64,000 nucleotides of DNA from Bermanella marisrubri (lineage in GTDB: Bacteria > Pseudomonadota > Gammaproteobacteria > Pseudomonadales > Oceanobacteraceae): NCBI RefSeq assembly GCF_012295615.1, contig NZ_CP051183.1, forward strand, positions 310,001 to 374,000, written 5' to 3'. The position numbers and the translations under genes were made by a program. The first letter of the stretch is position 1. Every line of letters begins with the position of its first letter. Shown here in pieces: positions 1 to 64,000 of the stretch. Below the pieces are notes generated by a model. That model did no database searches. It was not told where the DNA came from and saw only the letters and a program-made list of their open reading frames with translations.

Positions 1-544
1 CTTGCTTTAAATACCAATCTCGCGCCATAAATAGTGCTGCAATGGCGCGACCTTCTGTAAAATCTGTGCGACACACTAGCGATTCAATATCCGCCAGTGG
101 CCAAGTTAGGACCTCAAGGGGCTCCGGTTCGTCGCCCTCTAATTGTTCTGGATATAGATCCAAGGCCACCATGACATCGATGCCACTTTTCATGTAGCTT
201 GGACTAAGGCTCATTTGTTTCAAGTGAGTGATTTCTCGAGCACCAAAACCAATTTCTTCTTTCAATTCTCGGTTGGCAGCTTCGCTCAAGCTTTCCCCTA
301 AATCAACTGCACCTTTTGGCAGCGTAACAGTATAGTCTTCAATTCCGGCACCATACTCTTTAATTAGCATGACTTCTTGATGTGCGTTAATTGCAACCAT
401 CATGACCGCTCCTGCACCACCGGGTACTAGACGCTCGTAGGTGCGTTGCTCGCCATTGCTGAATTCAAGATCCATGGATTCAACTGTAAAAAGTCGGCTT
501 GAAGCAATGATGTGGCTGTGCAGTAATTTGGGTTTTTGTGCCAT
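1..544 (-). CDS. nudE: ADP compounds hydrolase NudE (Nudix), 3' end cut by window edge
   Basis: Not closed by a stop inside the window: 181 codons run from an ATG at 544 to the left edge, close to the roughly 186 residues usual for NudE, so only a few C-terminal residues are missing. The protein begins MAQKPKLLH. A full Nudix box (G-x5-E-x7-RE-x2-EE-x-G) is read around positions 240–320, with GAVDLGE followed by REL and KEEIGF. NudE hydrolyses ADP-ribose, NADH and diadenosine polyphosphates in the cytoplasm. It is divergent from yrfG, and the same neighbourhood (nudE, yrfG, hslR, hslO, pck) occurs in E. coli, which supports the specific name over a generic Nudix call. Confidence 0.9.
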   Translation of the reverse strand, partial: MAQKPKLLHSHIIASSRLFTVESMDLEFSNGEQRTYERLVPGGAGAVMMVAINAHQEVMLIKEYGAGIEDYTVTLPKGAVDLGESLSEAANRELKEEIGFGAREITHLKQMSLSPSYMKSGIDVMVALDLYPEQLEGDEPEPLEVLTWPLADIESLVCRTDFTEGRAIAALFMARDWYLKQ

Positions 545-606
545 ACGCGATATCAAGATACTATGATGAAACAGACGTTATCAGACCATATTAGGACAAG
601 AATTGC

Positions 607-1287
607 ATGATTCCTTGGCACAAAATTGACACTGTCTTGCTGGATATGGACGGGACTTTACTGGATTTGCATTTTGATAATGCATTCTGGATGGAGCATG
701 TTCCAGCTCAATATGCGCAATATCATGGAATCGATCATTTTCAGGCAATCGAATTACTGACAAAAAAAATGCAAAAGAAGCAGGGTCAGTTGCAATGGTA
801 CTGTTTGGATTATTGGAGTGAGGTTACTTCATTACCCATTGCCGAATTAAAAAGAGACCTAGAGCATAAGATTCGATTTCGTCCTCATGTCCCAGATTTT
901 TTGCAGGCGGTGAAGGATGCAGGAAAGCGCAGTGTGATCGTCACCAATGCTCATAGAGGTAGTGTTGACATAAAAATGCATAAGACTGGGTTGGATGCTT
1001 TGGTTGATCGTATTATAAGCAGCCATGACTATGGTTATGCCAAAGAGGATCAACACTTTTGGCAACACCTTTTAGATGATGAAGGCTTTGATTTAGAACG
1101 AAGCGTTTTAATCGATGATAGTGTGCCTGTGTTAGAATCAGCAAAACGTTTTGGTATCCAACATTTGCTGTGCATCACGCAGCCAGACAGTCAGAAACCA
1201 GAGCGTCGAGTAGAGGGTTATGCGAGTATTGATCACTTCAGTGATGTTATGCCGGCAGCAAAGCCTTCTGTTGATGAAGATAATTAA
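607..1287 (+). CDS. yrfG: GMP/IMP nucleotidase YrfG (HAD family)
   Basis: 226 residues. The HAD nucleophile motif DMDGTLLDL lies at residues 13–21. The motif II region reads VIVTNAH, and the C-terminal acidic motif reads LIDDS. The stretch WYCLDYWSE is typical of YrfG. In E. coli the enzyme dephosphorylates GMP and IMP. An AGGA lies 12 bases before the ATG. The gene starts a run with hslR (8-base gap) and hslO, so it is likely one transcript. igaA/yrfF, which sits between nudE and yrfG in E. coli, is absent here. Confidence 0.9.
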   Translation: MIPWHKIDTVLLDMDGTLLDLHFDNAFWMEHVPAQYAQYHGIDHFQAIELLTKKMQKKQGQLQWYCLDYWSEVTSLPIAELKRDLEHKIRFRPHVPDFLQAVKDAGKRSVIVTNAHRGSVDIKMHKTGLDALVDRIISSHDYGYAKEDQHFWQHLLDDEGFDLERSVLIDDSVPVLESAKRFGIQHLLCITQPDSQKPERRVEGYASIDHFSDVMPAAKPSVDEDN

Positions 1288-1295
1288 CGGTCGTT

Positions 1296-1700
1296 ATGGC
1301 AGACAAAGACAACGCAAAAATACGTTTGGATAAATGGTTATGGGCTGCAAGGTTTTATAAAACCCGCGCTTTGGCCAAAACCGCAATCGAAGGCGGCAAA
1401 GTCCAATATGAGGGCCAGCGCAGCAAAGTGAGTAAAATAGTCGAGCTTGGCGCCACTATAAAAGTGCGACAAGGTTTCGACGATAAAGTCGTAGTGGTGA
1501 AGGCGTTGAGTGATCAGCGCCGAGGAGCTCCCGAAGCCCAATTACTGTATGAAGAAACAGCTGAGAGTATCAAGCATAGAATGGATGAAACTGAGCGCCG
1601 TCGTAAATTTAAGCAAGCCAATCCATTGTTCGATCATAAGCCCAATAAAAAAGAGCGCCGTCAAATGGAAAAGTGGCGTAAGGATACAATGCCTTCATAA
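1296..1700 (+). CDS. hslR: Heat shock protein Hsp15 (ribosome-associated S4-domain protein)
   Basis: 134 residues, the usual Hsp15 length. An N-terminal S4 RNA-binding domain (about residues 8–65) begins IRLDKWLWAARFYKTR and includes the AIEGGKV turn. The C-terminal third is strongly basic (RRRKFKQ, KKERRQ). Hsp15 binds free 50S subunits that carry nascent chains and helps recycle them after heat stress. It lies 8 bases after yrfG and 57 bases before hslO, the same order as in E. coli, where hslR and hslO are co-transcribed heat-shock genes. Confidence 0.93.
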   Translation: MADKDNAKIRLDKWLWAARFYKTRALAKTAIEGGKVQYEGQRSKVSKIVELGATIKVRQGFDDKVVVVKALSDQRRGAPEAQLLYEETAESIKHRMDETERRRKFKQANPLFDHKPNKKERRQMEKWRKDTMPS

Positions 1701-1757
1701 ATGAAGGTATGATGCGCGCCTTTTCTGTTTTCTGATCCCCAAATTCTAGGTTAAGCC

Positions 1758-2645
1758 ATGGCTACAAAAGACACTTTGCAACGTTTTACCTTTGATCATA
1801 CCCATGTCCGTGGTGAGCTGGTGGGTTTGCATAAAACCCTAAGCGACGTCTTCACGCGTCAAGATTACCCTGAACCGGTAAAGGCCTTGTTGTCAGAATT
1901 ATTGGTCGCTGCTTCTTTGCTGAGTGCAACTGTGAAGATTAAAGGCGTATTAAGCTTGCAGGTACAAAGCAATGGGCCGATTCGTGCGATTGTGGCTGAA
2001 ACCAGTAATGATGGCCACTTACGGGGTATTGCACGCATGGATCCAGAGCAGAGTATTGATAATGGTTCTTTGCTAGGGGATCAAGGACAGCTAGTCATTA
2101 CTATGGACCCAGAGAAAGGCCGCCGTTATCAAGGTGTGGTAGCACTCGAGGAAGGTAACATTGCTAAAAGCTTAGAGGGCTATTTCAGGCAAAGTGAGCA
2201 GTTGGGGACACGAATTTGGTTGGGCTACGAAGAAGGCGTTGCGGCCGGTATGCTGCTGCAAGAGCTCCCCGAGTTGGGAGAGGTTCAACAAGGTATTGAA
2301 GCGGATCCAGATGCTTGGGGCCGACTGACACACTTGGCAGATACGATTCGCAATGATGAGCTGTTGCATTTACCGAACGATGACATCCTTCATCGACTAT
2401 ATCACGAAGAAAAAGTGCGCTTGTACGATGCCCAACCACTTAAATTTCAATGCAGTTGCAGTAAAGAGCGCTTGTCTGTGGCACTGACGCAGTTGGGTTA
2501 TGCAGAATGCCAAGAAGTTATTGATGAACAGGGTAAAATTCGTGCTGACTGCCAGTTTTGTGGTCAGCACTACAGCTTCACGCAAAGTGATGTGAATGGT
2601 TTGTTTCCTTTAGAAAGTGCTAAGGCGGGTAAAGGACTTCATTAG
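1758..2645 (+). CDS. hslO: Redox-regulated chaperonin Hsp33
   Basis: 295 residues, normal for Hsp33. The C-terminal zinc switch is visible: a CSC pair (FQCSCS, about residue 231) and CQFC about 32 residues later, giving the family's CxC…CxxC. Oxidative stress releases zinc and forms disulfides, which activates the holdase. The start ATG is preceded by AGGTTAAGCC. The gene ends the yrfG-hslR-hslO run, and a structured intergenic region follows before pckA. Confidence 0.95.
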   Translation: MATKDTLQRFTFDHTHVRGELVGLHKTLSDVFTRQDYPEPVKALLSELLVAASLLSATVKIKGVLSLQVQSNGPIRAIVAETSNDGHLRGIARMDPEQSIDNGSLLGDQGQLVITMDPEKGRRYQGVVALEEGNIAKSLEGYFRQSEQLGTRIWLGYEEGVAAGMLLQELPELGEVQQGIEADPDAWGRLTHLADTIRNDELLHLPNDDILHRLYHEEKVRLYDAQPLKFQCSCSKERLSVALTQLGYAECQEVIDEQGKIRADCQFCGQHYSFTQSDVNGLFPLESAKAGKGLH

Positions 2646-2986
2646 TGGCGCGCCGTTTTGGCAGGACTTTGTTCGAATAAATTAGAGTTTTGTATTTTGC
2701 TATCTAATGGTTGTCGATAATCATTCCAATTTATAGCCAGTATAGGCTGCATAAATGTGTTGTATACCCCTTGCCAATACTGGTCTGCAAGGGGCATGCA
2801 AGCGTCTCAATAAGACGCACATGTGTCTTTTTTATCCATGTCTATTCGCCTCACAGGCTTTTTCTGGCATAATCGCGCCCCTAAAAAATTTCCATTCGTT
2901 TGTAGCTCAGTCGTCTGCTGCAAACGGTAAGCTTTTCAGTTATTTAGCCACAAGCTGAATAACCCAACATGATGGATTGGGCAATT
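2646..2986 (+). promoter_or_regulatory. Structured hslO–pckA intergenic region
   Basis: About 340 bases without a credible gene. Three stem-loops follow one another: CCCCTTGC/GCAAGGGG (2767–2774 with 2787–2794), GCGTCT/AGACGC (2802–2807 with 2813–2818), and AAGACGC with its 7-base partner (2812–2818 with 2823–2829, one G·U) followed by a T-run. The last two share bases 2813–2818, so they exclude each other. A weak -10-like CATAAT lies near 2869–2874 (inferred pckA promoter). Confidence 0.5.
2812..2833 (+). terminator. Terminator-like hairpin after hslO
   Basis: A 7-base stem (2812–2818 with 2823–2829), a 4-base loop ACAT and a T-run to 2833. It could end the hslO transcript. Its left arm can alternatively pair with 2802–2807. 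Confidence 0.55.
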
Positions 2987-4522
2987 ATGACCACCGTTTA
3001 CACCGATCTCTCTTCTGCTGAACTAGTAGAAAAGGCACTAGAGCGCGGCGAAGGCCGTTTACAAGACACTGGTGCACTTGTTGTTACCACTGGTAAGCGC
3101 ACGGGTCGCTCACCAATGGACCGCTTCATTGTGCAAGAGCCAAGCACAGCGGATGCTATCGATTGGGGCAAAGTGAACCGTCCATTTGATGCGGACAAGT
3201 TCGATGCACTTTGGGACCGTGTTGAAAGCTATCTTGATCAGCATGACAAATTTGTTTCCAATGTGCATGTGGGTGCCGATCCTCAGCATTACCTACCAAT
3301 TAAAATGACGACGCAAACAGCTTGGCAGAACCTATTCGGGCGCAATTTGTTTATCCGCCCAGATAGTTTCAACCCTGCAGATAAAGAAGAGTGGCAAATC
3401 CTAAACGCAGCTGGTTTCGAGTGTGATCCAGAGCGCGACGGTACTAATTCTGATGGCTGTGTCATCATCAATTTCGCTAAGCGCAAAGTTCTTTTGGCAG
3501 GTATGCGCTATGCGGGCGAAATGAAAAAAGCCATGTTCTCTGTACAAAACTTCTTACTACCAGAAAAAGACGTTCTACCAATGCACTGTTCAGCCAACGT
3601 AGGTGATGAGGGTGATACTTGCTTGTTCTTTGGTCTATCTGGTACCGGTAAAACAACCCTTTCAGCCGATCCTTCACGCTACCTAATTGGTGATGATGAG
3701 CACGGTTGGGGCAAAGGCACTGTATTCAACATCGAAGGTGGTTGCTACGCAAAAACCATCGATCTCTCTAAGAAGAACGAGCCAATTATCTGGGACGCCA
3801 TTAAATTTGGCGCAATCGTTGAGAACGTTGTTATCAATGACGAAACTCGCACAGCTGACTACGCTGATACCAGCCTGACTGAAAACGGCCGTTGTGCGTA
3901 TCCTCTTGAGCACGTTGAAAAACGTGTTGAGGAAAACCGTGCAGGTGAGCCAAAAGCGGTTATCTTCTTAACCTGTGATATGACCGGCGTATTGCCTCCT
4001 GTTTCTATCCTGAGCAAAGAGCAAGCGGCTTACCACTTCCTAAGTGGTTACACTGCCCTTGTAGGCTCAACTGAGATGGGTGGTTCTAAAGGTTTGAAAT
4101 CAACCTTCTCTACTTGCTTCGGTGCGCCTTTCTTCCCACGTCCAGCTGGCGAATACGCAGAGCTTCTTATGAAGCGCGTGACTGAATTCGATTCTCAGGT
4201 TTACCTAGTAAACACGGGTTGGACAGGTGGTCCAAATGGCGCTGGTGGCGAGCGTTTCAGCATCCCAACGACTCGTGCAGTGATCTCTGCTATTCAGTCC
4301 GGAGCCCTGCGTAATGCTGAAACTGAGACAATTCCTGTATTTGGTTTACAAGTACCTAAAGCGGTTGAAGGTGTTGATAGCAAGCTATTGAATCCTCGCC
4401 AAGCTTGGGCTGACCAAGACAAGTACGATGAAGTGGCAAAAGGCTTAGCACAGCAGTTTGTTGATAACTTCCAGAAGTACGAAGTTTCTGAAGCGATCCG
4501 TGCAGCGGGTCCTCAGCTTTAA
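2987..4522 (+). CDS. pckA: Phosphoenolpyruvate carboxykinase (ATP)
   Basis: Converts oxaloacetate and ATP to PEP, CO2 and ADP, the first step of gluconeogenesis. The Walker A-type P-loop reads [11 protein letters not shown], and the metal/substrate site segments RSPMDRF and IGDDEHGW are present. Length is about 511 residues from the ATG at 2987 ([10 protein letters not shown]). An in-frame ATG at 2969 would add six residues (MMDWAI), but 2987 fits the family N-terminus better. Neither start has a strong Shine-Dalgarno sequence. A strong terminator follows at 4552. The position downstream of hslO matches E. coli. Confidence 0.95.
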
Positions 4523-4551
4523 ATACCTATCACCCTAGGTGTTTAAGAAAG

Positions 4552-4575
4552 AGCCGACGTGATGTCGGCTTTTTT
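4552..4575 (+). terminator. Rho-independent terminator of pckA
   Basis: AGCCGAC (4552–4558) pairs perfectly with GTCGGCT (4564–4570) around a 5-base loop, followed by a run of T. Confidence 0.9.
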
Positions 4576-4638
4576 GTGCCCGCTGCTCTGGTTTTTCTAT
4601 CCGCGAGTTGTGAGCAAATCAGGCACCAGATCAACGCT

Positions 4639-4724
4639 GTAATGCACTTTTGCGGACGCGGTAGATACATCCATGTACGCTCCCACTTGGCGTCCTGCCA
4701 AGTGAGGCCGCGCAAGTGCACTAC
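4639..4724. repeat. Multi-stem foldback element
   Basis: The outer arms 4639–4655 and 4708–4724 are inverted repeats matching at 14 of 17 positions. Inside are a perfect 8-base stem CACTTGGC/GCCAAGTG (4684–4691 with 4697–4704) and a small palindrome TACAT-CC-ATGTA (4666–4677). It has no reading frame of its own. It sits between convergent pckA and mepK, a usual place for REP/MITE-like elements. No second copy was seen in the window. Confidence 0.6.
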
Positions 4725-4805
4725 ACCATTGAACAGTTGTCGAGCTACCAGAAATTAAGATTGCTTGAGAGCGATGGATAGAATAAAGGCGTGCCCCTAT
4801 CAATA

Positions 4806-4895
4806 ACGCTTACGTTCGGTATCCATTTAATGGCCGAGCTGAGTTCCAACTTCAGAAGAGAGCTTATTACCAGCGACGCTTACGTCCGGTATCCA
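4806..4895. repeat. Duplicated 20-base tail of mepK
   Basis: Bases 4876–4895 encode the last residues of mepK (minus strand). They recur at 4806–4825 with one mismatch, 70 bases downstream of the gene end in its direction of reading. The second copy is outside the gene. It looks like a short tandem duplication or the remnant of an older, longer 3' end. Confidence 0.6.
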
Positions 4896-5415
4896 AGTGA
4901 ATAAAACCGCTTTTACGGTAGTAGTGAACACCGCCTGTGCTCACCGCTAGCGTGGCTTTATGGACATGGCGATGGTTTATGCCAGGGATATAGAAATCCA
5001 GAGCCTTGCCCATCATGTGGAGGCTTTCTTGGGCTATGCCGTCTTGAGCATGACGAAGATCATCATTGGTTTTAGGGCTGCGATAGCCACTCACTAGCAT
5101 GATTTCTCGATTGGTTTCTAGTTTGCTCTGCACATGGTGTAGTTGATCAATTAAGGCTAGATCAAGGGAAGCGACTTCGTTTTCGCGGTGATCACGCATC
5201 ATGAGGAAAATGTCGGCTAGGCCATCAATTAGGTACTCACCCTGTTCCCAGTAAGTGATATCAGCACGTTCACCTGTGTGCAGATTGCGTAATTTCAAGG
5301 CGCGGAATTGATCCTGAGATTTAGGCTGGATAGATGCTTGGACAAAGCTAGGGGCCGCCAGTAAGGGAGCTGACTGGCAAGTCCATTTTAGTAGTTGACG
5401 GCGACTAATGCTCAT
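4867..5415 (-). CDS. mepK: Murein endopeptidase of the MepK/YcbK family (DUF882), Tat-exported
   Basis: 182 residues. The N-terminus MSISRRQLLKW carries a twin-arginine motif, followed by a short hydrophobic stretch and a cleavage-like SFVQA, so Tat export is predicted. The M15-type zinc peptidase core shows SGYRSPKTN, then H-x2-G-x-A-x-DF (HMMGKALDF) and a terminal HLDTG. In E. coli MepK cuts peptidoglycan cross-links including 3-3 (mDAP-mDAP) links. It lies 122 bases after ldtD, whose product makes 3-3 links, and this pairing is also found in E. coli. The 3' end has a nearby partial duplicate. Confidence 0.87.
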   Translation of the reverse strand: MSISRRQLLKWTCQSAPLLAAPSFVQASIQPKSQDQFRALKLRNLHTGERADITYWEQGEYLIDGLADIFLMMRDHRENEVASLDLALIDQLHHVQSKLETNREIMLVSGYRSPKTNDDLRHAQDGIAQESLHMMGKALDFYIPGINHRHVHKATLAVSTGGVHYYRKSGFIHLDTGRKRRW

Positions 5416-5537
5416 ATTGCCTCAAAAAATCAATAACGCTGCTTCTGGGCGCGGATTTTGCCATCTTTCACCGGTTATAAGCAAAGCGATTGCTTATGTG
5501 CGTTTGGTCACGTTTTGTTCACATGACTGAATACGAA

Positions 5538-7424
5538 TTACAGAACAATCGAATCGAGCTTATGACTCTGATTGTTGATTTGGTCACGGTTATAAACATC
5601 GCGGCGTACCTGCAGCGTGCCTTCTTCGTTTACCCATGTCGTCCAATACATTAGATAGACTGGTACTGGGTCCTTTAACCGAACAGGGCGCGTGTAGCGA
5701 CGCTCTATGACATTACTGATCAGCTGCTCATCCCAATTCTGACGTCCTAACAACGCTTTTGCTAACGCCATAGGCTGTTCAACGCGTATGCAGCCACTGC
5801 TTAGTGCTCGCATATCGCGTGCAAAAAGCTCTTTGTGATTGGTGTCGTGCAAATAAATAGACTTGTCGTTGGGAAATACAAATTTAACGTTACCAAGACT
5901 GTTATCATCCCCTGGTGCTTGTACTAATCGGTACGTATTTGTACGAGACTGAAAACCGTTGAAATCTAGGTTTTCAAGAGGGACTTCTTTTGGTGGCATT
6001 GACCAGCCTTCGTAGACTTTAAAATTATGTTTTCTCAAGTAATCTGGGTCACGCTTGGCTTGCGGTATGATATCGCGAATCGCAATACGGTGAGGAACAT
6101 TCCATTCAGGCGCTAAGATAACGGAACTAATGGTTTCCGCTAACACTGGCGTGCGCAAATGCTCTTTGCCAATGATGACTTTCATGTTCAATTGACGCTT
6201 CCCTTTTGCGAAGTAATTTAAGCGGAAGTCAGCCATATTTACCAAGATATAGTCTTCGCCTAGTTCCTTTGGAAGGTAACGCCAACGTTTCATGTTCAGG
6301 GCGATGCGCTGTGCAATGAAATAAGGCGGCTCATTAAGCTGAGCCAGTGTTTGCTGGTCTAAGCGGCCGGTTGGTAGCAATCCATTACGCTTCTGATAAT
6401 GCTTGAGGGCACGCACAGTGTTTTCATCGATTCTATAAACCTGATGTTCTGGTTGTTTGCGGTATTGACGCTCTAATGCCAGCGGATCAAGTTCACTATT
6501 TGGTGTTTGGGATACTAACCAATCCATGGCACTTTTTTGATAGTCGCCATAAGCATTAAGCATCCATTTCAAGCGCGGGATTTGCGCGTGATGATCTCCC
6601 GCTTTGAGAGGGTTCTCAATTTCTAAGGGGTACCAAAGGCCACTTTCGGCAATGTCTTGATAGCGTTCTAATTCTTGGCCAAGGCGCTCATAACCTGGAT
6701 GGCTAGGGACTAACTGCTTAACCAACTCGTGCAATTTTCCCTGTTCAAGACTTTGGCTAAGCAAGCTAATAACATCCAGTGAAGTGACACGGGTTGTTGG
6801 TGGAGCTGCCACTTTTCTAAAGGACGGATGATCAAGCTCACCTGTGTTAGGCAGTAGCTCTTTATTGAAAACCTGGCGGGCAAAATCAATGTATGCGTCG
6901 GTTAGGAGTACATCAATGGCGGCGGCGTGCTTAGGTTGGTTGTCGAGGCGTCCCAGTTCTGTTTGTAATTTGCTGATACGAAAACCATAAGCTTTCCATT
7001 CATCGCTAGCGGTATGACGTAGATTGGTTACCAGCGCGTTGCCCGCAGAATTTAAGCGATAGTGATCCATCCATATTAATTGGTGCTGGGTTTCACGATA
7101 AACTTGTTCTAATTCTTCTCGGTAGCGAAGGCTCGCGCCGCCCGCGACATTATTTGGGGCGCTGTAAAGCCAGTGTTCCAAGCTCTCTTTGGCGACTAAA
7201 GGTGCAATGACTGGACGTGTTGTACTGCTGATGAACAACACAACGCTGATGAGTACAAAGCAACTAACGACCAGTCCTAGGGTAATAACGTTTTGGCTTC
7301 CACCAGTTTTACGCTCGGTGTAAGTAAGATGTGCCTTTTTTGCGCTCGTCGTCGTGGGTCCAGCTTTAGTTGGACGTTTAAGGCTTCGATGACGATCGGA
7401 ATAGTAGATGGATAGACTGTCCAT
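5538..7424 (-). CDS. ldtD: L,D-transpeptidase of the LdtD/YcbB type
   Basis: 628 residues. A cytoplasmic basic N-terminus is followed by one membrane segment (about 47–68). A long region typical of YcbB comes next, then a peptidoglycan-binding-1 domain (about 275–365, with VRALKHYQKRNGL) and a C-terminal YkuD catalytic domain. Catalytic residues are visible: H526 in LHDTN and C545 in SSGCIRV. The enzyme forms 3-3 cross-links in periplasmic peptidoglycan using a tetrapeptide donor. It is followed on the same strand by mepK, consistent with a make/cut pair. Confidence 0.9.
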   Translation of the reverse strand: MDSLSIYYSDRHRSLKRPTKAGPTTTSAKKAHLTYTERKTGGSQNVITLGLVVSCFVLISVVLFISSTTRPVIAPLVAKESLEHWLYSAPNNVAGGASLRYREELEQVYRETQHQLIWMDHYRLNSAGNALVTNLRHTASDEWKAYGFRISKLQTELGRLDNQPKHAAAIDVLLTDAYIDFARQVFNKELLPNTGELDHPSFRKVAAPPTTRVTSLDVISLLSQSLEQGKLHELVKQLVPSHPGYERLGQELERYQDIAESGLWYPLEIENPLKAGDHHAQIPRLKWMLNAYGDYQKSAMDWLVSQTPNSELDPLALERQYRKQPEHQVYRIDENTVRALKHYQKRNGLLPTGRLDQQTLAQLNEPPYFIAQRIALNMKRWRYLPKELGEDYILVNMADFRLNYFAKGKRQLNMKVIIGKEHLRTPVLAETISSVILAPEWNVPHRIAIRDIIPQAKRDPDYLRKHNFKVYEGWSMPPKEVPLENLDFNGFQSRTNTYRLVQAPGDDNSLGNVKFVFPNDKSIYLHDTNHKELFARDMRALSSGCIRVEQPMALAKALLGRQNWDEQLISNVIERRYTRPVRLKDPVPVYLMYWTTWVNEEGTLQVRRDVYNRDQINNQSHKLDSIVL

Positions 7425-7623
7425 ACCTTGCAGTATGGCAGGGAAATGTGATGCTATTCACGAAGCTTTACAGTGGGATTTGGTAACCAAAAGTATCCGT
7501 TTGTAAATCAAAAATTTGACTTTAATTAAATCAATTACTTGTAATCGGTTTGTTTTAATTCTTGTCGGTATTACAAAAACCCGACACCAATTTAATAACG
7601 AAAAAATACATAAAGTTGTCGGT

Positions 7624-8385
7624 TTATATACTTTTTATATAGAACGACTCTCTCACCTCGTGATTGAGTGAACCGGTGTGATCAAAGCTTTGCTCTATCC
7701 ACTCGACGTGATTTTGTTTAATGGTGAGCATGGAACTGGCACGGGTACCGTAACTAGGGCTGACAATAAAGGGCGCACTTAGTAGGGTTTCCCATGGCTG
7801 GCCAATACCCGTGTCCGGTTGCTCTACTTGTGGATAAGTCTGTCGTCGATTGAGCAGTGGCATGGTCATGTTTTGACCCTGAGCATGCATTTCTAACTGT
7901 TTTTTGGCGTATAAGGTTTTTGGCCAAGGTGTATCGAGGCTAGCATTGCTCAAGCCATAAATACCTGCATGCAAAGCCAAAGGCTGTGTGTGCTGATTAC
8001 GATTGCTAATGAAGATACATTGTCGTTGATTGCCAATGATAAGATTAAAGCCGTCGTATAAATGAGCCTGATCGGCAATACCTTCAGCGTAGGTTTGTGG
8101 ATCTTCTTGAGCGATTAAATAGTCTTTAACTAAATGCCCTCGACTGATTTGCCCTTGGCGATGGGACGGTAACTGTCGAACATTAGTAAGTGCTGCAAAA
8201 TAGCCCGACTTGGTAACCCCCATCCAGGTACCGCCTGCTTCTAAATCTTTACCTGCTAAAACATGAGGGTGCTCTGGCCACCAGTGGGACTGTGTGCTGG
8301 GTCTTTCATGAAACTCGTCTCGGTTTGCCACCATCATGAGTGGTTGATCACTCAGTGGTTGCCATTGAAAGCTAATTAAACACAT
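7624..8385 (-). CDS. NRDE/TANGO2 family protein
   Basis: The family N-terminus MCLISF and the naming motif ANRDEFHERP are present, and length is about 253 residues from the ATG at 8385. That start puts the conserved Cys at position 2, as in other NRDE proteins, where an Ntn-hydrolase-like role has been proposed. TANGO2 relatives are linked to haem or lipid handling, but the bacterial function is not settled. A start at 8430 (ATG, 15 more residues) has a better ribosome site (AGGGAG, 4 bases away), so the true start is uncertain. It stands alone, divergent from the TauE/SafE gene. Confidence 0.8.
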   Translation of the reverse strand: MCLISFQWQPLSDQPLMMVANRDEFHERPSTQSHWWPEHPHVLAGKDLEAGGTWMGVTKSGYFAALTNVRQLPSHRQGQISRGHLVKDYLIAQEDPQTYAEGIADQAHLYDGFNLIIGNQRQCIFISNRNQHTQPLALHAGIYGLSNASLDTPWPKTLYAKKQLEMHAQGQNMTMPLLNRRQTYPQVEQPDTGIGQPWETLLSAPFIVSPSYGTRASSMLTIKQNHVEWIEQSFDHTGSLNHEVRESFYIKSI

Positions 8386-8571
8386 ATTTCTGCCAAAGAA
8401 GTCGTCAAGACTCACCAGTGTAAGGAGCATAATACTCCCTACGCAAGCGCTGGATTGTCAGAAGGTTTCTGGCAATTGCGATTCCTGCGTTCTGACCGCA
8501 TAATGGCTGCTTTTTATTAGTCGCTCGACAGGTCGTTGGGTGAGTTAAAAATTGCAAGATTGTGGGGAATA

Positions 8572-9363
8572 ATGCTGCTAGTAACTTATCTCGCCGTTGG
8601 TGCAGTTGCAGGCTTAATGGCTGGCTTGTTTGGTATTGGCGGCGGCATGATTATCGTCCCTGTTTTGGTGATTACGTTCGAAATTTTGGAGTTTTCTCCT
8701 GCAACCCTAACTCATATGGCCGTAGCAACTTCACTAGCCAGTATCGTATTTACATCGATCAGTTCGGTCAGGACTCATCACCAAAAGCAAGCAGTGGATT
8801 GGCCCATCGTATACAAGCTCAGTGTAGGCATATTATTAGGTGCGGTTTTGGGTGTATTGTCAGCGGATGCGCTTTCGGGATCGGGATTGCAGATCGTTAT
8901 TGGTGTTTCGGCCTTGTTGATGGCCGCACAAATGGGTTTGGGTTTAAAACCAAAACCGACGCGCTCGCTACCAGCAACGACAGGTATGGTTACAGCGGGT
9001 ACCGGTATAGGTTGGGCTTCCGCTTTGTTTGGTATTGGCGGTGGATCATTGACCGTTCCGTTTTTGACTTGGTGTAACCATCCAATGCAGCGCAGTGTTG
9101 CTACCGCGGCTGCCTGTGGGTTTCCCATTGCCTTGGTAGGAGCCCTGACCAATGTTTTTGTTGGTTGGGGCAACGAAGCATTACCACAGAATGCTGTGGG
9201 TTATGTATATTGGCCTGCTTTGTTGGGCATAGTCATAACGAGCATTCCATGCGCACGATTGGGCGCTAAGTTGGCTCACAGGTTAAGTGCTGAGAAACTA
9301 AAGCGTTTATTTGCCATCTTACTGGTGCTGGTTGCCATCAAATTTTTAACTGGAAATCTCTAA
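8572..9363 (+). CDS. TauE/SafE family sulfite exporter-like membrane protein
   Basis: 263 residues with about eight predicted membrane segments. The internal repeat typical of the family is visible as two GxFGIGGG motifs (LFGIGGGMIIVP near residue 20, LFGIGGGSLTVP near residue 155). Such proteins export organosulfur or sulfite anions, but the substrate cannot be read from sequence. I chose the ATG at 8572 because GGGGA lies just before it. A longer form from TTG 8536 is less likely. lgt begins 18 bases after the stop, so co-transcription with lgt and thyA is plausible. Confidence 0.85.
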   Translation: MLLVTYLAVGAVAGLMAGLFGIGGGMIIVPVLVITFEILEFSPATLTHMAVATSLASIVFTSISSVRTHHQKQAVDWPIVYKLSVGILLGAVLGVLSADALSGSGLQIVIGVSALLMAAQMGLGLKPKPTRSLPATTGMVTAGTGIGWASALFGIGGGSLTVPFLTWCNHPMQRSVATAAACGFPIALVGALTNVFVGWGNEALPQNAVGYVYWPALLGIVITSIPCARLGAKLAHRLSAEKLKRLFAILLVLVAIKFLTGNL

Positions 9364-9381
9364 TCAGGACGACACTTTCAC

Positions 9382-10173
9382 ATGCTGCAATATCCAAATA
9401 TTGACCCAGTTGCCATTAGTATTGGACCTTTAAGTATTCACTGGTACGGGCTCATGTATCTGCTGGGTTTTGGCTTGGCCTATGTGCTAATGAATTATCG
9501 CGCCAAACAAGCCAACTCAGGTTGGAATAAAGAGCAGGTGAGCGATCTTATTTTTTACAGTGCTATGGGTGTTGTATTAGGCGGTCGTGCTGGATACGTT
9601 TTATTTTATAACTTCGGCAAATTTGTCGATGACCCACTGTGGCTCTTCGCAGTTTGGGAAGGTGGAATGAGCTTTCATGGCGGGCTACTGGGCGTTATTG
9701 CGGCGTGTATTTTGTTCGCACGCAAATACGGCAAGTCGTTCTACGCGGTAACGGACTTTGGAGCGCCGATGGTTCCCATTGGTCTCTTCTTTGGTCGCAT
9801 CGGGAACTTTATTGGTGGAGAATTGTGGGGCCGCGTAAGTGACGCGCCTTGGGCGATGGTGTTTCCTAAAGGCGGTCCATTACCACGTCACCCCAGCCAA
9901 CTTTATGAAGCCTTTTTAGAAGGGTTAGTACTATTTTTGATTTTGTGGATATACAGCCGTAAACCGCGCCCAACGATGGCGGTTAGCGGACTGTTCTTAG
10001 TAGGCTATGGTGTATTCCGTTTCGCGGTAGAGTTTGTACGCCAGCCTGACAGCCACATAGGTATGGATTTGTTTGGTTGGATGACCCGAGGCCAAATTCT
10101 ATGTGTGCCTATGGTTCTCTTTGGCCTAGCTATCATTTATCTAGCATATAAACGCCAATCTCAGCAGGCGTAA
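9382..10173 (+). CDS. lgt: Prolipoprotein diacylglyceryl transferase
   Basis: 263 residues, multi-spanning. The Lgt signature [14 protein letters not shown] is intact, and [11 protein letters not shown] near the N-terminus is typical. The enzyme transfers diacylglycerol from phosphatidylglycerol to the lipobox cysteine of prolipoproteins in the inner membrane. Several client lipoproteins are encoded in this window (30373, 49681 and 54288). thyA follows after 13 bases, and the lgt–thyA pair is conserved in many gammaproteobacteria. Confidence 0.96.
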
Positions 10174-10186
10174 GTAGAGTGGAATT

Positions 10187-11038
10187 ATGAGACAGTATTT
10201 AGATCTTTGTCAGCGTATTATTGATGAAGGTGTATGGATAAACAACGAACGTACGGGCAAGCGTTGTTTGACCGTGGTCAATGCAGATTTAGAGTATCGT
10301 GTTGATCGAAATGAGTTTCCACTGGTGACCACTCGTAAAAGTTTTTATAAAGCGGCTATAGCAGAGTTCCTCGGTTATATTCGAGGCTATGATAGTGCAG
10401 CTGATTTCCGCAATATCGGATGCAAAACTTGGGATGCTAATGCCAACTTAAACGATGCTTGGTTAGATAATCCTCATCGTAAGGGCGAAGACGATATGGG
10501 CCGCGTTTATGGCGTGCAAGGGCGTCGATGGGCGAAGCCAGATGGCGGCCATATTGACCAGTTGCGCAAGATTGTCGATAACTTATCTAAGGGAATTGAT
10601 GATCGCGGTGAGATCATGTCGTTTTATAATCCGGGTGAGTTCCATATGGGCTGTTTGCGTCCTTGCATGCACACTCACAACTTTTCATTACTAGGTGACA
10701 CCTTATATCTAACTAGTTACCAGCGTTCTTGCGACGTGCCCTTGGGATTGAATTTTAATCAAGTTCAGGTTTATTTCTTTTTGGCCATTATGGCTCAAAT
10801 TACTGGTCATAAGCCGGGTGTGGCGTACCACAAGATTGTTAATGCACACATCTACGAAGATCAACTTGAATTAATGCGTGATGTGCAACTCAAGCGTAAA
10901 CCTTATCCAAGTCCTAAGTTGATTATTAACCCGGATATTAAGTCCCTTGAGGATTTAGAAACTTGGGTGACGGTGGATGACTTCCAAGTGGAAGGTTATC
11001 AATACCATGACCCGATTGCTTATCCATTTTCCGTATAA
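10187..11038 (+). CDS. thyA: Thymidylate synthase
   Basis: 283 residues, the slightly long Vibrio-like form rather than the 264-residue E. coli form. The nucleophile region reads [13 protein letters not shown], with [16 protein letters not shown] and the C-terminal DPIAYPFSV. It methylates dUMP to dTMP with methylene-tetrahydrofolate, producing dihydrofolate that FolA (11738) reduces. It lies directly after lgt. Confidence 0.96.
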
Positions 11039-11097
11039 ATAACCTTGAATCAAAAAGGCCGCATAGCGCACAACTGACTACGCAGTTTTCAACTGAA

Positions 11098-11124
11098 GTC
11101 ACCTCCGCGAAGGCGGGGGGCCAT
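11098..11124 (+). repeat. GTCA…CCAT inverted-repeat element, copy A
   Basis: The GTCA flank, the stem CCTCCGC paired with GCGGGGG (one G·U) around a GAAG-type turn, and the flank CCAT. It is related to the widespread GTCATTCCCGCGAAGGCGGG-type bacterial repeats. It forms an inverted pair with copy B. Confidence 0.6.
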
Positions 11125-11173
11125 AGATTTAAAGTTACTGTGAAGTATGAAAATTATTCCATAATTTAGAGAT

Positions 11174-11211
11174 GGATCCCCGATCAAAGCGCTGCGCGCG
11201 TCGGGGATGAC
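11174..11211 (-). repeat. GTCAT…ATCC inverted-repeat element, copy B
   Basis: ATCCCCGA (11176–11183) pairs perfectly with TCGGGGAT (11201–11208), with GG before and GAC after. Orientation is opposite to copy A, 49 bases away. It lies between thyA and the convergent thioesterase gene. Confidence 0.7.
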
Positions 11212-11225
11212 GGAAACGCAGACTT

Positions 11226-11627
11226 TTATGGGCTAATAATATGTTCTGCCAGCTTGTCGCGGATATCATCTTGAATAGGAGACGGCTTGCGGGCTTGCCA
11301 ATCATAATGAATGAGGGCGGCTTTGCCCTCAGCGCAAACCACATCATTTTGCACCGCCTGCTGCACCACCGTCATGGAGCTGCTACCGATACGCTCCAAC
11401 CATGTACGTAATTCCACTTTGCCAGTTAGAAGTATTTCCGCTTTAAAATCCACCTCGATTCGAGCAATGATGAGTTCCCACTTTTTTGGGTCAAGATCCG
11501 GAGTAAAAAAACGAAAGATAGGCTCTCGAGCTTTCTCAAACCAAATAGGTAATACGGTATTATTGATATGTCCTAGTGCATCGGTTTCAGAAAATCTTGG
11601 TTCAACTGTCTCGGTAAACATGGGCAT
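11226..11627 (-). CDS. Acyl-CoA thioesterase, 4-hydroxybenzoyl-CoA thioesterase-like hotdog protein
   Basis: 133 residues, a single hotdog domain. The catalytic-loop motif SETDALGHINN holds the family's Asp, with IWFEKARE behind it as in YbgC/FadM-like enzymes. It is likely a cytoplasmic thioester hydrolase, with unknown substrate. It is convergent with thyA and divergent from folA, so it interrupts an otherwise folate-related stretch. Confidence 0.8.
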   Translation of the reverse strand: MPMFTETVEPRFSETDALGHINNTVLPIWFEKAREPIFRFFTPDLDPKKWELIIARIEVDFKAEILLTGKVELRTWLERIGSSSMTVVQQAVQNDVVCAEGKAALIHYDWQARKPSPIQDDIRDKLAEHIISP

Positions 11628-11737
11628 GAGTCGTTCTTATAAGTGATGATGTAGAGTACACATTAATTATTGTGCGTTAAATAGCGCTTTTCGATACCAT
11701 AGGCAAAACAGTGTTCTAAAGAGTATTAGGTCCGTAT

Positions 11738-12241
11738 ATGAAAATCGCATTAATGGCAGCTATGGCAGAAAACCGTACAGTAGGTATTAACAATGCTCTT
11801 CCATGGCATTTGCCGGAAGATCTTAAGTACTTTAAACGCACTACCTCCGGAAAAGCCATAATCATGGGGCGTAAGACTTATGAGAGCATTGGTAGACCCC
11901 TGCCTAATCGTACCAACATCGTTATTAGTCGTAATCCTAATTTCCAGTTGGAAGGTGTACGCATTGTGTCCAGCTTAGATGACGCCATTGAATTAGCAGA
12001 GAGTGTCAACGAGATCAATGGAATCGACGAGGTAATGGTGATTGGTGGTGCCGCTATTTACGAATTAGCGTTACCAAAAGCGGATCGTTTATATTTAACT
12101 CATGTTCACGCGGATGTACATGGTGATGCGTTCTTTCCTGAAGTAGATTTCAATCAATTCACAGAAATATCTCGTGACGATTTTTTCGCAGATGACAAGA
12201 ATCCTTACGATTATAGCTTTGTGATCTATGATCGCATCTAG
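11738..12241 (+). CDS. folA: Dihydrofolate reductase, type I
   Basis: 167 residues. The N-terminus MKIALMAAMAENRTVGINN, the NALPWHLPEDLKYFK substrate loop with its acidic residue, MGRKTYESIGRPLP for NADPH binding, and VIGGAAIYELALP all fit type I DHFR. It reduces the dihydrofolate made by ThyA. Its TAG stop overlaps the stop of the convergent diguanylate cyclase gene, so the two 3' ends share the tetranucleotide CTAG. Confidence 0.96.
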   Translation: MKIALMAAMAENRTVGINNALPWHLPEDLKYFKRTTSGKAIIMGRKTYESIGRPLPNRTNIVISRNPNFQLEGVRIVSSLDDAIELAESVNEINGIDEVMVIGGAAIYELALPKADRLYLTHVHADVHGDAFFPEVDFNQFTEISRDDFFADDKNPYDYSFVIYDRI

Positions 12242-14166
12242 GTTACGTTTGATTCGAAAATAACGGTACGGTTTCGGCCATTGCCCTTTGCTTGATATAG
12301 GGCTTGGTCGGCTTGGTTGAACATTATATTACGCATTTTTTCATCACTTTTTCTGGGAGTCATGGCGCTGATGCCAATACTCACCGTAATTTTAATGGTT
12401 TTTCCTTCCCAGCTAATATGACGTTTCTCAATGGTATGCCGAATCTTTTCCGCGACTTCATAGGCACCCATTTCATCTGTACCAGGTAAGATAACGGCAA
12501 ACTCTTCGCCACCGAGACGGCAGACAAGATCTGACTCACGATTGGCTTGTATACGAATGCTTTGGGCCACTTTTTGTAGGCATAAATCCCCGGCAGGATG
12601 TCCAAAGTTATCGTTCACTTTTTTGAAATGGTCAATGTCGAGAATAATTAATGCGATGCTCATCTTATGTCGATGAGCACGCTTAAATTCAGAACGCCAG
12701 TGTTGATCAAAGAAGTAACGATTATGTATTTTTGTTAAAGCGTCAGTGACACTGATGTTTTTTAATTTTTCGTGAGCATTACTTAATTCTTCCAATGCTT
12801 CACTTAATTCTTTAGTTCTATCATCTACGGTCTTCTCTAAAACCTCATTATGCTCCCGAGCAATTTTCAGGTTTTCCATTTCTGCTCGATAAAGTTTTTC
12901 TCTTTCTTGGGTAACTTGATGTGCTAGATCAAGCGAACGTGCTTGAGCACTGATTTTTTCTCTTTGTGTGTTAGCCATTCGGTCGGCTAGAGCCAAAGAG
13001 AGAAACATAATCTCTAGTCCTGCGCCAATTTGTAATCCATATTCGCTAGCTAAGGTAATGGGAAGAAAAGCGAATTTATTCAAAGCCAATAGTAGTGCGC
13101 CTATTAGAAATACGGCCCAAGCTACTGCAAAGTATCTAGAACTCGGATGGCCACGATTGAGCATGTATAAGGTGATGTAGATAATTAATAAGATTTGTGT
13201 CCAAGCGAAAAATGCACCAATACGAATAGAGATCGAATATGGGATAAAAATAAAGACAATGGATAGCAAGAGATACCAATAAAAAGAACACAACACTAAT
13301 CGACTAAGATTTGGCGAATATTTTTTTATGTCAAAGAAATCACGAATAAAGAAGCTAATGGAGGCAAGAAGCAGTATTAATGATATGGTTGTGATGTATT
13401 CATTTAACCAAGTGTACTCTTTCCAAACATAAAGCATACCCAGCCCATGAAGGCTAATCTGAAATAGCGTTAAAAATAGTATGTAAGCTACATAGCTTAG
13501 ATAGACTCGTTGCCGCACAATTAACCACACAACGAAGTTATACAAGGCCATGATTAGGACCATGCCATAAAAAAATCCCTGAAATAAAAAGTGGATGATG
13601 GAATTAGAAATGAAGTCGCTCCAAGACCAAATGGTCAAAGGTACTTGTGTTGAGCCTTCACTTTTTACATGAATGTACAGCGTATATTGTTCTTGATGTG
13701 GGAATTGCACCGGAAACGCAATATTTGGGTGGGCGATTTGCTTCTCTTTGCCAATGGCTTTATCACCGGCGTGATAAAATCCAACTACTTGCTGTGCTTC
13801 GTTGACCGCATAGATCTCAACACGGTCTAGCAAAGGGTAGGCTATTTCCAATACCCATTCTTCATTGGCTGGATGAGGATTAATAATAGAAGTTTTTAGC
13901 CAATATGCTTTCTCACTAAAGCCAAAATTAATTTGTGGCCACGTATTTTTCTGCCATTGAAGTTGGGAGGTGGAACGCTGGTTGTCTTCAAGTATATCGG
14001 CGATGTGTAGGTCATTGCCTGCATCTTCAATGAACCAGATATGCGGGGCGAGTATATTAGCGTTAGGGTCTAAGCGAAGAGCAGCGGCTGTTTCAGCGTG
14101 AGCCAGAGCAGAACAGCAAAGCATGATTGGTAGCAATACAGCAAGATGCGCCAATTTTCGGGGCAT
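12238..14166 (-). CDS. 7TMR-DISM diguanylate cyclase
   Basis: 642 residues. A signal peptide (about 1–24, ending ALAHA) precedes a periplasmic DISMED2 sensor domain (about 40–170), seven membrane segments of the 7TMR-DISM type (about 180–390), a coiled coil (about 395–475) and a C-terminal GGDEF domain with an intact GGEEF at 552–556 and DIDHFKKVNDNFGH. It is predicted to make c-di-GMP in response to a periplasmic ligand, possibly a carbohydrate-like one as proposed for DISMED2. The gene is single, and its 3' end overlaps folA. Confidence 0.9.
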   Translation of the reverse strand: MPRKLAHLAVLLPIMLCCSALAHAETAAALRLDPNANILAPHIWFIEDAGNDLHIADILEDNQRSTSQLQWQKNTWPQINFGFSEKAYWLKTSIINPHPANEEWVLEIAYPLLDRVEIYAVNEAQQVVGFYHAGDKAIGKEKQIAHPNIAFPVQFPHQEQYTLYIHVKSEGSTQVPLTIWSWSDFISNSIIHFLFQGFFYGMVLIMALYNFVVWLIVRQRVYLSYVAYILFLTLFQISLHGLGMLYVWKEYTWLNEYITTISLILLLASISFFIRDFFDIKKYSPNLSRLVLCSFYWYLLLSIVFIFIPYSISIRIGAFFAWTQILLIIYITLYMLNRGHPSSRYFAVAWAVFLIGALLLALNKFAFLPITLASEYGLQIGAGLEIMFLSLALADRMANTQREKISAQARSLDLAHQVTQEREKLYRAEMENLKIAREHNEVLEKTVDDRTKELSEALEELSNAHEKLKNISVTDALTKIHNRYFFDQHWRSEFKRAHRHKMSIALIILDIDHFKKVNDNFGHPAGDLCLQKVAQSIRIQANRESDLVCRLGGEEFAVILPGTDEMGAYEVAEKIRHTIEKRHISWEGKTIKITVSIGISAMTPRKSDEKMRNIMFNQADQALYQAKGNGRNRTVIFESNVT

Positions 14167-14245
14167 GGTTTAATCCATTACATTAATAACTTAATGCTAG
14201 TTCATACCGCACATTCGTCAAAGAGGTGGATTGGTTAGGGAGCAG

Positions 14246-14683
14246 CTAAACGACTAATGTGGGACAGTGGGCGCGACCTGCAACTCGTTGCGATACGCTC
14301 CCGAGTATCATGCCATCTACATCTGTGTGGGTACCGTGAGAACCCATCACGATCAGATCCACGTCTTTCTCTTTGGCGAATTTGATAATGGTCTTGGATG
14401 GGCGACCGCCTTTCACAAAACCGCGGCAAGTGGCCTCTCTATCTGTAGCGTAAGCTTTCGCCTGCTCAACAACGCTTTTTGCGTATTCTGTAAGTGCCTG
14501 ATCGGGGATTTGCATATTGTCTGGGCGGACCATGGATAGCGAGGCTTCAAATAAGCTGTGGTGTTTGAACACGCACAGCAAGAAGATCTCGGCTTGCGTC
14601 AGCTGCTGAAGCTCAATGGCTTTGTCTAGCGCATGCAGTGCAGTTTTTGATCCATCAACAGCAACGAGAATACGTTTGAACAT
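14246..14683 (-). CDS. teaD: Universal stress protein, TeaD-type regulator of the ectoine transporter
   Basis: 145 residues, a single UspA domain. The ATP-binding signature G-x2-G-x9-G-S is visible as GSHGTHTDVDGMILGS near the C-terminus, so this is the nucleotide-binding class. It lies 23 bases after teaC at the end of the TRAP operon. In Halomonas elongata TeaD occupies the same position, binds ATP and lowers TeaABC activity. The name rests on that synteny plus the strong TeaA match. Usp proteins alone are not specific. Confidence 0.85.
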   Translation of the reverse strand: MFKRILVAVDGSKTALHALDKAIELQQLTQAEIFLLCVFKHHSLFEASLSMVRPDNMQIPDQALTEYAKSVVEQAKAYATDREATCRGFVKGGRPSKTIIKFAKEKDVDLIVMGSHGTHTDVDGMILGSVSQRVAGRAHCPTLVV

Positions 14684-14706
14684 AAGCTTGGCTCCAGCCT
14701 TTCTTC

Positions 14707-15993
14707 TTAGTCTGCGAAAGCGATATCCCTAAGGAACAAAGCAATATCAGGAAATACAACTAACAGTGTAGCTGAGAGAAGCAATATACCAATAAAGGGT
14801 GCAGTCCCCCGAACCACTTCCCAGTACGGCTTTTTGAATATCGCGATTGCCGTAAAGATATCGCAACCAAACGGCGGTGTTGCGGAACCAATAGCCACTT
14901 GTAGGGTAATGATGATACCCACATGTACTGGGTCCAACCCCGTTGCTTGGATGGCCGGAGCAAAGATCGGTGTTAAAACCAAAATCACTACAATAGGGTC
15001 AACGAACATGCAGGCGATAAAAAATGCAATGGAGATTGCCGCGAGTACACCCATGGGGCCCATATCATTGATACCTACGGCATCTAGGATGGTTTGCGGA
15101 ATTTGTGCAAACGAAATGATCCATGAGAAACCATTACCGACTCCAACCAAAATAAATACAACTGCAGTGATTAAGCCTGTGGATTTTGCAATGGTGTAGA
15201 TGTCTTTGCTGGATAAAGATTTAAATACGATGAACTCTAAAATTACCGCATAAAGAACGCAAACCGCTGCGGCTTCCGTGGGACTAAAGATACCTCCATA
15301 AATACCACCCACAATAATGATTGGAAACATCAATGGCCAGATCGCTCGCTGTGAAGCTTTCAATCGTTCAGACCAAGATGATTTTTCTTCTGTAGGCACA
15401 TTCTTAACCGTTGCATAAATTAAGCAGTACATGGAGAAAAAGAATAAAATCATCAAGCCTGGACCGATACCGGCTATGAATAATTCGGCGATAGAGGTTT
15501 CAGAAATAACGCCATAAATGATCATGCCGATACTGGGAGGAATTAAAAAGGCAATATCACTAGCGTTGATAATAAGCGCAAGTGAAAACGGATCACTGTA
15601 TCCGGCGCGAAGTAACTTTGGTCGCAGAGCCGAGCCTACCGCGACTACGGTCGCTTGGGTCGAGCCGGAAACTGCACCGAATAGTGTGCAAGACGTAGCC
15701 GTACTAATGGCCAAACCACCACGAATGTGGCCGATAAAAGTCATAACCATATCAATCAGCCGATTGGCGCTTTGCCCTCGCGTCATGATATCTGCAGCAA
15801 GAATAAACATAGGCACTGCGATGAGTGAGGCAGGCCGAATCCCCCCTAACACTTGTTGGATAAACGTATCCATTTGTCCCATGCCGCCAAACATCATGTA
15901 AAAACCTGTGAGTGCAGCGACGATGAGAGGAATCATCATGGGAAAGCCCATTAGAAGCAGCACAATCATGATGAGCATTAATGTTGTTGCCAT
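14707..15993 (-). CDS. teaC: Ectoine TRAP transporter large permease (DctM type)
   Basis: 428 residues, strongly hydrophobic, with about 12 membrane segments, as usual for DctM. Family stretches such as GSTQATVVAVGS, PPSIGMIIYGV and GSATPPFGCDIFTA are present. It is the Na+-coupled transport subunit. It follows teaB by 11 bases. Substrate assignment comes from the neighbouring TeaA-like binding protein. Confidence 0.92.
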   Translation of the reverse strand: MATTLMLIMIVLLLMGFPMMIPLIVAALTGFYMMFGGMGQMDTFIQQVLGGIRPASLIAVPMFILAADIMTRGQSANRLIDMVMTFIGHIRGGLAISTATSCTLFGAVSGSTQATVVAVGSALRPKLLRAGYSDPFSLALIINASDIAFLIPPSIGMIIYGVISETSIAELFIAGIGPGLMILFFFSMYCLIYATVKNVPTEEKSSWSERLKASQRAIWPLMFPIIIVGGIYGGIFSPTEAAAVCVLYAVILEFIVFKSLSSKDIYTIAKSTGLITAVVFILVGVGNGFSWIISFAQIPQTILDAVGINDMGPMGVLAAISIAFFIACMFVDPIVVILVLTPIFAPAIQATGLDPVHVGIIITLQVAIGSATPPFGCDIFTAIAIFKKPYWEVVRGTAPFIGILLLSATLLVVFPDIALFLRDIAFAD

Positions 15994-16004
15994 AATAATT
16001 CCCT

Positions 16005-16580
16005 TTAAACTTCTTTTTCCGTATCGGCGTAACCGTCAAGTACCCCGGTAGAAAGATAAACATCAGGACTTGTAACGTTTTTATAGGCTGTCAGTAAATA
16101 TTGAATACCAGTCACGGCAAATCCCAATGGTACCCATATATAGATCCACCAAATCTCGAATCCTAACGCTGGCAGGATACGACCTTTGTCGTAGACAGAC
16201 GCGACATATTCAAAAGCAAAGTAACTCAATAAAAACATTAGGCTAGAAGTGACGAGTGCGATCAGAGTCATGGCGATTTTGCGACCCTTATATGGCAACA
16301 TGTCGTAAATGGCTGACATACGAATATGTCGGCCGTGCCGTGCCGCATAACCAATACCGGCAAAGGTAATTAGTATGATCAGAATTCGATTAATTTCCCC
16401 TGAGAAGAATAAGCCCTGGCCAAAACCGAATCGGGCAATGACATTGACGCAAGTATTGAGTGCCATAAGCAGTACGCCGCTTGCCAGCATAAAAGCTTCA
16501 ATTTGGCTGATAATATTATCAAATTTTCCAAGTATACCGGGGAGTTCGGAGTCATATTGAAGAGAGTCTGAATCAGACAT
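16005..16580 (-). CDS. teaB: Ectoine TRAP transporter small permease (DctQ type)
   Basis: 191 residues with four hydrophobic segments. DctQ hallmarks such as SGEINRILIILITFAGIGYAAR and GRHIRMSAIYDMLP are present. It is the small membrane partner of TeaC. It is separated from teaA by 61 bases holding a perfect 13-base hairpin, which probably reduces permease expression relative to the binding protein. Confidence 0.92.
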   Translation of the reverse strand: MSDSDSLQYDSELPGILGKFDNIISQIEAFMLASGVLLMALNTCVNVIARFGFGQGLFFSGEINRILIILITFAGIGYAARHGRHIRMSAIYDMLPYKGRKIAMTLIALVTSSLMFLLSYFAFEYVASVYDKGRILPALGFEIWWIYIWVPLGFAVTGIQYLLTAYKNVTSPDVYLSTGVLDGYADTEKEV

Positions 16581-16603
16581 GATGTATTCCTAATCATCAA
16601 GAG

Positions 16604-16634
16604 ACAGCTTACGCTTTTTACAAGCGTAAGCTGT
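16604..16634 (-). terminator. Hairpin between teaA and teaB (partial terminator or mRNA stabiliser)
   Basis: 13 bases at 16604–16616 pair perfectly with 16622–16634 around a 5-base loop. There is no long T-run on the transcribed side, so stabilisation of the teaA mRNA 3' end or partial termination is more likely than a full stop. Confidence 0.7.
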
Positions 16635-16641
16635 AACTAGG

Positions 16642-17664
16642 TTAGCCTTCGACGGCTTTTAAGTCCTTCTTAAACTGCTCAAGCAGTTCTTTGCCGTCAT
16701 CGCCCGTCATTTCGATGAAAGTTTTTTCAACTTTAGGCGCTCGTTTTTTGAATGCTTCAATCTGCTTTTCGTTCAAACGAGTTACGGTGACTTTATCGCT
16801 AGCATCAGTGATTTTCTTGAGCGACTTATCAGCTAGGCCATCAATATGCTTAATGGTTTCATTGAATGCATAATCCGCTGCTTTGCGGATCATTTTTTGT
16901 TCGTCTTTAGATAAGTCGTCAAAGAACTCTTTGTTCGCCATAGATGCTGTCGTAAACCAGCCATGCTTCGTAAAGATAAGGTTTGGTGATACTTCATATA
17001 AACCACCAGATTCGATCCAGAAAATTGGGTTTTCCTGACCTTGAATCATATTTGTTTGCAGTGCGCCATATACTTCGCCCCAAGGTAGTGGTGTTGGGGT
17101 TGCACCAAACGCTTCATAGGTAGAGGACAAAAGTGGATTCGTCATCACGCGAATCTTCTTACCATTTAATTGGTTTGGTTTGGTAATAGGTTCGTCTACC
17201 GTCATTACCATTTCACCTTCGGGATACATTTTTAGAAGCTCAAGCCCTTGCTCTTCATAGAGTTCAACAAAGTCTTCGTTAATGGCTTTGCTTGTACGGA
17301 AGAACTCGATAACCGTTTCCATATCAGTAGGCATTAAATAAGGGATGAAAAAGATCTGTGCTTCGGGGATTAGCGAGCCAGTGAAGCCTGGACTTTGGTT
17401 TACGAACTGAAGAATGCCTGCTTGGGTTTGCTCCATAATATCATCTGATTCACCCAGTTCGCCGAAACGATATATCTTTAACGAGTGATCTGAGTTTTCT
17501 TCGATATATTCTTTGAATTTGTGAGCATAAACGTCCTGAACATCACCTTCATATTCTTCATGGGCGTAGCGCCAAGTATCTGCATTGACAAAAGCGGCCA
17601 TGCCCATGGTAGCTGTGAGGCATGTTAAAGCGGTGAGCTTCTTAAAGTGACTAGAAATGGACAT
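16642..17664 (-). CDS. teaA: Ectoine/hydroxyectoine-binding periplasmic protein (DctP type)
   Basis: About 340 residues with a signal peptide ending near AAFVNA. The mature N-terminus reads DTWRYAHEEYEGDVQDV, and RFGELGESDDIMEQTQ, NQSPGFTGSLIPEAQ and PLPWGEVYGALQT follow. From memory this is nearly identical in these segments to TeaA of Halomonas elongata, the ectoine-specific binding protein. GGAGGG precedes two adjacent ATGs. The second (17664) has the better 5-base spacing, the first (17667) only 2. Upstream is a regular three-half-site palindrome. The catabolic operon at 22.4–27.6 kb supports the substrate. Confidence 0.93.
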   Translation of the reverse strand: MSISSHFKKLTALTCLTATMGMAAFVNADTWRYAHEEYEGDVQDVYAHKFKEYIEENSDHSLKIYRFGELGESDDIMEQTQAGILQFVNQSPGFTGSLIPEAQIFFIPYLMPTDMETVIEFFRTSKAINEDFVELYEEQGLELLKMYPEGEMVMTVDEPITKPNQLNGKKIRVMTNPLLSSTYEAFGATPTPLPWGEVYGALQTNMIQGQENPIFWIESGGLYEVSPNLIFTKHGWFTTASMANKEFFDDLSKDEQKMIRKAADYAFNETIKHIDGLADKSLKKITDASDKVTVTRLNEKQIEAFKKRAPKVEKTFIEMTGDDGKELLEQFKKDLKAVEG

Positions 17665-17667
17665 CAT

Positions 17668-18285
17668 GTCCCTCCGATTTTTGACATGTTTTGCTTATTT
17701 TTCAAACAAAACATAATTTGTGTGTTTACGTGTAAACAGTTGTTTACACACACTAATTTGAGCAACGATACATCCACTGCAAGAGTTGCTGTTCAAATCA
17801 AACTCGTTGTGTAGTGAATGCAGAGTTGTAAGAACCTTAACAGCATGTCAAAACTGAAACGAATTCGCAACTGCACTGTTCTCAATCGGATTAAGCGTGT
17901 TTTTGGGTTTAAGAATTGTGACCTAGGTTTATTTTTATATTGAATGTTGCTATATGCATTTTGAGTGCCACCAGATAAAAATTCAGAAAAAGTCGACGAA
18001 CACTTTATTTTTTATTTTTGCATCGGTTACACTTCGCGCCAATTGTGTTGCACAACTGTTTTATTTTTATCATAAAATATCAATAAAACTGTCGTTAAAC
18101 GTTAAGAAAATAAAAAAATGCCATTGTGTGGTGATTATCAATTCAACAAAATGCGTCATCTTTGTGCATAAACCGTTGAACTAAATAACACATGGTGTAT
18201 GTTTCACAGTAGCTTTATGCAATAAAGCCCGAAGACACCTGTATTGAATTGCAGGGGTCCAAACTTAAAATAGTGAGGAGAAAGC
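17668..18285. promoter_or_regulatory. Divergent teaA / porin control region
   Basis: About 620 AT-rich bases without a credible gene. Close to teaA are the TGTTTAC operator array (17723–17747) and a TGTTTTG/CAAAACA inverted repeat (17687–17693 with 17707–17713). Further out, TTTGAGCAAC and a near-complement about 30 bases on form another inverted repeat (about 17757–17797). On the porin side TTGTG-TTG-CACAA is a small palindrome near 18042–18054. No clear sigma-70 promoter was identified. Confidence 0.5.
17723..17747. promoter_or_regulatory. Three-half-site palindromic operator upstream of teaA
   Basis: TGTTTAC (17723–17729), its inverse GTAAACA (17732–17738) and TGTTTAC again (17741–17747), each separated by exactly GT. 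This gives two overlapping perfect palindromes on a 9-base period, about 60–85 bases before the teaA start. A transcription factor site is inferred. No regulator gene is adjacent. Confidence 0.6.
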
Positions 18286-19404
18286 ATGTTTAAAAAAACA
18301 TCTTTAGCATTAGCAGTTGCAGGACTGGCTTTTGCGGGCAATTCAATGGCAGCCCCAAGTGTAAATATTTCGGGCTTTGTTGATTTGGGTTTAGAGTATT
18401 ATTCTGGTGATGGCACTGGTTTGATCGCTCAAGGGTTTAATTCACCTCAGAGCAATACTGATGAACGTAACCTTGCGATGAATAACCCAGTTGTATCTCG
18501 CTTTATCGTATCTGGTTCAGAAGAGCATGCCAATGGTTGGACCACTGGTTATCGCATTGAGCAAGAAGTGAACGCACTTGACGATGGCGGTGCCTCTTTC
18601 AATACTCGTCAAGGTTATATTTCTCTGTCTAAAGACAAGCATAACATCACTATCGGTAGTCAATGGTCGCCACTATTCGAATACAGTGCTTGGAATTCCA
18701 TGAAGTCAGAAGGTCATGGTTATGGTGCTTACTACTTTACAGCGTGTGAATTGCCTGGCTCTTTAAGCTGTGGTTTCCGTAACGATAGCACCATCAACTA
18801 CACCTATGGTGGTGGTGGTTATAGCACTGATCCATTTACATTCACTGTTGCAGCACATATTAACGAAGATGGTCGAGTGTTAGAGGACGTGAATGGTAAT
18901 CCAATCAAAGATGCAGATGGCAACGAACAAACAATGAATGACGCGGGTATTACCGGTATGTCTATCGGTGGTGCTGCTTCATTTGGTCCGGCTACCGTAA
19001 ACTTTGCTTACATTCAATCTATTGTCACTGAATCAGATGTTGCAAAAGCGAATGGTGGACTAGCTGCTCCTTCTTTGATGAGTGTAGGTGCGAAGTACCG
19101 TGCAGCTGAAGAGTTAGAACTAGGTTTTAACTATCAAACTGTTGATAAAGATGACGGCACTGACGATGAAAGAACTTCCATGTCTTTTGGTGGTATGTAC
19201 AACGTCGCACCTGATCTAAGTGTTCACGCAGGTTATGGTTTTGGTGAAGATGACAATGGTGCTGAGCTAGAGAGCAATATCTATGCTCAAGTTATCAAAA
19301 ATATCTCAGATACATTCCATGTGCGTTTAGAGCTTGAACAAGTAAGCACTAAAAACTCTGGTGACGACTCCGTAGCCGTTGTTTACTTGCGTCAATCATT
19401 CTAA
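18286..19404 (+). CDS. Outer-membrane porin (gram-negative general porin type)
   Basis: 372 residues. The signal peptide MFKKTSLALAVAGLAFAGNSMA is followed by PSVNISGFVDLGLEYYSG, a porin-type first strand. It has many alternating Tyr/Gly β-strands and a terminal aromatic F (YLRQSF), as needed for outer-membrane insertion. An acidic loop contains DGNEQ-type repeats. GTGAGGAGAAAGC gives a strong ribosome site. It is divergent from teaA, so it may supply the outer-membrane step for ectoine or another small solute, but this is inference from position. A bidirectional terminator follows. Confidence 0.85.
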   Translation: MFKKTSLALAVAGLAFAGNSMAAPSVNISGFVDLGLEYYSGDGTGLIAQGFNSPQSNTDERNLAMNNPVVSRFIVSGSEEHANGWTTGYRIEQEVNALDDGGASFNTRQGYISLSKDKHNITIGSQWSPLFEYSAWNSMKSEGHGYGAYYFTACELPGSLSCGFRNDSTINYTYGGGGYSTDPFTFTVAAHINEDGRVLEDVNGNPIKDADGNEQTMNDAGITGMSIGGAASFGPATVNFAYIQSIVTESDVAKANGGLAAPSLMSVGAKYRAAEELELGFNYQTVDKDDGTDDERTSMSFGGMYNVAPDLSVHAGYGFGEDDNGAELESNIYAQVIKNISDTFHVRLELEQVSTKNSGDDSVAVVYLRQSF

Positions 19405-19443
19405 TTATTAGCTACTGTTAATATAGCGAACAATTAGATTATT

Positions 19444-19478
19444 AAAAAACCGCATGCTTTCTGGCATGCGGTTTTTTT
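19444..19478. terminator. Bidirectional terminator between porin and exonuclease genes
   Basis: A 14-base perfect stem (19444–19457 with 19464–19477) rich in ACCGCATGC, a 6-base loop, A-run on the left and T-run on the right. It serves both convergent genes. Confidence 0.9.
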
Positions 19479-19525
19479 ATGTTTAATTTTGGCTAGTAGA
19501 ATAATAAAAAACGAGTACTAAGTAT

Positions 19526-20242
19526 TTAGATATCGTCTAGCCATAGATTTTTGACTGGTGTTTGCGGAGTGAAATGATGAGCAACCTGAGCAATAAATAA
19601 TTCTGCTGTGGCTTGCGCATCAATTAATGCATTATGAGACTGATATTGAGGTAGCGAATAACGCTCACGACAATTATTCAAACGGATGCCGCCTACGGGT
19701 TTATTTAAAATTCTTCCGGTTAGGCCTTGTCTTGCTTTCAGTGCCTTCTTTTCTATTTCCATTGTATCAATGAGAGGAAATTGTAAAGTCTCTCCTAAAT
19801 GTTCTTTGAGCGTATTATTTAAAAACAGTCTTTCGATACGTTGGAAGTGAACCACTAGGATGTGCTCACTGAGTTTCTCAAGCAATGGCTCTAATAATCG
19901 CTCAATTCTCGGTGCGCTTTGTATCTCACTGTGTTTAATGTGATGAATTAGTATTGACTCCTCTGATAGCGGAGTATTCGGTCTGACTACCCAATACACT
20001 GCATTGTTACAATATATTCGTTGCAAGCTAAATGGCACCATGCCTATGCTAATTATACTATCGTCATTGGGATTGAGGCCGGTTGTCTCAAAATCCAAGG
20101 CCATAAAAGAAACCGCCTCTAAAGGCGTTTCTCCTGAAACAATACCTTTGTAGTAGAAGTCTTTTACAGCTGGGTGTTCAGCCTCTAATTGCAATGTTTG
20201 ATAACGCTGTGGCCAATCAAACTTCGGCTTCTTAAATAACAT
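19526..20242 (-). CDS. 3'-5' exonuclease, DnaQ/RNase T-like
   Basis: 238 residues. Exo I reads ALDFETTGLNP (the DxE metal pair). Exo II is present in the form HFQRIERLFL, and Exo III gives SHNALIDAQAT with the H-x4-D pair. It is therefore a complete DEDDh exonuclease. Its start overlaps the stop of the upstream CBS/DUF294 gene (TAATG), so the two are translationally coupled. This exonuclease/DUF294 pairing recurs in marine gammaproteobacteria and pseudomonads, but the joint function is not known to me. Confidence 0.85.
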   Translation of the reverse strand: MLFKKPKFDWPQRYQTLQLEAEHPAVKDFYYKGIVSGETPLEAVSFMALDFETTGLNPNDDSIISIGMVPFSLQRIYCNNAVYWVVRPNTPLSEESILIHHIKHSEIQSAPRIERLLEPLLEKLSEHILVVHFQRIERLFLNNTLKEHLGETLQFPLIDTMEIEKKALKARQGLTGRILNKPVGGIRLNNCRERYSLPQYQSHNALIDAQATAELFIAQVAHHFTPQTPVKNLWLDDI

Positions 20243-22149
20243 TATCGCGGCCTGTTTTGAGAGTGATAACAGAATTTTAAGAAGCTTTGTGCTTTATCTA
20301 AGACTTGAAATGCTTCTTTCAAATTCCTACGCTCAAAGCTGGAAAGCTTGTCTGGTTCAATGTTGTTGTCCGGTTCTTCTCCGGCTTCAATGGTTAAGGC
20401 TTGGTGACGAATTCGCACCATAGAAATATATTCTAAGGCATCGCTCATGTCTTGGGCTTTACCAGGTGGTAGGATGTTCGCATCCATTATATCTTGAATG
20501 CGTTCGAACGAATTTTGTGAACGGCTGGCCACGGCTAATGCATGCACTCGAATTACATCACTCAAGGGTGCGGTACCGCGTCGCTTTAAGTTAATGGATT
20601 TCCGGTGCTTACCGTCCTGCTCCATAACAAAGCCTTTGAAAAAACCCAGCGGCGGTGTGCGATTCAACGCATTGCGTGCTAATGCGGATAAGAATAAGCG
20701 GTTTTCTTGAGCTTTATCCGCAATAAAACTTTGTAACTTGGCGGCCCATTTAGTGCGTCCCCATACTCCATCCAAATCGAAAAAAATCGAGCTATTTAAA
20801 AGTGCCTCTGGGTTAGGCTGTTCAATCCATTCGCTAAATTGCTCTTTCCATTGATCGAGCGTCATGCGCCATTTGGGATTGGTTGCCATGATATCGCCAC
20901 TGCAATAGATATAGCCACAAGCATTGAGACCATCGCTGACAAATTTGGATAACCTCGCAAAATACTCATTGTGCTGTTCGGCGTCAAACTCGTTGCTAAG
21001 AATCAAAGCATTATCTTGGTCTGTGACTACCAATTGCTCATCACGTGCCATGGATCCAAGTGCCAAGAAACAATACGGAACCGGTGGTGGTCCCAATTCT
21101 TCTTCTGCCAGTTCGAGCAAGCGTTGCTTGAAACTGCGTCCGATCACTGCCATAGCGCTGCCGATCATATGCGAGTTCGCATCCTCATTTACCATACGAA
21201 CAAATACAGAAGGAAGGTCTTTAGCGTATTGTGCTAAATCATGTACGCTTGGTTGAGTAAAAATACCACGTACAAACAAAATACTGCTTTGTGATTCATG
21301 GCGTACAATATCAGACAAGGAAACCACGCCAATGGGTTTGCGCTTTTTCATAATAGGTAAGTGATGGACGTTGAAACGCAGCATGGTTAATGTCGCTTCA
21401 AATACATAGGCGTTGTGGTCCATTACCATGAGTTCTTCTGACATGGCTTCGCAGATATTAGTATCTAAGGGTAAACCAACTGCTAGAACACGCTTACGTA
21501 GATCGCGATCGGTTATGATGCCTACCAACTGCCGGGTGTCATCCTCTACTTCTTTATATTCGTCCACTATTAAGACGGAGGAAACACGTTCCTCTGTCAT
21601 AACTTCTGCCGCTTGTTTCACTGTGGCATTTGTCGGCAGCGTGACAGGTTCACGAGCTAATAGTGAAGCGATTTTGACAGTGGTTAAATCGTTGGCATCT
21701 TGTTGGTTGTTGACGGCGCTGCGCAGGGATGCATTTTCATCGCTACCAAAGAACTCAGCAAAATCATCAAATTCGTCACAAAATTGATTATATATATCCA
21801 CGGGAATGCAATAGAGCAGGGTGTCCTCTAGCGCCTTAACTGGGAAACGCACGCGGCGGTTCATCATCAAACCCATTTGCCCAAAGCAATTGCCTTCGTC
21901 TAGACGGTTGTAGAGTTTTCCTGAGCGACGATAGGTTTCGACTGAACCACTGCGAATAACGTACAAATCTTGAATGGGCTCAGCGAACTTTAAAATATCG
22001 CTATCGGCACGGTAATAGGCGACTTCTACCGATGATGCAAGGCGGTTTAATGCATCCTCAGGTAATTCATCAAAAGGGGAATGTTCTTGTAAGAAGTTCG
22101 CAATTTCTAGTTGTTCGACCTGCAAAATGCACACCTTCTTCTTTTTCAT
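20242..22149 (-). CDS. Cyclic-nucleotide-binding/CBS/DUF294 putative nucleotidyltransferase
   Basis: About 635 residues. Domain order is a cNMP-binding domain (about 10–130), two CBS repeats (about 160–290), a DUF294 nucleotidyltransferase-like domain with GSMARDEQ and TDQDNAL (GlnD-like G-S…D-x-D), and DUF294-C. It is likely a cytoplasmic sensor of nucleotide second messengers. Start is uncertain: ATG 22149 has no ribosome site, and a TTG at 22125 (giving MQVEQLEIANFL) has AAGAAGGTG upstream and may be the real one. It overlaps the exonuclease gene by one base. Confidence 0.82.
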   Translation of the reverse strand: MKKKKVCILQVEQLEIANFLQEHSPFDELPEDALNRLASSVEVAYYRADSDILKFAEPIQDLYVIRSGSVETYRRSGKLYNRLDEGNCFGQMGLMMNRRVRFPVKALEDTLLYCIPVDIYNQFCDEFDDFAEFFGSDENASLRSAVNNQQDANDLTTVKIASLLAREPVTLPTNATVKQAAEVMTEERVSSVLIVDEYKEVEDDTRQLVGIITDRDLRKRVLAVGLPLDTNICEAMSEELMVMDHNAYVFEATLTMLRFNVHHLPIMKKRKPIGVVSLSDIVRHESQSSILFVRGIFTQPSVHDLAQYAKDLPSVFVRMVNEDANSHMIGSAMAVIGRSFKQRLLELAEEELGPPPVPYCFLALGSMARDEQLVVTDQDNALILSNEFDAEQHNEYFARLSKFVSDGLNACGYIYCSGDIMATNPKWRMTLDQWKEQFSEWIEQPNPEALLNSSIFFDLDGVWGRTKWAAKLQSFIADKAQENRLFLSALARNALNRTPPLGFFKGFVMEQDGKHRKSINLKRRGTAPLSDVIRVHALAVASRSQNSFERIQDIMDANILPPGKAQDMSDALEYISMVRIRHQALTIEAGEEPDNNIEPDKLSSFERRNLKEAFQVLDKAQSFLKFCYHSQNRPR

Positions 22150-22419
22150 CAAAGTAAAAGTTTAGCAGTTTGAATGCAAACAATCTGCTTCGCATTTTTC
22201 CTTTTAGAGCTCTTACAACGGTTGAAGATCGCTTCATAAGGGTCTAGGCTGAGGGTCAGCTTTATGTTTCATGAAACTACAATTTTTATTCTTGCTTGAG
22301 CGATTAGGTTGTTTCTCACAATAACTGTGAATGATCGTTAGGTGGAATGAATATTGTATGTTTGTGGCAATAGCGAATAGATCGAATGATCTATGACACT
22401 CAACTTTTTTGGGAGGTCT
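22150..22419 (+). promoter_or_regulatory. Control region of the ectoine catabolic operon
   Basis: About 270 bases between divergent genes with three palindromes: GTTTCATGAAAC (22266–22277, perfect), TCACA-ATAAC-TGTGA (22316–22330) and ATAGATC-GAAT-GATCTAT (22377–22394). The last lies just before the ribosome site and could act as an operator or an mRNA hairpin. No regulator such as DoeX or EnuR is encoded nearby. Confidence 0.5.
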
Positions 22420-23577
22420 ATGCAAAATTATTGGCAGCAGACACTTTCAAGTGCCCATCAGTTCCGTCATGACTTGCACGCTCATCCTGAGTTGGGTTGG
22501 CAAGAGCAGCGTACGGCGTCCAAAATTCGTGAAGCATTATCCTCTCTTAATATCCCATGGCGCGAGTGCGCCGAAACAGGAACCTTGGGGTTTCTAAATC
22601 CTAATGGTAGCGGGAGGCACATCGCCTTACGTGGTGATATTGATGCTTTACCCATCTCAGAAAAAACCGATAAAGCCTATTCGTCCAACCATGAAGGCTG
22701 TATGCATGCCTGTGGTCATGATGGGCATACTGCGACTTTGATGGCGACAGCCCGTTGGCTTAAAAATGTAGAGGATAGTTTGCCGGGTCCTGTTACCTTG
22801 CTGTTTCAGCCAGCTGAAGAAGGCGGGCATGGCGCTAAGAAAATGATCGAAGATGGCGCACTGGATGGCGTCGATATGATCTTTGGTTGGCACAACTGGC
22901 CAGCGTTGAAGATGGGCCAATTGGTTTGCCCTGAAGGAATTGTTATGTGTGGTAATGGCACCTTCGAAATTGAAGTCATCGGCAAAGGTGGCCATGCTAG
23001 TCAACCTGAACTGTGTCGTGATCCTGTTTTGGCAGCCAGTGCCATGGTGCTTAACGTACAGCAAATTATCAGTCGCCGATTACCTCCGCAGCAATCTAAT
23101 GTGGTAAGCATTACCTCAATAGAGGCACCCAGTGCTGCCACAGTGATTCCTGAACGCGTTAAAATTGGTGGCAGTATTCGCATCGCCACAGAGCAAGCGC
23201 GACAAACCATCAATTCCCTAATTCAAGAAATCTGCGAGCAAACCGCGGCGACCTATGGTGTGCAAGCTAAAGTACAAATCATTCCACGCTACCAGGCCAC
23301 GGTTAATCACAATGAACAGGCTCAAGCCGTTCGCGATGCTTGGGTAAAAATCAGTGATGATCATTCTCTAGAACATGATATCGCGGTTCCCATCATGGCT
23401 TCAGAAGACTTTAGTTATTACTTAAAAGAAGTACCTGGAGCGTTCGCTCTGATTGGTGCTGATGACGGTGAAGATCATCACCATCCTTGTCACAGTCCTT
23501 ATTACGATTTTAATGATTCACTGGTGGAGCCAGTGACCAAATTGTATGCGCAACTTGTTGGCGCGACGTTACCTTAA
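22420..23577 (+). CDS. doeB2: M20 amidohydrolase, probable N-acetyl-L-2,4-diaminobutyrate deacetylase
   Basis: 385 residues from the ATG at 22420, chosen because GGGAGG lies 3 bases before it. M20 landmarks are HAHPELGW, GDIDALPI, HACGHDGHTATL, QPAEEGGHGAKKM and EDFSYYL, with CHSPYYDFND near the end. This family includes hippurate- and N-acetyl-amino-acid hydrolases. As first gene of an operon with ectoine hydrolase, the likely substrate is N-acetyl-diaminobutyrate (DoeB2 type, different from the AstE-like DoeB of Halomonas). That substrate is inferred from context. Confidence 0.83.
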   Translation: MQNYWQQTLSSAHQFRHDLHAHPELGWQEQRTASKIREALSSLNIPWRECAETGTLGFLNPNGSGRHIALRGDIDALPISEKTDKAYSSNHEGCMHACGHDGHTATLMATARWLKNVEDSLPGPVTLLFQPAEEGGHGAKKMIEDGALDGVDMIFGWHNWPALKMGQLVCPEGIVMCGNGTFEIEVIGKGGHASQPELCRDPVLAASAMVLNVQQIISRRLPPQQSNVVSITSIEAPSAATVIPERVKIGGSIRIATEQARQTINSLIQEICEQTAATYGVQAKVQIIPRYQATVNHNEQAQAVRDAWVKISDDHSLEHDIAVPIMASEDFSYYLKEVPGAFALIGADDGEDHHHPCHSPYYDFNDSLVEPVTKLYAQLVGATLP

Positions 23578-23663
23578 TCCTAATTTGAGGATTTGAAACA
23601 ACCGAAAAGTAGTACATCAATGACATGTTTAGGGTCAATGATTGGCCTTTAAGGAGAGAGAGT

Positions 23664-24938
23664 ATGAGCATTTTTCAGCAACGGGAATCAGAAGTCCGAG
23701 GTTATTGTCGTGTCTATCCCGTGGTATTTGATACCGCTGTAAATGCACGACAGAAGGACACAGAAGGCAATGAGTACATTGACTTCTTTGCCGGTGCCGG
23801 TGTACTGAATTTTGGCCACAATAATGAGCGAATGAAAAACGCCATGATCGAGTATTTACAAAATAATGGCGTGACACATAGCTTGGATATGCATAGTAAA
23901 GCCAAGCAAGCATTCATGGAACGATTTACAAAAACCGTATTAGAACCCCGAGGCATGCCACATAAAATGCAATTTATGGGGCCAACGGGTACCAACTCGG
24001 TTGAAGCCGCATTAAAAATTGCACGCCGTGCCACTGGCAGAAGTGAAGTGGTTGCATTCACTCATGGTTTCCATGGTATGACGCTAGGTGCGTTAGCTTG
24101 TACTGCGAACTCTGTCTTTCGAAACGCGGCCGGTGTTCCACTCAATCACGTTTCCCACTATTCATTTGGTTGCGAGAAGCCTTGCCAAGGCTGCAAAATG
24201 GATTGCGGTGTGCAAAGCATAAAAGCACTAGGGGAGCGCTATAAAGATTCTTCTAGTGGTCTTGAGCCACCGGCTGCATTCTTGGTTGAAACTATTCAAG
24301 CGGAAGGCGGTGTGAATGTTGCCAGTGAAGAATGGTTAAAAGCAGTAAGTGATTTGGCACGGGAACTAGGCTCCGTTTTCATCGTTGATGATATTCAAGT
24401 GGGATGTGGTCGAACAGGTTCGTATTTTAGTTTTGATGGCATGGACTTAGATCCTGATATTGTGTGTCTCGCAAAAGGCATAGGCGGTATGGGGACACCA
24501 TTGGCCATGAATCTTGTTAAACCTGAAATTGATAGCCATTGGAATCCCGGTGAGCATACCGGCACTTTCCGCGGTCAAGGGTTGTCGTTTGTTGCTGGTA
24601 CAGAAGCGTTATCGTATTTCGAGAATGATGAGCTAATGAATACAGTAAAAGGACACGCCAGCACCATGCTGAACGCAGTACAACCATTAGAGGACAAACT
24701 CGATGGTGTACAAGTGCGCGGCAAAGGCATGATTTTAGGTTTGGATGTGTCTACCGGCGAAAACGCAAAAGCCATTGTCACCAAGTGTTTTGAAGATGGT
24801 TTGCTTGTTTCTGCCTGCGGTACGGGTGGTCGAGTGGTGAAGTTAATTCCGCCTCTGACTATTCCTGAGCAAGATCTAAAAGAAGGTTTATCTATCCTCT
24901 TGCGCCATGTTAGTGAAGTCATGGGAGGTGCAGCATGA
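23664..24938 (+). CDS. doeD: EctB-like class III aminotransferase in the ectoine catabolic operon
   Basis: 424 residues from the ATG at 23664 (AAGGAGAG upstream). It is PLP-dependent. Landmarks are GPTGTNSVEAALKIARRATGR, GFHGMTLGALA, VDDIQVGCGRTG and the Lys-bearing CLAKGIGGMGTP. It resembles EctB (diaminobutyrate/2-oxoglutarate transaminase) more than the Halomonas DoeD, but its place between the deacetylase and DoeA argues for the reverse, catabolic reaction to aspartate semialdehyde. Unusual: C170, C174, C177 and C181 form a CX3CX2CX3C cluster in an insert that EctB lacks. Its stop overlaps the doeA start. Confidence 0.85.
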   Translation: MSIFQQRESEVRGYCRVYPVVFDTAVNARQKDTEGNEYIDFFAGAGVLNFGHNNERMKNAMIEYLQNNGVTHSLDMHSKAKQAFMERFTKTVLEPRGMPHKMQFMGPTGTNSVEAALKIARRATGRSEVVAFTHGFHGMTLGALACTANSVFRNAAGVPLNHVSHYSFGCEKPCQGCKMDCGVQSIKALGERYKDSSSGLEPPAAFLVETIQAEGGVNVASEEWLKAVSDLARELGSVFIVDDIQVGCGRTGSYFSFDGMDLDPDIVCLAKGIGGMGTPLAMNLVKPEIDSHWNPGEHTGTFRGQGLSFVAGTEALSYFENDELMNTVKGHASTMLNAVQPLEDKLDGVQVRGKGMILGLDVSTGENAKAIVTKCFEDGLLVSACGTGGRVVKLIPPLTIPEQDLKEGLSILLRHVSEVMGGAA

Positions 24939-26221
24939 TACCTCGTGATGACATGACGTTTCCTTTTGAGGAATACGAGCGCCGTATAACTGAACTGCGT
25001 CACCGCATCATGGAACGCCACCTTGATGCCGTGGTGATCACAGATCCAGAAAACATTATGTATTTGACGGATTACCAAACCACAGGTTATTCGTTTTTTC
25101 AGGCTTTGGTTGTACCGTTAGAAGGTGAGCCATTCATGATTACGCGCGCGTTAGAGGCGTCAAACATTCATGCGCGTACTTGGGTTGAGCGAACGCGTCC
25201 TTATCCAGATACAGGGGACGCCATTCAGATGCTGGTGGATGCGCTACGTGAGTTTGGGTTATCTAAAAAGCGCATTGGTTATGAGCGCAATAGTTATTTC
25301 TTTCCCGCGTATCAACAAGATTTCATCCATACCACACTAAGAGACGCTAAGTTATTAGATTGCTTCGGTATTGTTGAACAGGGTCGTATCTGTAAGTCAG
25401 ATGTTGAAATTGAGCTTATGAAAAAAGCGGCTCATGCTACAGAAATGGGTATGCAAGCGGGCATCGAAGCGAGTGTGGTAGGCGCTACTGAAAATGAAAT
25501 CGGCGCAGCAATCAGTGATGCCATGTTTCGTGCAGGTGGCGAGCCACCTGCGGTTATGCCGTACGTGACTTCTGGGCCAAGAACCATGATTGGCCATGCT
25601 ACATGGGAAGGGCGTATTGTTGAGCCAAACGAACACGTGTTCTTAGAAGTGGGTGGTTGTTATCGCCGTTATCATACCGCCATGATGCGAACCGTGGTCA
25701 TGGGCACCTTGACGGACAGCATGTACGAAGCGCAAGAAAAGATGAAGCATGCTTTAGACTGTCTGCACCGTGATATTCAGCCTGGAATGACGGTGAGCGA
25801 TGCGGATAACTTAGTGCGAAATATTATTACCGACAACAGTGTTGGGGCCTCTCTAATTACGCGCTCTGGTTATTCCATCGGTATTGCTTTCCCGCCAAGT
25901 TGGGATGAAGGCTACATTGTGAGCTTGAAGCAAGGGGAATCACAAGTCCTGCAGCCGGGCATGACTTTCCATATTATTCCGTGGATGTGGGGTGTAGATG
26001 GAAATAAAACGTGTGGTATTTCAGATACGATTCGCATCACGGAAGAAGGTTGTGAATCCTTCTTTACTCTAGATCGTGATTTCGTTATCAAGCCAGATCA
26101 GTCCAGCAAATCCATTACCGAATCCGTCACCAAATTGGATACCACAAAGAAAAAAGTAAAAGGAGTGGATCAAAAGGAAACCTCTAAAGGTGACGACTCT
26201 AGCAGTAAGAAAAACGGATAA
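24935..26221 (+). CDS. doeA: Ectoine hydrolase DoeA (M24 creatinase/prolidase family)
   Basis: 428 residues. An N-terminal creatinase-like domain (about 10–150) precedes an M24 pita-bread catalytic domain (about 160–385) with GHATWEGRIVEPNEHVFLE-type metal-site strands and PGMTFHIIPWMWG. It opens the ectoine ring to N-acetyl-diaminobutyrate. The start ATG overlaps the doeD stop (ATGA) and has GGGAGG upstream. Odd: after the catalytic domain comes a tail of about 45 residues rich in Lys, Ser and Asp (KKKVKGVDQK, SSSKKNG) that looks disordered. Confidence 0.88.
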   Translation: MIPRDDMTFPFEEYERRITELRHRIMERHLDAVVITDPENIMYLTDYQTTGYSFFQALVVPLEGEPFMITRALEASNIHARTWVERTRPYPDTGDAIQMLVDALREFGLSKKRIGYERNSYFFPAYQQDFIHTTLRDAKLLDCFGIVEQGRICKSDVEIELMKKAAHATEMGMQAGIEASVVGATENEIGAAISDAMFRAGGEPPAVMPYVTSGPRTMIGHATWEGRIVEPNEHVFLEVGGCYRRYHTAMMRTVVMGTLTDSMYEAQEKMKHALDCLHRDIQPGMTVSDADNLVRNIITDNSVGASLITRSGYSIGIAFPPSWDEGYIVSLKQGESQVLQPGMTFHIIPWMWGVDGNKTCGISDTIRITEEGCESFFTLDRDFVIKPDQSSKSITESVTKLDTTKKKVKGVDQKETSKGDDSSSKKNG

Positions 26222-26231
26222 GGAGAGGACC

Positions 26232-27593
26232 ATGTTAATTGCGACCAATCCCTACACAGAGAGCAAAATTGCAGAATACCCTTCATTGAAAGGTTCGCAA
26301 ATTCATGAGCACATCCAGCTTGCCCATGATGCATTTCCTGCCTGGCGAGACCAGCCTTTCAGTGAGCGCGCAAAAATACTCAAAGACATTGCCGCAGAAC
26401 TTAGAAAACAAAAAGATCATCTTGCATTGTTAATGGCCGATGAAATGGGTAAGCCAATTAAAGAGGGTGGGCCAGAAGTAGAAAAAGCGGCGACCTGCTT
26501 CGAGCATTATGCGGATAAAGGTGAAAGTTATTTAGACACGGAGTATCTCGAATCCGATGCCAGTGAGAGCTATGTAAGTTACGAACCATTGGGTGCTCTA
26601 CTGGGTATTTTGCCATGGAATGCGCCGTTGTGGTTGGCAGCACGATATTTGGCACCGGCGCTCATGGCGGGCAATACCTGCACATTAAAACATGATCCTC
26701 ATGTGCCTGGCTGTGCGCAAGCCATTATCGACGTGATCAGTGGCGCAGGTGCTCCGGAAAACATTGTGGTGAATCTACCGTTGGAGACACCAGACGTAGA
26801 AGCGGCGATTCGTGATCCCCACATAATGGCGGTATCTTTTACTGGTTCTGCCGGCGGTGGTGCAAAGGTGGCGTCCATGGCAGCGTCGGAAATCAAGCAT
26901 TCAGTATTGGAGTTGGGTGGTTCAGATCCATTCATTGTGATGTCAGATGCGGATTTAGAAAAAGCTATGGATGTAGCGACCTTGTCTCGCATTATTAACG
27001 CTGGTCAGTCATGTATCGCTGCCAAACGTATTCTGGTAGAAAAATCGGTCTACGAGCAATTTGTAGAAGGTGTAAAAAGCCGATTGGAAAAATTAAAGAT
27101 GGGTGATCCTACTGACATTAATACGGACATAGGTCCCATTGCACGCAAAGACTTACAAGAGAATCTTCATCGCCAAGTTCAGGAGTCTATTAAACAAGGT
27201 GCGACTTGTTTGTTAGGTGGTGAGATGCCAAAAGATAAAGGCTATTTCTATCCACCCACATTGCTTACCGACGTTAAGCCAGGTACGTGCGCCTTTTTAG
27301 AAGAAACCTTTGGTCCAGTAATGGCCATAACGCCCGTAGCGGATATTGAAGAAGCAATAACCTTGGCTAACGATACTGAGTATGGGTTGGGAGCGGCGCT
27401 TTGGATGAAAGATCAAGCCAAAGCTAAGCTGATTGCTAAGCGCTTGTATACGGGACAGGTTTCCATTAATGGCATAGTGAAAACCGATCCGCGCTTGCCC
27501 AGTGGCGGTGTTAAGCGTTCGGGTTTTGGTCGCGAGCTAGGGCCTCATGGTATAAAAGAGTTTGTTAATGCTAAGCAAGTATGGGTTAAGTAG
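26232..27593 (+). CDS. doeC: NAD(P)-dependent semialdehyde dehydrogenase, probable aspartate-semialdehyde dehydrogenase DoeC
   Basis: 453 residues, the aldehyde dehydrogenase superfamily, close to the succinate-semialdehyde group. ELGGSDPF holds the general base Glu, C261 lies in GQSCIAAKR, and EETFGPV is present. In this operon it should oxidise aspartate semialdehyde to aspartate, the last step of ectoine use, as DoeC does. Start at 26232 follows AGGAGAGG. It begins 10 bases after doeA. Confidence 0.87.
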   Translation: MLIATNPYTESKIAEYPSLKGSQIHEHIQLAHDAFPAWRDQPFSERAKILKDIAAELRKQKDHLALLMADEMGKPIKEGGPEVEKAATCFEHYADKGESYLDTEYLESDASESYVSYEPLGALLGILPWNAPLWLAARYLAPALMAGNTCTLKHDPHVPGCAQAIIDVISGAGAPENIVVNLPLETPDVEAAIRDPHIMAVSFTGSAGGGAKVASMAASEIKHSVLELGGSDPFIVMSDADLEKAMDVATLSRIINAGQSCIAAKRILVEKSVYEQFVEGVKSRLEKLKMGDPTDINTDIGPIARKDLQENLHRQVQESIKQGATCLLGGEMPKDKGYFYPPTLLTDVKPGTCAFLEETFGPVMAITPVADIEEAITLANDTEYGLGAALWMKDQAKAKLIAKRLYTGQVSINGIVKTDPRLPSGGVKRSGFGRELGPHGIKEFVNAKQVWVK

Positions 27594-27632
27594 CAGGTAA
27601 TTTTGTTTAAGCGTATCAAGGAATGGATAAGC

Positions 27633-28424
27633 ATGATTAAAAACCTAATTTTTGTAGGTATAGCCGTCATTCTTTTTTCAAAGGAGACACATGCTCAACC
27701 TGTAACACTTCCTGTTTTCGTATATCACGATGAAGCGCCGTTACACCTTGATTCCAATGAGCTAGACCTTTCTCAGGCATGGGCTAAAACCATGAACGCT
27801 CAACAATCTCAATATTGCTTTGTGATACAAAAAATAACTCGCCCAGCGTTAAATCACTGGGTGGAGGGAGAATCACCCTTTATGATCTTGTGGGCGAATA
27901 CACTCTGGTTTCGCTCTAAAGATACCAATATAAAAGCGACAAAACCTTTGTTTTGGGATGCGGATGTTGTGGTTAGCTTGAGAGATAATCCTGTTCAGTT
28001 GCAGACGTTCGATGACTTGATTGGTTTAAGACTTGGTGCCCGTGACGGTCACTATTACAAAGGTCTTGAAGAGTGTTTTTCTGATGGACGCATAAAAAGG
28101 GTCGATTCGAATAGTAGTAAAGACAACCTGAGAAGCTTAATGAATAGTGAGATCGACGCTTATATCGATAGTCGTAGTTCTGTACTCTTCACGAAGCAGA
28201 ATAATGCGTATGAGCAGCCTGTCTATATTGCAGGCTTAGCCCATGATGCATTCTCAAGACATTTAGTCGTTTCGAGAGACTACTTTGAATTGCTACCATT
28301 TTTGAATCAACAGATTGAACAGTTAAAGGCTTCTAGTGAGTGGCAGTCTTATATACAAGGTTTTGCTATTCATCGCTTGGTCGATCCATTTGAATTGGAC
28401 TTGAAAGAACTAGACCAATACTGA
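27633..28424 (+). CDS. Periplasmic solute-binding protein, family 3-like
   Basis: 263 residues. A signal peptide ends near ETHA|QP. The mature protein follows the SBP_bac_3 layout (two α/β lobes; FDDLIGLRLGARDGHYY resembles the DLKGKKVGV hinge of the family). No ABC permease or ATPase is nearby, so it may be a free sensor or orphan receptor. Start chosen at ATG 27633 (AAGGA 11 bases upstream); a TTG at 27603 would disturb the signal peptide. It lies 39 bases after doeC and may be in that transcript. Confidence 0.7.
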   Translation: MIKNLIFVGIAVILFSKETHAQPVTLPVFVYHDEAPLHLDSNELDLSQAWAKTMNAQQSQYCFVIQKITRPALNHWVEGESPFMILWANTLWFRSKDTNIKATKPLFWDADVVVSLRDNPVQLQTFDDLIGLRLGARDGHYYKGLEECFSDGRIKRVDSNSSKDNLRSLMNSEIDAYIDSRSSVLFTKQNNAYEQPVYIAGLAHDAFSRHLVVSRDYFELLPFLNQQIEQLKASSEWQSYIQGFAIHRLVDPFELDLKELDQY

Positions 28425-28455
28425 TCTTTCCCTTTGCCAATAAACTTTATCAACA

Positions 28456-29694
28456 CTAATTCATATCGCTGTAGCCGTATTTGTGTCTTACGCGCAAAAC
28501 AATTACCAGCGCTAGTGTGCTGCAAAAGAAAAAGCCAATAACTAATGGAAATACTGTGTCGTCAAATAGCTGACCTATGATGCTGCCCACCAAAACAGAA
28601 ATGAGAGTTTGTATGGTACTGATGACAGAGTTGGCGACGCCAGCTATGTGTCCTAAGGCGTGCACAGCCAAAGCATTAAAATTACCAAACAAGATGCCAA
28701 AGCCAGAAAATGCAATCATCAAGTAGGCAAACAAAATAGGAAATGGTGGTAAGCCTTTAAACAATAAACTCATTAAGAAGAAAGCCAGAGAGGCCACGGA
28801 AATCAAACACAATGCATAAATGCACAGTTTTTCCATATTGATTTTCATCACTAAGCGGCTATTGGCAAAGCTGGCCAAGCCAATGGTCAATGCCAACAAC
28901 CCAAAATAAACGGAAAAAAGATCACCCAGTCCGTACCGAATTTGCAGCAGTTGCTGGGAGGATGTTAAATAGCCCACCAAGGCTCCAAACATGATGCCAC
29001 CAGCAATGGTGTAGTTTCGTGAAGAGTTATGGTTGATCGTTTCTTTTATACCGATCCAGATGTTGGCTAAAGAGAAAGGGACACGTTTTTCGATATCCAA
29101 GGTTTCAGGTTGACGCAGTGCCAGCCACACGACAGCTGTTAGCGAAAAGCCGAGCAATACCCAAAAAATTCCATGCCATTCAGCAAAAATAAGAATCAAC
29201 TGTCCAATGGAAGGTGCGATGGCGGGTACCATAATAAATACCAACATGATTAGACTCATGACTCGTGCCATGTGGCGTCCACTAAAACAATCACGAATCA
29301 TAGCCAATGACACAACTCGGCATGCAGACGCTCCCATGCCTTGCAATACTCTGCCTATCAACATGGTATGAAAATCGGATGCCATTAAAGAAATAATGTC
29401 TCCGACAATAAAGATACTGACACCTAAATAAATAGCGGGCTTACGACCAAAGGAGTCGCTGATGGGGCCATAGATCATCTGTCCCAACGCCATACCGAGA
29501 AACACTGCGCCGATAATAAATTGTGCATCATTGGCATGATCGGCATTCAAGTCTTGCGCAATTTGAGCCAGAGCAGGCAGCATAGAATCAATGGTTAAAG
29601 CGACCATAGACATGAGCATAGCCATAAGAGCGACGAACTCTTTGCTATGTTTGACGGGTGTTGACGTTGCGGTTGAATGTACAGGGGTAGACAT
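28456..29694 (-). CDS. Bcr/CflA family MFS drug-resistance transporter
   Basis: 412 residues with 12 predicted membrane segments. MFS/Bcr landmarks are DSMLPALAQIAQDLN, GQMIYGPISDSFGRKPAIYLG (the loop 2-3 motif) and GRVLQGMGASACRV. It is a proton-coupled exporter of drugs or small metabolites in the inner membrane, and the substrate cannot be told. It is convergent with the binding-protein gene, 31 bases between stops. Confidence 0.88.
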   Translation of the reverse strand: MSTPVHSTATSTPVKHSKEFVALMAMLMSMVALTIDSMLPALAQIAQDLNADHANDAQFIIGAVFLGMALGQMIYGPISDSFGRKPAIYLGVSIFIVGDIISLMASDFHTMLIGRVLQGMGASACRVVSLAMIRDCFSGRHMARVMSLIMLVFIMVPAIAPSIGQLILIFAEWHGIFWVLLGFSLTAVVWLALRQPETLDIEKRVPFSLANIWIGIKETINHNSSRNYTIAGGIMFGALVGYLTSSQQLLQIRYGLGDLFSVYFGLLALTIGLASFANSRLVMKINMEKLCIYALCLISVASLAFFLMSLLFKGLPPFPILFAYLMIAFSGFGILFGNFNALAVHALGHIAGVANSVISTIQTLISVLVGSIIGQLFDDTVFPLVIGFFFCSTLALVIVLRVRHKYGYSDMN

Positions 29695-29944
29695 AATAGC
29701 CTTGGCAAAAGCACGTAGTTTGGTTCAAGCAACCAGCGAATACTAGCGCTATTTATGCAACACAGCATTGTTGTGACATTTAAATACAGTCAATTACTGG
29801 ACAATAGGCCTTGCCTTGGTTTAAATACGCCCATCTCTTGATAAGAGTCATTTTCGTTTAACTTGGTTATATGGTGCTATGGCGACCGATTATTTGCACA
29901 TAACTGGCGGGAAAAAGTGGTCTGGACCACATGCGCCAGCTATG

Positions 29945-30235
29945 CTTCCATCTATGAAGCGATTTGTGCGTAAATACAACGGCCATCTAGCCATCTTAAT
30001 GAGTCTTGTGCTCATTATTGCCGGTAGCTTGCAGGTAGTTCACGACCATCTAATTGATCACGAGCACACTGCGGAATGTGCCGTCTTTTTGGTCGATGGC
30101 AAACAGCCACTTGCTCAGCAATCTCAAGCCTGCCTTGCTTACAAGCAGCTTGTCGAATCGACACCCTATACTCCAGCCCAGTTTGTACTCTCTTTTCTAT
30201 ATAAGCATCAGTCTCGCGCGCCACCGAAACGCTAG
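29945..30235 (+). CDS. Small membrane/exported protein with a His/Cys cluster (DUF2607/DUF2946-like)
   Basis: About 96 residues from an internal ATG (MLPSMKRF); an upstream ATG at 29879 would give 118. One N-terminal hydrophobic segment (LAILMSLVLIIAGSLQ) is followed directly by HDHLIDHEHTAEC, a His/Cys arrangement able to bind zinc or copper. The layout recalls small DUF2607/DUF2946 proteins found beside metal-uptake genes. It is upstream of the metal-related lipoprotein and TonB receptor and on the same strand. Start and family are both uncertain. Confidence 0.55.
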   Translation, partial: LPSMKRFVRKYNGHLAILMSLVLIIAGSLQVVHDHLIDHEHTAECAVFLVDGKQPLAQQSQACLAYKQLVESTPYTPAQFVLSFLYKHQSRAPPKR

Positions 30236-30257
30236 TCTAGTTTAGTCCGATAGTATT

Positions 30258-30285
30258 TAGACCTTGAATGTAAATTCAAGGTCTA
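30258..30285 (+). repeat. Perfect 12-base inverted repeat before the lipoprotein gene
   Basis: TAGACCTTGAAT (30258–30269) and its exact complement (30274–30285) around the 4-base loop GTAA. No T-run follows, so it is either a weak terminator of the small gene or a leader structure. Confidence 0.6.
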
Positions 30286-30372
30286 GTTGCACCTGTATTG
30301 TTTTTATTAGTTTTAACTTTACTGCGCAGAAATGTGTCGCAGTTTTTTGCTTTGTAGAAAAGGTATAAATAA

Positions 30373-31656
30373 ATGGAATCTATGAATAAAAAGTGGTTAG
30401 CGGTAGCCGTTTCTTCTTTGTTGCTGGCAGCTTGTGGTGGCAGTGACGACAACGATAATCATGACCACGACGAACATGAACACGATCATGAGTTTTCGGT
30501 TTTAGTTTCACAAACTGGTACAGATACACTTTCGTTATTAGAAGAAGGTGAACTGGAAGCGCTAGATGATGCGGCGGCCGGCAATGGCGCGCAGCTGGTA
30601 TTAAGTGATAACGGTGCTTATGCAGCGGTACTTGCAAACACTACGGTGAATTTTGTTCATGGTTTGCATGAAGAAGAGCATCACGAAGAGGAAGAAGAGC
30701 ATACTGAAGAAGAGATGCATGATGAAGAAGAACATGCCCATGAGCATGAAGAAGCTCATGTTCTTGAATTCAGTTTGACAGGTTCTCAAGTAATCTCCAC
30801 TAATGGTCACTTTGCGGTTTTGAATAGCGATAGCACCACATTCGTAGGGTATGATGAACTTGCAACTCTTACTTCAGCCCCCAATGCATTAAATGTAGGT
30901 AATGAAACGTACCCTGCTCTTATGCTCGATGAAGGGCATGGTTTACACATGGTCTTCACTGGCGGTAATGCGGTAATTTATGAAAACGGTGAGGCGGTTG
31001 ACGGTGCCAGCTTTGCTTGTGCAACACCAACTAGTCATGGTCAAACTGATGAGCTAGTTGTTGTGTCTTGTGGTAATACGGGTGTAATCGCTGTCGTTAT
31101 CGAAGAAGACAATACAGGTGAACACGCTTTTGAAGACAAGGGTACTCTTACATTATCTGGTACTGCTGCCGATTACGTATGGCGTGCGCAAGGTCACGTG
31201 ATTGCAGGCTTCGAACCTAACACGGGCAACTATGCGATTGTTGAGCTAGATGAAACTCAGTCTCCTGCAGAAGTAGAAGTAAATGAGGACTCTCATACAG
31301 GTGGCAATGTTTGTGCGCTAGGCCTAGATAGCGAAGCGAGTGATGTGTTGTTTGTAACCTCTGATGGTAAATTTGTTGCGCTAAATCATGAAGGTGAAGA
31401 ACTAGAGACCATCACTTTAGATTTCTCGACCAACTCATCATGCAATGATTTCGTGTTAGCGACAGCAAACAAAACAGCGCTGTTGATCGACAATAACGCC
31501 ATGAAGGGTTATGAAATTGACGTGGACGATCCAGAATCAAACCCAGACGCCTATCACGTTCATGAAGACTTTGATCTAACGGTAAGCAATGTTTCTAGCA
31601 TGGTTATTTTCCATGAAATGGAACATGAAGCGCATGAGGGTGAGAATGGCCATTAA
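30373..31656 (+). CDS. His/Glu-rich metal-binding lipoprotein
   Basis: 427 residues (424 if started at ATG 30382). The lipobox reads LLAACGGS. Directly after it comes a D/H-rich stretch (DNHDHDEHEHDHE), then a Glu/His run around residues 98–130 (EEHHEEEEEH, HAHEHEEAH), and the C-terminus again ends in His/Glu (HEMEHEAHEGENGH). The rest has repeated Gly/Asp strands like a β-propeller. I infer zinc capture at the cell surface or periplasm for the ZnuD-like receptor, whose start it overlaps by 11 bases. I do not recognise a named family. Confidence 0.75.
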   Translation: MESMNKKWLAVAVSSLLLAACGGSDDNDNHDHDEHEHDHEFSVLVSQTGTDTLSLLEEGELEALDDAAAGNGAQLVLSDNGAYAAVLANTTVNFVHGLHEEEHHEEEEEHTEEEMHDEEEHAHEHEEAHVLEFSLTGSQVISTNGHFAVLNSDSTTFVGYDELATLTSAPNALNVGNETYPALMLDEGHGLHMVFTGGNAVIYENGEAVDGASFACATPTSHGQTDELVVVSCGNTGVIAVVIEEDNTGEHAFEDKGTLTLSGTAADYVWRAQGHVIAGFEPNTGNYAIVELDETQSPAEVEVNEDSHTGGNVCALGLDSEASDVLFVTSDGKFVALNHEGEELETITLDFSTNSSCNDFVLATANKTALLIDNNAMKGYEIDVDDPESNPDAYHVHEDFDLTVSNVSSMVIFHEMEHEAHEGENGH

Positions 31657-33712
31657 GGTTAACTGGGTATTTGCTGCTGGCTTTACGCTAGCAGCGTCAT
31701 CTTTAAGCAACGCTACTGATGAAACACGTTTAGAAGAGGTGCGCGTTACTGCTTCTGGTCAGTCTTTGAATGATGTAGCTCAGCCAGTTCAAGTGTTCAC
31801 TCAAGAACAGATGCAAGCGCAGAACGGTCACACGATTGGTGACTTATTATCCAGCTTGCCAGGCGTTTCTAATGCAAGTTTTGGTGCGGGAGTGGGTCGT
31901 CCGGTTATTCGTGGCTTGGGCGGCAATCGCGTAAAGATGGCGATTAATGGTACTGATGTGGCGGATGTATCTGCCATGAGCAGTGACCATGCACCTATGG
32001 TGGACGCAGCTAATGCCAGCCAACTGGAAGTCATATATGGCCCCAGTACATTACGCTTCGGTAGTGGTGCAATGGGCGGAGTAGTCAATGTAGCGGATTC
32101 ACGTTTTCATGAAACCGAATTGAAAGGCGTGGAAGGGCAAATAAAGAGTGCCTTGAGTAGCGCTGATGAAGGAACTGATCTTAGCGCCAGTTTGGATGTG
32201 GGTAACGGACCCTGGGTTATGCATCTTGATGGCTTTGCTCGTGAGACAGAAAACCATCGCGCGGGCAATGGTGAAGACGTTGACAATACCTCAACACAAA
32301 GCCAAGGAGTTAACTTGGGTGTGAATCATATTCAAGATAACGGGAATAGTGTTGGTATCGCTATATCTTCGTTGGATTATGAATATGGGGTTCCCAATCC
32401 CGATAATGATCCGGCATCAGTTAGTCCTACGCAAACTCGCTTTGATGCACAGGGTGTTTTCTATGATCTAGTACCACTATTTCAGCAAGTGAAGTTACAA
32501 CTTACTCATATTGATTATGAGCATGGTGAAAACTTTGATGACACAGTAGTGGGTCTATTCGAAAAAACGTCTACTGAGTTTAAATCCACATTCCAATTGT
32601 CGCCTATTGCCAGTTGGCAATCGGTTGTGGGTGTTCAAGCATCTCTGCAAGACTTGGATGTATGCCATGACCATGGTGGTTGTTCTGGTATCCCCAATTA
32701 TAAGGATCTTAGCTGGGATGGTACCCAAGGTGATAATCTAGTGTCTGCTGGTGGCTGGTTGTTCGCACATGATACGCCTATGCCCTTGACACAAACACAA
32801 GATCTAGGTGTGTTCTGGATTGCGGAAACTCATTGGGCCTATGGCTTGTTGGAGTTAGGCGCCCGTGTTGATCAACGCCAGATCGAGCTAGATCCTGTTT
32901 CCATTCTGCCGTCGTACCGAAAGAACGCATCTTATTATGCAGATAAAGATTTTGAGTCCGCTTCTTTTAGTGCAGCGATGACATGGAGGTTGAGCAATCA
33001 AAAGTTTGGCTTGAGTCTATCTCGTTCGCAAAGAGCACCAACTGCAGATGAAATGTATTGGAACGGGGATCATCATGCGACGTTCAGCTTTCAGCTAGAT
33101 AATCCGGAGTTAGACGTCGAAACCGCCCATAGTATTGATGTGACTTGGCAATATCTAGGAGAGGGATTTGAAGCTAGCTCCGCTGTGTATTATTACGATT
33201 TTGATGGTTACATATACAATGATCTGAAAGGATTGATTAATCCTATTCATCCGGATGATCCTGTGTATCGCAATGAACAACGGGATGCTTGGTTTGCTGG
33301 TGCAGAATGGCAATTAGATTATGATGTGACTGATCATTGGCAGTGGTTTGTGAAGGGCGATTATGTTCGCGCTCAACTAAAACAGGGTGCTAATAAAAAT
33401 CTTCCGCGCACGCCACCTTTATCAATTGCTTCCGGTGTTATATGGAGTAGTGAGCAATGGCTGATGCGAGCAGAGGCAAAACACTTTGCTGAGCAAACGG
33501 ATATAGCAGAAAATGAAAGCAAGACTGATGGCTATTCATTACTGAATATCTATGGTGCTTACAATCATGCTTTCAGCCAATCAGAGCTACAGCTTTATGT
33601 ACGCGCACATAATTTGACAGATGAATTAGGTCGGAATCATGTGAGCTATTTAAAAGACTATAGCTATATTGTTGGTCGCAATATTACACTAGGCGTTAAC
33701 TACTCATTTTAA
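31646..33712 (+). CDS. TonB-dependent outer-membrane receptor, ZnuD-like (zinc)
   Basis: 688 residues from the ATG at 31646, which gives a clean signal peptide (MAIKVNWVFAAGF…LSNA). The TonB box region EEVRVTAS is followed by a plug (GDLLSSLPGVSN, RPVIRGLGGNRVKM, GPSTLRFGSGAMGGVVN) and a β-barrel ending in the aromatic NYSF. A loop with CHDHGGCSG and several His pairs suggests zinc ligands, as in ZnuD. It is translationally coupled to the His-rich lipoprotein. No clear Zur box was found upstream. Confidence 0.85.
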   Translation: MAIKVNWVFAAGFTLAASSLSNATDETRLEEVRVTASGQSLNDVAQPVQVFTQEQMQAQNGHTIGDLLSSLPGVSNASFGAGVGRPVIRGLGGNRVKMAINGTDVADVSAMSSDHAPMVDAANASQLEVIYGPSTLRFGSGAMGGVVNVADSRFHETELKGVEGQIKSALSSADEGTDLSASLDVGNGPWVMHLDGFARETENHRAGNGEDVDNTSTQSQGVNLGVNHIQDNGNSVGIAISSLDYEYGVPNPDNDPASVSPTQTRFDAQGVFYDLVPLFQQVKLQLTHIDYEHGENFDDTVVGLFEKTSTEFKSTFQLSPIASWQSVVGVQASLQDLDVCHDHGGCSGIPNYKDLSWDGTQGDNLVSAGGWLFAHDTPMPLTQTQDLGVFWIAETHWAYGLLELGARVDQRQIELDPVSILPSYRKNASYYADKDFESASFSAAMTWRLSNQKFGLSLSRSQRAPTADEMYWNGDHHATFSFQLDNPELDVETAHSIDVTWQYLGEGFEASSAVYYYDFDGYIYNDLKGLINPIHPDDPVYRNEQRDAWFAGAEWQLDYDVTDHWQWFVKGDYVRAQLKQGANKNLPRTPPLSIASGVIWSSEQWLMRAEAKHFAEQTDIAENESKTDGYSLLNIYGAYNHAFSQSELQLYVRAHNLTDELGRNHVSYLKDYSYIVGRNITLGVNYSF

Positions 33713-33732
33713 ACATTCTGTTTGAAATGAGT
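33702..33732. terminator. Bidirectional hairpin between the TonB receptor and fbpC
   Basis: 13 bases (33702–33714) pair with 33720–33732, with one G·U and a 5-base loop. The left arm contains the receptor stop codon and the right arm abuts the fbpC stop. Confidence 0.75.
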
Positions 33733-34734
33733 TTATTCAACTCCGATGGCTTCATAGCGATATTGGATTTGAATATCCTTACCCACTTCATAAGCCTGTT
33801 GGTTTTCCATGAAGAGGGTAAGGTCTCCAACTAAGATTTCATGTCGATAACGATGCCCCATATACAAGCTATCAATCACTTTTGCTGGTGTTCCATCAGG
33901 GCAAGGTGCAAATCCATTTTCTTTCAGTAGTAGTCTTGATGCATTGGCATTGCTAGGCGGCAGCATAAGCAACTTTTGGGGTACTAAGGCGGTATCGATT
34001 AAATTACCGGCCTCCATAAAACGCGCCACATATTCGCTGTTGGGGTTTTCAAATACCTCTTGGCTCTTACCGATTTGCTGAATTCGCCCTTGGTTCATCA
34101 CTGCAGTCTTGTCCGCGAAACTGAATGCCTCTTGCTTACTATGAGTGACAAAAATACAGGTAATGTTGTGGCGTTTTAATAAATGACGCATTTCACTCAT
34201 CAAGCCGTTTTTTACTTGGCTATCTATGTTGGAGAAAGGCTCATCCATTAATAATAGTTTTGGTCGGTTGACCATAGCCCGCGCCACAGCACAGCGCTGC
34301 TGTTGGCCACCACTGAGTTCATGTGGATAGCGTTTGCCCAAGTTGTCTAAACTTACGAGCGTCAGTGCTTGATGAATATGCGCTTCTTTGGCTTCACGAT
34401 TCAGATGCCGTAAAGAAAAGCCAATATTTTCCGCTACAGTCATGTGAGGAAATAAGGCATAGTCTTGAAAGATAAAACCAAGATCCCGTTTTTCTGGCGG
34501 GACTTCGTAGGCATTATGTTTTAACAAATGTTCAAATAACTCGATTTTACCGTGTTTAACGTTAATCAATCCGGCCATTGCTTTCAATGCCGTGGTTTTA
34601 CCGCAGCCACTGGGGCCCAATAAACAGAGAATATCTCCTTGATTTAGAGATAGGCTGAAGTCTTGCAAGATAGGTTTTTCATCGAAGCTCACCTCGAGCT
34701 GTTCAACGTTTAATGCAGTTGTTTCTTGGCTCAT
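33733..34734 (-). CDS. fbpC: Fe(III) ABC transporter ATPase
   Basis: 333 residues. Walker A reads GPSGCGKTT, the signature LSGGQQQR, Walker B LLLMDEPF and the H-loop VTHSK, so all ABC motifs are intact. A C-terminal TOBE-like domain (about 245–333) is typical of FbpC/AfuC. It overlaps fbpB by four bases (ATGA). Confidence 0.9.
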   Translation of the reverse strand: MSQETTALNVEQLEVSFDEKPILQDFSLSLNQGDILCLLGPSGCGKTTALKAMAGLINVKHGKIELFEHLLKHNAYEVPPEKRDLGFIFQDYALFPHMTVAENIGFSLRHLNREAKEAHIHQALTLVSLDNLGKRYPHELSGGQQQRCAVARAMVNRPKLLLMDEPFSNIDSQVKNGLMSEMRHLLKRHNITCIFVTHSKQEAFSFADKTAVMNQGRIQQIGKSQEVFENPNSEYVARFMEAGNLIDTALVPQKLLMLPPSNANASRLLLKENGFAPCPDGTPAKVIDSLYMGHRYRHEILVGDLTLFMENQQAYEVGKDIQIQYRYEAIGVE

Positions 34735-36365
34735 GTCATTCTCTGGCTACGAGTGAGTATGGCAATGGGTAATAGGCTCACCACTATGATCAGAAGTGCT
34801 GCCAATGAACCTTGATGTAGTAATTCGTCACTGGCGTATTGATAGACATAGGTGGAAAGTGTTTGAAAATCGAATGGTCGTAATAGCAGCGCGGCTGGCA
34901 ATTCTTTTACACATTCTATAAAAACCAACAAGCCAGCACTTATAATTGCAGGGCTAAGTAAAGGTAGGTGAATACGTTTAAAAACTCCACTACTGCCTTG
35001 CTTGAGAGTTTTAGCGGCTAAGTCTAAGTTGGGGCTTATGTTTCCATAAGCGCTGTTAATACTGCCATTAGCAATGGCTGCAAACCGCATCACAAAGGCT
35101 AATACCAGTGCGAAACTGGTGCCGGAAAAAATCAACCCCAATCGAGTCTCGAATAATGGATTCATCAGCTGATTAGCCCAGATATCTAATTGCCCGAGTG
35201 GAATCAGTATAGCGATGGCCAAAACCGTGCCGGGAATGGCATACCCCAAAGAAGCGAAATTAAGCTGCCATTGCGGCCATTGTTTAGCTTTTGCATTGTG
35301 CTGTCGAATGTTGTGATTCAATAATAATGCAATCAGCACGCAGATGACCGCGGCTATAGCGGCCAATAAGAACGTATTACTGCCATGGAGCCATAGTGCT
35401 TCTTGCACATTAATGTCCCAATATAAAATGCTGTAATCCAATAAAAAATAGACAGGAACAATAAAACCTAATAGCAATACCAAACCGCAAAAAAACCATA
35501 TGCACGTAGCTGCCCATTTAGAGCAAGGAATCCGACTCAGGGTTCGATTAGAACGTAACTCAAAATGTTTTTGATCTCGTCGTTGCCAGCGCTCTAGTGA
35601 TACCAGTGTTACAACAAACAACAATAATAGGCAGGAAATTTTCGCTGCGGTAGACATGGATCCATAAACCAACCAACTATCATAAATGGCAGTTGTCAGC
35701 GTACTGATAGCGAACAAGTGCACTGTGCCAAAGTCTGCTAGGGATTCCATGGCCACTAGACTGCACCCCACCGCTAGTGCCGGTCTTGCCAAGGGGAGAC
35801 GAATATTAAAAAAAATGTTGCGGCTGTTTGCGCTCAACATTCGAGCAGCTTGATCAAGATTATCACTTTGTTGAGCAAAACTTTGTCGCATGAGAAGATA
35901 AATATATGGGTATAGGGCCAATGCGAGCATGAGGCTGGCGCCGGTAATGGAGCGAATATCGAAAAACCAATAGTCGCCTGCTTGCCAGTTAAACAGTTCT
36001 CTTAAACCGCTTTGAATGGGTCCGGCGTAATCCAATAATTCCGTATAAATATAAGCGCTGATATAGGCTGGGATGGCAAGTGGAATCACCATAAACCACT
36101 GCAGATAGCGACGCCCCCAAAAGTCATAGCGAGCGCACCACCAAGCTGGTGCGATGGCAAATAGACAGGCAAAAACCAATGTGAGTGAAACGACACTTAA
36201 ACTGTTTTTGACATAGTCCCAAAGGACAGTATTCCAGATGTCTAGAAAGGTTTGATTAGATTCGCCACTGAACAAGGCTTCATAAAATAATGCCACGATC
36301 GGGACGAACAGACCGATAGAGATGCAACTTGCAATGGCAACAGTGGCGAGGGATGATTTTTTCAT
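34731..36365 (-). CDS. fbpB: Fe(III) ABC transporter permease (fused, FbpB type)
   Basis: 544 residues with about 12 membrane segments in two homologous halves, each with an EAA-like loop (AARMLSANSRNIFFNIRLPLARPA; AAKTLKQGSSGVFKRIHLPLLSPA). This double permease is usual for FbpB/SfuB iron systems. It follows fbpA after 105 bases containing a terminator-like hairpin, so it is probably made in smaller amounts than the binding protein. Confidence 0.9.
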   Translation of the reverse strand: MKKSSLATVAIASCISIGLFVPIVALFYEALFSGESNQTFLDIWNTVLWDYVKNSLSVVSLTLVFACLFAIAPAWWCARYDFWGRRYLQWFMVIPLAIPAYISAYIYTELLDYAGPIQSGLRELFNWQAGDYWFFDIRSITGASLMLALALYPYIYLLMRQSFAQQSDNLDQAARMLSANSRNIFFNIRLPLARPALAVGCSLVAMESLADFGTVHLFAISTLTTAIYDSWLVYGSMSTAAKISCLLLLFVVTLVSLERWQRRDQKHFELRSNRTLSRIPCSKWAATCIWFFCGLVLLLGFIVPVYFLLDYSILYWDINVQEALWLHGSNTFLLAAIAAVICVLIALLLNHNIRQHNAKAKQWPQWQLNFASLGYAIPGTVLAIAILIPLGQLDIWANQLMNPLFETRLGLIFSGTSFALVLAFVMRFAAIANGSINSAYGNISPNLDLAAKTLKQGSSGVFKRIHLPLLSPAIISAGLLVFIECVKELPAALLLRPFDFQTLSTYVYQYASDELLHQGSLAALLIIVVSLLPIAILTRSQRMT

Positions 36366-36407
36366 GGGCGGATTATAACGTTGACGTTGCCACTTGTCCT
36401 CCCAATC

Positions 36408-36443
36408 AAAAAAGCCTCTTGCAAGGTTATTGCTAGAGGCTTT
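36408..36443 (-). terminator. Attenuating terminator between fbpA and fbpB
   Basis: 36411–36424 pairs with 36430–36443 (AAAGCCTCT arm, perfect except one bulge), and on the minus strand it is followed by six T. Partial read-through would feed fbpB and fbpC. Confidence 0.75.
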
Positions 36444-36470
36444 CGATACTGCGATGTTGGGATCAGGTGT

Positions 36471-37469
36471 TTATAGATCGAACTTTACTTCGTCTACTAG
36501 CTTTAAAGCGTTAGGAACCTCCGCTGCGATCTTCTCCAGAGAAATACTGTCTTCCTTGAATTCGCCCCAACTTTTGACCAATGTGCTCGCTTCCACACTA
36601 GGATTAACTGGGTATTCCATATTCAATTTGGCATAAAGAGATTGGGCTTTGTCAGATGTTAAGAACGCCAATAGTTGTTGCGCTGCGGCTTTATTCGGAG
36701 CGTACTTAGCGATTACCACACCTGAGACATTAATGTGAGAGCCACGGTTGTCTTGGTTTGGAAAATTAAGTTCAACAGCATTAGCCCAAGGGATTTGATT
36801 TTCATCTTGTAACATTTTGCCTAAGTAATAGCTATTGCCCAAAGATACATCACACAGTCCTTCTTTGATGGCTTTAACTTGAGCGCGGTCATTACCTTGT
36901 GGTTTGCGTGCAAGGTTTTCTTTTACATCTTTCAGCCATTGCTTGGTTTGCGCTTCGCCATTATGAACAATCATGGATGCGATTAGGCCAAGGTTATATG
37001 GGTGCTTACCGGAGCGGGTACAAATTTTACCTTTGAATTTGTCATCGGCTAAATCTTCGTAATTAATATTCAATTTACCTTGGCGCTCTTTGGAGCTATA
37101 AACGTTACGCACGCGCTTCGTTAGCGCTAGCCATTGCTGTTCACTATCCCGAAATTGTTTAGGTACATTTTCTTCGATGCCATTAAGGCCATAAGCCTGA
37201 GTGAGACCTTCCTGCTTCAATTGCATGAGCTTAGCAAAATTAGAGGTTAATACCACGTCTGCAGGGCTTAATTGTCCTTCGCGTTTAAGACGTTGAATTA
37301 AGCCTTTTTTGGCAAATACCACACGCGTTTCAATACCCGTTTCTTCGGTAAATGTTTTGAGAATAGGCTCAATTAAAAACGGTTGGCGGAAACTGTATAC
37401 ATTGACCGTAGTTTGCGCGATAGAGGTAAATGAAAGCAGTAGTAGAGAGAGTAATGCAGCGATGCGCAT
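36471..37469 (-). CDS. fbpA: Fe(III)-binding periplasmic protein
   Basis: 332 residues. The signal peptide MRIAALLSLLLLSFTSIAQ is followed by TTVNVYSFRQPFL. The iron-binding Tyr pair appears in SLGNSYYLGKM, as in FbpA/FutA, and ICTRSGKHPYN matches the anion-binding region. It delivers ferric iron to FbpBC. A perfect 7-1-7 Fur box lies 28 bases upstream, so iron repression is expected. Confidence 0.92.
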   Translation of the reverse strand: MRIAALLSLLLLSFTSIAQTTVNVYSFRQPFLIEPILKTFTEETGIETRVVFAKKGLIQRLKREGQLSPADVVLTSNFAKLMQLKQEGLTQAYGLNGIEENVPKQFRDSEQQWLALTKRVRNVYSSKERQGKLNINYEDLADDKFKGKICTRSGKHPYNLGLIASMIVHNGEAQTKQWLKDVKENLARKPQGNDRAQVKAIKEGLCDVSLGNSYYLGKMLQDENQIPWANAVELNFPNQDNRGSHINVSGVVIAKYAPNKAAAQQLLAFLTSDKAQSLYAKLNMEYPVNPSVEASTLVKSWGEFKEDSISLEKIAAEVPNALKLVDEVKFDL

Positions 37470-37496
37470 AAAAGCTCCTGTCGTATTTAAACTAAG

Positions 37497-37511
37497 TGAT
37501 AATTATTATCA
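37497..37511 (-). promoter_or_regulatory. Fur box upstream of fbpA
   Basis: TGATAAT-T-ATTATCA is a perfect 7-1-7 palindrome matching the Fur consensus (TGATAATnATTATCA), centred 35 bases before the fbpA start. Confidence 0.85.
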
Positions 37512-37603
37512 ATATTAACTCTGCACTGGTCCACAGACAAGCGCGACTGGGCTTTTTTCACAGTGAATGACTTATACCATGCGTCACATAAGGGTTCGCT
37601 ATA

Positions 37604-38968
37604 TCACTGAGGATTTTTCACTAGCGATGCGATATGTTGGACCTGACGTTCTATCAATGCTTGGTAGTTAGGGATAAGGTTTTCTGCCCAATAGGTCTTC
37701 AGCGCTTGGCCTGTGATGGCGTTGCCCATGGTTTGATGAGCGCTGATGACTAACTGATTGCCTAGATGGCCATCTTGCAGTGCTTGCTCACTGATCAGTA
37801 GGCGATTGGCTTGGCTATGACGACACAGTTGCGCTGCGATATGAATAGCATCTCCCACAGCATCATAGCTCAATTCATCAGATTGGCTGCTGCTTGCTAG
37901 TAAGTCGCCAGTATGAAGACCGAGACGAAAATCCAGAGTGGTTAATCCCTGCGCTTGCCGTTCGTCATTAAATTGATTGATCAAACCGATAATCAACAAT
38001 GCTGTGCAGGTTCCATGGAAGCTGCCTTTATCATCGCTTTGTGCAATGCCAAATACCACCATAACGCCATCTCCAGCATATTTATCAACATGGCCGTTAT
38101 ATAGTTGTGCCGCTTGATTGATGAAAAAGTAGTAGTCATTCAAAAGTGCTGCCAGTTCGCTTGGATTTAACTCAGTTTGAGCTGCTTGTACACTAACAAA
38201 ATCAATAAATAGGATGGCGCCATGAGTATAGTGATTACTGAGTTCACTCAGGGGGCGATCTTGTGATGTGTCATCCATATATTCCATTTTTGGTGTCATG
38301 AATTTATTCAATGCTTGATACATGGCTTGTTTAGCTTGTTGTTGGCCATGATATTGCTGCAAGGCCTCGCTAAGTTGATTGAGTTCAGCCGTTTTATGTT
38401 GCGTAATGGCATAGCCTTGCTTGCCAAGATTTAAAACGTCTTTGCTCGAATCCTCAATCGCACGACCCAAACGGGTGCCAATTAGCCAGGCAAGCGTCAA
38501 ACAAATTACCACCAGCAAGCAACTCAATACGGCCCATAAACCGTATATCTGAGCAATACGTTGATCCAAAGCAGAAAGATCTAGGCGTACATCAAGAAAG
38601 CCAATGACCTCATTTTGGTAGCGAATGCTCATGGGTTGCGTGGTTTCGCTGTTAGCGCCTTGTCCTTGGGCTGCAATGACTTGGTTGTTGAGATCATAGA
38701 CTGCGGCATAGGCCACATCATCATATTCAACCAATCCATTTAAGATGACATTAAGGCTCAACAGATCTTGGGAAAATATTGCGTCGGCAGCTTGCTGGCT
38801 GGCTTGCTTGCTCAGGGTATAACGCATGTTTTGCGCTTGTTGCTGTAGATGGGCCTTAGCACTGTTGGCCACGGTAAGCCCCACTAGTAGGCTGGCGAGA
38901 ATAGAAAAAATGACGGCTAAAGCAATGGCACGGTGTAAAAAAGGCCAATTTTGTTTTACTTGTTTCAT
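37604..38968 (-). CDS. Membrane class III nucleotidyl cyclase-like protein with altered active site
   Basis: 454 residues. A membrane segment (about 15–35), an extracytoplasmic region (about 36–150), a second segment (about 158–180) and a linker lead to a class III cyclase domain (about 245–400). The metal residues are present (Asp in LFIDF and in AGDG), but the usual Asn and Arg of the N-x3-R motif are replaced by H376 and Q380 (IHIAAQL), so activity is doubtful or altered. The N-terminal half resembles the YtjB/Smp protein that lies next to serB in E. coli, and serB is nearby here too. Confidence 0.8.
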   Translation of the reverse strand: MKQVKQNWPFLHRAIALAVIFSILASLLVGLTVANSAKAHLQQQAQNMRYTLSKQASQQAADAIFSQDLLSLNVILNGLVEYDDVAYAAVYDLNNQVIAAQGQGANSETTQPMSIRYQNEVIGFLDVRLDLSALDQRIAQIYGLWAVLSCLLVVICLTLAWLIGTRLGRAIEDSSKDVLNLGKQGYAITQHKTAELNQLSEALQQYHGQQQAKQAMYQALNKFMTPKMEYMDDTSQDRPLSELSNHYTHGAILFIDFVSVQAAQTELNPSELAALLNDYYFFINQAAQLYNGHVDKYAGDGVMVVFGIAQSDDKGSFHGTCTALLIIGLINQFNDERQAQGLTTLDFRLGLHTGDLLASSSQSDELSYDAVGDAIHIAAQLCRHSQANRLLISEQALQDGHLGNQLVISAHQTMGNAITGQALKTYWAENLIPNYQALIERQVQHIASLVKNPQ

Positions 38969-39127
38969 GGCATACAGCTAACTAAAAATAAGGCTTCATG
39001 GTAATGGCTTATGCTTGGAATTAGTAGCGTCTAGAACGCAAATTGGCGTTTTTAGCTGGCATGAAATGGTTTATCATAGCGGACTTTGATGTAGTCCAAA
39101 GATTTGCCCTAACCTAGAGGTATCCCC

Positions 39128-39298
39128 ATGAGTGATAGCAACCTTACAACAGAAGAAAAATTAGCCAAGCTAGAAAAAGGCTTATTCTTGATGAGCAAAG
39201 ATCGTGAACGTGCTTTGTCTAACCACGAAACTGAAGACTTGATCGAAGAGTTGCGCGGTGTTGTTGCAGAATTGAAAGCAGAAGTGAGCAAAGCTTAA
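39128..39298 (+). CDS. Conserved-looking 56-residue acidic helical protein
   Basis: Starts MSDSNLTTEEKLAKLEKG and ends AELKAEVSKA, 56 residues. It is highly charged, without hydrophobic segments, and probably helical or coiled coil. AGAGG lies 9 bases before the ATG. It has its own terminator (39321) and lies between the divergent cyclase gene and serB, 83 bases before the latter. No function is recognised. Good codon structure and signals make it a likely real gene. Confidence 0.65.
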   Translation: MSDSNLTTEEKLAKLEKGLFLMSKDRERALSNHETEDLIEELRGVVAELKAEVSKA

Positions 39299-39320
39299 AC
39301 AAGCTTTCGATCTGCATATT

Positions 39321-39342
39321 AAAGGTGGCCTAAGCCACCTTT
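39321..39342 (+). terminator. Hairpin after the 56-residue gene
   Basis: AAAGGTGGC and GCCACCTTT pair perfectly around the loop CTAA. The T-run is short, so termination may be partial before serB. Confidence 0.65.
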
Positions 39343-39381
39343 GCTACCTCCTCTGCACTGTCCAATGACCAGGATTGATCT

Positions 39382-40593
39382 GTGAAAGAAGTTGTTCTGA
39401 TAAAAATAAGTGGTGAAGATAAACCCGGTGTCACCGCCTGTATTACGGGAATTTTAGCCCAGTATGGGGTGAATATTCTGGATATTGGCCAAGCCGAAAT
39501 TCACGATAACTTATCCTTAGGTATATTGGCGGAAATTGGCAGCGAAGGTGAATCTGCTGCAGTTTTAAAAGACGTATTATTTAAAAGCCATGAAATGGGC
39601 ATGTCGGTGCGTTTCACACCGGTTTCTAAAGAAAAATACAGCCACTGGGTCGCGGCGCAGGGTAAGCAGCGTCATATTATTACATTATTAGCCCGTCGCT
39701 TAACGGCAGAGCATATCTCCCGAGTGACCCATGTTGTGGCCGCTCATCAACTAAACATCGATAATATCTCTCGCTTGTCTGGACGAGTAGAGTTGGAAGA
39801 CGATGGCGATGATAATAGCAAAGCCTGTGTAGAATTTTCCGTGCGTGGCGATGTTGATCAAAGTGCGCTTCGAGCAGAGTTTTTAGACATCTCTAGTGAG
39901 TTGGGTGTTGATATTGCGGTTCAAGAAGACAGTCCTTTCCGTCGCAACCGCCGTCTTGTTGCGTTCGATATGGATAGCACCTTGATCGAAGCAGAGGTCA
40001 TTGACGAGCTAGCAAAAGAAGCCGGAGTAGGTGACGAGGTGATTGCGATTACCGAGAGTGCTATGCGCGGTGAAATTGATTTTGACGAAAGTTTCCGTCG
40101 TCGTGTTGCTTTACTTAAAGGGCTAGATGAATCTGTGCTGCAAGGTATTGCGAATCGCTTGCCGATTACAGAAGGCGCCGAACGCTTAGTATCGACATTG
40201 AAGAAACTGGGTTATACAACGGCGATTTTGTCTGGCGGTTTTCAGTATTTTGGTCAGTTCTTACAACAAAAACTAGGCATTGATCATGTTTATGCCAATG
40301 AGCTAGAAATTGAAAATGGCAAAGTAACAGGTAACGTGACGGGTACAATTGTAAATGGCGAACGTAAAGCCTATCTATTGGAAGAGATTGCCAAGAGTGA
40401 AGGTATTTCTTTACAGCAAACCATCGCTGTCGGAGACGGAGCTAATGATTTGCCTATGTTGAGTAAAGCGGGCTTAGGCATTGCTTTCCGAGCCAAACCA
40501 CTAGTACGTGAAAACGCAGAGCAAGCCATCTCCACTTTAGGCTTAGATGGTGTACTTTATTTGTTGGGTATTCGCGATCGCGATGAAATCTAG
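39382..40593 (+). CDS. serB: Phosphoserine phosphatase with tandem N-terminal ACT domains
   Basis: 403 residues from a GTG at 39382 (AGGA 8 bases upstream). Two ACT-like domains (about 1–180, beginning VLIKISGEDKPGVTA) may sense amino acids. The HAD domain has DMDSTLIEAEVIDELA (nucleophile), LSGGFQYF and VGDGANDLPML. It is the final step of serine synthesis. The stop codon shares CTAG with the convergent EAL gene. Confidence 0.95.
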   Translation: MKEVVLIKISGEDKPGVTACITGILAQYGVNILDIGQAEIHDNLSLGILAEIGSEGESAAVLKDVLFKSHEMGMSVRFTPVSKEKYSHWVAAQGKQRHIITLLARRLTAEHISRVTHVVAAHQLNIDNISRLSGRVELEDDGDDNSKACVEFSVRGDVDQSALRAEFLDISSELGVDIAVQEDSPFRRNRRLVAFDMDSTLIEAEVIDELAKEAGVGDEVIAITESAMRGEIDFDESFRRRVALLKGLDESVLQGIANRLPITEGAERLVSTLKKLGYTTAILSGGFQYFGQFLQQKLGIDHVYANELEIENGKVTGNVTGTIVNGERKAYLLEEIAKSEGISLQQTIAVGDGANDLPMLSKAGLGIAFRAKPLVRENAEQAISTLGLDGVLYLLGIRDRDEI

Positions 40594-42467
40594 CCTTGTA
40601 TCAAGGGCTCTGGTTTATGAATCCCGAACCCTTGAACATAGTCAACCTGCAACTCTTTGAGCAGTGCGACGACTTCCTCCGTTTCTACAAATTCTGCTGT
40701 GGTACTGATCCCCATTGATTTAGCAACTTTGACAGCAGATTCAACTATCGCTTGATTAACGCTGTTATGGTGTAGGTCTTTAATAAAAACGCCGTCTATT
40801 TTAAGGTTTTGTATTTTCATTTGTTGCAAATAGCTGAATGATGAGGAGCCTGTTCCAAAGTCATCAAGCGAAATTCGACAGCCCATATCTCGAAGAGCGC
40901 TAAGTATGATATTGGTTGTGCTTAAGTGTTTGACGGCTTCCGTTTCCGTTATTTCAAACTGCAATCGTGATGGAGTTATTTGATAAGTGTCAATGAGATG
41001 CTGCAAATAGTTGATGCACGATGGGTCACTTAGTGTTGCACCGGATAAATTAATGGCAAAGCTTGCTTGTTCTTCAGGATAATCAGCCAAATAGGCTATC
41101 GTATTTCGAAGTACCCAATAATCAATTTTACCCATGATGTTGTATTTTTCAGCTGCGGCAATAATAGCCCCAGGCGCACTGATGCTCCCATCTGGATTTT
41201 TCAAGCGTAGCAATATCTCATAATAGTAATTTTTGTCCGATGCTATGCGTTGGACTTTCTGCTTATAAAGAGTAAAACGGTCTTCGGTCAGTGCTCGATT
41301 TATTTCATGTACTCGCCTCATATCTTGTTGACGTTGAATAATTCGGTCATTGAATTCACTGAATGTAATAACACAGTTTCCACCTTGCTCCTTACATTCG
41401 AGCATGGCTAGGTCCGCAGCACTATAAATGTCCTCGATGGATTTAAAGGAACGATTGATTTCAATAATGGCGATAGAGCATGAACTACTAAACTCGTTCT
41501 CAGCCCACGAAAAGTATGAGGATTCGATATTTTCACGAATAGTATTTGCATATCTAATCGCGTCATCGATATTGCGCAATGATGAAAGTAAAATGAATTC
41601 ATCTGAATTAGACCGAAAGCATTGAGTGTGGCTGTTAGGTGATAGCAGTTTTGCAATGTGTTTTAGAAAACTATCCGCTCCGGAATGTCCACACAATTCG
41701 TTTATCAATTTAAACTGATCGATGTCAATGTAGAACATAAACATGGATTGCTGGGAGCGAATTACAGTTCTAAGATACTTAGTAAGTTCCCGACGGCTAT
41801 AAAATCCAGTCACTTGGTCAAAACGAATTTCTTTTGATAGACGACTAGTTAGCACCACAATTAAGCCTACTGCCAAGACAATGCATAGACTAATGAATAG
41901 TATTATGCTAATGAATGCAGTTTTTAGTCTTGCTAGTGTGTCATTAACTTTCTGATCTCCCGTTAGCTTTATTGCATCAGTTAATGCATCCAATGTATCA
42001 GTGGGCGCTCTATCTATGCCTCTTACTTGTTTGTCAGTAGCAATGTGACGGTCCGTCTGGGTTTCAAAAAACACCATCAGTGCTTTTCGATATTCCGCAC
42101 CTAAATCATCATGGGCTTTCAAAAAATCCTTGGCTAAACGATGTGCAGGCGAATCAGGTTCTAGACGTTGTAATAAATCATGGACGGTAGTGCGGACATA
42201 GGTTTCTTCGTCCAGAAACTGTGCAAGATAGTTGTCATAATCTTTATTATCATGCCCACGTAAAAGTACGTTCTTCCATTCTTGTACTTGTTTTTTAAAG
42301 TGGACTTGAGCTTCTCTGGCCAATAGCATCTCATGGTATGCATCGGATTGTGCGTTAAGAGCGGTCTGAGTTGTTTGCTCACGCAATATTACTGCGTAAA
42401 TGGCTAGTCCTATCGTAATACTTGTTACGATGAAAATGGCCGAATATAGGCTGCGCTCTCGATCCAT
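40590..42467 (-). CDS. Membrane EAL phosphodiesterase with degenerate GGDEF
   Basis: 625 residues. Two membrane segments (about 8–28 and 184–206) flank a helical periplasmic sensor region. The GGDEF domain (about 215–370) is degenerate, reading SNSDEF in place of GGDEF, so it is not expected to make c-di-GMP. The EAL domain (about 380–622) keeps EILLRL (ExLxR), FEITETE, SLDDFGTGSSSF and AEFVETEE, so phosphodiesterase activity is likely. The gene is single and convergent with serB, with overlapping stops. Confidence 0.88.
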   Translation of the reverse strand: MDRERSLYSAIFIVTSITIGLAIYAVILREQTTQTALNAQSDAYHEMLLAREAQVHFKKQVQEWKNVLLRGHDNKDYDNYLAQFLDEETYVRTTVHDLLQRLEPDSPAHRLAKDFLKAHDDLGAEYRKALMVFFETQTDRHIATDKQVRGIDRAPTDTLDALTDAIKLTGDQKVNDTLARLKTAFISIILFISLCIVLAVGLIVVLTSRLSKEIRFDQVTGFYSRRELTKYLRTVIRSQQSMFMFYIDIDQFKLINELCGHSGADSFLKHIAKLLSPNSHTQCFRSNSDEFILLSSLRNIDDAIRYANTIRENIESSYFSWAENEFSSSCSIAIIEINRSFKSIEDIYSAADLAMLECKEQGGNCVITFSEFNDRIIQRQQDMRRVHEINRALTEDRFTLYKQKVQRIASDKNYYYEILLRLKNPDGSISAPGAIIAAAEKYNIMGKIDYWVLRNTIAYLADYPEEQASFAINLSGATLSDPSCINYLQHLIDTYQITPSRLQFEITETEAVKHLSTTNIILSALRDMGCRISLDDFGTGSSSFSYLQQMKIQNLKIDGVFIKDLHHNSVNQAIVESAVKVAKSMGISTTAEFVETEEVVALLKELQVDYVQGFGIHKPEPLIQG

Positions 42468-42531
42468 GAGTTGTCCTACTATGAAGTTATAGCTTTGAGT
42501 GTAGCAGAGGAATTTAGACGTCTAGGCTTGT

Positions 42532-44733
42532 TTAAATGTGATCGCTTGGGTCTACATCCAAACTCCACCTCACTTTATTAAAGCCCTTCTGCTGGTAGAG
42601 TAGGGGCTCGATGTTTTTCAAAAAATTCTGTAATCGGCTTCTTTGGTGGCTTCTAATCCATAGTTGACTTCGAAATCGACCAGCTCGAAGTTCCATGGGA
42701 GAGGGGAGCGGACCAATAAAACTTATTCCATTTTCGGTTAAGGGTTTTATGTTTTGTAGCAGCCGGTGTAAATACTGTTCTGCTTCTTTTGGATTGGGAC
42801 TATCTGCTCGCACTAATGCTTGATGGGCATAGGGCGGAAGACTATGCAGTTTTCGTTCTTCTAGTAAGGCCAATGCAAGAGCGTGGTAGTTTTCTTCACT
42901 TAATAAATGCAGTAACGGATGGTCAGCGAATTCAGTTTGAATGATTGCACGTCCGCCATGGCTTTCTCGCCCTGCACGGCCTGCTACTTGTAAAATAAGT
43001 TGAGCCGTTTTTTCCATAGCTCTGAAGTCGGCGCTAAAAAATCCACTATCTACATTGAGCATGATTACCAGATTCACTTTGGGGAAGTGATGACCTTTTG
43101 CCAGCATTTGTGTTCCTACTAAAATACATGGCTCGCCATTGTGTACAGGTTGTAATAGCTGCTCCATAGCATCTTTACCTTGAGTGCTATCGCGATCAAT
43201 ACGAATCACTTTGTGTCGACGGAAACGGTATTCCAAATGGGTTTCTAAACGTTCGGTTCCCGCGCCCATGGCTTGTATGCGTGTGCTCAGACAATTAGGG
43301 CATTGATGAGGTAAGGTTTGCTTATGGTCACAGTGGTGGCAATGCAAATGAGCAGGCTTTTGGTGCAGTGTCATGCGCGCATCACAGCGTTTACACTCGC
43401 TAATCCATCCACAGTCTGGACAATATAAGGTGGGTGCAAAGCCTCGGCGGTTAATGAAAACGAGGGCTTGATCACCTTGTTCTAGTGTTTCTTCTATATG
43501 TTGTAACAACTCGTCAGCAATCCCGTGCTCGACAGATTGTTTTCGAATATCGTAAATTTCAAGATTAGCCGGTGAAGCATCTCCTGCTCGTTGTGTTAGC
43601 CTGATATGTTGGTATTTTTTAACTAGCGCATTGTGCAAACTATCTAGGCTGGGGGTTGCCGAGCCTAAAATAATAGGAATATTTCTTTTTGCTGCACGAA
43701 TAACGGCGATATCACGACCGTGATAACGAATCCCTTCTTGTTGCTTGTAACTGGCGTCATGCTCTTCGTCTACAATGATGAAATCCAAGTTTGGCATTTC
43801 TGTAAAAACGGCGCTACGAGTGCCGATAATAATTTGTGCCTTTTCATTCTTATGTCTAGACGCTTGTAGCCAAGCGTTTAAACGTTGTTGGTCGTTAAGG
43901 CCGCTATGTAGCAATAAAATATCTGCGTTAAAGCGCTGCTGAAAACGCTGAACTGTTTGCGGTGTAAGGCCGATTTCGGGTATCAATACCAGTACTTGTT
44001 TTCTTTGTGTGACCGCTGAAGAAATGGCCTGCAAATACACTTCTGTTTTACCTGAGCCTGTAACCCCTTCAAGCAAAACTGGGTTAAACCCGTTTTTTTC
44101 GGAAATACCTTTTAGCGCTTGCTCTTGCTCTTTATTCAATGCTAAAGCTTGTTCTACAGAATCGCCACATAAGGCATTGAAGTTATCTTGCCAGAGTTCA
44201 CTAACAAGTTGCTTGTCAATGAGCTGTCCTATAATGCTGGGTGTAAAACCGGCGTCTAATGCTTGCTTGTGGCTGACCTTGTGATTTTGTTTTTGCAACC
44301 ATTCTAAAAACGCTTTTTGTCTTGGTGCCCGCTCGACTTTTTGCCAATCTAAGTGCTCCAAGCAATAGTGCTTTTCTTGCGTCGCTTTTGCTGTTTGGCC
44401 TTTTCTTAATAAAACAGGCAAGAGAGTAAATAAACACTCACCAACAGGCTGGTGATAATATTCGTGCAACCAAAGCCCAAGCTTCATCAGCTCACTACTC
44501 AACACAGGTGAATCATCGATGCGTTCTTTGATGGGTTTGATCTTATGGGGCGCTATGTCGGGCTGATTGTGGATATCTAGGATCAGGCCAACTTCACTGC
44601 GCTGACCAAATGGTACATTAACGCGCATTCCTATCTGGTAGTCATGCATGCGGGAATTGGCCAAAGGTTCATAGTCAAAGGTTTGATTAAGGGGTTTGTC
44701 TAAGGCAATGCGTAGATAAAAAGGCGTGGACAT
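42532..44733 (-). CDS. priA: Primosomal replication protein N' (PriA helicase)
   Basis: 733 residues from ATG 44733 (MSTPFYLRIALDKPL); a TTG 12 bases earlier is less likely. Helicase motifs: GVTGSGKTEVY (Walker A), DEEHDASYKQQ and VGTQMLAKGHHFP. Between them lies the zinc-binding region with eight cysteines in pairs (CPDCGW, CKRC, CHHC, CPNC). PriA restarts stalled replication forks. It lies beside rpmE, divergently, a conserved priA–rpmE neighbourhood in gammaproteobacteria. Confidence 0.95.
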   Translation of the reverse strand: MSTPFYLRIALDKPLNQTFDYEPLANSRMHDYQIGMRVNVPFGQRSEVGLILDIHNQPDIAPHKIKPIKERIDDSPVLSSELMKLGLWLHEYYHQPVGECLFTLLPVLLRKGQTAKATQEKHYCLEHLDWQKVERAPRQKAFLEWLQKQNHKVSHKQALDAGFTPSIIGQLIDKQLVSELWQDNFNALCGDSVEQALALNKEQEQALKGISEKNGFNPVLLEGVTGSGKTEVYLQAISSAVTQRKQVLVLIPEIGLTPQTVQRFQQRFNADILLLHSGLNDQQRLNAWLQASRHKNEKAQIIIGTRSAVFTEMPNLDFIIVDEEHDASYKQQEGIRYHGRDIAVIRAAKRNIPIILGSATPSLDSLHNALVKKYQHIRLTQRAGDASPANLEIYDIRKQSVEHGIADELLQHIEETLEQGDQALVFINRRGFAPTLYCPDCGWISECKRCDARMTLHQKPAHLHCHHCDHKQTLPHQCPNCLSTRIQAMGAGTERLETHLEYRFRRHKVIRIDRDSTQGKDAMEQLLQPVHNGEPCILVGTQMLAKGHHFPKVNLVIMLNVDSGFFSADFRAMEKTAQLILQVAGRAGRESHGGRAIIQTEFADHPLLHLLSEENYHALALALLEERKLHSLPPYAHQALVRADSPNPKEAEQYLHRLLQNIKPLTENGISFIGPLPSPMELRAGRFRSQLWIRSHQRSRLQNFLKNIEPLLYQQKGFNKVRWSLDVDPSDHI

Positions 44734-45010
44734 GTGGGTTCTCAAAACTGCCTAATACTTAACCAAAGTACCCATTATAACTGCATATGGGCCTCTGGAG
44801 CTGACTACTGTTGCAGATTGCAACAAAGAAAGCAAAAACCATCAAAATTGTTCATTCTTAGAGCAAATCATTACTTGTGTATGAGGCTCACTTTGGTATC
44901 ATTCGCCGTCCCTAGAAATCAGTCTAGTCCTGCGGTGCTTATGAGGCTCGGTGCTTTTTAATAATGAAAGGCAGTTGAGAATAAGTGGCGGCAAGGGTGA
45001 AGAGGTTATT

Positions 45011-45226
45011 ATGCAACACGATATTCAACCAAATTACGAAGAATTGGTAGCAACTTGTTCTTGTGGCAACGTTGTTAAGACTCGCTCTACTAAGCCAGGT
45101 ACTATGCACTTGGACGTATGTTCTGCTTGTCATCCGTTCTACACTGGTAAGCAGAAAGTGATGGATACCGGTGGTCGTATCGATCGATTCAAGAAGCGTT
45201 TCGGTGGTCGTGGTACTAAAAAGTAA
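45011..45226 (+). CDS. rpmE: 50S ribosomal protein bL31, zinc-binding type
   Basis: 71 residues from ATG 45011 (GAAGAGG upstream). It has the Cys set of the C+ (zinc) form: CSC near residue 16 and CSAC near residue 37. Because zinc forms are swapped for Cys-free paralogues under zinc limitation, the gene links loosely to the zinc-uptake locus at 30–33.7 kb. It is divergent from priA, and a terminator follows. Confidence 0.95.
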
Positions 45227-45551
45227 GCGATTTTTGCTAACGCATCTAAAAGAGGCTCACAGTTATGTGGGCCTTTTTTTATGCCTGAAAAAAGTGATTA
45301 AATCCTGTTTGTCGTTTTATGCGAAAGCGATTTTGGAATAAAACGCCAGTAAAAAGATGTTTTCCGAATAAAATTTGATATTGGACAATATGCGTCGGAT
45401 TAGATGGAAAAACGGATAAAGAATGACGAATTAATTACGATTCGGGGTATTATGACTGGCTAAATTGCGTAATAATACGCGACCATCGTCAGAAGGCGAG
45501 CCTGGTTGGCCCCAGGTTGGTGAAAATTAAAACACTAACGGAATTGTCAGA
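45227..45551 (+). promoter_or_regulatory. rpmE terminator and maeB leader
   Basis: About 325 bases without a gene. After the rpmE terminator come several inverted repeats: CGTTTTAT/ATAAAACG (45313–45345), ATATTG-GA-CAATAT (about 45379–45392), GCGTA-ATAA-TACGC (45467–45480) and CCTGG/CCAGG (45501–45516). TATTAT near 45449 is a possible -10. No clear -35 was seen. Confidence 0.4.
45253..45280 (+). terminator. Terminator of rpmE
   Basis: AGGCTCACA (45253–45261) pairs with TGTGGGCCT (45266–45274; one mismatch/wobble) around GTTA, followed by seven T. Confidence 0.85.
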
Positions 45552-46811
45552 ATGTCAGATTTTAAACAAGACGCTCTTGATTACCACGCGAATCCTAAAC
45601 CAGGGAAAATCAGCGTTGAACTCACTACTGCAGCTGACTCTGCACGCGATTTGTCTCTTGCTTACAGCCCAGGTGTAGCAGAGCCGGTCAAGGCCATCGC
45701 TGAGGATCCAGAAAACGCATACAAGTATACTGCGAAGGGCAACCTTGTAGCAGTAATCACCGACGGAAGCGCCATTCTTGGTTTGGGTAACCTAGGCCCC
45801 TTAGCCTCTAAGCCGGTGATGGAAGGTAAATCTCTATTATTCAAACGTTTTGCGGGTATTGACTCTATTGACGTTGAAGTTGAATCTGAAAGTCCACAAG
45901 CCTTCATTGATACTGTTCGCCGTATCGCGAACACTTATGGCGGTATCAATTTAGAAGATATTAAAGCGCCTGAGTGTTTTGAAATTGAACGCACTTTGAT
46001 TGAGCAATGTAATATCCCAGTATTCCATGATGACCAACACGGTACAGCGATTGTAACCGTAGCAGGCATGTTGAATGCTCTCGAAATTCAAGGTAAGAAA
46101 GTAGACGAAGCCAAAATGGTTGTATTAGGCGCAGGCGCCGCGGCAATCTCTTGTGCCAAACTATTGATTCTTGCTGGCATGAAACCAGAAAACATCTTCA
46201 TGTGTGACCGCAAAGGTGTTATTCACTCTGGTCGTGATGATCTAAACCAGTATAAAGCAATGTTCGCAGTTGATACGGACAAGCGTACCTTTGAAGAAGC
46301 ACTTGAAGGTGCTGATATCTTCCTAGGTCTATCCGGTCCTGACATGGTAACTGGTGAGCAAATCAAGACTATGGCAGAAAATCCTGTGGTATTTGCTTGC
46401 GCTAACCCAGTTCCTGAAATCATGCCTGAGATTGTTGCTGAAGTTCGTCCAGACGCCATTATGGCAACTGGCCGTTCAGACTTCCCGAACCAAGTGAACA
46501 ATGTATTGGGCTTCCCATTCATCTTCCGCGGTGCACTGGATGTTCGTTCTCGTGCTATTAACGAAGAAATGAAGTTGGCAGCAGCCAAGGCATTGGCAGA
46601 CTTAGCTCGTGAGCCAGTTACACAAGAAGTACTAGATGCATATGAGCTAGATAGTCTTGAGTTTGGTAAAGATTACATCATTCCAAAAGCCGTCGATTCA
46701 CGCTTATTGGGTGCAGTATCTACCGCGGTAGCGCAGGCAGCGATTGATACTGGTGTTGCTGATGGTCCATTACCAGCTAACTACCCACTTAAATCGATTT
46801 CTGATATCTAA
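45552..46811 (+). CDS. maeB: Malic enzyme (NADP-type, short form without PTA domain)
   Basis: 419 residues: only the malic enzyme catalytic and NAD(P)-binding domains, lacking the C-terminal phosphotransacetylase-like domain of the 750-residue MaeB. Motifs: AYSPGVAEPVKAI, FHDDQHGTAIVTVAGMLNAL, VVLGAGAAAISCAKLL and CANPVPEIMPE. It decarboxylates malate to pyruvate with NAD(P)H production. It has a clear terminator. Together with pckA it drains C4 acids from the TCA cycle. Symbol by family; the cofactor is not proven. Confidence 0.9.
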   Translation: MSDFKQDALDYHANPKPGKISVELTTAADSARDLSLAYSPGVAEPVKAIAEDPENAYKYTAKGNLVAVITDGSAILGLGNLGPLASKPVMEGKSLLFKRFAGIDSIDVEVESESPQAFIDTVRRIANTYGGINLEDIKAPECFEIERTLIEQCNIPVFHDDQHGTAIVTVAGMLNALEIQGKKVDEAKMVVLGAGAAAISCAKLLILAGMKPENIFMCDRKGVIHSGRDDLNQYKAMFAVDTDKRTFEEALEGADIFLGLSGPDMVTGEQIKTMAENPVVFACANPVPEIMPEIVAEVRPDAIMATGRSDFPNQVNNVLGFPFIFRGALDVRSRAINEEMKLAAAKALADLAREPVTQEVLDAYELDSLEFGKDYIIPKAVDSRLLGAVSTAVAQAAIDTGVADGPLPANYPLKSISDI

Positions 46812-46839
46812 TTAGAATTGCTTTAAGTTTTATAAAAAG

Positions 46840-46870
46840 CCGATGCTGTGAAAATAGCATCGGTTTTTTT
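46840..46870 (+). terminator. Terminator of maeB
   Basis: CCGATGCT (46840–46847) pairs with AGCATCGG (46856–46863), then seven T. Confidence 0.9.
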
Positions 46871-46903
46871 GTGCTTAATGTTTAGTGCTTAGTTTTCAAT
46901 ATC

Positions 46904-46945
46904 GTCATTCTCCGGCGTCGCGAAGCGACAGACCGGAGAATCCAT
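46904..46945 (+). repeat. GTCAT…ATCC inverted-repeat element, copy C
   Basis: ATTCTCCGG (46907–46915) pairs with CCGGAGAAT (46933–46941), and an inner GTCGC/GCGAC stem lies around GAA. Flanked by GTC and CCAT. Confidence 0.8.
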
Positions 46946-46985
46946 CACTCAGAACAAATAACTCGACGTTCATCACTATTGAAGT

Positions 46986-47011
46986 GGATTCTCAGTCGAG
47001 CTGAGAATGAC
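46986..47011 (-). repeat. GTCAT…ATCC inverted-repeat element, copy D
   Basis: ATTCTCAG (46988–46995) pairs with CTGAGAAT (47001–47008). Orientation is opposite to copy C. Confidence 0.8.
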
Positions 47012-47021
47012 AACCAGATTC

Positions 47022-47049
47022 GTCATACCCGACTTGATCGGGTATCCAT
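47022..47049 (+). repeat. GTCAT…ATCC inverted-repeat element, copy E
   Basis: ATACCCGA (47025–47032) pairs with TCGGGTAT (47038–47045). Same orientation as copy C. Confidence 0.8.
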
Positions 47050-47073
47050 TGTAGAGTTTTAAATCAATTGGAT

Positions 47074-47099
47074 GGATTCTCAATCAAGTTGAGAATGAC
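47074..47099 (-). repeat. GTCAT…ATCC inverted-repeat element, copy F
   Basis: ATTCTCAA (47076–47083) pairs with TTGAGAAT (47089–47096). Opposite to copy E, 24 bases away. Confidence 0.8.
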
Positions 47100-47178
47100 G
47101 GTTTTGCTTGACTAGAAAGTTCAACACTCAGCATTCACAATTCAAAACTCAAATAAGCTCAACACTCAACAAGTAGCC

Positions 47179-47210
47179 AAAAAAAAGGCTTCCCGAGGGA
47201 AGCCTTTTTT
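47179..47210. terminator. Bidirectional terminator at the fusA 3' end
   Basis: GGCTTCCC (47187–47194) pairs with GGGAAGCC (47197–47204), with an A-run of eight before and six T after. It works for fusA (minus strand) and read-through from maeB. Confidence 0.9.
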
Positions 47211-47233
47211 AATCTATCTCGTTTAAGAGATGA

Positions 47234-49318
47234 TTACTTCTTAGCGTTACGCTCTTTAACCTGCTCAATTACTTTTTCAGTAATTTGTTGAGGGCAAGGC
47301 GCGTAGTGTGCGAACTCCATAGAGAACTGACCACGACCAGAAGTCATCGTACGTAGGTGACCGATGTAACCAAACATTTCTGATAGAGGAACGTTGGCTT
47401 TAACACGAACACCTGTTGCACCCGCTTCTTGACCTTCGATCATGCCGCGACGACGGTTCAAGTCACCGATAACGTCACCAACGTGGTCTTCAGGAGTAAA
47501 TACATCTACCTTCATCACAGGTTCAAGAAGTTGAGGGCCGGCTTTAGGCATAGACTGGCGGTATGCACCTTTTGCTGCGATTTCGAACGCTACAGCAGAG
47601 GAGTCAACCGCGTGGAAGCCACCGTCGAATAGTTCGATTTCAACGTCCAGCATTGGGAAGCCTGCCAAAGGACCTTCTTGCATCATGCCAGCGAAACCTT
47701 TTTCGATAGCGGGGAAGAATTCCTTAGGTACGTTACCACCCACAACAGTAGAGGTGAACGTGAAGCCAGAGTTTTGCTCGCCTGGCTTGATACGGTAATC
47801 AATTTTACCGAACTGACCAGAACCACCAGATTGTTTCTTATGCGTATAAGAATCTTCAACTGGCTGAGTGATGGTTTCACGGTAAGATACCTGTGGTTCA
47901 CCAACTTCTAGCTCAACACCGTAAGTACGCTTAAGGATGTCTACTTTGATATCTAAGTGAAGTTCACCCATACCTTTAAGGATGGTTTCACCAGATTCTT
48001 CGTCAGTTTCAACGCGGAAAGATGGATCTTCTGCAACCATTTTACCAATGGCGATACCCATTTTCTCAGTAGAGCCTTTATCTTTAGGCGCAACCGCGAT
48101 AGAGATAACTGGATCTGGGAATACCATGGCTTCAAGAGTACATGGGTTTTTCTGATCACATAGAGTATGGCCAGTTTGTACATTCTTCATACCTACAACC
48201 GCGATGATGTCACCGGCTTGTGCGAAATCGATTTCGTTACGATCGTCTGCTTGCATCTCAACCATACGGCCGATACGTTCAGTTTTACCAGTAGCACTGT
48301 TAAGGATGGTATCGCCTTTACGCATCTCACCAGAGTAGATACGGATAAAGGTAAGAGCACCGAAACGGTCATCCATGATTTTGAATGCAAGGGCACGTAG
48401 AGGTTCTTTAGGATCAACCGTCGCCACTTCACCGGTTGGGTTGCCTTCTTCATCAGTAAGAGGCTGAGGGTCAACTTCAGTAGGAGATGGTAGGTAATCA
48501 ACAACCGCATCGAGAACCAACTGCATACCTTTGTTCTTGAATGCTGAGCCGCAATAAGTTGGGAAGAATTGAAGTGTGCGTGTACCAATACGTATGCACT
48601 CTTTGATTTGCTCTTCGGTCGGTACCTCGCCTTCCATGTAAGCCATCATTAGGTCATCGTCCATTTCAACAGCGCTTTCGATTAGCTGCTCATGGTACAT
48701 CTCAACGTCGTCTACCATGTCAGCAGGCACGTCTTGTACTTCGTAGTTTTCAGGAAGACCTGTGTCATCCCAAACGTAAGCTTTCTTGGTTAGTACGTCG
48801 ACAACACCAACAAAGTTATCTTCTTCACCGATTGGCAAAGTCATAACTAGTGGGTTCGCGCCAAGCACTTTCTTAACTTGCTCTACTACGTTGTAGAAGT
48901 TAGCACCCAAGCGGTCCAGCTTGTTTACAAAGATCAGACGAGCAACTTCAGATTCGTTAGCGTAGCGCCAGTTGGTTTCTGATTGAGGCTCAACACCACC
49001 AGAACCACAGAATACACCGATACCGCCGTCTAGAACTTTAAGAGAACGATATACTTCAACAGTAAAGTCCACGTGCCCAGGGGTATCGATCACGTTTAAA
49101 CGATGTTTTTTCCATTCACAAGTAACGGCTGCAGATTGGATGGTGATACCGCGCTCAGCTTCCTGCTCCATGAAGTCAGTGGTTGATTCACCTTCGTGTG
49201 TTTCGCCTAGCTTATGAATTTTACCGGTTAGCTTAAGGATACGCTCGGTAGTGGTAGTTTTACCCGCATCTACGTGGGCGAAAATACCAATGTTTCTGTA
49301 TTTGGATAAGTCAGTCAT
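47234..49318 (-). CDS. fusA: Elongation factor G, second (EF-G2/FusB-like) type
   Basis: 694 residues. The GTPase G1 reads [16 protein letters not shown]3 DTPGHVDF and G4 NKLDRLGA. Domains II–V follow, with [13 protein letters not shown] and the C-terminal [20 protein letters not shown]. The N-terminus [19 protein letters not shown] and [15 protein letters not shown] fit the paralogous EF-G of Shewanella/Vibrio-type genomes rather than the rpsLG-linked EF-G. It is indeed not beside rpsL, rpsG or tuf here. Its role in translocation or ribosome recycling cannot be told from sequence. A TTCAAA/TAAAAT promoter candidate lies upstream. Confidence 0.9.
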
Positions 49319-49680
49319 ATTTTGCTCAAAATTAGCATGGAAAAAATCGCCGCAGATTTTAAAGGCTTTAGGCCTGACTTTGAACTAAAAAATGATCGAA
49401 TTTGCATTAAATTGAGGTTTTTTTGCTTTAAGTGAGCTTTCAGCGTCGTTCCGGCCTGTTTATAGCTGTATGAGGTCTTGGTTATAGGGTGTGGTTATGG
49501 CGTCGCTTATTTTTATAGTCTGAGTGATAGATTCTTGTACCTATGTTTTAGTATTTGCGATCTGTAACAAAATCTTTGTTCAAATCCCTATGGTTTGTGG
49601 CTTTAATCACAGTAGTTTGATTGGATTTGGCCGAAAATCACCCAGCGCATCAAGCGTGATCCAGACGGGGTTATAAAAAA
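49319..49680. other. Divergent intergenic region fusA / lipoprotein gene
   Basis: About 360 bases with no gene. Apart from the fusA promoter candidate (49356–49384) I see nothing distinct on the plus-strand side. Confidence 0.6.
49356..49384 (-). promoter_or_regulatory. Candidate sigma-70 promoter of fusA
   Basis: On the minus strand TTCAAA (49384–49379), a 17-base spacer and TAAAAT (49361–49356), about 40 bases before the start codon. Confidence 0.4.
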
Positions 49681-51438
49681 GTGAAAAAAATGCATTACCT
49701 GACCTTAGTGAAGACATTGTTCATGTCTTTAGTGGTCCTAAGTGGTTGTACACCAGATCCTGGGTTGCCTAGTGATGGATCATCGCGCAGCACAGCAAAG
49801 CCAATTACATACAGCTTTACCCTCACACAGAGCGAGTTTGACCAGCTATCCCCTGAAGATCAGTACATGGTGGTCAATAAAGCTATGTCCACATTTATGC
49901 GCGGTATGCCGGCCGATGAGTTTTTTGATACGAGCCAGGGCTTGGTCAGCCCAGTTGTTAGAGACGTCAGTAGTTGGACGCGCTTGCAAACGCAATTACA
50001 AACACCACTGACTAGTGAAGAACTACTTCTCAACGAACAGCTGGTATTTGGTTTTCCTGATGATCCAGAAACCACAGAAGATGATTCGATACCAGCTTTG
50101 TTTACCAGCTTTGATGATAACCAGCCACATCAAATTTATGTAGCAAGGTTTTTAGGGTATCCATTGAGTCATGATCAATTTTCTCATTGGATGGCTTACT
50201 TTCTCGCAAACACCATTATGTTCAGTCCTGCTTACGAGATGGAAAGCACCGATCATCAAGATATCAGCCGTACACTCGGTTACTTGCAAACTCACATAGA
50301 TTCAGGTTCTAGCGTTCAAACCGTGATCAGAGGTTGGCTGCATAACTTGAGTCGATGGCGTGTCTCCCGTTCAGCTGAGAATCATGCTTTGGAGATGCTC
50401 GAGTTGTATTTGGGTATATTTAACGACTCCGAAGAAGAGCAGCAAAATACGATCAATGGTGGTAAGGCTTGCGCTCCTTGGTCTTTGACTGATGCTTCAG
50501 ACAATTATCAGTTAGATAAGGATCCACTTATTGTTGAGGGAGTGAAGGCATATCGGGTATTCGACCAATATGTTTCTACTTGTGATGAACTATATGATGC
50601 AGTAGTGGGCCATCCAAACTTAATGCCGCGAGTCACAGAAGTGATCGTTAACTATTTTTTAGATGGCTCTTCGGCTGAAATTAAAAATAGTCTCATCTCT
50701 GACATTGTAAGGACGGGTCCTCAAACGTTCGACGATATTTTCTTATCGGTCATTTTCTCTGAAGCTTTTTTATTGTATTCCGAACGCCCTAAAACATTTG
50801 AAGAAAATGCTTTTGGATTCCTTGGTGCAATGAGCTGGTCGCCTCGTTCTCGCCAGTGGCCGATTGATCACAGGACGCTGCAAACAGTGTTTCACCGGAA
50901 TTCAAGTGCTAGTGTCGCATTACGTGCAAAAGGTTGGGCTCCAATGGAGTATAAAATTGGGAGAACGCCGTTTGTACCTTTAGATGTATTGAGTTTCGCT
51001 TCATATCATAAAGGCATCAGGGAAAGTATTTTGCTTAATACCAGGGCTTGGGATGGCGAGCGTTATCCAGAGGAATCTGATTTCACCGAGGCTGCAGAGC
51101 CCCGTGACGCTCCATTTGAAATCAAGCATGGGGCGTTTTATCAGGCCGGAACCGAAAACCTAAAACAAACTTTAGAAGATTTAACCGCGGAAGAAATGAT
51201 TGATTATATATTTCTTTCGGCTCTTGGTCGCCGAGCGACTGAAGATGAGATGGATACATGGATTGCTGAGGGGTTGGAGCGTTACATGGTGGAAGTCGAT
51301 GAAGATGGAAATAACATCATGCGAAAAACAAACGGCGACCGCTTCTGGGAATACTACACAGACGACTATGCAGAGATAATCTTGGACTATATCACTCGTC
51401 TCCCAGAATTTTATTACTATCGCGCAGTGACGCAGTAG
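49681..51438 (+). CDS. Predicted lipoprotein of unknown function, partner of DUF1501 protein
   Basis: 585 residues from a GTG at 49681. The lipobox VVLSGCTP gives a lipoprotein with a short linker rich in Ser/Asp. The rest is soluble, mainly helical, acidic and Trp/Tyr-rich toward the C-terminus. Its place directly before a Tat-exported DUF1501 gene (10-base gap) matches the common DUF1800–DUF1501 pairs, and it may be a divergent relative of DUF1800, but I cannot see a decisive motif. Two Cys (in KACAPW and STCDEL) could form a disulfide. Confidence 0.7.
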   Translation: MKKMHYLTLVKTLFMSLVVLSGCTPDPGLPSDGSSRSTAKPITYSFTLTQSEFDQLSPEDQYMVVNKAMSTFMRGMPADEFFDTSQGLVSPVVRDVSSWTRLQTQLQTPLTSEELLLNEQLVFGFPDDPETTEDDSIPALFTSFDDNQPHQIYVARFLGYPLSHDQFSHWMAYFLANTIMFSPAYEMESTDHQDISRTLGYLQTHIDSGSSVQTVIRGWLHNLSRWRVSRSAENHALEMLELYLGIFNDSEEEQQNTINGGKACAPWSLTDASDNYQLDKDPLIVEGVKAYRVFDQYVSTCDELYDAVVGHPNLMPRVTEVIVNYFLDGSSAEIKNSLISDIVRTGPQTFDDIFLSVIFSEAFLLYSERPKTFEENAFGFLGAMSWSPRSRQWPIDHRTLQTVFHRNSSASVALRAKGWAPMEYKIGRTPFVPLDVLSFASYHKGIRESILLNTRAWDGERYPEESDFTEAAEPRDAPFEIKHGAFYQAGTENLKQTLEDLTAEEMIDYIFLSALGRRATEDEMDTWIAEGLERYMVEVDEDGNNIMRKTNGDRFWEYYTDDYAEIILDYITRLPEFYYYRAVTQ

Positions 51439-51448
51439 GAGCAGAAAC

Positions 51449-52975
51449 ATGAAAAGAAGAGAGTTTTTACAATATGCTTCTGCCATCGCTGGAAGCCGAG
51501 TTCTACCCGTTGGTTTTGGTATGTCAGCTTTAGCAGAACGTGCTTATGCTGCCAGTCCCAACTATGGAAATGTAAGTGTTACAGCGCCGACGGTAATGCC
51601 GCAGGTGATTAACGTTTTTATGTATGGCGGGGCCTCTGAGCTTGCAGGGAATCTTAGTAATATTGCAGATATTAATACTAACTCTGTAAATGATTATTCA
51701 GCAGGATCAGCGTTTGGAAGTAGTTTTTTAGACACTATGGTTGAAGATGCAGCCAATGGCCAAATTACCGCAAATGAATTTTGGCGCGATGCAGGCGGCA
51801 TTCATATGGAGGATATGTTGGCTGCTGGCGATATGTCTGTGTATCGGACGATTTATAAGCAAAAAAGCCCAACACGATCTCACCGAGAGAGTATTTTCAT
51901 GTCTCATAAGGGCACATTAGACATTGAAAACTCTCCGGGTATTGGCTCACGGTTAGCATTAATGATGCTTAGTAACCAAAACGCTTATGCTGGAGCAAGA
52001 CTCGCTGATGGTTCAAGTATTATTAGTCTTGATACTATGACATTGCCTTTCGTATCGTTTGAGGGTGACAGTCAAACTTTTGCGCAGGATCCAGACAATA
52101 AAATTCCTTTGTATCTGCGCGGCCTCACTATGGACAACAGCTTTAATAATCCTTACACAAGAAGCTTAGGTTATCCAAGTGATGGTTCAATTGACACCAT
52201 TGACTCGCTTTTGAGTCGCAGACTTTCACAATTAGATAGAAACAAATACAGCAAAGCCTTTGATGGTTTTGATAAGCGTGAAGAGATGGAAGGCCGTATG
52301 GAAAACCTCTCTGATCTTTTAAATGGCTCGGATGCTAATGGCAATCAATCAAGTGCCCAACAGCTAGGCATTACATATCCAAATACAAGTTTCGCCCGTG
52401 AAATAGAAGCGGCTGTTACGCTGGCTATCCACAACCCTGAAACTCTTTATATTGCTGTTGGAACGCCAGGTCTAGGTGGTTGGGACGATCACAATAACGG
52501 TATTGATCGCTATGCTGATCGTATGAATGACTTGATGGAAGCTATTAAGGCCGGTATGGCTCATATCAATGCCTCTAATGGTGTTGATACAATAAGAGGC
52601 GGAACTCGTAATCGCACAGATAATATCGTTATCAATGTCTTTGGTGACTTTGGCCGCTTGGTCAATCTAAACAACTCAGGTGGTTGGGATCATGCTAACA
52701 ATCAAAACTTGTATACGTTTGGTGGTGCGGGAGTGCGACCTCCGGCTGAAGCAAGCGCTCTTGGTAGCGTGATTGGTACCACTCATCGAGAAGGGCGGAC
52801 TAAAACCAATAACCAGTATACTGTGCCTGATAGCGACAGTCCGACTTGGGAGCCTATGTCCATAGCGGCTTCTATTTACGGATATTTTGGTGCAAGTAAT
52901 CCGGAAATTTTAACAGCGGACCCTACTTACAATCCGTCTGGCGATCAAACCCTAGCGAGTAAGCTGTCTTCTTAA
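51449..52975 (+). CDS. DUF1501 family protein, Tat-exported
   Basis: 508 residues. The N-terminus MKRREFLQYASAIAG has a twin-arginine motif, and cleavage near RAYA|ASP is likely. The core matches DUF1501 (alkaline phosphatase/sulfatase-like fold) with SPTRSHRESIFMSHKG, GTPGLGGWDDHNNG and NVFGDFGR followed by GGWDHANN. The two GGWD-H motifs look like metal ligands. AGGAG precedes the ATG. Function is unknown. DUF1501 proteins are generally exported and occur as pairs with DUF1800. Confidence 0.85.
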   Translation: MKRREFLQYASAIAGSRVLPVGFGMSALAERAYAASPNYGNVSVTAPTVMPQVINVFMYGGASELAGNLSNIADINTNSVNDYSAGSAFGSSFLDTMVEDAANGQITANEFWRDAGGIHMEDMLAAGDMSVYRTIYKQKSPTRSHRESIFMSHKGTLDIENSPGIGSRLALMMLSNQNAYAGARLADGSSIISLDTMTLPFVSFEGDSQTFAQDPDNKIPLYLRGLTMDNSFNNPYTRSLGYPSDGSIDTIDSLLSRRLSQLDRNKYSKAFDGFDKREEMEGRMENLSDLLNGSDANGNQSSAQQLGITYPNTSFAREIEAAVTLAIHNPETLYIAVGTPGLGGWDDHNNGIDRYADRMNDLMEAIKAGMAHINASNGVDTIRGGTRNRTDNIVINVFGDFGRLVNLNNSGGWDHANNQNLYTFGGAGVRPPAEASALGSVIGTTHREGRTKTNNQYTVPDSDSPTWEPMSIAASIYGYFGASNPEILTADPTYNPSGDQTLASKLSS

Positions 52976-52983
52976 TGAAAAAC

Positions 52984-53015
52984 GCCCCATCCACAGTGTG
53001 GATGGGGCATTTTTT
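52984..53015 (+). terminator. Terminator after the DUF1501 gene
   Basis: GCCCCATCCA (52984–52993) pairs with TGGATGGGGC (52999–53008), followed by six T. Confidence 0.9.
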
Positions 53016-53041
53016 AGTTTTACTTCGTGACGCTTTATGGC

Positions 53042-54301
53042 TTATTCAAAGCCTTTACCGAAACTCAATGTCACAAAGTAGTTTCCTTCATCAGATACAA
53101 TCGTATTGCTGTAATCTCTATAGATATAGGCCGCTCGAAGGTCAATTGAGCCAGAGGCGCTTGTCTTGTATCGATATTTTATACCTATCGTATTACTTAG
53201 AAGCTCGGCCAATCGCGAATCACTCGAGACGTGTTCAGGTAGTTCTACTTCGGACAAATTGCTTTGTGTGTTTGGGTCATAAATGATTGTCCGCTGATAA
53301 AAGTTAGCGGCCTGTTGGTGGTAAATGCGCCAAAAAGGCTCGATTAAATGATTGTTGCTTAGTCGTTTACTGTAATGGCTTTCGATGGTGTGGGAGTTTA
53401 GATCCCAGGTATCCGTATGGTAGCGGTAACTAATCGCAAAATGATTCCCAGTACTGGGTAGTTCATGCACTAGCTTTGTATAGAGTATCTGTCGAGTGCG
53501 CTCATCCGGGCGACTCTCGTAGAGCGTCCCGTTTGCTAGTTGGTTATCATTTATATCCGCAACACTTATGATTTTATAAGGGTCAGTGTGATATCCAAGG
53601 GCGGTGCTGTAGGTGTAATTTAACATCGCTAGAGTGCGCTTATTAATGACATGTGTAATGCCGAGTAGTGCATCGTAGGTATTCTTATTGCCCGTCCCGT
53701 TAAATATAGCGTCCGCAGTGCGGCTTAGCGGCTCTGGCGTTGTCTCGTCACTGCGACCCACTTTATCTGTCGCTAAACCTACCGCAGCAGTAAAGGTATA
53801 GGCGCGATCTTGGGTATCTTTTTCAATGCCAAGGCTGCCACCGACAGCAGTATAGTCTCCTTCTACGGATACATATGCGCTTGTATTGGAACGTATTAAT
53901 CGATGCCACTCATGTGTCCAAGTAGCATCGAATGCAAGACGGGTGTCATCAAATTCGACGAGGCCTGTATCGCCACCGCCAGATGAAGTTTGCCCACCGG
54001 ATACACCAGTAAATGTTGAGCCGCCTCCGCCATTACTTGGTAGGGCACCTGACGGAGTTGCACCAGTGAGCGTGTCGAATACAAGACCCAGTTTGATGCT
54101 ATCGGTGGGGCTTAAGTCGCCATTAATCATGGCCATATAGGTATCAACCTCAATTTTGTCGGGCTCTTCATAGCGCAAGTAACCAAGGTCTACATCCCAG
54201 TTATTGTAAAGCTCACCATCTTGCGCAACAGCATCTTGTCCCAATAGTATTGCCGTGGCGGCGCCTATACGTTGCTTAATATTTTTCTTAGTTACAGCCA
54301 C
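53042..54301 (-). CDS. DUF3570 family predicted outer-membrane β-barrel protein
   Basis: 419 residues from a GTG at 54301 (GGAGG 5 bases upstream). It has a short N-terminal signal-like part (GAATAILLGQDAVAQ), then WDVDLGYLRYEE and many alternating aromatic strands, ending GKGFE. A Gly/Ser-rich loop (SNGGGGSTF, SSGGGD) lies around residue 90–110. DUF3570 is usually encoded right after a DUF4266 lipoprotein, as here with a 14-base overlap. The customary neighbours (thioredoxin-like protein and ApbE flavin transferase) are missing. Confidence 0.82.
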   Translation of the reverse strand: MAVTKKNIKQRIGAATAILLGQDAVAQDGELYNNWDVDLGYLRYEEPDKIEVDTYMAMINGDLSPTDSIKLGLVFDTLTGATPSGALPSNGGGGSTFTGVSGGQTSSGGGDTGLVEFDDTRLAFDATWTHEWHRLIRSNTSAYVSVEGDYTAVGGSLGIEKDTQDRAYTFTAAVGLATDKVGRSDETTPEPLSRTADAIFNGTGNKNTYDALLGITHVINKRTLAMLNYTYSTALGYHTDPYKIISVADINDNQLANGTLYESRPDERTRQILYTKLVHELPSTGNHFAISYRYHTDTWDLNSHTIESHYSKRLSNNHLIEPFWRIYHQQAANFYQRTIIYDPNTQSNLSEVELPEHVSSDSRLAELLSNTIGIKYRYKTSASGSIDLRAAYIYRDYSNTIVSDEGNYFVTLSFGKGFE

Positions 54302-54524
54302 AACCGCCGCCTCCTACACCTGTACCACCGGTACTGCCTTCTTTACTGTAATAAATGTGGTCATCAACATATTTATCGATGGGATCCCCGCCTATATCCA
54401 TTTGTGGTTTGGCAAGAATGCCTTTCTCCCAAGGTTTGACTGGCTGGCTGTCAAACATGGGTTCGATAGTGCTACAAGCACTAATAAATAGTGCCAAGAG
54501 TGTCATGGCAACTGCCTTCAGCAT
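54288..54524 (-). CDS. DUF4266 small lipoprotein
   Basis: 78 residues from ATG 54524 (MLKAVAMTLLALF). The lipobox reads FISACS. The mature part has VKPWEKGILAKP and the acidic DDHIYYSKEGS segment typical of DUF4266, and it ends GGTGVGGGGCGCN. That Gly/Cys tail, with two cysteines two apart, looks like a metal- or cofactor-attachment end. It overlaps the DUF3570 gene. Confidence 0.82.
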   Translation of the reverse strand: MLKAVAMTLLALFISACSTIEPMFDSQPVKPWEKGILAKPQMDIGGDPIDKYVDDHIYYSKEGSTGGTGVGGGGCGCN

Positions 54525-54938
54525 GATGAGGTACTCGAATAGGGGTTTTGTTTTTGTTGCCAAATTGTATTTGGTTATTCTGTCAAAAGGTATGGTGTGG
54601 TGTGATCCCGTTCCCACTCGATTGATAAATACCCTAATCAATAGGCTTTTAAAGCACTCTTGTAAGGGGGGGTACCAAAATAATGTGATCTCTGGCGATA
54701 GATTGGATTTCGATGCTTCATTGTGGTGCACTATTGAATGAAGTGTGCTGTTTATTTAGTAAGCAAAAAGAATGCTCGTGAAGCTGTGTAAAATTTCATC
54801 GCCCTTTTTTGGAGCCCCCGTAAATACTGGGTTTTCGCCTCGTGATCGTGCTTGACACCTTGACTTAATGCGCATACAATTCGCGTCCCTTTAAAAAGGG
54901 GTTAGCGGATTTTTGTCTTAATTTCGGAGTCTTGGTAA
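54525..54938 (+). promoter_or_regulatory. Upstream region of the S10 operon
   Basis: About 410 bases between divergent DUF4266 and rpsJ. The left 300 bases show no gene. The right end has a strong sigma-70 promoter (54852–54880) and a short leader of about 50 bases with a CCCTTT/AAAGGG mini-hairpin. There is no E. coli-like 170-base S10 leader. Confidence 0.6.
54852..54880 (+). promoter_or_regulatory. Sigma-70 promoter of the S10 operon
   Basis: TTGACA (54852–54857), a 17-base spacer and TACAAT (54875–54880): a consensus -35, one mismatch in the -10, 59 bases before rpsJ. Confidence 0.88.
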
Positions 54939-55250
<312 letters not shown>

Positions 55251-55288
55251 TTCCTAGTTTTCTTTGAGAAGAGACTTTAAACAACGGG

Positions 55289-55320
55289 CTAGATCTTGAA
55301 TCTAGTGTAACGCTTTTTTT
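55289..55320 (+). promoter_or_regulatory. Hairpin plus T-run between rpsJ and rplC
   Basis: CTAGAT (55289–55294) pairs with ATCTAG (55300–55305), followed after eight bases by seven T. It is a candidate attenuator, weaker than a classic terminator. Confidence 0.45.
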
Positions 55321-55366
55321 GGGCGGCCATAGTGGGTATTCAGCCCCGTACACAAGAGGTATTAAA

Positions 55367-56005
55367 ATGGCACTTGGATTAGTAGGTAAGAAAGCGGGTA
55401 TGACCCGTGTATTTACCGAAGATGGAGCATCTGTCCCAGTGACTGTTATCGAAGTTACACCTAACCGTGTAACTCAGGTTAAAACAACAGAAACTGATGG
55501 CTACAACGCTGTGCAAGTAACTGCTGGTTCTAGAAAGGCGTCTCGCGTTTCTAAAGCGGAAGCGGGTCACTTTGCGAAAGCGAACGTTGAAGCTGGCGAC
55601 AGCCTTCTAGAATTCCGCATCGAAGAAGTTGCGGACTTTAATATCGGTGATGAACTAACAGTTGAGCGCTTTGAAGCGGGTCAAGTTGTAGACGTTACTG
55701 GTACTTCAAAAGGTAAAGGTTTCCAAGGTGGTGTTAAGCGCTGGAATTTCAGCACGCAAGACGCTACTCACGGTAACTCCCTATCTCACCGTGCACCTGG
55801 TTCTATCGGCCAATGTCAAACGCCTGGTCGCGTTTGGAAAGGCAAGAAAATGGCCGGTCACATGGGTGCAGCGCGCGTAACAACTCAGAATCTTGAGATT
55901 GTTCGTGTCGACGCGGAAAGCAACCTAATTCTGGTTAAAGGCGCACTTCCAGGTGCGACAGGTGGTCAATTGATCATCAAGCCAGCTGTTAAGGCACGCG
56001 GATAA
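55367..56005 (+). CDS. rplC: 50S ribosomal protein uL3
   Basis: 212 residues from ATG 55367 (AGAGG upstream), beginning [16 protein letters not shown]; a longer frame to 55319 is not family-like. The conserved loop [22 protein letters not shown] carries the Gln methylated by PrmB in E. coli. It is an early-assembly 50S protein near the peptidyl transferase centre. Confidence 0.97.
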
Positions 56006-56016
56006 GGGGAGTAACA

Positions 56017-56619
56017 ATGGATATCAATGTTCAAGGTGGTTCCACTGTTACAGTATCTGATGTGGCTTTTGCTCGTGATTACAACGAGTCATTGGTTCAT
56101 CAGCTAGTAACAGCCTACCTAGCAGGCGCCCGTCAAGGTTCTAAAGCACAGAAAAACCGTTCTGATGTATCAGGTGGTGGTGCTAAGCCGTGGCGTCAAA
56201 AAGGTACTGGCCGTGCACGTGCTGGTACTTCTCGTAGTCCTATCTGGCGTACTGGTGGTGTGACATTTGCCGCACGTCCACGTAACTACGAGCAAAAACT
56301 AAACAAGAAAATGTATCGCGCTGCGATGCAGGCAATCTGGTCTGAGCTTGTTCGTCAGGATCGTTTAGTAGTGGTTGATAGCTTTGATGTGGAATCTCAC
56401 AAAACCAAAGCATTCGCTTCTAAGTTGTCTGACATGGATCTTTCAAATGTATTGGTTGTTGATTCTGAAGTCAGCCAAAACGTATACCTAGCGTCTCGCA
56501 ACCTACCACACGTAGCAGTTGCTGAAGCCACGGGTGTAGATCCTGTTAGCCTAGTTTCTTTCGAAAAAGTGCTTGTCACTGTGCCAGCGCTTAAGAAAGT
56601 AGAGGAGATGTTAGGATGA
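56017..56619 (+). CDS. rplD: 50S ribosomal protein uL4
   Basis: 200 residues. The tunnel loop [18 protein letters not shown] is intact. In E. coli L4 also represses its own operon through the S10 leader; that leader is not recognisable here, so another target or none is possible. The stop overlaps the rplW start (ATGA). Confidence 0.97.
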
Positions 56620-56912
56620 GCCAAGAGCGTATCTTCAAGGTTCTACTTGGGCCTCACATTTCTGAGAAAGCAACAGTAGTCGCTGACAGAGACGGTCAAT
56701 TCGTTTTCCGTGTCGCGCCTGATGCAACCAAACCAGAAATCAAAAAAGCGGTTGAGCAATTGTTCGAAGTGAAAGTTCGCAACGTACAAGTGGTCAACAT
56801 TAAAGGTAAAACCAAGCGTACAGCGCGTGGCATGGGTCAGCGTAACGATTTGCGTAAAGCATACGTTCGTCTAGCCGATGGTCACGACATTGACTTCGCT
56901 GACGTCGATTAA
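56616..56912 (+). CDS. rplW: 50S ribosomal protein uL23
   Basis: 98 residues. [13 protein letters not shown] includes E17, the equivalent of the Glu at the tunnel exit used for trigger factor and SRP docking. [19 protein letters not shown] ends the conserved part. It overlaps rplD by four bases. Confidence 0.97.
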
Positions 56913-56926
56913 TAGGAGTAGATAAG

Positions 56927-57751
56927 ATGGCATTAGTAAAAACCAAGCCAACTTCTGCTGGACGCCGTCACGTTGTTCAGGTCGTGAACAAAGATCTGTA
57001 CAAAGGTCGTCCACACTCTGCGCTGGTAGAAAAACAAGGTAAGTCTGGTGGTCGTAATAACAACGGTCGCATCACCTCTCGTCACACTGGCGGTGGTCAT
57101 AAACAGCTTTACCGTGTAATTGACTTTAAGCGCAACAAAGATGGCATTCCAGCCAAAGTTGAGCGTTTAGAACACGATCCAAACCGTTCTGCAAACATCG
57201 CACTTGTATGTTATGCCGATGGTGAGCGTCGTTATATTTTGGCTCCTAAGGGCCTAAATGCTGGCGATCAGATTATTTCTGGTGAAACAGCACCTATCAA
57301 AGTAGGTAGCACTATGGCTGTGCGTAACATGCCTCTTGGTAGCGTGGTTCACAACGTTGAGTTGAAACCAGGTAAAGGCGGTCAAATGGCTCGCTCTGCT
57401 GGTGCTTCTGCTCAGGTTGTCGCTAAAGAAGGTGCATACGTTACTCTGCGTCTACGCTCTGGTGAGATGCGTAAAGTACTTGCTGACTGTCGCGCAACTC
57501 TTGGCGAAGTGAGCAACTCTGAACACAGCCTACGTCAACTAGGTAAAGCCGGTGCTAAACGCTGGCGTGGTGTTCGCCCAACCGTTCGTGGTGTAGCGAT
57601 GAACCCAGTTGATCACCCACATGGTGGTGGTGAAGGTCGTACCTCTGGTGGCCGTCATCCTGTTACTCCTTGGGGTGTTCCAACTAAGGGCTACAAGACT
57701 CGTAAGAATAAGCGTACAACCAGAATGATTGTACGTCGTCGTTCTAAATAA
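56927..57751 (+). CDS. rplB: 50S ribosomal protein uL2
   Basis: 274 residues. Conserved [18 protein letters not shown] near the N-terminus, and the peptidyl transferase-region motif [17 protein letters not shown] near the C-terminus. It is essential for subunit association. A ribosome site (AGGAG) lies before the ATG. Confidence 0.97.
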
Positions 57752-57768
57752 CGGATAGGGTGAATTAA

Positions 57769-58044
57769 ATGCCACGTTCATTGAAAAAAGGTCCATTTGT
57801 CGACCATCACCTTATGGCTAAGGTAGAAACAGCTCTAGAGAAAGGCGATCGTAAACCAATCAAAACTTGGTCACGTCGCTCTACAGTTTTTCCTGAGTTT
57901 GTTGGTCTGACTATTGCTGTACATAACGGCCGTCAACACGTGCCAGTGTTGATCAGCGAAGAGATGGTAGGACACAAGTTGGGTGAATTCGCTCTGACTC
58001 GTACCTACAAAGGTCACGTCGTGGATAAGAAGGCCAAGAGGTAA
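57769..58044 (+). CDS. rpsS: 30S ribosomal protein uS19
   Basis: 91 residues: [29 protein letters not shown] and [16 protein letters not shown]. It is a head protein that pairs with uS13. 17 bases after rplB. Confidence 0.97.
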
Positions 58045-58050
58045 TTTGAG

Positions 58051-58383
58051 ATGGAAACAGTCGCTAAATTAAAAATGGCGCGCATTTCTGCTCAGAAAGC
58101 CCGTTTGGTCGCTGATCAAATTCGCGGTAAGTCTGTAGCAGAAGCGCTAAACATACTCACTTTCAGCCCTCGCAAGGGTGCAGATCTACTTAAGAAAGTT
58201 CTTGAGTCTGCCATTGCCAACGCTGAGCACAACGATGGTGCTGACGTTGATGAATTGAAAGTGTCCACCGTCTTCGTTGATGAAGGTATGACTATGAAGC
58301 GTATTCGTCCACGTGCCAAAGGCCGTGCTGATCGAATCCTAAAGCGCACTTGTCATATCACCGTTAAGGTAGCAGAGGTCTAA
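58051..58383 (+). CDS. rplV: 50S ribosomal protein uL22
   Basis: 110 residues. [18 protein letters not shown] starts the globular part, and the β-hairpin tip that lines the exit tunnel (macrolide region) lies in [15 protein letters not shown]. Six bases after rpsS. Confidence 0.97.
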
Positions 58384-58387
58384 GGTT

Positions 58388-59080
58388 ATGGGTCAGAAAG
58401 TACATCCAACAGGTATACGCCTGGGCATTACCAAAGATCATAATTCTGTTTGGTATGCGGGCAAAGATACATATGCAGATCAGTTGCTAACTGACATTCA
58501 AGTGCGCTCTATGATTGAAAAACGTCTAGAGAAAGCATCTGTAAGTAAAGTAACGATTGAGCGTCCAGCTCAAACTGCAAAAATCACCATTCACACTGCT
58601 CGTCCGGGTATCGTGATTGGTAAGAAAGGTGAAGACGTAGATGCACTTCGTAAAGATGTTGCTGACATGATGGGTATCCCAGTTCACCTAAACATTGAAG
58701 AAATTCGCAAGCCGGATCTAGACGCAAAATTGGTAGCTCAATCTGTAGCTAACCAACTTGAGCGTCGCGTGATGTTCCGTCGTGCCATGAAGCGTGCTGT
58801 ACAAAATGCAATGCGCGGTGGTGCTGAAGGTATCAAGATCCAAGTTGGCGGTCGTTTGGGCGGTGCTGAGATCGCGCGTTCTGAGTGGTATCGTGAAGGT
58901 CGTGTACCTCTACATACTCTACGTGCTGATATCGATTACGCTACCTATGAAGCACACACTACTTACGGTGTTATTGGTGTAAAAGTGTGGATCTTCAAAG
59001 GCGAAATCCTTGGTGGCATCGACGAAGTTCGTGCCCGCGCTAAAAGCGGCGGTGCTAAAAAGCAACGCCAAGCGAAGTAA
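58388..59080 (+). CDS. rpsC: 30S ribosomal protein uS3
   Basis: 230 residues. An N-terminal KH domain with [15 protein letters not shown], and a C-terminal S3 domain with [14 protein letters not shown]. Its basic tail ([10 protein letters not shown]) is usual. It is at the mRNA entry channel. Confidence 0.97.
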
Positions 59081-59094
59081 GGGGAGCGTAAAAG

Positions 59095-59505
59095 ATGTTA
59101 CAACCTAAACGCATGAAATTCCGTAAGATGCACAAAGGCCGTAACCGTGGTCTTGCAAAAGGTAACAAAGTAAGCTTCGGCGAATTTGGCCTTAAAGCAA
59201 CCGGTCGTGGTCGCATCACAGCTCGTCAAATCGAATCGGCTCGTCGTGCGATGAACCGTAAGATTAAACGTGGTGGTAAAATTTGGATCCGTATCTTCCC
59301 AGATAAGCCTATTACCAGTAAGCCTCTTGAGGTTCGTCAAGGTAAAGGTAAGGGTAACGTTGAATACTGGGTATGTCAGATTCAACCAGGTCGTGTCCTA
59401 TATGAAATGGAAGGTGTAAGTGAAGAGCTAGCGCGTGAAGCATTTAGCTTGGCTGCTGCGAAACTTCCAGTATCAACTACCTTTGTTACTCGGACGGTGA
59501 TGTGA
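59095..59505 (+). CDS. rplP: 50S ribosomal protein uL16
   Basis: 136 residues. [19 protein letters not shown] and [17 protein letters not shown]; the Arg in the latter corresponds to the residue hydroxylated by YcfD/RoxA in E. coli. The stop overlaps rpmC by one base. Confidence 0.97.
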
Positions 59506-59696
59506 TGAAAGCTCAAGATTTACGTGAAAAATCTGTCGATGAGCTCAACGCCGAGCTTAAAGACATGCTAGCGGACCAATTTAAGTACCGCATGCAAAAG
59601 GCGACTGGCCAACTAGGTCAGACCCATTTGCTAAAAGAGGTGCGTCGCGATATCGCACGCGTTAAAACCATCATTAACCAGAAAGCAGGTGAATGA
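59505..59696 (+). CDS. rpmC: 50S ribosomal protein uL29
   Basis: 63 residues from ATG 59505 ([14 protein letters not shown]); a GTG one codon earlier is unlikely. Helical hairpin with [13 protein letters not shown]. It is at the tunnel exit beside uL23. Confidence 0.96.
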
Positions 59697-59698
59697 TT

Positions 59699-59959
59699 AT
59701 GGCTGAAGCGATTGTACGTACTCTTCAAGGTAAGGTCGTTAGCGACAAAATGGATAAAACGATTACTGTAATGATTGAGCGTCGCGTTAAGCACCCAATC
59801 TACGGTAAGTTTGTTAAACGCTCCACTAAGCTGCACGCACACGATGAGAGTAACGAATGCCAAATCGGCGATACCGTTACTGTTCGTGAATGTCGTCCGC
59901 TATCTAAATCCAAGTCTTGGATGTTAGTAAGCGTCGATGAACGTGCAACGAAGGTGTAG
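59699..59959 (+). CDS. rpsQ: 30S ribosomal protein uS17
   Basis: 86 residues from ATG 59699, preferred to ATG 59693 because AGGTGA is then 8 bases away. OB-fold with [12 protein letters not shown] and KLHAHDESN. It is a primary 16S rRNA binder. Confidence 0.96.
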
Positions 59960-59989
59960 GCCCAGAGAGATTAATTGGAGCTATAAACA

Positions 59990-60358
59990 ATGATCCAAAC
60001 ACAAACTATGCTAGAGGTCGCTGATAACAGCGGCGCAAAGCGCGTAATGTGTATTAAAGTACTGGGCGGATCTCATCGTCGTTACGCGCGTGTGGGTGAC
60101 CTAATTAAAGTTACTGTTAAGGAAGCAATTCCTCGCGGTAAAGTTAAAAAAGGTCAAGTGTTGAATGCTGTTGTTGTTCGCACTAAAGCTGGTGTTCGTC
60201 GTCAGGACGGTTCTTTGATCCGTTTCGACACAAACGCAGCTGTGTTGTTGAACGCCAGTGAAGCACCAATCGGTACTCGTATTTTCGGACCAGTGACTCG
60301 TGAACTTCGCTCAGAGAAGTTCATGAAGATTGTTTCACTGGCTCCTGAAGTACTGTAG
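59990..60358 (+). CDS. rplN: 50S ribosomal protein uL14
   Basis: 122 residues, [27 protein letters not shown] and the terminal [10 protein letters not shown]. It forms an intersubunit bridge. It is conventionally the first gene of the spc operon, but here the 30-base gap to rpsQ shows no clear promoter, so S10 and spc may form one transcript. Confidence 0.97.
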
Positions 60359-60368
60359 GAGGCGTGAG

Positions 60369-60686
60369 ATGAAAAAGATTCGTCGCGAAGATGAAGTGAT
60401 TGTTATCGCCGGTAAAGACAAAGGTAAGCGTGGCAAAGTTAATCGCGTTCTACCTGACGGTCGTTTGATCGTTGCCGGTGTGAACATGATTAAGAAACAC
60501 CAAAAGCCAAATCCATACTTGGGTCAGCCTGGTGGTATCGTTGAAAAAGAAGCGGGTATTCAAGCTTCTAACGTAGCCATCTTTAACGCTAAGTCTGGCA
60601 AAGCAGATCGTGTTGGTTTCAAGGTGCTTGAAGACGGAAAGAAAGTTCGTATCTTCAAGTCCACTGGCGAACAACTAGACGCATAA
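60369..60686 (+). CDS. rplX: 50S ribosomal protein uL24
   Basis: 105 residues from ATG 60369 ([22 protein letters not shown], the KOW motif). The frame extends upstream into rplN but that part is not family-like. It is an assembly initiator of the 50S. Confidence 0.97.
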
Positions 60687-60696
60687 GGGTGCCACA

Positions 60697-61236
60697 ATGT
60701 CTCGTTTAAAAGATTTATACAAAAGCGAAGTGGTAGCCAAACTGCAAGAAGAATTTGGCTACAAAAATGTCATGGAAGTGCCAAAAGTAACCAAAATCAC
60801 CCTAAACATGGGTGTTGGTGAAGGCATCGGTGACAAGAAACAAATCGAAGCTGCAGTAGCAGATTTAGAAGCCCTAGCTGGTCAAAAGGTTGTGGTAACT
60901 AAAGCTCGCAAATCTGTAGCAGGCTTTAAAGTTCGTGAAGGCTGGCCTATCGGTTGTAAAGTAACTCTACGTGCCGACCGCATGTGGGAATTCCTAGACC
61001 GTTTAGTTGACATTGCCTTGCCACGTGTACGTGACTTCCGTGGCCTGAATGCTAAGTCATTCGATGGTCGTGGTAACTACAGCATGGGTGTTAAAGAGCA
61101 GATCATTTTCCCTGAAATCGAATACGATAAAGTGGATAAAGTTCGTGGTCTAGACATCACTGTTACCACTACTGCTCGTACAAACGATGAAGGTCGTGCT
61201 CTACTTCGTGCACTGAACTTCCCGTTCCGTAATTAA
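60697..61236 (+). CDS. rplE: 50S ribosomal protein uL5
   Basis: 179 residues. [16 protein letters not shown] and [17 protein letters not shown] are present. It binds 5S rRNA with uL18. In E. coli, S8 binds the mRNA at the start of this gene; no obvious equivalent was seen at the rplX–rplE junction here. Confidence 0.97.
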
Positions 61237-61246
61237 GGAGTAGACC

Positions 61247-61552
61247 ATGGCAAAGATTGCAATGAAACAGCGCGAACTAAAGCGCGCAAAACTGGTTGCT
61301 AAATACGCTGAGAAGCGTGAAGCATTACGTGCTATCATCAAAAACCCAAACTCTTCTGAAGAAGAAGTATGGGATGCGCAAATGTCGCTACAGAAGCTAC
61401 CACGTGATTCTTCAAAGAGTCGCCAGCAGAACCGTTGTCAAATTACGGGTCGTCCACACGGCGTATACCGTAAGTTCAAGCTTTCTCGCATCATGATTCG
61501 CGAGCAAGGCATGTTAGGCAACATCCCAGGACTTAAAAAGTCCAGTTGGTAA
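61247..61552 (+). CDS. rpsN: 30S ribosomal protein uS14, zinc-free type
   Basis: 101 residues, the long form without the CxxC…CxxC zinc site (only [14 protein letters not shown] remains). Conserved SRQQNRC and [17 protein letters not shown]. Followed by a hairpin-bearing 55-base gap before rpsH. Confidence 0.97.
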
Positions 61553-61558
61553 GCAATC

Positions 61559-61582
61559 CCCGCGTAGTTTAGGCTGCGCGGG
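61559..61582 (+). promoter_or_regulatory. Hairpin between rpsN and rpsH
   Basis: CCCGCG (61559–61564) pairs with CGCGGG (61577–61582) around a 12-base loop. It lies 26 bases before the rpsH start. It could be a regulatory target of S8, but no known S8 site signature was confirmed. Confidence 0.45.
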
Positions 61583-61607
61583 ACGCTGCACAACCTGAGG
61601 TTAAATT

Positions 61608-62000
61608 ATGAGTATGCAAGATACTTTGGCGGATATGTTCACTCGTATCCGCAATGCGCAGGGCGCTGGCAAAGCCTCTGTTGCAATGCCTTCTTCCAAA
61701 GTGAAGGCGTCAGTAGCTGAAGTTCTAAAGAGCGAAGGTTACATTGCTGATTTCGCGGTTGACGGTGACGTTAAACCGACATTAAGCATTGAGCTTAAGT
61801 ACTACGAAGGCAAGCCAGTAATCGAAAACATCAAGCGTGTTTCTCGTCCTGGTCTACGTCAGTACAAGAGCGTTGCACAGTTGCCAAAAGTAGAAGCCGG
61901 TCTTGGTATCGCAATTGTTTCTACTTCTAAAGGCATTATGACTGATCGTGCTGCCCGTGCCGCTGGCATCGGTGGTGAAGTGATTTGTACGGTATTCTAA
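61608..62000 (+). CDS. rpsH: 30S ribosomal protein uS8
   Basis: 130 residues: [18 protein letters not shown] and the C-terminal [20 protein letters not shown]. It is a primary binder of 16S helix 21 and the spc operon repressor in E. coli. Confidence 0.97.
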
Positions 62001-62013
62001 GGAGGAGTTTGAG

Positions 62014-62547
62014 ATGTCTCGTATAGCTAAAGCTCCTATTACCTTACCAGCTGGCGTTGAAGTTAAGATTTCTGACGCGCAAATCACTGTTAAAGGTAAG
62101 CAAGGATCACTAGATTTAGACCTTCACGAGCTTGTTGCTGTTAAGCAAGAAGAAAACGTGTTGCGTCTTGAGCCAACTAAGGCTGATAAACAAGCAACAG
62201 CACTAACAGGAACTTTCCGCTCTCTAGTAAACAATATGGTTACTGGTGTAAGCGAAGGTTTTGAGAAGAAACTTGTACTTCAAGGTGTTGGTTACCGTGC
62301 GAAAGCTTCTGGTAAAACCTTGAACCTATCTTTGGGTTTCTCCCACCCTGTTGACTATGAGCTTCCTGAAGGCGTAACTGCTGAAACTCCTAGCCAGACC
62401 GAGATTGTTATCAAAGGTGTGGACAAGCAACAAGTGGGTCAGGTTGCAGCGGAAATTCGCGGCTACCGTCCGCCTGAGCCGTATAAAGGTAAAGGTGTTC
62501 GTTATGCTGACGAATATGTTCGTCGTAAAGAAGCCAAGAAAAAGTAG
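62014..62547 (+). CDS. rplF: 50S ribosomal protein uL6
   Basis: 177 residues, two repeated α/β domains. [29 protein letters not shown] and the end [15 protein letters not shown] are typical. It is near the factor-binding site. Confidence 0.97.
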
Positions 62548-62557
62548 GGTATAGGTT

Positions 62558-62908
62558 ATGAACGAGAAGAAAATAGCACGTATCCGTCGTGCTCGCCGCG
62601 CTCGTATCAAGATGCGCGAGATCGGCGCGACCCGTCTGTGTGTAAACCGTACTCCACGTCATATTTACGCCCAGATCATTTCGTCCGATGGTTCCGAAGT
62701 ATTAGCAACAGCCTCTACCGTAGAGAAAGATCTACGTGAAGGTAAAACTGGTAATGCAGATGCTGCAGCAAAAGTAGGTCAGCTAATTGCTGAACGTGCG
62801 ATTGCTAAAGGGATCAAAAAAGTTGCTTTCGATCGCTCTGGTTTTAAATACCACGGTCGTTTGAAAGCGTTAGCTGATGCGGCCCGCGATGGCGGCCTGG
62901 AATTCTAA
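62558..62908 (+). CDS. rplR: 50S ribosomal protein uL18
   Basis: 116 residues. The basic N-terminus [14 protein letters not shown], then [15 protein letters not shown] and [13 protein letters not shown]. Binds 5S rRNA. Confidence 0.97.
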
Positions 62909-62919
62909 GGGGCGGAAAC

Positions 62920-63429
62920 ATGGCAAATGAACGTGTAGATCGCAATAACGACGGTGAACTCCAGGAAAAACTGGTACAAGTTAACCGCGTAGCGAAAGTA
63001 GTTAAAGGTGGTCGTGTCTTCGGTTTCACTGCTCTTACAGTAGTGGGCGATGGCAAAGGCAAAGTAGGTTTTGGTCGTGGTAAAGCGCGTGAAGTTCCAA
63101 CTGCTATTCAAAAGGCAATGGAACAAGCTAAGCGCAACATGATTGATGTACAGCTTGATGGCGACACGCTGCAGTATCCTGTTAAAGCTACTCATAGTGG
63201 CTCTAAGATTTTCATGCAGCCCGCTTCTCAAGGTACAGGTATCATCGCCGGTGGTGCGATGCGTGCAGTACTAGAGATGGTAGGTGTCCACAACGTATTG
63301 GCTAAGTGCTACGGCTCTACTAACCCAATCAACGTTGTACGTGCAACCGTTAAAGGTCTACGTGAAATGCGTAGCCCAGAGCAAGTTGCTGCCAAGCGCG
63401 GTAAATCTGTAGAAGAAATTCTGGGGTAG
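62920..63429 (+). CDS. rpsE: 30S ribosomal protein uS5
   Basis: 169 residues. The double-stranded-RNA-like N-domain has [16 protein letters not shown], where spectinomycin and ram mutations map in E. coli. It is wild-type-like here. [15 protein letters not shown] lies in the second domain. Confidence 0.97.
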
Positions 63430-63435
63430 TCCGAC

Positions 63436-63615
63436 ATGGCAAAAGTAAAAGTAACGCAAATTCGTAGCACCATTGGCAAGCTACCTAAGCACATCGCTAC
63501 GATGAAAGGCTTGGGTCTTCGCAAAATTGGTCACACAGTTGAACTTGAAGATTCGCCAGAAGTACGTGGCATGATCAACAAAGTTCAGTACATGGTGAAA
63601 GTGGAGGGAGAGTAA
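63436..63615 (+). CDS. rpmD: 50S ribosomal protein uL30
   Basis: 59 residues read directly from ATG 63436 to TAA 63615: [16 protein letters not shown]… through [14 protein letters not shown] and VKVEGE. Normal bacterial length. Six bases after rpsE and one base before the rplO start. Confidence 0.96.
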
Positions 63616-63616
63616 A

Positions 63617-64000
63617 ATGAAATTGAATACTCTTAGCCCGGCACCTGGTTCTCGTACAACCGGTAAACGCGTTGGTCGTGGTATCGGTAGTGGCTTAGGT
63701 AAAACTGGCGGTCGTGGCCATAAAGGTCAGAAGTCTCGTTCAGGTGGTCGCGTGAAGCCAGGTTTTGAAGGCGGTCAAATGCCGTTGCAGCGTCGTCTGC
63801 CAAAATTCGGCTTTACCTCTCGTCAAGCACAATACGTTGCAGAGATTCGTCTAAACGAATTAGCAGCTGCTGGTGTTGACGTAGTGGATCTAGACGCATT
63901 GAAAAAAGCCGACATCATCGGTGACAAAATCAAGCGTGCTCGCGTGATTCTATCTGGCGAAATCAATAAAGCAGTTACCGTTAAAGGTCTAAAAGTGACC
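63617..64000 (+). CDS. rplO: 50S ribosomal protein uL15, 3' end cut by window edge
   Basis: 128 codons from ATG 63617 to the right edge without a stop; about 144 residues are usual, so some 15 are missing. [36 protein letters not shown] and [17 protein letters not shown] are typical. In most relatives secY would follow. Confidence 0.96.

Follow-up and report, generated by a model that had tools for sequence, protein, structure and literature searches.

Gene content of the tea and doe region

The window, a 64,000-nucleotide stretch of the Bermanella marisrubri genome, contains two operons with a predicted role in ectoine metabolism: a teaABCD-type TRAP transporter operon on the reverse strand (14246-17667), which an earlier note on this DNA had already pointed out, and the operon doeB2-doeD-doeA2-doeC on the forward strand (22393-27593), for which the enzyme assignments of that note also hold. 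The transporter operon encodes the universal stress protein (Usp) TeaD (14246-14683; PF00582; best PDB match 3hgm, TeaD, 3.8e-51), the large TRAP permease TeaC (14707-15993; TIGR00786, 360 bits; 84-89% identity with teaC of two relatives), the small TRAP permease TeaB (16005-16580; a weak YiaM match, 71-72% identity with the teaB of relatives), and the predicted ectoine-binding protein TeaA (16642-17667). The proposed assignment of TeaA was supported by comparison with PDB solute-binding proteins: the window protein matches 3gyy and 2vpn with an E-value of about 1e-160 and is 74% identical over 311 aa to Halomonas elongata TeaA (2VPN), versus 58% to UehA (3FXB), and the score of 537 bits compares with 160 bits for the best other match, 4pfi. 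Of the 116 sites that differ between TeaA and UehA, 68 carry the TeaA residue in the window protein and 17 the UehA residue. Ectoine is thus the predicted substrate, as judged from the 74% identity. A TeaA protein was found in 3 of 56 genomes, the window's own included, and in the other two it is encoded away from doe. A perfect palindrome, GTGTAAACAGTTGTTTACAC (17730-17749), lies 62-82 bp upstream of teaA and is a possible operator, although the teaA upstream regions of two relatives lack it. A sigma54-like sequence, GTGGCACTCAAAATGCA, is located about 300 bp upstream of teaA (17955-17971), is within chance expectation and has no clear conservation.

The first gene of the catabolic operon, doeB2 (22393-23577), encodes a predicted M20-type N-alpha-acetyl-DABA deacetylase, which scores 675.5 bits with the DoeB2 model NF038260 (cut-off 550) and retains the M20 metal motif GCMHACGHDGH; its start is more likely the ATG at 22420, with GGGAGG directly upstream, than 22393. 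The diaminobutyrate transaminase gene doeD (23625-24938) is assigned by NF006733 (591.6 bits, above the cut-off), and its product scores 514.8 bits with the EctB model TIGR02407, below the cut-off of 552.2. The predicted ectoine hydrolase gene doeA2 (24935-26221) scores 797.4 bits with the DoeA_2 model NF038259 (cut-off 575) and 199.7 bits with the canonical DoeA/EutD model TIGR02993, below the equivalog cut-off of 613. DoeA2 can be aligned with DoeA 6TWK over its full length, and, relative to the canonical M24 pattern, the two share E, H and Y substitutions at the first three metal-ligand positions. The last gene, doeC (26190-27593, start probably about 26232), matches PF00171, and the semialdehyde dehydrogenase models score below their cut-offs; its putative identity as an aspartate-semialdehyde dehydrogenase follows from its place as the conserved fourth gene of the operon. 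Starting 9 bp past doeC, an ORF (27603-28424) encodes a short periplasmic-type protein with no Pfam match above cut-off, and a 25%-identical paralogue is encoded near the ectA-ectC-ask operon of the same genome (L033, 662-1420).

As the earlier note described, teaA and doeB2 are separated by 4.7 kb containing a general porin gene (18286-19404, forward strand; PF13609) and a pair of reverse-strand genes for an exonuclease (19526-20242; PF00929) and a nucleotidyltransferase-like protein with cNMP, CBS and DUF294 domain matches (20242-22152). Orthologues of the exonuclease/DUF294 pair adjoin a BCCT transporter gene in 11 of 14 relatives (six of these neighbours confirmed by Pfam and the others by 73-81% identity to those six), and a second, paralogous pair in the window's genome (L216, 6050-10956) lies beside genes for a sodium:solute symporter and an acetyl-CoA synthetase-like protein. 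Given these neighbours, the pair in the window may be a transport-linked element. They also favour a further-reaching idea, that tea, the pair and doe work together as an osmolyte locus, with the pair modulating the transport of solutes coupled to sodium; however, three relatives carry the pair with no adjoining transporter, and the BCCT copies of the window's genome are located elsewhere, so that we consider this reading unlikely.

Comparison with known ectoine systems

The earlier note regarded the M20 deacetylase, the lack of DoeX or EnuR and the unlinked transporter as unusual. These features proved to be normal for a published type of gene cluster, that of Methylotuvimicrobium and Methylophaga (PMC7192451). 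In M. alcaliphilum, the genes are arranged as doeB-D-A-C with no EnuR or AsnC regulators, and the transporter is encoded elsewhere (PMC7192451); the Methylophaga doeBDAC genes, which belong to the same DoeA2/DoeB2 set as the window operon, are 80-81% identical to those of M. alcaliphilum (PMC7192451, PMC11067125). A primer published for M. alcaliphilum translates to MIERDDM, the consensus N-terminus of DoeA2. The pathway has been observed in vivo with M. alcaliphilum doeA and doeB mutants (PMC7192451), and ectoine breakdown after nitrogen depletion requires doeA (PMC11067125); the M. alcaliphilum DoeA2 and DoeB2 proteins were mostly insoluble on expression, and their activities do not come from purified enzymes. 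NCBIfam already contains models for both proteins. A literature search on DoeB2 returned no papers. A scan of species genomes gave 80 named loci, almost all of which have a whole doe cassette with an unchanged gene order. No true EnuR, DoeX or TeaABC was found in the examined flanks of these loci, where the matches to EnuR, Ehu and Tea references are weak paralogues. Both the cassette and its flanks follow this pattern in 11 relatives of the window's genome as well. The published cluster, the 80 loci and the 11 relatives together show that a deacetylase of the M20 family, a lack of these regulators and a transporter encoded apart characterize the operon type and not the strain. The description of tea and doe as one region split in two was likewise not sustained, since the tea-doe neighbourhood is not conserved and hence does not represent an evolutionarily fixed unit that was divided. 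The annotation is sound, but the operon type, here with a Tea importer nearby, was already known, and as a find it is ordinary.

Besides the gene order, the DoeA2-type hydrolase and the lack of EnuR or AsnC, the window system shares with M. alcaliphilum 20Z and Methylophaga a transporter outside the operon, an ectoine-making host and an EctR gene beside the ect operon. Unlike these methylotrophs, the host is a member of the family that includes Thalassolituus (e.g., Thalassolituus maritimus) and Oceanobacter, has a true TeaABCD importer close to the operon, and carries ectB apart from ectA-ectC-ask. Halomonas elongata, with its teaABCD and doe genes, has a 74%-identical TeaA, a TeaD protein and the same pathway steps, whereas the window DoeA is only distantly related to its counterpart, DoeB belongs to another enzyme family, and the operon lacks DoeX and EnuR. 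The Ruegeria and Sinorhizobium clusters (ueh or ehu-eutABCDE-asnC-ssd-atf-enuR) convert ectoine to aspartate by the same chemistry; in contrast to them, the window operon lacks eutABC, the genome lacks EnuR, the hydrolase and the deacetylase are of other types, and the transporter is different.

A single quick tree with no outgroup, built from the concatenated sequences of the four Doe proteins, places the window cassette beside that of an Oleiphilus bin (SH-aLRT 100) and, at the next level, with Gilvimarinus (100). Members of the Thalassolituus/Oceanobacter family are placed elsewhere in the tree, including a genome of the same genus (G003), the version of which differs. The doe operon has probably moved horizontally into the lineage of the window, as far as protein phylogeny can indicate. 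Foreign base composition was considered and rejected: the GC content of the 22-28 kb segment, 0.42-0.48, resembles that of the surroundings.

Candidate regulation of the doe operon

The reported lack of a local EnuR or DoeX regulator was borne out, with no such gene accompanying the operon. A whole-genome search for EnuR (MocR/GabR) gave no match at E<=0.001, whereas 45 of 56 genomes yielded MocR-type proteins with the same query at 1e-5. Four AsnC/Lrp proteins are encoded in the genome, none of them within the window, with at most 35% identity to the Rhizobium reference. Several other modes of control were tried and rejected. EctR-like boxes occur in two copies upstream of ectA, whereas the matches upstream of doeB2 and teaA reach only 10-11 of 18 positions, which argues against control of doe or tea by EctR. 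No riboswitch or known RNA was found. The search for an operator shared by the doeB2 upstream regions yielded no palindrome common to the whole family; the one recurring element was a TAGAC dyad, present in 6 of 64 loci. In Methylophaga loci (e.g., L069 and L073), the palindrome TCAAAACATGCACTGTTTTGA is located between a sigma54-like promoter and the doeB2 start codon and is a possible repressor site.

The motif enriched in the doeB2 upstream regions, TTGGAACAnnnnTTGCW, corresponds to the -24/-12 pattern of sigma54 promoters. Sites scoring at least 21 precede doeB2 in 27 of 64 non-redundant loci, compared with 34 of 812 other ORFs from the same loci and about one in shuffled sequences; at a score of at least 23, the counts are 11 of 88 and 0 of 812. 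Such sites are present in all five Gilvimarinus loci, in 11 of 12 from Methylophaga and in all four from Thalassolituus, but in none from Marinomonas (0/9), Limnobacter (0/4) or Photobacterium (0/3). Because the loci are related, and because the scoring scheme was fixed after the motif had first been noticed in a few of them, the p-values are too small and overstate the case; the contrast with the control ORFs is still large. In the window itself, the site GTGGAATGAATATTGTA (22342-22358, forward strand) upstream of doeB2 is degenerate, with GG present at -24 and GC at -12 changed to GT, and the nearest relative has no good site; the position of the window site coincides with that of consensus sites in several Gilvimarinus.

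These observations make the sigma54 sites a candidate for the missing doe regulation, consistent with the published induction under nitrogen starvation. We lean slightly towards the explanation that in many hosts the cassette is under the control of RpoN and an enhancer-binding protein, for instance NtrC, in place of EnuR or DoeX, with ectoine serving as a nitrogen reserve. In its favour, the window's genome encodes RpoN, and doe transcripts rise under nitrogen starvation in M. alcaliphilum, though modestly, by about 1.3-1.6 fold, and this species requires doeA for reusing the nitrogen of ectoine (PMC11067125). NtrC-like boxes are in slight excess (5/62 vs 14/808), which is only suggestive. 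No ORF adjoining the cassette has both signature motifs of an enhancer-binding protein, and a literature search on RpoN and ectoine found nothing relevant. The fuller proposal, held tentatively and falling just short of an even call, is that doeBDAC-type breakdown would be under RpoN and a nitrogen-responsive activator and not a local ectoine-sensing repressor, that ectoine would act as a nitrogen store, and that the lineage of the window would be drifting from such control. The regulatory pattern across relatives is the part worth testing; if the sigma54 link is true, it would offer a testable answer to how clusters with no EnuR are switched on.

Ectoine synthesis and the probable physiological role of tea and doe

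A search of the genome for ectABC, suggested earlier, located ectA and ectC but not an operonic ectB. The ectA-ectC-ask operon (L033, 5152-7633; C1:3014000-3028000 of the genome) is accompanied by a divergent EctR-like MarR gene, and a solitary ectB (L053, 8140-9396; genome positions 1015000-1033000) lies 2 Mb away. Its product scores 603.9 bits with TIGR02407 (cut-off 552.2), and the gene is about 50% identical to ectB of relatives with intact ectABC. In all 10 relatives examined, ectB is situated between ectA and ectC, from where it is gone here. The possibility that DoeD is a necessary substitute for the missing ectB was rejected, given the solitary EctB and the failure of doeD to rescue an ectB deletion in M. 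alcaliphilum (PMC11067125).

The predicted pathway begins with the TeaABCD-type importer, which would recover ectoine from outside the cell. In the cytoplasm, DoeA2 would convert ectoine to N-alpha-acetyl-DABA, DoeB2 would release DABA and acetate, DoeD would yield aspartate semialdehyde and glutamate, and DoeC would form aspartate. Salt stress would call for ectoine import and recovery through Tea, while flux through the Doe enzymes would reclaim nitrogen and carbon when ectoine is unneeded or nitrogen is short.

The earlier note proposed that the strain uses ectoine as a carbon and nitrogen source. On this view, the genes would be a dedicated nutritional module with which the strain could grow on ectoine from its surroundings as the sole source of both elements. 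An importer and a complete pathway on one chromosome segment, adjoined by a general porin, agree with this view, which we nevertheless consider somewhat doubtful. The host has its own ectoine synthesis genes, which makes growth at the expense of ectoine just one of several conceivable roles, and the known nutritional clusters usually contain EnuR/AsnC and Ueh or Ehu transporters, which are absent here. In addition, H. elongata TeaABC is an osmoregulated recovery system, the nutritional role of which is unproven (PMC5924519). It is as likely, or more so, that the cell recovers and recycles ectoine that it has made itself. Because the cell also makes ectoine, tea and doe very probably act jointly to manage its own ectoine pool, by import through Tea and breakdown by doeB2-D-A2-C; as the two are adjacent only in this genome, their joint function is argued from biochemical logic.

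The elements new to this analysis are the sigma54 sites of doeB2, the link between the exonuclease/DUF294 pair and BCCT transporters, the displaced ectB, and the clustering of the cassette with those of Oleiphilus and Gilvimarinus. In marine environments, ectoine is both a common osmolyte and a nutrient rich in nitrogen. A survey based on the EutD proteins of V. diabolicus, R. pomeroyi and S. meliloti used identity limits of 55-65% (PMC13188858) and is expected to miss the DoeA2 type, which is only about 30% identical to EutD. Ectoine consumers among marine Gammaproteobacteria may therefore be under-counted.

Elsewhere in the window, the region 7624-8430 encodes a protein of the TANGO2 (NRDE) family, which is better known from eukaryotes.
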